IMG/VR virus record: IMGVR_UViG_3300046804_003074
Location: 1 to 21,495 of that record
Length of the DNA: 21,495 nucleotides
Direction: 5' to 3' (one strand)
Source: a virus
This document shows, one piece after another, positions 1 to 21,495 of the stretch. Within the stretch, counting starts at the first letter, position 1, and each line of letters starts with the position of its first letter. The notes under the pieces are model-generated. The model worked only from the letters and a program-made list of their open reading frames with translations, made no database searches and had not been told where the DNA came from. The position numbers and the translations under genes are program-made.

Positions 1-1138
1 GCTTCTGACGACTTCTTTGTTGCTTAAAGTCTTTCATGGTCATTCCTTCATCAAGACCATTCTCTTCTTTCTGAACACGAAACTTTCCACCAGTTTCCTT
101 ATGAGTATCAGAAAGTTCATCAGCTCTATCATGAGCATACTTTCTACTCTTTACTGGTTTACCAATTTTCTTTTCTTTCGTACCATCATGAGAACCATAT
201 ACTTGGTATGGCATTTCTTCAATATATTCACCATCAACCATATAATGTTCTGGGAATGGGTTTCCAACTGTATGTTTTGCTTTCTTGGTTACTTCATCAT
301 GACCCTTAATAGAAAGTTGTTCTTTATCGGCATAAGAAGTTCCTGCAGACTTACCGAGTCTTCCTGGAGCTTTTGCAGATCTCTTACCTTCTTCTTTTCT
401 ACCAGACTTTTCTTCCGCTCTTTCTCTTGCAGCAGCCTTTCTCATCTCACGACGATACTCTTTATCCTCTTCAACCATCTCACCTGTTAGTTCGTAAGAT
501 TGATTAAGTTGTTTCATAGCATCTCTGAGAGCATTATTATGTTTCTGCATTCCATATGCAGCACCAGCAATACCCGTTCCAGGATTCTTAATTTGTTTCC
601 CTTTGTTTGCAGCATCAACACCAGACTTTGCTGCATCTCTAGCTCTCTTAATTGCAGCTCCAGCAGCAAGAGCTCCACCAAGAGCAAGACCTCCAGCAAT
701 CAATGGAGCAATTTCATCAATCTGTTCTGTTCCTTCTTTAACTTCGCCTTTTTCCCAACCAATTCCGTTACCGTTATCATCCCACCAACGCTTTGGCTTT
801 CCTCTTCTTTCTTCGTGTTCGGCTCTTCTTACTCTTCTAGTTCCAGAACCAGGAAGATTATGTCCACTTCTCTTATCTCTTGCAGTTGCTCTCTCATGCT
901 CTGGTAGTTTTTCATCTACCTTTGCTTCGCACATCTCATCAGAGTCCTTTCCACTCTTTTTCTTTTTATCAACAGCAATTGCAGCACCTACAGTAGCTCT
1001 TCTCTTCTTCAAATAACTATCGGTAGAATCTACAACATCATCATTATTCACATCCTCATCTTCTTTACCGACAGGATCTAATTTTTTAGCTGCCTTAGCT
1101 TCTGCAACGATACGCGAAAATTCTTCCCAACTAGCCAT
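1..1138 (-). CDS. Probable virion-associated protein, 3' end outside window (partial)
   Basis: The frame opens at an ATG at 1138-1136 and stays free of stops for 379 codons to the left edge, so the gene continues beyond the window. The N-terminus MASWEEFSRIVAEA resembles the capsid-targeting peptide of T4 internal proteins (MKTYQEFIAEA) with a gp21-type cleavage pattern (hydrophobic-x-Glu). The rest is very rich in Lys, Arg, Glu and Asp, apart from one hydrophobic Ala/Gly/Leu stretch at residues 143-163 that could be a membrane or fusion-type helix. Two short pieces, a segment with PKRWWDDNGNG near residue 115 and MTMKDFKQQR at the visible end, look like modules I associate with cyanophage virion proteins. 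A late-promoter box lies 27 bases upstream (1165-1172). No enzymatic motif is visible. A role as a packaged or structural protein is inference; that the frame is coding is well supported. Confidence 0.8.
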   Translation of the reverse strand, partial: MASWEEFSRIVAEAKAAKKLDPVGKEDEDVNNDDVVDSTDSYLKKRRATVGAAIAVDKKKKSGKDSDEMCEAKVDEKLPEHERATARDKRSGHNLPGSGTRRVRRAEHEERRGKPKRWWDDNGNGIGWEKGEVKEGTEQIDEIAPLIAGGLALGGALAAGAAIKRARDAAKSGVDAANKGKQIKNPGTGIAGAAYGMQKHNNALRDAMKQLNQSYELTGEMVEEDKEYRREMRKAAARERAEEKSGRKEEGKRSAKAPGRLGKSAGTSYADKEQLSIKGHDEVTKKAKHTVGNPFPEHYMVDGEYIEEMPYQVYGSHDGTKEKKIGKPVKSRKYAHDRADELSDTHKETGGKFRVQKEENGLDEGMTMKDFKQQRSRQK

Positions 1139-1163
1139 TTATTTTGTAGAAATACTGCTAGTT

Positions 1164-2423
1164 TTATTTATTCTTTTTGCCCCTGCGGAATTTATCGTAA
1201 ATGGAAGCAATCTTAACACCAGTGTAACTCTTGACTTCTTGACCTGGAGTTAATGACTGAACATACTCTCTGTATTCATCAGTTCCAATCTCATGAGGAT
1301 TCTCAATAAGATCCTTCAACCATGATTTAAACATTACGCCATCTTCAGTCACACAAATCACATAATTAGTTCCTCTACGAATCACTTCTCCTCTGAGACC
1401 GGTATTCATATTTTCAACGAGATTACCAACCTCGTAGATATGATCTACAAGATATGCATCTCGCATACCTTCCTCATCAAGTTTAGGAGCAATTTCCCAT
1501 ACCTCAGTTCCTTCTTTAATGTTCATAGATCTGCGGAGAACATTGAATAACTCTTTCTTCTCCATCTTGCCAAGAGTATCAGGAACACCCTTAGCAAACT
1601 TAACAAAATCTCCTTCTGCAGCTGCAAGTCTCAACTTAGATGCAGACATTCCAGTTACATCATCAGAATCGGGATCTCTGTCTCCCGCAGAAACCACTTC
1701 AAGTTGATCATAATTATAAAGTTCACCATTATACTTATGACTTAATCCCTGAAACTCACCGAGTCTATCGGCACCAACCATAATAATCATATTGGTATGA
1801 CCTTCTTGATTTGCACCAGTCAGTACATTAAATATTGTCTTTGCGCCTTTATCATCAATAATACTATCTGCGTAATCTGGGAACATCTGACGCATGTAAG
1901 AAATCTTCATTTGTGGAGTCAGAGGATTCTTTTTGGCGTCTTGTGAACGAGATGGATAAATTCTGAGTTCAAAACCTCTCTTTTCTGCTTCCTTTGCAGC
2001 TTTCTTGAGAAGTTTTTCATGACCAATCGTAGGAGGATTAAATCTACCAAATACTACAACAACTCCAGGCGCTTCTGGAACAGGCATTTCTGTAGGAACC
2101 TGTTCTGGTGCGGGTTGTTGTTCTGGCGGAACTTGTTGTTGTGTAGAGACTTGTTGTTGTGCAGGAACTTGTTGAGGTGTTGGTTCTTGTGCAACCGCTT
2201 GTGGTTGCATTGCTGCTGGTTGAGGTTGTGAGGGAGAATCCTTTTGTCCTGGAGTATTATCTCTACCAAAGAATTGCAACTTTCCTTTAATAGTTTTAGC
2301 AACAAACTCACCATTTTTATCGTACCAACCTCCATGATTATCACCAACCAAACCAAGTCTTTTGGCTTCGGCAGATGCAGAGGTTTCTCTGGCTTCTATG
2401 AGGAAGTTACTGAAATTTTTCAT
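1164..2423 (-). CDS. NMN adenylyltransferase-like nucleotidyltransferase with virion-type tail
   Basis: The protein has 419 residues in three parts. Residues 1-55 begin MKNFSNFLIEA, like a T4 capsid-targeting peptide, followed by a GGWYDKNGEFVAKT module that I associate with cyanophage virion proteins. Residues 60-118 are a Gln/Pro-rich linker with imperfect heptad-like repeats. Residues 120-300 form a nucleotidyltransferase domain: FGRFNPPTIGHE (TxGH at 132-135) for the adenylyl-transfer site and GMSASKLR (258-265) in the place of the ISSTxxR motif. The C-terminal part (about 325-405) has a VENMNTGLRGEVIRRGTNY stretch, probably a small beta domain. Cytidylyl/NMN adenylyltransferases make NAD or activated nucleotides, so substrate is uncertain. 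The AATAAATA late box and the possible targeting peptide suggest late expression and perhaps packaging in the capsid. Start ATG at 2423 fits the N-terminal motif. Confidence 0.82.
   Translation of the reverse strand: MKNFSNFLIEARETSASAEAKRLGLVGDNHGGWYDKNGEFVAKTIKGKLQFFGRDNTPGQKDSPSQPQPAAMQPQAVAQEPTPQQVPAQQQVSTQQQVPPEQQPAPEQVPTEMPVPEAPGVVVVFGRFNPPTIGHEKLLKKAAKEAEKRGFELRIYPSRSQDAKKNPLTPQMKISYMRQMFPDYADSIIDDKGAKTIFNVLTGANQEGHTNMIIMVGADRLGEFQGLSHKYNGELYNYDQLEVVSAGDRDPDSDDVTGMSASKLRLAAAEGDFVKFAKGVPDTLGKMEKKELFNVLRRSMNIKEGTEVWEIAPKLDEEGMRDAYLVDHIYEVGNLVENMNTGLRGEVIRRGTNYVICVTEDGVMFKSWLKDLIENPHEIGTDEYREYVQSLTPGQEVKSYTGVKIASIYDKFRRGKKNK
1165..1172 (-). promoter_or_regulatory. Late promoter box AATAAATA
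   Basis: The minus strand reads AATAAATA here. It fits the T4 late -10 consensus TATAAATA in seven of eight positions and the NATAAATA form known from T4-like cyanophages. It overlaps the stop codon of the upstream gene and lies 27 bases before the ATG at 1138, as expected for a late promoter with a short leader. Confidence 0.55.
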
Positions 2424-2455
2424 TATTAATAGAGTTAGGATTCCTGACCTTTAAG

Positions 2456-2463
2456 TATTTATT
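2456..2463 (-). promoter_or_regulatory. Late promoter box AATAAATA
   Basis: The minus strand reads AATAAATA directly over the stop codon of the 383-residue gene, about 32 bases before the ATG at 2423. It has the same sequence and almost the same spacing as the box before the next gene. Confidence 0.55.
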
Positions 2464-3614
2464 TAGAGTTTATATAATAGATCTCCAGACTCAACATAAG
2501 ATCTCATGACTATCTTCTTTGTTCCTGATTTATCTGATGAACTAGCATCAGTCCTATATCTAAACTGAATCAACTTATATGCATTTCCAGTTCCCTTTCC
2601 TTTTAAATGAACAACAATTTTTGGATCTGATCCACCAGAATCATAAGTAACATCAAAATCTTGACCTTTGACATTATCAATAAATTGTTGTCCAAATTTT
2701 TGAGTATACTGATTACCACCTGTAGTAAACTTTACCAATTCAACTCCACTCTCATTCTTTGTGGCTTTTTCTATACAATATCTAGCTAATTGTTCTTTAA
2801 ATGCAACACTATCCAATTTTGTTCTAAGTTGGTCAGTTATTGATGAAAATACTTCTTTAGCAACTTTTTTTAAGGCAGCTACTTCTTTTGAAGACAAAAT
2901 TGATTCTCTAGAATCAAATCTTTTTCCCAAGATATCAGGAAAAGCAGTCATTACTTCCTCCTGAAACATTTGATTAAACTGAGTGTAATTATTAAGACCC
3001 AATGGATCAAATATTTTTCCAAAATTTTCAAATTCCAATCCTACAGCCTGGGCAAATTGTGGTGCATCATATTTCAAGGAAATTTTAGTATCTCCTTTTA
3101 ACTGTTTACCTTTATGTTTAATTTCTACTAACAAATCTACTTTAGTACCTTGTTGATTTTCTGTTCCTACTCCGCGTATATTAATAATATCTTCGGCTAA
3201 ATTAACAGATAAACCATAAGCTTTTGCACGAATTTGGGGATCTTGATTTACTTTTACAACTGCCGAATTAAAAATATTTGAAACTTTACTCCAATTTCCT
3301 CTGCTCCTTAAAAAATTCATATCTGGAGCCGGTATAGCAACAGACACACTAATATTATCAAAAATATCTGCCGACTTCATTTCTTTTTTATTAAAATCTC
3401 TTACCTGATAAGAGGCCGATCCAGACACAAGTTGAGATAATACTTCTTGGACATCAGCGACAGTAACCGTTTTCATACTTCCAATGTTAACCGATTTTTT
3501 ATCTTTTTTACCACCTTTAAAATCGGACTCACTAAATCTTTTTTTAAATCTTGCTCCCACTGCAGCTGCAAGAATTGCTTCAGAAATGTTACCCTTGTTA
3601 TATTCTACAGGCAT
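2463..3614 (-). CDS. Unknown protein, possible PD-(D/E)xK-type nuclease
   Basis: This is a 383-residue protein that I do not recognise with certainty. It is AT-rich, has no signal peptide or membrane segment, and lacks the capsid-targeting-like start of its two downstream neighbours. A central stretch (residues 157-182) reads TKVDLLVEIK followed by KISLKYD, which resembles the core of restriction-type nucleases: Asp160, Glu164 and Lys166, or Asp160 with the SLK at 179-181. That is a weak, visual match and the function is inference. The C-terminal part is rich in alternating polar and hydrophobic residues, suggesting beta strands. A strong terminator lies just before it, and a late-promoter box lies in that terminator's loop, so it begins the late transcription unit. 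The ATG at 3614 is followed by MPVEYNKGNISEAILA. Confidence 0.75.
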   Translation of the reverse strand: MPVEYNKGNISEAILAAAVGARFKKRFSESDFKGGKKDKKSVNIGSMKTVTVADVQEVLSQLVSGSASYQVRDFNKKEMKSADIFDNISVSVAIPAPDMNFLRSRGNWSKVSNIFNSAVVKVNQDPQIRAKAYGLSVNLAEDIINIRGVGTENQQGTKVDLLVEIKHKGKQLKGDTKISLKYDAPQFAQAVGLEFENFGKIFDPLGLNNYTQFNQMFQEEVMTAFPDILGKRFDSRESILSSKEVAALKKVAKEVFSSITDQLRTKLDSVAFKEQLARYCIEKATKNESGVELVKFTTGGNQYTQKFGQQFIDNVKGQDFDVTYDSGGSDPKIVVHLKGKGTGNAYKLIQFRYRTDASSSDKSGTKKIVMRSYVESGDLLYKL

Positions 3615-3621
3615 AGGAATT

Positions 3622-3653
3622 AAAAAAACCCTTCCAAATATTTATGGAAGGGT
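3622..3653 (-). terminator. Rho-independent terminator closing the second replication block
   Basis: On the minus strand a stem of about nine base pairs (ACCCTTCC paired with GGAAGGGT, plus a closing A-T) with an AT-rich loop is followed by a run of seven T residues. It sits 7 bases after the stop of the 59-residue gene and just before the 383-residue gene. It separates the early/middle operon from the late genes. Confidence 0.85.
3639..3646 (-). promoter_or_regulatory. Late promoter box CATAAATA inside a terminator loop
   Basis: The minus strand reads CATAAATA, matching NATAAATA. It lies 25 bases before the ATG at 3614, the same geometry as the boxes at 2456-2463 and 1165-1172. It occupies the loop and the edge of the terminator hairpin at 3622-3653. 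Confidence 0.5.
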
Positions 3654-3659
3654 CTTAAA

Positions 3660-3839
3660 TTATTTGTTAGCAATATAGTTTTCCATTGCCTCATCAAGAT
3701 TCAAAAGAACTTCACGAATATTGGAGATTCGTTTTGGTTCCGTTGGACCTTCAGCATAACCCTTTTGAGCATCAATCAAAGCCATAAGAACCTCGCTAGA
3801 TTCTTCAAAAGTCATCTCAAGAACTACTTTCTTTTTCAC
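3660..3839 (-). CDS. Small conserved-looking protein, 59 residues, GTG start
   Basis: The frame starts with GTG at 3839-3837, whose last bases overlap the TGA stop of mazG as GTGA. A clear ribosome binding site GGAGGG lies 7 bases upstream (3846-3851), which decides the start. The product begins VKKKVVLEMTFEESSEVL and ends ENYIANK; it looks like two or three amphipathic helices with a conserved-looking central GPTEPKRISNIREVLL stretch. It has no membrane segment and no recognisable catalytic motif. It is the last gene before a strong terminator and is probably translationally coupled to mazG. Function unknown. Confidence 0.75.
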   Translation of the reverse strand: MKKKVVLEMTFEESSEVLMALIDAQKGYAEGPTEPKRISNIREVLLNLDEAMENYIANK

Positions 3840-4258
3840 AGATCACCCTCCGCACGATTCTCGGAATAATAAGGATCAAAAGAACCACCAGGATAACGCT
3901 TTTCAAGTTTGGTAACATTACCTGCTATAACTTCATCAATGGTAACACCAAGAGCCATGCAAGCTTGTGCAACATACCACATAATATCACCAAGTTCAAT
4001 GATGAGGTGATGTCGGTTATCTTCATTAAATGGTTTACCTTGGAAAATCATTTTTTTGATAATCTCAAGAAACTCACCACCCTCAGCATTGATACCAACA
4101 CCCGCAGTCAGAAGTCGTTCAATATTTGCACCTTTCTCATCCAGTTCCACAAGACGATTGGAAAGAGCAAGGAAATCTGTAGATGCTTCGGAAGTCACTG
4201 CATCTACAAAATGAGTGTATTTTGCAAAGTCAATATTTTTAGTCATAGTTTGATTCAT
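3836..4258 (-). CDS. mazG: MazG-like nucleotide pyrophosphohydrolase
   Basis: The 140-residue protein carries the MazG all-alpha pyrophosphohydrolase signature: an acidic first helix with EGGEFLEIIKK around residues 59-69 and a second helix with ELGDIMWYVAQ around 88-98 (ExxE then ExxD, the Mg-binding acids), followed by a KLEKRYPGGSFD tail with SENR that is common in this subgroup. MazG enzymes hydrolyse nucleoside triphosphates or (p)ppGpp-like nucleotides to monophosphates. In cyanophages mazG is a frequent accessory gene thought to help redirect host nucleotide metabolism, but the substrate cannot be read from sequence. The start overlaps the stop of the upstream 298-residue gene as ATGA. 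An internal ATG at codon 5 is an alternative. Confidence 0.88.
   Translation of the reverse strand: MNQTMTKNIDFAKYTHFVDAVTSEASTDFLALSNRLVELDEKGANIERLLTAGVGINAEGGEFLEIIKKMIFQGKPFNEDNRHHLIIELGDIMWYVAQACMALGVTIDEVIAGNVTKLEKRYPGGSFDPYYSENRAEGDL
3846..3851 (-). promoter_or_regulatory. Ribosome binding site for the GTG-started 59-residue gene
   Basis: The minus strand reads GGAGGG inside the end of mazG, 7 bases before GTG at 3839. It supports GTG rather than the internal ATG at codon 9. Confidence 0.65.
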
Positions 4259-5151
4259 TTGTAAAGATTGCCAATTTGTTTTCTTACCTTATTATACCAT
4301 GTATCAGAAATCCAAGAAACTGTTGAAGATGTAGTATTTCTATACAGTTTTTGCATATTTTCTACAGACAAATATTCAATTTTATGATTTATTTTTTCTC
4401 TCCGAAAAGGTATTAATAATATTAATGGTGTACCTCTTTTTATAATTTGTTGATCCATATTAACAACATCTGGAGTATCTGGTAGTTCTTCATTAAATTC
4501 AAAAAACCATTTTAATACCAAAGGAGACTCATCAGAATGAACTACTGCAGAAACAGAAGTAAATGTTTTATTTCTTGACCAATATGGATGTGTAATAAGA
4601 AGGGAAATTCCTGGGGATGTTTTAATAATCCAAGGAGTAGATACCTTATGAAATCCTCCAACTAAAGGGAGTTCAGATTCTTTCATACCTTTATATTGAT
4701 CGGATACATGAACTCCATGGTGAACATCAGGAAAATTTTCAGCAGTATTAAAAATAATTTGATTATTATATTTTCTAAAAGCCATATCCGTCCATGCAGG
4801 AACAACATATCCGGTTTTTAAAAAGTCAGTAATACCAGGACAATTTACTACAGTAGTATCCCGCATCAATACTCTAGGATTAGAAATTAATTTATTACTT
4901 TTAGATATTTTTTCTTGTTCAGATTTATGAAACTCGTTCAATAATTTAGAAATATCTACTGGTTGTTGAGGATCTATTTTAGGAGTAGAAACTTGATCAT
5001 TATTAAAAAATGAAGCAAAAGGACACTTAGAAGTTTTTTTACTTTTTCCATACCATTCTGGAAATTGTTTATACGCTGGATAGATAGGATCTAGATTTCC
5101 ATTATAAACTTCATTTGTATAAAAAGTTATTATATTTTTCTTTCTAAACAT
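4255..5151 (-). CDS. Unknown AT-rich accessory protein, cyanophage-type family
   Basis: This 298-residue protein belongs, by appearance, to a family often seen in marine T4-like phages. It has an aromatic N-terminus (PEWYGKSKK), a KCPF pair, a central segment with NCPGITDFLKTGYVVPAWTD (about 110-130), and a C-terminal part with LILLIPFRREK. The family has no function that I can name with confidence; the domain has been listed as one of unknown function. The gene is much more AT-rich than gp41 upstream and mazG downstream, yet it joins them without gaps: TGATG overlap with gp41 and ATGA overlap with mazG. I infer an accessory gene inserted into the operon. No signal peptide or membrane helix is visible. 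Confidence 0.75.
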   Translation of the reverse strand: MFRKKNIITFYTNEVYNGNLDPIYPAYKQFPEWYGKSKKTSKCPFASFFNNDQVSTPKIDPQQPVDISKLLNEFHKSEQEKISKSNKLISNPRVLMRDTTVVNCPGITDFLKTGYVVPAWTDMAFRKYNNQIIFNTAENFPDVHHGVHVSDQYKGMKESELPLVGGFHKVSTPWIIKTSPGISLLITHPYWSRNKTFTSVSAVVHSDESPLVLKWFFEFNEELPDTPDVVNMDQQIIKRGTPLILLIPFRREKINHKIEYLSVENMQKLYRNTTSSTVSWISDTWYNKVRKQIGNLYK

Positions 5152-6533
5152 CAGAATTTAAATCCCTCAAATGATTTTTTTGGTCCAGTTTTCTTTTCTT
5201 CATAAGTATACTCCTCATCTTGTCCAGAGTCAAGTATGTCTGCTTGAGCACTCTGTTCGCAATCATAGAGGCGCATCTTTGCACGATCAATACCAACAAC
5301 AAATCGTTTATTGATAGTAGGATCGTTATAACGATTCTTCAATTGTTTCACCATAATCTGTCCCAACTCTTCAAGCTCTTCTGTACTAATAAGGGCAAAC
5401 ATAAGATCAGCAGTAGCAGGGAGACCAAAGGATTCAGAAGTATCAGTAAGTTCAACATCAGAAGAACCATAACCTGAACGAGTGGTCTGAGTAGCGGAAA
5501 CAATTGGGACATTAAACTCCACTGCGAGTCCCCTAAGTTCCTCAGCAATAGCTTTGATATACGAATAAGAGTTGACAGAAAGATTACCCTTATACCGAGA
5601 GGAAGCACAAATATTAAGGTAATCAATGAAAATAATATCAGGCTTAAATGACTTCTTAAGTGCAAGTTCATTAAGAAGTGACTTAAAGTGTCCACTATGA
5701 GCAGATGCAGTGGGATACTCTTTAATTATAAGAGTACCTTGAGTTTTCTTAGCAATATTACTAACTTTTGTCTCAAACATTTGACGAGGAAGTTTTTCAA
5801 TCTCTTGAATATTCACATTCAGAAGATTGGAATCAATCCTTTCCGCAATCCTCTCTTCAGCCATTTCCATGGTAATGTAAAGGACATTTTTACCACGAAG
5901 AAGAACAGAAGAAGCAAAGTGACACATAAAAAGTGATTTACCCACACCAGTGCCTGCAAGAGCAATGTTGAGAGTTTTATTAGGAAGACCACCCTTTGTA
6001 ACCTTGTTGAAGAATTCCAAATCAAAAGGAATCTTTTCTTCGGTCTGGTGATAGAACTCGTATCTTTCTTCATAATCCTGAAGATAATCGTGACCTACAT
6101 TTCGGTCAAAACTTACAGCAAGAGCATCAGAAAGAATCGAAGGAATTGCATCCTTTGTTTTCTTAGAATCCTTACCATCAACGATAGCAATAGATTCCAT
6201 CAATGCAAGATAGATGGCTTTATCACGACACCACTTTTCAGTGGTATCACATAACCAACCAACATCTAGTGTAGAATTATCTAGGTTTCTTACATACTCA
6301 GTCAGTTCTTTGTAAGTATTTTCATTCAGATCACTACGATTCTCAATCTCAACCAAAAGAATCTCATTAGTTGGAAGTTTATTGTACTTGAAAATAAAGT
6401 TACAAATTTCCTCAAAAACTACTTTCTCAGTATAGTCTGTGAAATATTCAGTTCTAATAAATGGTAGAACTTTGCGAGAGTAATCTTCATTAAAAGCAAG
6501 GCTCCTGAGAATTGTAGTTTCAACCCTTTCCAT
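5151..6533 (-). CDS. 41: Replicative DNA helicase, T4 gp41-type (DnaB family)
   Basis: The 460-residue protein is the hexameric helicase that unwinds DNA 5' to 3' ahead of the phage replisome and works with primase gp61 (not in this window). It has a small N-terminal helical domain and a RecA-like C-terminal domain with Walker A ALAGTGVGKS (191-200), Walker B DIIFIDYLN (299-307), and the H3-type SATQTTRSGYG (346-356). The usual C-terminal acidic and Lys-rich tail is present. I chose ATG at 6533, which overlaps the upstream stop as TAATG; an extension to TTG at 6548 would add only five residues and overlap the neighbour. It is followed directly by the AT-rich 298-residue gene. Confidence 0.96.
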   Translation of the reverse strand: MERVETTILRSLAFNEDYSRKVLPFIRTEYFTDYTEKVVFEEICNFIFKYNKLPTNEILLVEIENRSDLNENTYKELTEYVRNLDNSTLDVGWLCDTTEKWCRDKAIYLALMESIAIVDGKDSKKTKDAIPSILSDALAVSFDRNVGHDYLQDYEERYEFYHQTEEKIPFDLEFFNKVTKGGLPNKTLNIALAGTGVGKSLFMCHFASSVLLRGKNVLYITMEMAEERIAERIDSNLLNVNIQEIEKLPRQMFETKVSNIAKKTQGTLIIKEYPTASAHSGHFKSLLNELALKKSFKPDIIFIDYLNICASSRYKGNLSVNSYSYIKAIAEELRGLAVEFNVPIVSATQTTRSGYGSSDVELTDTSESFGLPATADLMFALISTEELEELGQIMVKQLKNRYNDPTINKRFVVGIDRAKMRLYDCEQSAQADILDSGQDEEYTYEEKKTGPKKSFEGFKF

Positions 6534-7072
6534 TAGTAATAGTGACAATAAGTGGACATAATATACTTGACTCCTTTATTGACTCGCAATCCTGCATGAG
6601 GATACTGCCAAGTTGGAGGAAACACCATAACTGATCCTCTTTTAGGAACAATCTTTTTATTGTGATGAGGAAACTCAGTTTCACCACCAGTGAAATCATC
6701 ATTCAAATAATATAAGAAAGCCAAATACCTTCTTGCAGATGCATGATCTTCAACATCCACATGAATATCAAATCTATCGTGACTACGAGAATGATATTTC
6801 TTAATGCGAAACTCTTCCAAAAAGAGTCTTTGCGGATACCATCTAGTGTAATCCGAAAACTCTCTTTTGTAAAGGTCAAGAACATTCTTAGTAATAATAG
6901 AAAGTGTTTGAATATTTTCTGGATGTTTTTGATTGATATTCAGTTGAGTGAAGTTCGGTGTACCTTTGTTATTGATAATTTCTTTATATCCACTTACATC
7001 GAATAAGTGAATTAATGTTTCACATGTTTTTACATCAAGGACATTATCGTAGACCTTAATGAAATTATCCAT
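6533..7072 (-). CDS. 2-oxoglutarate/Fe(II)-dependent oxygenase (prolyl hydroxylase-like)
   Basis: The 179-residue protein has the double-stranded beta-helix oxygenase signature: HVD (His104, Asp106) and distal His159 in WQYPHAG as the iron ligands, with Arg163 or Lys169 nearby in the place of the 2-oxoglutarate-binding basic residue. GGETEFP and PKRGSVMVFPP are typical of the P4H/2OG-FeII_Oxy_3 group. These enzymes hydroxylate proteins or small molecules; the target is unknown. It sits between uvsX and gp41, where T4 itself has no such gene, and is joined to both by overlaps. The start at 7072 overlaps the end of uvsX by 8 bases. A longer frame to 7099 would overlap uvsX by 35 bases and lacks a better ribosome binding site. 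Confidence 0.9.
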   Translation of the reverse strand: MDNFIKVYDNVLDVKTCETLIHLFDVSGYKEIINNKGTPNFTQLNINQKHPENIQTLSIITKNVLDLYKREFSDYTRWYPQRLFLEEFRIKKYHSRSHDRFDIHVDVEDHASARRYLAFLYYLNDDFTGGETEFPHHNKKIVPKRGSVMVFPPTWQYPHAGLRVNKGVKYIMSTYCHYY

Positions 7073-8066
7073 AACAAAACTCTTTCTGTGCAATTTCATC
7101 TAAAGCCTGCATTACTTCTGGAGTGAAATATTCCTCTGGATTTGCGAGGATTTGTTTTGCATAGATCTTCTTTCCATCAATTTCATATCTACCTGCGACA
7201 TTTTTCCAAAGTCCGCCAATCTCACCGAGTTCAAGAAGACCATAGTAACGATCAAGACCACGCTCATCATAATAAAGGCGTACCTCAACATCCTTATTCT
7301 CCTTACTCAAACGAGATTTAGCAGTCTTAGCCTTGATAATGTTTCCAACGACTTCTGTTCCATCTTTCTCTTTTTTCTTACTGAGATAGATGATAGTAGA
7401 AGCGGCATACTTAAGACCACTACCACCTCCCATCTCCTTAGTAGGAACATAAGCACCGATAACATCATAAGTGTGATTCGTAACTAACATTGGAATATTA
7501 GCTTGTCCAAGTTTCAAAGTAATCATCCTGAATGCACCTTTGACCAATTGAGATTTGGTCATGTCCCGAACTTGTTTATCGTTCAGTGCGTCAGTAATCT
7601 CTTTCTCAGTGGAAAGCATTCCAAGAGAGTCTAACACAAACATACAGGGTTTGCGTTCTCCTTCAGGTTTTTTTAAGTATAGGTCTACCGCTTTGAGCGC
7701 TTTACCGCGAAACTCCTCCACTGTAACAACATTAACAACAACAAGACGAGAAGTATCAATTCCACGGGACTCTACAAGTGATTTGGTAATAGCGGCTTCA
7801 GTATCAAAATAGAGACAATAACCATCGGGGTGAGTATCAAGAAAATTCTTAACCACAGCGAGAGAGAAGAAAGTCTTTCCAGTACTAGACTCTCCAGCAA
7901 TAGCAGTAATCTTATTCCCAGATACACCACCAAATATGCTACCTGAAACCAGTGCATTAAAGATGTACGAACCCGTGTCAACATAAGTCTCAGTCTCATC
8001 AATATCAGAAGCGAGTTTGGTATACTCTCCTCCAATTTCCTTTACAATATCCTTTAAAAAGTCCAT
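7065..8066 (-). CDS. uvsX: Recombinase UvsX (RecA/Rad51-like)
   Basis: The 333-residue protein is the phage RecA-type strand-exchange protein, needed for recombination-dependent replication and repair. Walker A is GESSTGKT (58-65). The Walker B region is CMFVLDSLG, and the DNA-binding loop region with EMGGGSGLKYAASTIIYLS is well conserved. Length is slightly below T4 UvsX. The ATG at 8066 overlaps the stop of the upstream 54-residue gene as TAATG, indicating coupled translation. Downstream comes the 2OG oxygenase rather than gp41 directly. Confidence 0.96.
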   Translation of the reverse strand: MDFLKDIVKEIGGEYTKLASDIDETETYVDTGSYIFNALVSGSIFGGVSGNKITAIAGESSTGKTFFSLAVVKNFLDTHPDGYCLYFDTEAAITKSLVESRGIDTSRLVVVNVVTVEEFRGKALKAVDLYLKKPEGERKPCMFVLDSLGMLSTEKEITDALNDKQVRDMTKSQLVKGAFRMITLKLGQANIPMLVTNHTYDVIGAYVPTKEMGGGSGLKYAASTIIYLSKKKEKDGTEVVGNIIKAKTAKSRLSKENKDVEVRLYYDERGLDRYYGLLELGEIGGLWKNVAGRYEIDGKKIYAKQILANPEEYFTPEVMQALDEIAQKEFCYG

Positions 8067-8230
8067 TAAGCCACCATCCCGTATTGTTCACGAAGAATTT
8101 TTTTATAAGGAAGATTCTGTTCCCGAAGTTCCTTTACAAGTTTAAGTTTTTGATAAAGTGCCGTATTTCCACCCAGAGTCAGGGCACTTATAATTGTATT
8201 CAGTTCTTCATCATTAATAGGCAGATCCAT
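8066..8230 (-). CDS. Small conserved protein upstream of uvsX, 54 residues
   Basis: The frame runs from ATG at 8230 to TAA at 8066. It has a GGAGGA ribosome binding site at 8235-8240 inside the end of the upstream gene. The product begins MDLPINDEELNTIISALTLG and ends LREQYGMVA. It is largely helical with charged and Leu/Ile repeats (LYQKLKLVKELREQ), consistent with a short coiled or bundled helix. It resembles small proteins that sit next to uvsX in cyanophages, but no function is known to me. Its stop shares one base with the uvsX start, so it may affect uvsX translation. Confidence 0.78.
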   Translation of the reverse strand: MDLPINDEELNTIISALTLGGNTALYQKLKLVKELREQNLPYKKILREQYGMVA

Positions 8231-8392
8231 TCATTCCTCCAAGTTTTTAGACTCTGTGCATATAACCCAATTATACCTCTTTTTTAACTCATTTGCAAAC
8301 CAATATGCAGTGGAAGCCGTCTCAAACAACTTCCTGTTTTTGACTGGAGACAATTCTCCAGGTTCAGCCCAAACCACTACATATTTACTCAT
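8231..8392 (-). CDS. Small hypothetical protein, 53 residues
   Basis: I take the start as ATG at 8392, which overlaps the gp43 stop as ATGA. A longer frame to 8434 would run into gp43 and lacks a ribosome binding site. The product begins MSKYVVVWAEPGEL and ends CTESKNLEE; it is rich in aromatic residues and looks like a small alpha/beta fold (strand, then a helix with TASTAYWFANELKKRY, then a strand). No catalytic motif is visible. Function unknown. It lies between DNA polymerase and the 54-residue gene. Confidence 0.72.
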   Translation of the reverse strand: MSKYVVVWAEPGELSPVKNRKLFETASTAYWFANELKKRYNWVICTESKNLEE

Positions 8393-10887
8393 CCGAAGAA
8401 AGACTCCAAACTGATAGTTTTTTCCACAGACCATCCAATAGAATCAAGAATAATCTTCATTGGTTCTACAAAAGATTTGTTAAACTGAGTATCGTAATCA
8501 ATATACTTATCCAGCCCAAGTTCTTTTGGAAAGTCCTGAATAAATGCCATCACATTTTCTTGAATTGGATTAGGAACTTTCAAATAAAGAAACTTGATCT
8601 TTTCCCCACTCTGGATCGCTGGGTATTTTTTATCCAGTCCGGCTTTCTTCGTATAGTGATTGTATAGAATTGCACCTCTTACATGAAAAGGAACACCCTT
8701 ATTGTACATATGCGTTCTAGAAACCCACTTATTAATCTCAGAAACACTACGAGGGAATGCAATTTCTTCAGGTTGAAGAGATTTGAATTTCTTACGAGCA
8801 TCCTCAATAAAATCAATCACATCATCCTCACCTTTTGTCATGATAATGTCAATAGAATCTTTAATCATCTTACGACAAGGTGCAGGGGTTGAAGTTTTGA
8901 TAGCCTCAATGCCCATCATCTTAAGTTTGGGCTTCTCATAACGAACACCCTCAGAATCCCAGACACGGAGAATATATCGTTTCTTACCAGTCCAGATGCC
9001 CCTCTCTGCGATGTTCTCGCGTTTCATGTACATCTTCTGGTCGTATGCATTTAAGTAGTCGGCCAGTTCTTGGTAAGAACTTTCAATATACTTTTCAAGT
9101 TCCAACGAACAGACCTTATCAAGGAAAGTAACAACTTCATCAGTAGTTTTCTCTCTCCCTTTGAATACAGCGTCAACAAAAGGACCCATATTAATATAAA
9201 TGGAGTCAGTATCCATAGCAATAACATAATCAACCTCCTGAGTTTTGAGAACCTTATTCATATAAGAGTTCATTTTTTCCTCAATCCACTGAATTGCAAC
9301 TTGTCCAGACAGAGTAATCGCCTCCGCATTTGCAAGTTTGTAATAACGAAAGTACTCATTACCAATCGCACCATAAGCGGAGTTAAGTGCAATCTTTTTA
9401 GCCATCTGAATATTATCACAACGAGAAATCTCCTTCTCCAATTCTTTGGTTGGAGTTTTCTCATAAGCTTTCTTCGCTTCAATCATCTTCTTTTTGAAGA
9501 TAACCCTTTCGTTATACATCTTCTCCATGAGTTCTGGAAGGAACCCACGAATATCTTTCCTATACATTGCACCATTTGCACAAACTGCATAGTCCTTGTA
9601 CATCTCAAAAGTAAGTTCTTTCTTCAGAACCTTATCTACATTGACATTAGGATGACGAGTATCCAGAAGAGTTTCTGGTGAGATGTTGTATTGCATAATC
9701 AAATGCGGATACAGAGAGTTAAGGTCAAAGTTCACAACCCATTCGTACATTCCTGGAGTTGGTTCTTTAACATAAGCACCTGCATACTTCTCATCCTTAG
9801 TATTGCGTTCCTTTTGAGGAATGACAATCTTTTTCTTGAGAAGGTAGTTGTAGATAATTGCATCCCAAGTACGAACCTGATATGCAATATCATTAAAGTT
9901 TACCTTTGCGTCGAATGCACGAGTGAAACAAAGGTCAATCAACTTGAGTTTATCCTCAAGTCGGTCTACCAGTTCCACATCGACGATGTTGTACTCTACA
10001 AACTTTTGCCAGTTATTGGAATAGAAGTCACGGAAAGTATCATACTCAGAGTGATCCAACTTATTCTGACCCAACTCCATGAAAGCAATATGATCCAGTC
10101 GGTAGCTTTCCTGATTAGGAGTTGCAGGAGATTTCTTATAGAGATCTAGATAATCAATAATAGAAACACCTGCAATGTCAACACTAAGTTGTTTGCGACC
10201 AGAGATCGTTACTTCATTGACACGAACGATATTCCATGGAGAAAGTTTCTTTGCAGTCTTCTCTCCCATCAGTCTTGAAATACGACCAACAAGATATGGA
10301 AGGTCATAAAGTTCGCAATTCCAACCAGTAATCACTTCTGGAGTATTACTCTGCCACCAATCCATAAAAGAACCGATAAGAGCATACTCATCCTTGCAAT
10401 AAATGTAATTTACATTCTCCTGCGTGACCTTTGCAGGACGAGAACCAAATGTAGTAATTTGTTTAGTATTATAGTCCTGTACCGTAACCAACAGGAGTTC
10501 TTCGGCGCAATTAAAGACATCAGGAAATCCACTTTCAGCAGCAACCTCAATGTCAATCGTAACCAGTTTGATTTTGTTAATATCAAACTTAATCTCATCC
10601 TCCGGATATTTCTCCGCAATATACTGATAAATGAATCTATCGTTTCCATATACACGGAATCCGTCCACGCCAGAATACTTCTCAAGAAAATCCCTGCAAT
10701 CTCTAATTGTTCCAGGGCGAATTGGTTCTACAGCCTGACCATCCAGAGTTTTATATTCACTCTTCTTTTTTGAGGGAACATAAAATGTAGGATAAAACTC
10801 CTCTTTTACCGTAAAATGTTTTCCGTTTTCATAACCTCGGACAAGGATATCATTACCAAGAAGAAAGACATTCGTATAAAATTTCAT
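8389..10887 (-). CDS. 43: DNA polymerase, T4 gp43-type (family B)
   Basis: The 832-residue protein is the replicative family B polymerase with 3'-5' proofreading. Exonuclease motifs: TIDIE (Asp112, Glu114), GWNCELYDLPYL (188-199) and YNIVD (299-303). Polymerase motifs: DLNSLYPHLI (motif A, 388-397), KKIALNSAYGAIGN (motif B, 497-510) and MDTDSIY (motif C, 558-564). The protein is somewhat shorter than T4 gp43 (about 900 residues), as is usual for cyanophages. It is a single uninterrupted frame, with no intron or split. The start overlaps the stop of the 84-residue SH3/Sm-like gene as ATGA. The C-terminal SLESFFG is a probable clamp-binding peptide, as in T4. Confidence 0.98.
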   Translation of the reverse strand: MKFYTNVFLLGNDILVRGYENGKHFTVKEEFYPTFYVPSKKKSEYKTLDGQAVEPIRPGTIRDCRDFLEKYSGVDGFRVYGNDRFIYQYIAEKYPEDEIKFDINKIKLVTIDIEVAAESGFPDVFNCAEELLLVTVQDYNTKQITTFGSRPAKVTQENVNYIYCKDEYALIGSFMDWWQSNTPEVITGWNCELYDLPYLVGRISRLMGEKTAKKLSPWNIVRVNEVTISGRKQLSVDIAGVSIIDYLDLYKKSPATPNQESYRLDHIAFMELGQNKLDHSEYDTFRDFYSNNWQKFVEYNIVDVELVDRLEDKLKLIDLCFTRAFDAKVNFNDIAYQVRTWDAIIYNYLLKKKIVIPQKERNTKDEKYAGAYVKEPTPGMYEWVVNFDLNSLYPHLIMQYNISPETLLDTRHPNVNVDKVLKKELTFEMYKDYAVCANGAMYRKDIRGFLPELMEKMYNERVIFKKKMIEAKKAYEKTPTKELEKEISRCDNIQMAKKIALNSAYGAIGNEYFRYYKLANAEAITLSGQVAIQWIEEKMNSYMNKVLKTQEVDYVIAMDTDSIYINMGPFVDAVFKGREKTTDEVVTFLDKVCSLELEKYIESSYQELADYLNAYDQKMYMKRENIAERGIWTGKKRYILRVWDSEGVRYEKPKLKMMGIEAIKTSTPAPCRKMIKDSIDIIMTKGEDDVIDFIEDARKKFKSLQPEEIAFPRSVSEINKWVSRTHMYNKGVPFHVRGAILYNHYTKKAGLDKKYPAIQSGEKIKFLYLKVPNPIQENVMAFIQDFPKELGLDKYIDYDTQFNKSFVEPMKIILDSIGWSVEKTISLESFFG

Positions 10888-11138
10888 TGAGTAAGGTTCA
10901 AATAATCATTAAGTAAAGTTTCTTTGGGATCCACCAAAGTCAAGATCTTATCTGAGGATATCATAATTGCATCAGTTGAATCAGTCAACTCATACAACCA
11001 TGGAGTAAGTTTCCTATCATAAATTTGGTAGGGATTTACCAATTTACAATCAGGTTCCCCAAGTTCAGATACTACTGCTGTAATTCTTGAAATTAAAATT
11101 GTTCCACTAACTAGAACAATGACTTGTATTTCATCCAT
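10884..11138 (-). CDS. Small SH3/Sm-like protein, family member 3 (84 residues)
   Basis: The protein of 84 residues has the same plan as two others in this window: a strand with LVSGTILISRI, a NP-containing turn (LVNPYQIYD), a PW motif (TPWLY), then a strand and IxTLVDP, ending with a short helix (LLNDYLNL). Compare LLKSGEQVIADI, NP, SPWI and IVTIVEP in its upstream neighbour, and IATGEEVVAEL, APWA and HIVYIAE in the 98-residue protein. I infer a small beta-barrel of the Sm or SH3 type; no such domain name is proven. It overlaps its neighbours on both sides by a few bases (8 upstream, ATGA to gp43), so it is translated together with the polymerase. Confidence 0.75.
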   Translation of the reverse strand: MDEIQVIVLVSGTILISRITAVVSELGEPDCKLVNPYQIYDRKLTPWLYELTDSTDAIMISSDKILTLVDPKETLLNDYLNLTQ

Positions 11139-11574
11139 TTGTTTCTTCAGTAATTACTTCAAAATTTTCAATCAAAGTTGCACTATCATCTTCTTCGTCA
11201 ACTGTTGGGACATTAGCCCAAATATCTGGAATTGAATTTTCGGATTGAGATTGTTCTGCAGTTACTGCATTCATCTTTTCTTCATAAGACTTCTTAATCC
11301 ATTCATGTGGTTCAACAATGGTAACAATCCATTTTGGATCTAATGCCATTTTTTTGTCTGCGGATAAGACAATCCAAGGAGAAAATGCAACTTTGTGTTC
11401 AATCTCATCAGTCAATTGCACACTACTTTCCATCAATAATTCAGGAGTTAGTAGTCGTGTAATATAAGGATTTGAAAAAACTAATGAAACGACTTTATCA
11501 TCTTCATTAACTAATTCCATAATATCTGCAATTACCTGTTCACCCGATTTTAACAGGGCCAATTTAATAGCCAT
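11131..11574 (-). CDS. Small SH3/Sm-like protein, family member 2 (147 residues)
   Basis: I chose the ATG at 11574, preceded by GGAGT and AGGAGGT, rather than the upstream start at 11649, which would run through the promoter. The N-terminal 95 residues carry the family pattern: MAIKLALLKSGEQVIADI, a NP turn, FSPWI, then WIVTIVEP and a helix. A C-terminal tail rich in Gln, Ser, Asp and Glu follows and ends in ENFEVITEETNG; it is probably disordered. The gene opens the second replication block, directly after a sigma70-like promoter, and precedes gp43. Function unknown; a nucleic-acid-binding or replisome-accessory role is inference from fold and location. Confidence 0.78.
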   Translation of the reverse strand: MAIKLALLKSGEQVIADIMELVNEDDKVVSLVFSNPYITRLLTPELLMESSVQLTDEIEHKVAFSPWIVLSADKKMALDPKWIVTIVEPHEWIKKSYEEKMNAVTAEQSQSENSIPDIWANVPTVDEEDDSATLIENFEVITEETNG

Positions 11575-11578
11575 AATT

Positions 11579-11592
11579 ACTCCATACCTCCT
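11579..11592 (-). promoter_or_regulatory. Double ribosome binding site before the 147-residue gene
   Basis: The minus strand contains AGGAGGT followed by GGAGT, the latter 4 bases before ATG at 11574. It supports the short start and argues against the longer frame. Confidence 0.55.
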
Positions 11593-11595
11593 ATT

Positions 11596-11624
11596 ACGAT
11601 ACCACAAAAAAAGGGGGGTGTCAA
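11596..11624 (-). promoter_or_regulatory. Sigma70-like promoter for the polymerase/uvsX/gp41 block
   Basis: The minus strand has a perfect -35 box TTGACA (11624-11619), a 17-base spacer made largely of C then T runs, and a -10 box TATCGT (11601-11596; four of six matches). The first gene starts 22 bases downstream at 11574. Host-RNA-polymerase promoters of this kind drive early genes in T4-like cyanophages. Confidence 0.6.
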
Positions 11625-11672
11625 CTGGATTTTGCCAGTCGAACCCCAAGCGCCGACGATATTCAAAGATAT

Positions 11673-11861
11673 TTAGGCGCCATCACCATCTGCGGAATTT
11701 CCACTCCCACCCCCGCCTGGATTCTTAGGCACAGCTTTTCCTGCAGAGACTACCTTTGATTTTCCAGTCAACGGATTGTAGATTTTATGCCTAACGGCAG
11801 CAGGGTAGGAAATCTGTTTAATGTTTCCAACTTGTTCTAAGAACTGCTTAAAGGATTTCAT
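11673..11861 (-). CDS. Small protein with capsid-targeting-like N-terminus, 62 residues
   Basis: The product starts MKSFKQFLEQ, which resembles the MKTYQEFIAE peptide of T4 internal proteins and the start of the NMN adenylyltransferase-like gene here. The middle part is basic (AVRHKIYNPLTGKSKVV) and the C-terminus is a Gly/Ser/Asp-rich tail (NPGGGGSGNSADGDGA), probably disordered. The ATG at 11861 lies inside the last codons of hsp20 (14-base overlap), with AAAGG upstream. There is no known catalytic motif. A packaged peptide or a substrate of the head protease is possible, but the residues after LEQ do not make a clean cleavage site, so this is inference only. Confidence 0.65.
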   Translation of the reverse strand: MKSFKQFLEQVGNIKQISYPAAVRHKIYNPLTGKSKVVSAGKAVPKNPGGGGSGNSADGDGA

Positions 11862-12285
11862 ACACCTTTCGTTTCTGATGTTCAGGAATAATCCTATTTA
11901 GTTTGACATGGAGAAGTCCATCCTCAAACTTAACATCAGATACTTTAACATCGTCGGATAGTGTCCAAGTTCTCGTAAAGGCTCTCTTCGCAAGACCATT
12001 GTGAAGATACTCCCCTAGTTCAGAAGTTTCCGCCTTCTTCGCTTCAACGAAGAGTTTATTCCATTCAGTGAAAACTTCAATATCTTCTTTTTTGTATCCT
12101 GCAAGAGCGATCTCTAAACGGAACTCCGTCTCACTCTCCTTAATCAAATTGTATGGTGGATAGTTTGTTGATGTTTCATGAACCGTTCCCAAACGGTGAA
12201 ACCATTCATCCATACCAATACTATATTTTTCAATATCATTTAAAAATTTGTCAATGTTAGCCGTGTTGTACTTAGCGAGTAACAT
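11848..12285 (-). CDS. hsp20: Small heat-shock protein, Hsp20 family
   Basis: The 145-residue protein has the alpha-crystallin domain: PPYNLIKESETEFRLEIALAG (about 43-63), KKEDIEVF, and the C-terminal GLLHVKLNRIIP that ends the domain, followed by a short tail (EHQKRKVYEIL). Hsp20 proteins are ATP-independent holdases; the gene is part of the usual core of T4-like cyanophages, where its role in infection is not settled. Start ATG at 12285 has one of the strongest ribosome binding sites in the window (AAGGAGGT, spacing 5). It stands as a separate unit between two terminator/promoter regions, with a leader of about 90 bases. Confidence 0.95.
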   Translation of the reverse strand: MLLAKYNTANIDKFLNDIEKYSIGMDEWFHRLGTVHETSTNYPPYNLIKESETEFRLEIALAGYKKEDIEVFTEWNKLFVEAKKAETSELGEYLHNGLAKRAFTRTWTLSDDVKVSDVKFEDGLLHVKLNRIIPEHQKRKVYEIL

Positions 12286-12290
12286 GATAG

Positions 12291-12298
12291 ACCTCCTT
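12291..12298 (-). promoter_or_regulatory. Strong ribosome binding site of hsp20
   Basis: The minus strand reads AAGGAGGT, a near full anti-16S match, 5 bases before the ATG at 12285. Most other genes here have weak or no such site and rely on overlapping stops, so high Hsp20 translation is likely. Confidence 0.8.
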
Positions 12299-12377
12299 AA
12301 GCGTCTGTTGGGTTGAATTACGGATCCGAGGACTCCGCTTTAGCGTATGGGCAGTCATGTGACCAAACCCATCACTT

Positions 12378-12383
12378 ATTATA
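12378..12383 (-). promoter_or_regulatory. Possible -10 promoter element (TATAAT) for hsp20
   Basis: The minus strand has a perfect TATAAT within CACTATATAATAAGTG, about 95 bases before the hsp20 start and directly after the regA terminator. No -35 box is seen 17 bases upstream, so it would need an activator or be a middle-type promoter. The surrounding imperfect inverted repeat CACT/AGTG could bind a regulator. Confidence 0.4.
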
Positions 12384-12394
12384 TAGTGAGACAT

Positions 12395-12430
12395 TAAAAA
12401 AGAGGAAGGGTGTAAAACCGATCCTCTTTT
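12395..12430 (-). terminator. Rho-independent terminator after regA
   Basis: On the minus strand AAAAGAGGA pairs with TCCTCTTTT (nine base pairs, partly extended by GGT/ACC in the loop) and the T run continues. It lies 20 bases beyond the regA stop and closes the first replication block. Confidence 0.8.
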
Positions 12431-12449
12431 GTGTGGTATACCGAAAAAA

Positions 12450-12881
12450 TCAGACTTCTACTTTCTTTTTCTTACCAATGTTATACTTACTCTCAAGAAT
12501 CCAATCACCCTTATCCTTATAGGAAAGAACTTTGATTTGATTCAACGGAGCTACATCGGTAATAGAATCTGGTTTTACAATGGTTACCAAACCCCAATCA
12601 GAAATTAGATTAATAATTCTATTGCGTCTCTGGACATCATTTACCGTAAGATTTGCATGTTTGCCGTCAAGTGCAAACAATTCTTTAAAGTGTACGATGT
12701 AATAACGACCCTGTTTATGAAGAATGTGACAGGATTGATAGATTTTCTTTTCCTTGCGCGAGGCAACACCGATACGAGTGAGTGTCTCACGGACTTTTAG
12801 GAAGTCATCTGGTTCATTCAGAACCACTTCCACCATTTGATCTTGCGACCAATGGACTTCTGGTTCAACAAAGGTACTCAT
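12450..12881 (-). CDS. regA: Translational repressor RegA
   Basis: The 143-residue protein matches the T4 RegA family: an N-terminal MVEVVLNEPDDFLKVRETLTRIGVAS segment, the conserved central stretch SCHILHKQGRYYIVHFKELFALDG (about 50-73) and RRNRIINLISDWGLV. RegA binds initiation regions of phage early mRNAs and represses their translation, including clamp and clamp-loader messages in T4. The protein is longer than T4 RegA (122 residues) at its basic C-terminus (GKKKKVEV). The start overlaps the gp62 stop as ATGA, so it is coupled to the clamp loader it may regulate. Confidence 0.95.
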   Translation of the reverse strand: MSTFVEPEVHWSQDQMVEVVLNEPDDFLKVRETLTRIGVASRKEKKIYQSCHILHKQGRYYIVHFKELFALDGKHANLTVNDVQRRNRIINLISDWGLVTIVKPDSITDVAPLNQIKVLSYKDKGDWILESKYNIGKKKKVEV

Positions 12882-13267
12882 CTTTTGCCTCCAACATCAA
12901 GTTTAGATTTAATATAATTAATTTGGTCTTTTGTTAGAATTTTCAGTGCTTGTTGGGCCTTTTCATTACTATAGCCATAGTATGATTTGACTGCATCAAG
13001 GTCTTGAATCTTCTCTTTTTTAAGCCACGGAGAAAATCTTTTCCGTTTCCTGACACTATTTAGTAAAAAATCATATTGCAACTTTGAAGGTAATCCATGA
13101 TTCATGTTCATCTCATTTGCAAACATGATCGTATCAATGTGACCTGACATACATTTGTTGACAACAAACGCAGGATATTTCTTTTCCCACTGAGGATCTC
13201 CATCATCCATCAAATACTCTTTACTAAAGTTGATGGAGTTTAAGTAATCTTTTAGTTCGTAACTCAT
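12878..13267 (-). CDS. 62: Clamp loader small subunit, T4 gp62-type
   Basis: The 129-residue protein corresponds to the short cyanophage form of gp62, which with gp44 loads the gp45 clamp. The recognisable parts are MFANEMNMNHGLPSKLQYDF (about 49-68), RKRKRFSPWLKK (73-84) and YGYSNEKAQQALKIL. T4 gp62 is longer (187 residues). The call rests on its place between the clamp-loader cluster and regA and on resemblance to cyanophage gp62. Both ends overlap neighbours as ATGA. Confidence 0.88.
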   Translation of the reverse strand: MSYELKDYLNSINFSKEYLMDDGDPQWEKKYPAFVVNKCMSGHIDTIMFANEMNMNHGLPSKLQYDFLLNSVRKRKRFSPWLKKEKIQDLDAVKSYYGYSNEKAQQALKILTKDQINYIKSKLDVGGKR

Positions 13268-14385
13268 CGGATAATATCAATAGATTCAGGGTTCTTATTC
13301 CAAGTCTCAAGTTCAGTGCGAAGACGACCTTCAGACTTCAGAGTTTCATAACGATTAGAAGCTTTTTTCTTCCACCAGTTCACAAGATGATCAAAGTGGA
13401 ATTTGTCATAGTTTTGACCTGGACGCAATACTTCTTCCTGTCCTAGAATAACTTCACGAGCATTCTCAAATCCATAATCCGAAATATAAAACCTCTTTTG
13501 TTCAGTCAGGTTTTTTGCATTTACAATCGCAGTCTGGAACTCCACAACCTTTTGAGAAGGTAAGCTTTTTTTGATGATTGAGATCATCTTTTGTTGTGTC
13601 TTGAGTTTCCGACTGGATGCGTCCTCCTTCACCAGAGATTGGTTGTTGTTCCTTTGAATAAACCATTTGTTTAACTCCTGGAAGATTTCATCATGGAGCA
13701 GAGGAGTAAAATCACTTTGAGTTAGACCCTTGTACCTCATATAAGGTTTCAAACCATCATACTGAGATGAGGCTTTAGTAGAACCATAAAGAGAGGTGGT
13801 CTCAAACGAACAAATATCTGATCCATACTTCTTATTTAATGTCTCACGAGCAGTATGAGAACAACAGAGAAGTGCAAGAAGTTTACCTCCAAGATAATTA
13901 AATCCAAAAGGTTGGGTAGGGACAATAATGAATCCCATAATTGCATGACGATTAAACCTAGACAACTCAGGAGTTTGTCCAAGCCAATCATTGCGAGGTT
14001 TAGAATTAATTGTAGGCGAACCAAACCGACAGAAACCTACAATCTTCTGCGTATTAGTTTCTTGTACAATCCACTTCAAAGATTTACCAGGAATACTATC
14101 CTCAATCGCATGAGAAGTAGTAATCTGCAATCTTTCATTAAAATATTCATTCGTAAATCCACCCTTTTCTCCTGCAGGATAAACTTTGAAGTTCATGTCC
14201 TGTGGGTGCATGTCAAATGCATCAAACATATCATCCTCGGGCCCAATCCCAAGAATGGATGAAGGCATTTGTTCCATTCTATCTAGTTTCACATTACGCA
14301 GATATTCATCAATCCTTCCCATGTTAGAGAAGTAATCAATGAATTTATCCGCTGCGTAAACAGCATCATCAAGTTCTAGTTGCAT
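13264..14385 (-). CDS. DUF4338/Mom-like protein of unknown function in the clamp-loader cluster
   Basis: The protein has 373 residues. Residues 114-222 hold an alpha/beta pattern: KIVGFCRFGSPT, RNDWLG, LSRFNR, GFIIVP, NYLGGKLLALLC, YGSDICSFETTSLYGSTK and MRYKGL. This order resembles the DUF4338 domain (found in DruA of the Druantia defence system) and the Mu Mom type acyltransferase-like fold, which share an IGW/R, a FIIxP strand, a helix after Gly-Gly and an ETT-type segment. The match is by eye. The remaining C-terminal part is Lys/Arg-rich and helical. Nothing proves a reaction: it could modify bases, bind DNA or do neither. It sits between the 98-residue gene and gp62 with an ATGA overlap to gp62, so it is made with the replisome proteins. 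Confidence 0.75.
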   Translation of the reverse strand: MQLELDDAVYAADKFIDYFSNMGRIDEYLRNVKLDRMEQMPSSILGIGPEDDMFDAFDMHPQDMNFKVYPAGEKGGFTNEYFNERLQITTSHAIEDSIPGKSLKWIVQETNTQKIVGFCRFGSPTINSKPRNDWLGQTPELSRFNRHAIMGFIIVPTQPFGFNYLGGKLLALLCCSHTARETLNKKYGSDICSFETTSLYGSTKASSQYDGLKPYMRYKGLTQSDFTPLLHDEIFQELNKWFIQRNNNQSLVKEDASSRKLKTQQKMISIIKKSLPSQKVVEFQTAIVNAKNLTEQKRFYISDYGFENAREVILGQEEVLRPGQNYDKFHFDHLVNWWKKKASNRYETLKSEGRLRTELETWNKNPESIDIIR

Positions 14386-14386
14386 A

Positions 14387-14683
14387 TCAGAGAATTAGTT
14401 TCTTTTCACCAGGAGTTACGAGTTTACTCCCATAAACTTCATTATACTTGGTTTTAACTTGTTCCTCAACTTCTGCAATATAAACAATATGATTTTTTGC
14501 AATAATAAGTTCTGGAAGTGACTTATTAATTACAGAAGCCCAAGGAGCAAATCCAACTGTACCATTTGGTGTCGGAAGAACTACAAGTCCATTTTTTACG
14601 GTTACAAAGTTGTCATCTTCAGAAACAAGTTCTGCAACGACTTCTTCACCAGTTGCAATACGAAATAGTTTTACATTAATCAT
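14387..14683 (-). CDS. Small SH3/Sm-like protein, family member 1 (98 residues)
   Basis: The protein begins MINVKLFRIATGEEVVAEL and continues with GLVVLP, GFAPWASVI and HIVYIAEVEEQVKTKYNEV. The spacing of the ATGE, APW and final strand-helix matches the 147- and 84-residue proteins near gp43. Four to five short strands and a final helix are expected, which suggests a small beta-barrel (Sm or SH3 type). It lies between the JmjC-like gene and the DUF4338-like gene. The function is unknown. There is no obvious ribosome binding site before the ATG at 14683. Confidence 0.78.
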   Translation of the reverse strand: MINVKLFRIATGEEVVAELVSEDDNFVTVKNGLVVLPTPNGTVGFAPWASVINKSLPELIIAKNHIVYIAEVEEQVKTKYNEVYGSKLVTPGEKKLIL

Positions 14684-14699
14684 TTTGAATAATTTTCAA

Positions 14700-15296
14700 T
14701 TAAAATTTTTTGTTGTCTGTTATTAACATAAATTTTTCCATGCATTTTTTATACATTGGAATACTAATACTAATCCTATCAGAAAGTGGCTCAAAAAGGT
14801 GATATCTCAATGATGGAATAAAAATTCTATCTCCAGGTTTAAGAATAAGTTTATCTTTAATTGTTAAATTTCCACCATCAAATAATCCAGATTTAATAGC
14901 AAATTCATTAAAAATCGTTACTTTTGAAGATCCAATACATTGAATAATTAAATTATCTGGATTATCTGCATGAATTGAAAAAGATCTAGATCCCATCATA
15001 CCACAATAAACATGAGCTTGACAATCTACATTATCTTTTTTCTCAATAGATTCAATTAATTTTTTTACTTTATTATTAATTACGGAAGAATGGATTATAA
15101 AAGTAGCTTTTTGATCCCACAATTGAAATAATTTTTTGAAATCAAATCTATATTCCCATCGTGTAGTTTTTATGTAAATATTAGGATCAATTTTATATCC
15201 ACTTTCACAATCTATTACATCTAATAATTCAGGACTAACATAAGTACTTTTTAAAAATTTCCAAATCGAAGAAAAATTAATCAATTTATCACTCAT
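14700..15296 (-). CDS. Cupin_8/JmjC-like putative Fe(II) oxygenase
   Basis: The 198-residue protein ends in a cupin-type core: SIHADNPDNLIIQCIGSSK (His109 and Asp111 as HxD, Lys125 after Gly-Ser-Ser) and LKPGDRIFIPSLRYHLFEP (distal His166), with SDRISISIP closing. HxD...H plus the GD.IFIP strand are the hallmark of cupin_8/JmjC 2-oxoglutarate oxygenases such as asparaginyl or histone hydroxylases. The substrate is unknown. The gene is AT-rich, overlaps the gp44 stop as ATGA, and separates gp44 from its usual partner gp62. It shares the core with the gene upstream of gp44. Confidence 0.8.
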   Translation of the reverse strand: MSDKLINFSSIWKFLKSTYVSPELLDVIDCESGYKIDPNIYIKTTRWEYRFDFKKLFQLWDQKATFIIHSSVINNKVKKLIESIEKKDNVDCQAHVYCGMMGSRSFSIHADNPDNLIIQCIGSSKVTIFNEFAIKSGLFDGGNLTIKDKLILKPGDRIFIPSLRYHLFEPLSDRISISIPMYKKCMEKFMLITDNKKF

Positions 15297-16243
15297 TTGA
15301 ACTCACATTCAACCATAATTTCAGTTAATGCTGCAAGAATATTTACTTCCTGGTCAGCCACGAACGCACATTGGTATTGATACTTAGCAATAATAAGAAC
15401 GGCAGCAGGAATAGTTTGGGGTGAAAGCCAATCATAAGTGGCGTCATAAACCCTGCGAAGTAGACTACTAGCATCGTTGTCCAAGTTCCCGACCACCCAC
15501 TTTCGGACTTCAGTAAAGTTTTTAGTTTTGAGATGTTTAACAAGTTCATTTACATTTACATCAGAAAATTCAGCAAGAATTGCAGAGTCAATCTTTCCAC
15601 CCGCAGAGTATCTTTGACACTCGTTTAGGACTCGTCGCCAATCGGGGAAGTGCTTGTTGATGAGTTCTGCAAGGACTTTAGGATCGTATTGTACACATTC
15701 CGCATCCAGGATGTTCTGTATACGCTTGAAGAAGGATCCTGCCAACTGGGCTTTTTCTTTTCCTTTGATACTGAACTCAACGACTGCACAACGGGAGTGG
15801 AGGGGTTCAATGATTTTGTTTTTGTAGTTGCATGTGAAAATGAACCTACAGTTGTTATAAAACGCCTCAATATTAGCCCGTAGAAGGAGTTGTACATCGT
15901 GGGTTGTGTTGTCAGCCTCATCAATGATGATGACTTTGTGTTTTGCATCACCCGCAGAAAGTGATACGGTCGAAGCAAAGTTTTTTGCCTGGTTCCGTAC
16001 CGTGTCCAGAAATCGTCCTTCGTCAGATCCATTGATGACATAGTAATCTACTCCTAGTTCTTCACACAGAGCTTTTGCAACTGTGGTTTTTCCACAACCT
16101 GCGGGTCCAGCAAGCATCAGGTTTGGAATTTCTTTGTTATTTAGAAACTCCAAAAAGGTTTTCTTGTTTGCATCTGGAAGAATGCAATCTTCAATTTTGC
16201 GTGGGCGATATTTCTCAACCCACAAAAATTCATCACGAGACAT
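15293..16243 (-). CDS. 44: Clamp loader large subunit, T4 gp44-type AAA+ ATPase
   Basis: The 316-residue protein is the ATPase of the clamp loader. It starts with LWVEKYRPRKIEDC, typical of RFC/gp44. Walker A is AGPAGCGKTT (45-54), Walker B is VIIIDEAD (104-111), sensor 1 lies in FIFTCNYKNKI (135-145) and the arginine finger SRC at 150-152. It loads gp45 onto primer ends together with gp62. The length agrees with T4 gp44 (319). There is no clear ribosome binding site before ATG at 16243; ten bases separate it from the upstream cupin gene. Confidence 0.97.
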   Translation of the reverse strand: MSRDEFLWVEKYRPRKIEDCILPDANKKTFLEFLNNKEIPNLMLAGPAGCGKTTVAKALCEELGVDYYVINGSDEGRFLDTVRNQAKNFASTVSLSAGDAKHKVIIIDEADNTTHDVQLLLRANIEAFYNNCRFIFTCNYKNKIIEPLHSRCAVVEFSIKGKEKAQLAGSFFKRIQNILDAECVQYDPKVLAELINKHFPDWRRVLNECQRYSAGGKIDSAILAEFSDVNVNELVKHLKTKNFTEVRKWVVGNLDNDASSLLRRVYDATYDWLSPQTIPAAVLIIAKYQYQCAFVADQEVNILAALTEIMVECEFK

Positions 16244-16252
16244 AATTTAAAA

Positions 16253-17155
16253 TCAAAAAAGGTTGATGGTAAGGGTCAATCTATCACTTAAACATTCTAC
16301 CACAGAATGATCTGTTTGTGCTGGAATTAAAATAGTATCTCCTTCCTCATATTCAAAAATATCATCTGAAATTTTCCATTTTGTTTTTCCATAAATTACT
16401 TTAACCACAACACTATAATGATGGCTGTGTGGTAACCAACTACGATAAGAACTTACATGCTTAGAAAAGTAAAAGTTGCCTATTAAGTTTGTTCCCACAA
16501 CTTCAAATAATTTTTTTCTAAGATTTCTTAATTCTGGAGTTAGATCCAAAACATCAGAAATCATTGTAACAAATCCTAGATCATAATATTTTTTCCATTC
16601 ATCAAAAATGAATGTTCCATCTCTATCATAAAACTTAGAATACTCAACATTATTTCCATTGGTAATTACTTGGATTGGAGTGTCTTTTCCATAAATTGGA
16701 GCTAAAGATGGAATTTGCTGATTCTCAACATCATAAAAATATTTAAAAGGCCATCTATTTTCAATTTGAAGTAAATTTAGAATATCTTTTTCTTCAAGAT
16801 TAATTTCAAATTCATCTATAATTTGATATAAATTTAAAATTTTAGAAGATACTTCTTCAATTTCTTTTTTATTTTGATAAGTATTTAATATCTCCGATAT
16901 ATCATTTTCTAAAAAATTTTCCAATTCTTTTTCTAAAAAGATATCTTGTTCTTCAGGTGAAGAAGTATTCATATCCATTACTTTTTTTATTGACATTTTA
17001 TTGTCAATTTTTGCAAGATTTTTATCTTCCATTGAATTTTCTATAAAATATTTTAATTGATCTTCAAAAAAGTTTTTTTGTTGTTCTTCTGTTTCTAAAG
17101 AAGGTACTCTATAATCATTTAATGTTATTTTTTTTACTAAAATATTTTTGTCCAT
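16253..17155 (-). CDS. Long helical protein with C-terminal cupin/JmjC-like domain
   Basis: The 300-residue protein has two parts. Residues 1-130 are very rich in Lys, Glu, Asn and Ile and mostly helical, perhaps coiled. The C-terminal part (230-300) has the cupin pattern: LPHSHHYSVVVKVIYGKTK (His243/245/246), EYEEGDTILIPAQTDH (distal His283) and LSDRLTLTINLF. The last 60 residues align by eye with the 198-residue protein downstream of gp44 (G..K..I, GD.I.IP, H, SDR). A metal-dependent oxygenase or sugar-binding cupin is possible; the first HxH differs from the usual HxD. The gene is strikingly AT-rich compared with gp44. It starts one base after the upstream stop. Confidence 0.75.
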   Translation of the reverse strand: MDKNILVKKITLNDYRVPSLETEEQQKNFFEDQLKYFIENSMEDKNLAKIDNKMSIKKVMDMNTSSPEEQDIFLEKELENFLENDISEILNTYQNKKEIEEVSSKILNLYQIIDEFEINLEEKDILNLLQIENRWPFKYFYDVENQQIPSLAPIYGKDTPIQVITNGNNVEYSKFYDRDGTFIFDEWKKYYDLGFVTMISDVLDLTPELRNLRKKLFEVVGTNLIGNFYFSKHVSSYRSWLPHSHHYSVVVKVIYGKTKWKISDDIFEYEEGDTILIPAQTDHSVVECLSDRLTLTINLF

Positions 17156-17156
17156 A

Positions 17157-17669
17157 TCATATCCACTCTGGTTTACGAGAAGGCATACGAAGATAATTGT
17201 CCTTCACCCAAGGTTTAGAAGCAATGTATTTTTTGTACGCAGTAAAGGTATCAATACTATCATCAAATTTCCACTCTTCTGGCATTGCACGAGCAAATGG
17301 AGTTACTTCTGTGATCTTTCCCTTAGGAAAAATGTAGTAAGCATCTACAAGAGTCTTGTAACAAGAGTGCGTTTTATTATAACGCAATGCATATTCATCT
17401 GCAAGGTTCATTCCCCACTTGATTAACCAATAGGCATTGTGGATACTTTCCATTGCCCATTTGGTACAGGGATGATTACGAAACGCACCCTTTTCAGTTC
17501 TGTAGGGAGTACCATCAGCCTTAGGGAGAGTGCCGTAGTTATGACCCCATTTTTCAGATGCCACGATGGAAAGCATTTGACAGCATTCCAGGGGCATCTT
17601 GACAATGTGTTTATCGGGAAGACAAACGGCACTTTCTGCGGGCCAGGGAGAAGTCACAAAAATGTTCAT
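17157..17669 (-). CDS. Conserved phage protein of unknown function, 170 residues
   Basis: The protein begins MNIFVTSPWPAESAVCLPDK and contains HIVKMPLECCQMLS (21-34), a NHPCTKWAMES segment (65-75), YWLIKWGMNLADEYALRY and THSCYK. I associate this arrangement of conserved His, Cys, Lys and aromatic residues, with a final PEWI tail, with a widespread phage family without an established function. It is all-alpha in appearance. Conserved His22, Lys25 and His66 could be catalytic, but nothing here proves an enzyme. It lies between gp45 and the cupin gene, 17 bases after the clamp stop, with a short inverted repeat in between. Confidence 0.78.
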   Translation of the reverse strand: MNIFVTSPWPAESAVCLPDKHIVKMPLECCQMLSIVASEKWGHNYGTLPKADGTPYRTEKGAFRNHPCTKWAMESIHNAYWLIKWGMNLADEYALRYNKTHSCYKTLVDAYYIFPKGKITEVTPFARAMPEEWKFDDSIDTFTAYKKYIASKPWVKDNYLRMPSRKPEWI

Positions 17670-17676
17670 AATAAAG

Positions 17677-17690
17677 GTGAGTCAACTCAC
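17677..17690. repeat. Short inverted repeat at the gp45 stop codon
   Basis: The arms GTGAGT and ACTCAC flank two bases and include the clamp stop codon. No T run follows on the minus strand, so it is not a clear terminator; it may be an mRNA hairpin or a binding site. Confidence 0.35.
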
Positions 17691-18355
17691 TCATCATAGG
17701 TGGAGTCGGGTTCCAAAGCAATGTAATATGTAAGATTCTTATCTTCCGATTGGAATCGGGACAGAAGTTTCTTGGAGATCACAACCTCATAAGAACCAGG
17801 AAGAATCTTGATGTTTTCAACCTTAAAGTTCAAAACAAAAGTACCAGTGGTCTCACCAACAACCAACGAATATTCGTTAGAAGTATCATTCTTCTTGTCA
17901 CGAACAACCAGTTTCACAACACCAGCTTCACCAACCACAGAAAGGTCAGGAACCCCATAAACTGCTGCAGCTTTGAGAAGTTTATCCAGTTGTTGAGTAT
18001 TCAGTTCAAAACAGACATCCTCAGAAGGGAGAGAGATAGATTTTTCGGGGGGAGTCACGATCACTGCAGGATCCGCAAAGAAGTACTTGGATCGTGCATT
18101 ACCCTCACTGACAGTCACATAACTATCATTCGCAAACTTAAGTTGAGGATTCTGATAGAGGGACATTGCATTCAGGAACTGATTCAGATCATAAATGCCA
18201 AAGTCTCGTTCAAATTCCTCTTCAACTTCCACTTCTGCAAGAATGTTCTTCATCACCGAAATAGTGCGAAGTTTATTACCCTTTTTGAAGAGAATAGACT
18301 GGTTAATGCCAGAGAAGTTCTTGAGAAGGGAGAGAGTTTTTTCAGAGAGTTTCAT
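17687..18355 (-). CDS. 45: Sliding clamp, T4 gp45-type
   Basis: The protein (222 residues from MKLSEKTLSLLKNF) is the trimeric processivity clamp that also activates late transcription in T4-like phages. Recognisable parts: SLLKNFSGINQSILF, FGIYDLNQFLNAMSLY, KYFFADPAVIVTPPEKSI, VRDKKNDTSNEYSLVVGE and the C-terminal TYYIALEPDSTYDE. I chose ATG at 18355 because it corresponds to the T4 start MKLSKD. An in-frame ATG at 18376 (MKLKNTS) and a TTG at 18382 are alternatives; the first nine bases are repeated at both ATGs (ATGAAACTC), and neither has a ribosome binding site. Confidence 0.95.
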   Translation of the reverse strand: MKLSEKTLSLLKNFSGINQSILFKKGNKLRTISVMKNILAEVEVEEEFERDFGIYDLNQFLNAMSLYQNPQLKFANDSYVTVSEGNARSKYFFADPAVIVTPPEKSISLPSEDVCFELNTQQLDKLLKAAAVYGVPDLSVVGEAGVVKLVVRDKKNDTSNEYSLVVGETTGTFVLNFKVENIKILPGSYEVVISKKLLSRFQSEDKNLTYYIALEPDSTYDE

Positions 18356-18378
18356 AGATGTATTTTTGAGTTTCATGA

Positions 18379-18705
18379 TCAACGGAATTCAGTAAGGCCA
18401 TTATCTTTGCGGGAATAGTGCCCGTCAAAGTGGAGAAGAAGCATTGCGTAATGAATGACTTTGAGAAGATCGCGTTTGTTGCGACCATCCTTATCACCAT
18501 AACGGGAACCATATTTCAAAATATTTGATTGACAGAATCCAACAGCAAGATCTTTTGCAGCCATCAAATCAATCGTTTGAATATCTTTATAATCTTGGTT
18601 GTGACCACAGTAGTGACTACCATAGGTGCTGGTCACATAATCCTCAACTTCTTTGAGAATTTTATCTTCATTATATTTCCAAAGGTGATTTTTAGATTCG
18701 GTCAT
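18379..18705 (-). CDS. DUF3310 (SaV-like) protein
   Basis: From the ATG at 18705 the product has 108 residues and begins MTESKNHLWKYNEDKIL, like cyanophage relatives. The DUF3310 core is KDIQTIDLMAAKDLAVGFCQSN followed by ILKYGSRYGDKDGRNKRDLLKVIHYAMLLL. DUF3310 proteins are common in phages and are sometimes called nucleotide kinase-like, but no activity is established. The frame stays open to a TTG at 18828, and ATGs at 18795 and 18735 are alternatives. The part before 18705 overlaps a terminator and a direct repeat, and no start has a good ribosome binding site. I prefer 18705 for its similarity to homologues. The gene ends two bases before the ATG at 18376. Confidence 0.78.
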   Translation of the reverse strand: MTESKNHLWKYNEDKILKEVEDYVTSTYGSHYCGHNQDYKDIQTIDLMAAKDLAVGFCQSNILKYGSRYGDKDGRNKRDLLKVIHYAMLLLHFDGHYSRKDNGLTEFR

Positions 18706-18745
18706 AGTTACAGGGGTTTTTGTAAGGTTGAACATTCCACTATGT

Positions 18746-18776
18746 TCATTCATAGAAAGAGTAAACTCATTCATAG
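18746..18776 (-). repeat. Ten-base direct repeat with 21-base period
   Basis: CTATGAATGA occurs twice on the minus strand (18755-18746 and 18776-18767), 21 bases apart, or two helical turns. It lies between the CobS terminator and the probable DUF3310 start. It may be a regulatory site or, if a longer start is used, a coding coincidence (MNE twice, seven codons apart). Confidence 0.4.
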
Positions 18777-18797
18777 GATAAGGATATTCGTCCATAA

Positions 18798-18825
18798 TAA
18801 AGGGAAGGCGCATTTTTACCTTCCC
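18798..18825 (-). terminator. Probable rho-independent terminator after the CobS-like gene
   Basis: On the minus strand GGGAAGG pairs with CCTTCCC around a ten-base loop, followed by TTTATT. It starts nine bases after the stop at 18834 and precedes the gp45 block. Confidence 0.7.
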
Positions 18826-18833
18826 CAATTATA

Positions 18834-19961
18834 TCAGAACGGAACGGGTTGGTCAACATATTCTACAGTGAGTTTAGGTTCAGACGGCATTTGAAAGTCT
18901 GCATCCACTTTGTCGTAGAGTTCCAAGAACGATTGCTTGGTTTCATCATCAAAGCGATTCACACACACTTGAATTGCCTTTGCCTTGTCTTGGAAGATGT
19001 TATAAGCACGGATGATGTGAACCAGACGGCGGGTGCTGATGATTTCCTCAATACCACCATCATAGAAGGTCTTGCGGATAATGTCTGCCCAATCCGCAAG
19101 ACGCTTACAGAAATTGGAGTCATTCACACCAAGAGTTTGAGCAACCTTCTCAAGAATCTTGACTTCATTTGCAACAGAGGGATACTCCTGTTCAAAGGTC
19201 ACGGGGAATCGTTCAAGGAACGCTTCGTTCAGAACATTGGTGCCGATAAAACGACCGTCATCAGAACCCTTACCTTTGGTGTTGGCAGTGGCAAACACAT
19301 TGAAACCAGCGGCAGGTTTCACAAACCGACCAATCTTCTTCAGGAAGACACCCTTACCTTCCAGAACAGATTGTAGACACAGAATCTTGTTGGAAGCAAG
19401 ATCAATCTCATCCAGAAGCAGAATCGCACCACGCTCCAGTGCCTCAATCACAGGACCGTTGTGCCAAGCAGTTTCACCATTCACAAGACGGAAACCACCA
19501 ATCAAATCATCCTCATCAGTTTCAATGGTGATGTTGACACGAATCAGTTCCCGACCCAATTGAGCACACGCTTGTTCTACACCGAAAGTTTTACCATTAC
19601 CACTGAGGCCAGTGATAAAAGTAGGATAAAAGAGACGGGACTGAATAATCTTTTTGATATCGTTAAAGTTACCAAACTTGACGAAGGTATCATCTTTTGC
19701 AGGAATAAGGTTTTGATGATGTTCGGGAAGAACTGCAACATTCTGGAAAGAACGCTCAATTTCTTGAACTCGTTCTTGAGTCACTTCCAAGTTCCAACGA
19801 CCACGAGCAGTCTTAAAATTCTCAAGACGGCGAGTAACAGTAGGATAGGAAAGATTGTTCATCGCACAATAGGCTTTGACATCACCAGAAGTGATATCGG
19901 AACCATAAGTGGACTTGAGACCTTCCAGGATTTGATCGTCGTTCATTTGAAGGCGGGGCAT
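18834..19961 (-). CDS. cobS: CobS-like MoxR-type AAA+ ATPase
   Basis: The 375-residue protein has an N-terminal helical part (10-60) with a possible winged-helix-like YPTVTRRLENFK, then an AAA+ domain: Walker A GLSGNGKT (118-125), Walker B ILLLDEID (180-187), sensor 1 ATANT (224-228) and an arginine-finger-like LNEAFLERFPV. It is of the CobS type by similarity, the subunit of cobaltochelatase, and is a nearly universal T4-like cyanophage gene. The phage has no visible CobN/CobT partner here, so a cobalamin role is not shown; remodelling of another complex is as likely. The start is 19961 or the next in-frame ATG at 19946, which overlaps a leader ORF's stop. Confidence 0.9.
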   Translation of the reverse strand: MPRLQMNDDQILEGLKSTYGSDITSGDVKAYCAMNNLSYPTVTRRLENFKTARGRWNLEVTQERVQEIERSFQNVAVLPEHHQNLIPAKDDTFVKFGNFNDIKKIIQSRLFYPTFITGLSGNGKTFGVEQACAQLGRELIRVNITIETDEDDLIGGFRLVNGETAWHNGPVIEALERGAILLLDEIDLASNKILCLQSVLEGKGVFLKKIGRFVKPAAGFNVFATANTKGKGSDDGRFIGTNVLNEAFLERFPVTFEQEYPSVANEVKILEKVAQTLGVNDSNFCKRLADWADIIRKTFYDGGIEEIISTRRLVHIIRAYNIFQDKAKAIQVCVNRFDDETKQSFLELYDKVDADFQMPSEPKLTVEYVDQPVPF

Positions 19962-19990
19962 TGTGTGGTGTGTTTCTCAACTGAAGCCAT
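19943..19990 (-). CDS. Putative 15-codon leader ORF before cobS
   Basis: The frame starts at ATG 19990 after AAAAGG and encodes MASVEKHTTQCPAFK. Its TGA overlaps the ATG at 19946 of the CobS-like gene as ATGA, the same arrangement used by most genes in the window. It reads through the first possible cobS ATG (19961) in another frame. It may be a translated leader that couples or regulates cobS, or chance. The ribosome binding site AAAAGG lies before this ATG and not before 19961. Confidence 0.4.
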   Translation of the reverse strand: MASVEKHTTQCPAFK

Positions 19991-20047
19991 AATACACCTT
20001 TTAAGGGATTGCGGAACCACCTGTGTGTCAGTTTCCAAACTGTCCAC

Positions 20048-21495
20048 CTATAAAATATTTTTTACTTTGCCACTCAAATCTCTATTCCAAAAATCACAAA
20101 TAAAAACTTCTATTTCTGGATCAACAACATACAGAGAAGATAAACATCTTTGTTGTGAAGATTGAACTTCTACATGTCCATATAAAAATGTTGTAGCATC
20201 TGTAGAAAATATGTTTGATAAATTGACAAATTTCTTTCCCTTTCCAACAAAAATATTTGCAAACTTTTGTGGTTCTTTATATAAATCTACAGCAACAAAT
20301 TTCACTTGTGTCTTTTTAAAAATTTTCCAATATTTAATGAAATTTTCAGTTCCACCAAAATGATACATTAGTTGTTTATATAAAGTTAAAAAAGAATAGT
20401 CTTCAAAATAATTGTTTCCATTTTTACCCATCCAAGTAAAGTAATCTTTATCAGGGAAATTTCTAATGCAATCAATTAAATTATTACCTCTCCAACTATG
20501 AAAATGTTTGTACCACTGCAAACTCTTTATATTAAAATCGTAAACTATTATTTTACCGTCTTCATTTAACTTTTCATTTTTAAAAATATCGAATAATTTA
20601 AATCCACTTGCAGTATTAACAACTAGATCAAATTTACCCTCATTTTTTATGAACATTGTTTCACTATTAAATAACCAAATTTGATCTTTTACAGATTTTA
20701 TATCAGATATAATTTTAGATTGATTCCAATTTTGATCTTCATATTGAGTTAAAGTTTTAATACTATCTTCAAATTTATTGGTTTCATAATCGGGATAACA
20801 ATAAAATTTATTTAATCGTAAATTTTCACTTAAAGTAATAACAGGCCAACCACCCAGAAACATAGATCTCAAAAGTTTCCAACCTTGACCCGCATGAGGT
20901 TGCATATCTTCTTTTCCAGAATATTTCACCCATAAAGGAGTATAGTCGTGATGAAAATTCTCAACACTTCTTTCGACTATCGGTAATAATTGTTCACCAG
21001 AATAAAAATCTCCAAATTCTGGACAACCCACTTCTTTCCATGCAAAAAGATTGACTATAAAAAATTGATTGTGTAATTCCAACCATTCTCCAGGACGATA
21101 TAAAGGATGTCCGGCTACACCAAACTCATTCTCTTTTATAAATTGTCTAATTTCCTGATCAAAATTAAAATTCCTTAAAGTACATCCAGCAGATTGTACG
21201 ACACAATACTCATACCCACGATTCAAAGATTCTTCTAGTATTTCATGTATTTCATCACCACAAATTATTTCTAAATTAGCTCCAACTCTATTGAGATAAA
21301 ATAAGGTAGCACCTTTAGCTCTCAAATACATCGAGAAATTATTAATTGCATTTCTTTGATTATATACGCCATAACATATTTTTTTCTCTCTTTCACCAAG
21401 TTGATCAAATGACATTTGTATTAAGTTCTCATTAATATCTCCATGCACAATAAAATGATATCTAGTCTCATTACTATTATTATAAACTGCATGAA
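20048..21495 (-). CDS. Unknown AT-rich protein, 5' end outside window (partial)
   Basis: The frame is open to the right edge: upstream of the GTG at 21448 it continues with HAVYNNSNETRYHFI without a stop, so the true start is outside. At least 481 residues are visible. The N-terminal half contains GYEYCVVQSAGCTL and GHPLYRPGEWLELHNQFFIVNL, an arrangement that recalls glycosyltransferase-like or GT-A folds. The middle contains FDLVVNTASGFKLFDIF and GKIIVYDFN, which look like a nucleotide-binding Rossmann segment. I cannot name the family with confidence; a sugar- or methyl-transferring enzyme is inference. It is very AT-rich, like other accessory genes here. The stop is followed by about 86 bases before the CobS-like gene. 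Confidence 0.7.
   Translation of the reverse strand, partial: HAVYNNSNETRYHFIVHGDINENLIQMSFDQLGEREKKICYGVYNQRNAINNFSMYLRAKGATLFYLNRVGANLEIICGDEIHEILEESLNRGYEYCVVQSAGCTLRNFNFDQEIRQFIKENEFGVAGHPLYRPGEWLELHNQFFIVNLFAWKEVGCPEFGDFYSGEQLLPIVERSVENFHHDYTPLWVKYSGKEDMQPHAGQGWKLLRSMFLGGWPVITLSENLRLNKFYCYPDYETNKFEDSIKTLTQYEDQNWNQSKIISDIKSVKDQIWLFNSETMFIKNEGKFDLVVNTASGFKLFDIFKNEKLNEDGKIIVYDFNIKSLQWYKHFHSWRGNNLIDCIRNFPDKDYFTWMGKNGNNYFEDYSFLTLYKQLMYHFGGTENFIKYWKIFKKTQVKFVAVDLYKEPQKFANIFVGKGKKFVNLSNIFSTDATTFLYGHVEVQSSQQRCLSSLYVVDPEIEVFICDFWNRDLSGKVKNIL

Follow-up and report, generated by a model that had tools for sequence, protein, structure and literature searches.

Sm-like paralogues at fixed positions in the replication block of cyanophage-type T4-like phages: possible acidic adaptors

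The closest solved relative of the proteins described here is PDB entry 3BY7 (JCVI_PEP_1096686650277), an Sm/LSm-like protein from an uncultured marine organism. The entry holds five chains and is titled as structurally similar to Sm/LSm proteins; the protein is reportedly a pentamer of putative cyanophage origin. Its sequence is also matched by TIP60 (7EQ9), a designed cage. Annotated cyanophages carry the same genes in the same places, but these are dispersed among families: PHROGs keeps them apart as phrog_483, phrog_431, phrog_527 and phrog_471 (SmA, SmB, SmC and SmD, respectively, in this work), and GenBank records number them as T4 gene clusters 139, 176 and 177. Both schemes list the classes as unrelated unknowns, whereas we join them here in a single paralogous family; the T4 gene clustering used reciprocal BLAST, which would separate paralogues. 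The recent genome of S-SCSM2R labels its copies as TIP60 protein, DUF6561 protein and Sm-like protein, so partial recognition of the family exists. Of the 25 core genes of cyanophages, 16 are hypothetical (Sullivan et al., 2010; PMC3037559). Our literature search, mostly of sources other than subscription journals, retrieved no work joining the four paralogues as a position-specific set, and none on the function of these proteins. The fold and the family are already known.

Marine cyanophages are abundant viruses of the ocean, and the family recurs among them, with almost every copy annotated as unknown or misnamed. Uniting four unknown families with a solved relative assigns a fold to each of them and points to its likely oligomeric state and to specific candidate partners.

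Three paralogues beside the polymerase and clamp-loader genes

The window, a 21.5-kb virus fragment, carries on its minus strand the replication block of a T4-like cyanophage, with genes for gp45, gp44, gp62, RegA, Hsp20, gp43, UvsX and gp41. The ORFs of 84, 147 and 98 residues singled out in the initial annotation are all present on this strand, two of them beside the DNA polymerase gene and the other in the clamp-loader cluster, as it had described. SmA (84 aa; 10,884–11,138, minus strand; DUF6561/phrog_483) is directly upstream of gp43 (8,389–10,887, minus strand), with which it is co-translated: its TGA stop codon lies within an ATGA overlap whose ATG is the gp43 start. SmB (147 aa; 11,131–11,574, minus strand; phrog_431) overlaps SmA by 8 nt and comprises an Sm-like core of around 103 residues plus an acidic tail; its length is counted from the ATG at 11,574, the longest ORF beginning at a TTG at position 11,649. 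Upstream of SmB is the gene for the small heat-shock protein Hsp20 (11,848–12,285, minus strand; Pfam HSP20, 2e-14). SmC (98 aa; 14,387–14,683, minus strand; phrog_527) has upstream the gene for the clamp-loader subunit gp44 (15,293–16,243, minus strand), as annotated in relatives. Because SmB and SmA overlap by 8 nt and SmA and gp43 share the ATGA, the previous claim that all three proteins are translated with replisome genes agrees with the arrangement of the pair by the polymerase; for SmC, it reduces to a location on the same strand within the clamp-loader cluster.

SmA matched Pfam PF20198 (DUF6561) at 4e-26 (91 bits) and phrog_483 at 2e-19; SmB matched phrog_431 at 9e-26, with cross-matches to phrog 483, 527 and 471, and SmC matched phrog_527 at 2.5e-30. 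SmA and SmB (28.4 bits) pass the curated PF20198 cut-off of 27 bits, whereas SmC is homologous yet unmatched by this model. The proposed common layout was largely borne out, with an SG/TG turn, a PW motif, a final I-V/L-x-(I/L) strand and a C-terminal helix in the three proteins, except that the NP turn of SmA and SmB is missing from SmC, which has KNG instead.

SmA, SmB and SmC are homologous paralogues. Single-sequence BLAST joined B with C (3e-6, 29% identity) and A with B (2e-4), with no match between SmA and SmC. We then compared profiles built from IMG/VR relatives for four classes; the family is larger than the three members first proposed and includes SmD, which in related phages lies between uvsW and gp55, outside the window. 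These comparisons scored 95.5% for A-B, 91% for B-C, 70% for A-D and just 6.5% for A-C; with larger alignments, the values were 97% for A-B, 94% for B-C, 89% for A-D and 88% for B-D, while A-C and C-D stayed below 10%. Nevertheless, each of the six pairs, including A-C, beat 60 of 60 column-shuffled controls, and a scan of 10,664 ORFs revealed that the four profiles detect one another and almost nothing else. The resemblance is not due to chance. The A-C link is weak alone, and it is sustained by B, by 3BY7 and by the shuffled controls. That unrelated small SH3-like barrels converged would agree with the failure to join SmA and SmC directly at a useful probability, but A-B, B-C, A-D and B-D are clearly joined, one solved relative is common to all the profiles and shuffling never reached the observed scores; we consider convergence extremely improbable. 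The paralogy suspected from the first reading of the DNA is thus upheld by the profile links, the shared relative 3BY7 and the shuffle controls, and we are nearly certain that these genes constitute one phage-specific Sm/LSm-fold family, duplicated and kept in position. The barrel-like C-terminal part of the cytidylyltransferase (1,164–2,423) was considered as another relative and rejected (E 0.7).

In a profile search of all PDB sequences, 3BY7 was the top match for SmA (2e-6), SmB (2e-8) and SmC (3e-9), whereas the SmD profile retrieved TIP60 first and then 3BY7 (4e-3); the single sequence of SmC was enough to find 3BY7 at 4e-6. The AlphaFold model of SmC matched 3BY7 best (Z 12.7, rmsd 1.9 over 80 residues), followed by TIP60 and then by Sm/LSm chains. 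That of SmA (pLDDT 84) gave its best matches to TIP60 and 3BY7, with Z of around 7 and only over residues 2–66, and, on a second look, Sm/LSm-fold proteins came next. This model leaves the last strand open, which makes the evidence on fold weaker for SmA than for SmC; an open strand can arise if one subunit of an oligomer is modelled by itself. Both modelled monomers are thus Sm-like, with no sign of unrelated folds, and the models of SmA and SmC, together with the sequence profiles of A, B and C, indicate that the three proteins have an Sm-like fold, already known from the solved relative 3BY7. The window proteins match 3BY7 in profile, fold and length, and share with it the PW motif and the position of the loop Lys, although they are just 20–25% identical to it in structure alignments; additionally, a GEPDC loop distinguishes SmA, a long acidic tail distinguishes SmB, and a ring in the window proteins would be by analogy. 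With canonical Sm/LSm proteins and Hfq they share the Sm-type barrel, the conserved Gly of the first turn and possibly a ring, but they differ in the C-terminal helix, the PW motif in strand 4, the lack of matches to LSM or Hfq models, the uniform acidity and an occurrence that, in our data, is limited to phages.

Gene order and distribution in phages

Gene order is near-fixed among relatives, as hsp20-SmB-SmA-gp43, gp44-SmC and uvsW-SmD-gp55. SmB preceded SmA in 134 of 136 IMG/VR loci; gp43 followed SmA in all 133 loci with a downstream marker, and Hsp20 preceded SmB in all 122 with an upstream marker. Likewise, of 91 SmC loci, 89 had gp44 as their upstream marker, SmD was flanked by UvsW and gp55 in all 78 of its loci, and ATGA ended 130 of 141 SmA genes. 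These loci are redundant: clustering at 90% identity leaves 37 SmA groups outside the window, and many of the 351 phage records with SmC-like genes are near-duplicates. In the tree, 3BY7 was placed beside C and each positional class formed a single group (support was strong in C, fair in A and modest in B and D); the duplications are therefore old.

SmB and SmD occur in the ten complete cyanophage genomes examined, as does SmA, although in S-BM3 and S-CREM1 it was recognized only from low scores where the gene was expected; P-HM2 contains two SmB copies. SmC was clear in 3 of the 10, indicating that its position is not essential. Where phages lack SmC, the genes that occupy the gp44 position (GC158 of S-SSM7, P-HM2 and P-SSM2, and gp116 of HTVC008M) were tried as candidates and discarded, showing no useful Sm-like E-values. 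Pelagiphage HTVC008M contains one family member, at the uvsW-gp55 position, and we found none in the genome of T4.

SmD is called "methylamine utilization" in PHROG 471 and in several phage records (its copy in S-SCSM2R is at L081:129–542); this label is unsupported, SmD being an Sm-like paralogue.

A cellular origin was also considered, from two matches in genome collections, and rejected: both have phage neighbours, as phage DNA in metagenome-assembled genomes (MAGs). The contig from a Formosa MAG (L306) contains a cyanophage-type gp43, Hsp20 and SmB; that from a Thermoplasmata MAG (CP070751.1, L307) contains these plus gp62, RegA and SmA, inside a 5.2-Mb "chromosome" with runs of N. The phage genes in both contigs are probably assembly or binning contamination.

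Charge, class-specific regions and possible functions

Two features mark the whole family: a Gly in the turn that joins strand 1 to strand 2, and the PW motif, located in strand 4. Conservation specific to each class concentrates in the tails and in two loops, one following strand 2 and the other preceding strand 5, which are the usual RNA contact sites of Sm proteins. SmA is typified by GEPDC and SSDK loops, SmB by PDW, SmC by K/R-x-H and a conserved tail, GSKLVTPxEKKLI, that ends in KKLIL, and SmD by MDK/R and a C-terminal helix. The acidic tail of SmB ends, in close relatives, in a conserved stretch like LIENFEVITEE. The tail of SmC was compared to the C-terminus of gp43 as a possible clamp-binding peptide, and rejected for lack of resemblance. 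Net charge was negative in all 249 sequences of the four classes, with medians of -3 to -8 per chain.

The proteins share their fold with RNA-binding Sm/LSm proteins, to which 3BY7 is titled as similar, and the loop preceding the last strand, an RNA contact site in Sm proteins, retains a Lys/Arg in SmA and SmD and a K/R-x-H in SmC. These features would suit Hfq- or Sm-like rings with a nucleic acid as their target, either phage mRNA, RegA perhaps taking part, or the single-stranded DNA of the fork. Nevertheless, the four classes are all acidic, so that a mixed ring would be acidic too; SmC does not keep the Asn of the canonical Sm1 motif; the Pfam LSM and Hfq models gave no match up to E 10, a range in which HMMER filters drop most very weak matches; and we found no Rfam RNA elements in the window. 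The uniform negative charge and the lack of LSM or Hfq matches weaken the RNA-binding or RNA-chaperone interpretation, and we see binding of nucleic acids as doubtful.

Protein-protein roles are known for Sm-fold proteins, as with Gemin6/7 and with Naa38, a subunit of NatC. We tentatively favour, with the balance tipped slightly against it, an explanation in which one phage-specific Sm/LSm family, of the 3BY7/DUF6561 kind, was duplicated early in cyanophage-type T4-like phages, its copies then being kept at set positions (SmB and SmA before gp43, SmC after gp44 and, in relatives, SmD between uvsW and gp55), where they would work as acidic ring adaptors. By analogy with 3BY7, the common Sm core of each protein would make a small ring, which for SmA is an assumption, since its model leaves the last strand open; the overlapping SmB and SmA genes may feed one mixed ring. 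The loops and tails, namely GEPDC and SSDK in SmA, the acidic tail of SmB, the KKLIL-ended tail of SmC and the C-terminal helix of SmD, would be the binding parts, and the partners would be replication, recombination or late-transcription proteins from the same gene block. Rings that each have their own partners would be expected to combine a common core with distinct loops and tails, as is seen here, and the uniform acidity, the conserved class-specific loops and tails, and the translational coupling of SmB, SmA and gp43 also favour docking of proteins. Conversely, acidic subunits also occur in RNA-binding LSm rings, the SmC position is not essential, and synteny extends over the entire replication block of these phages, so that adjacency of genes is a weak argument; docking on acidic rings is, as a mechanism, a somewhat more tentative proposal than the explanation as a whole.

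The overlap and co-translation of SmB, SmA and gp43, the adjacency of each class to one large machine gene and the presence of Hsp20 just upstream could also be expected from assembly or dosage factors, that is, rings that bind nascent or free gp43, gp44/62 or UvsW from the same message and control the assembly of complexes, outside of the working replisome. Short overlaps are, however, common in phage genomes, and we consider such a role unlikely. Returning to adaptors, their generalization, that cyanophage-type T4-like phages deploy up to four Sm-like ring proteins as acidic adaptors, one kind being fixed at each of several replication, recombination and late-transcription modules, with SmA and SmB perhaps in a mixed ring, and that this set is absent from T4, is open to considerable doubt; if the adaptor idea is true, the cyanophage replisome has a layer missing from the T4 model.

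Several neighbouring genes deserve mention. The gene between SmC and gp62 (13,264–14,385, minus strand) contains a region like DruA (DUF4338; 1.4e-9 in Pfam and 2e-5 to DruA in PADLOC), and its copy in S-SCSM2R is labelled Mom. In relatives, the slot after SmC is taken by this gene in 58 loci and by a Dam methylase in 28, an alternation that hints at interchangeable DNA-modification genes. The replication block also includes three cupin, JmjC or 2OG-Fe(II)-oxygenase-like proteins (14,700–15,296, 16,253–17,155 and 6,533–7,099, all on the minus strand). Lastly, a Gly-rich protein of 62 residues (11,673–11,861, minus strand) starts with MKSFKQFLEQ, like the MKNFSNFLIEA of the cytidylyltransferase, also on the minus strand; we take both starts to resemble the capsid-targeting starts of T4. 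The cytidylyltransferase of a cyanophage has been detected in virions (PMC3037559).
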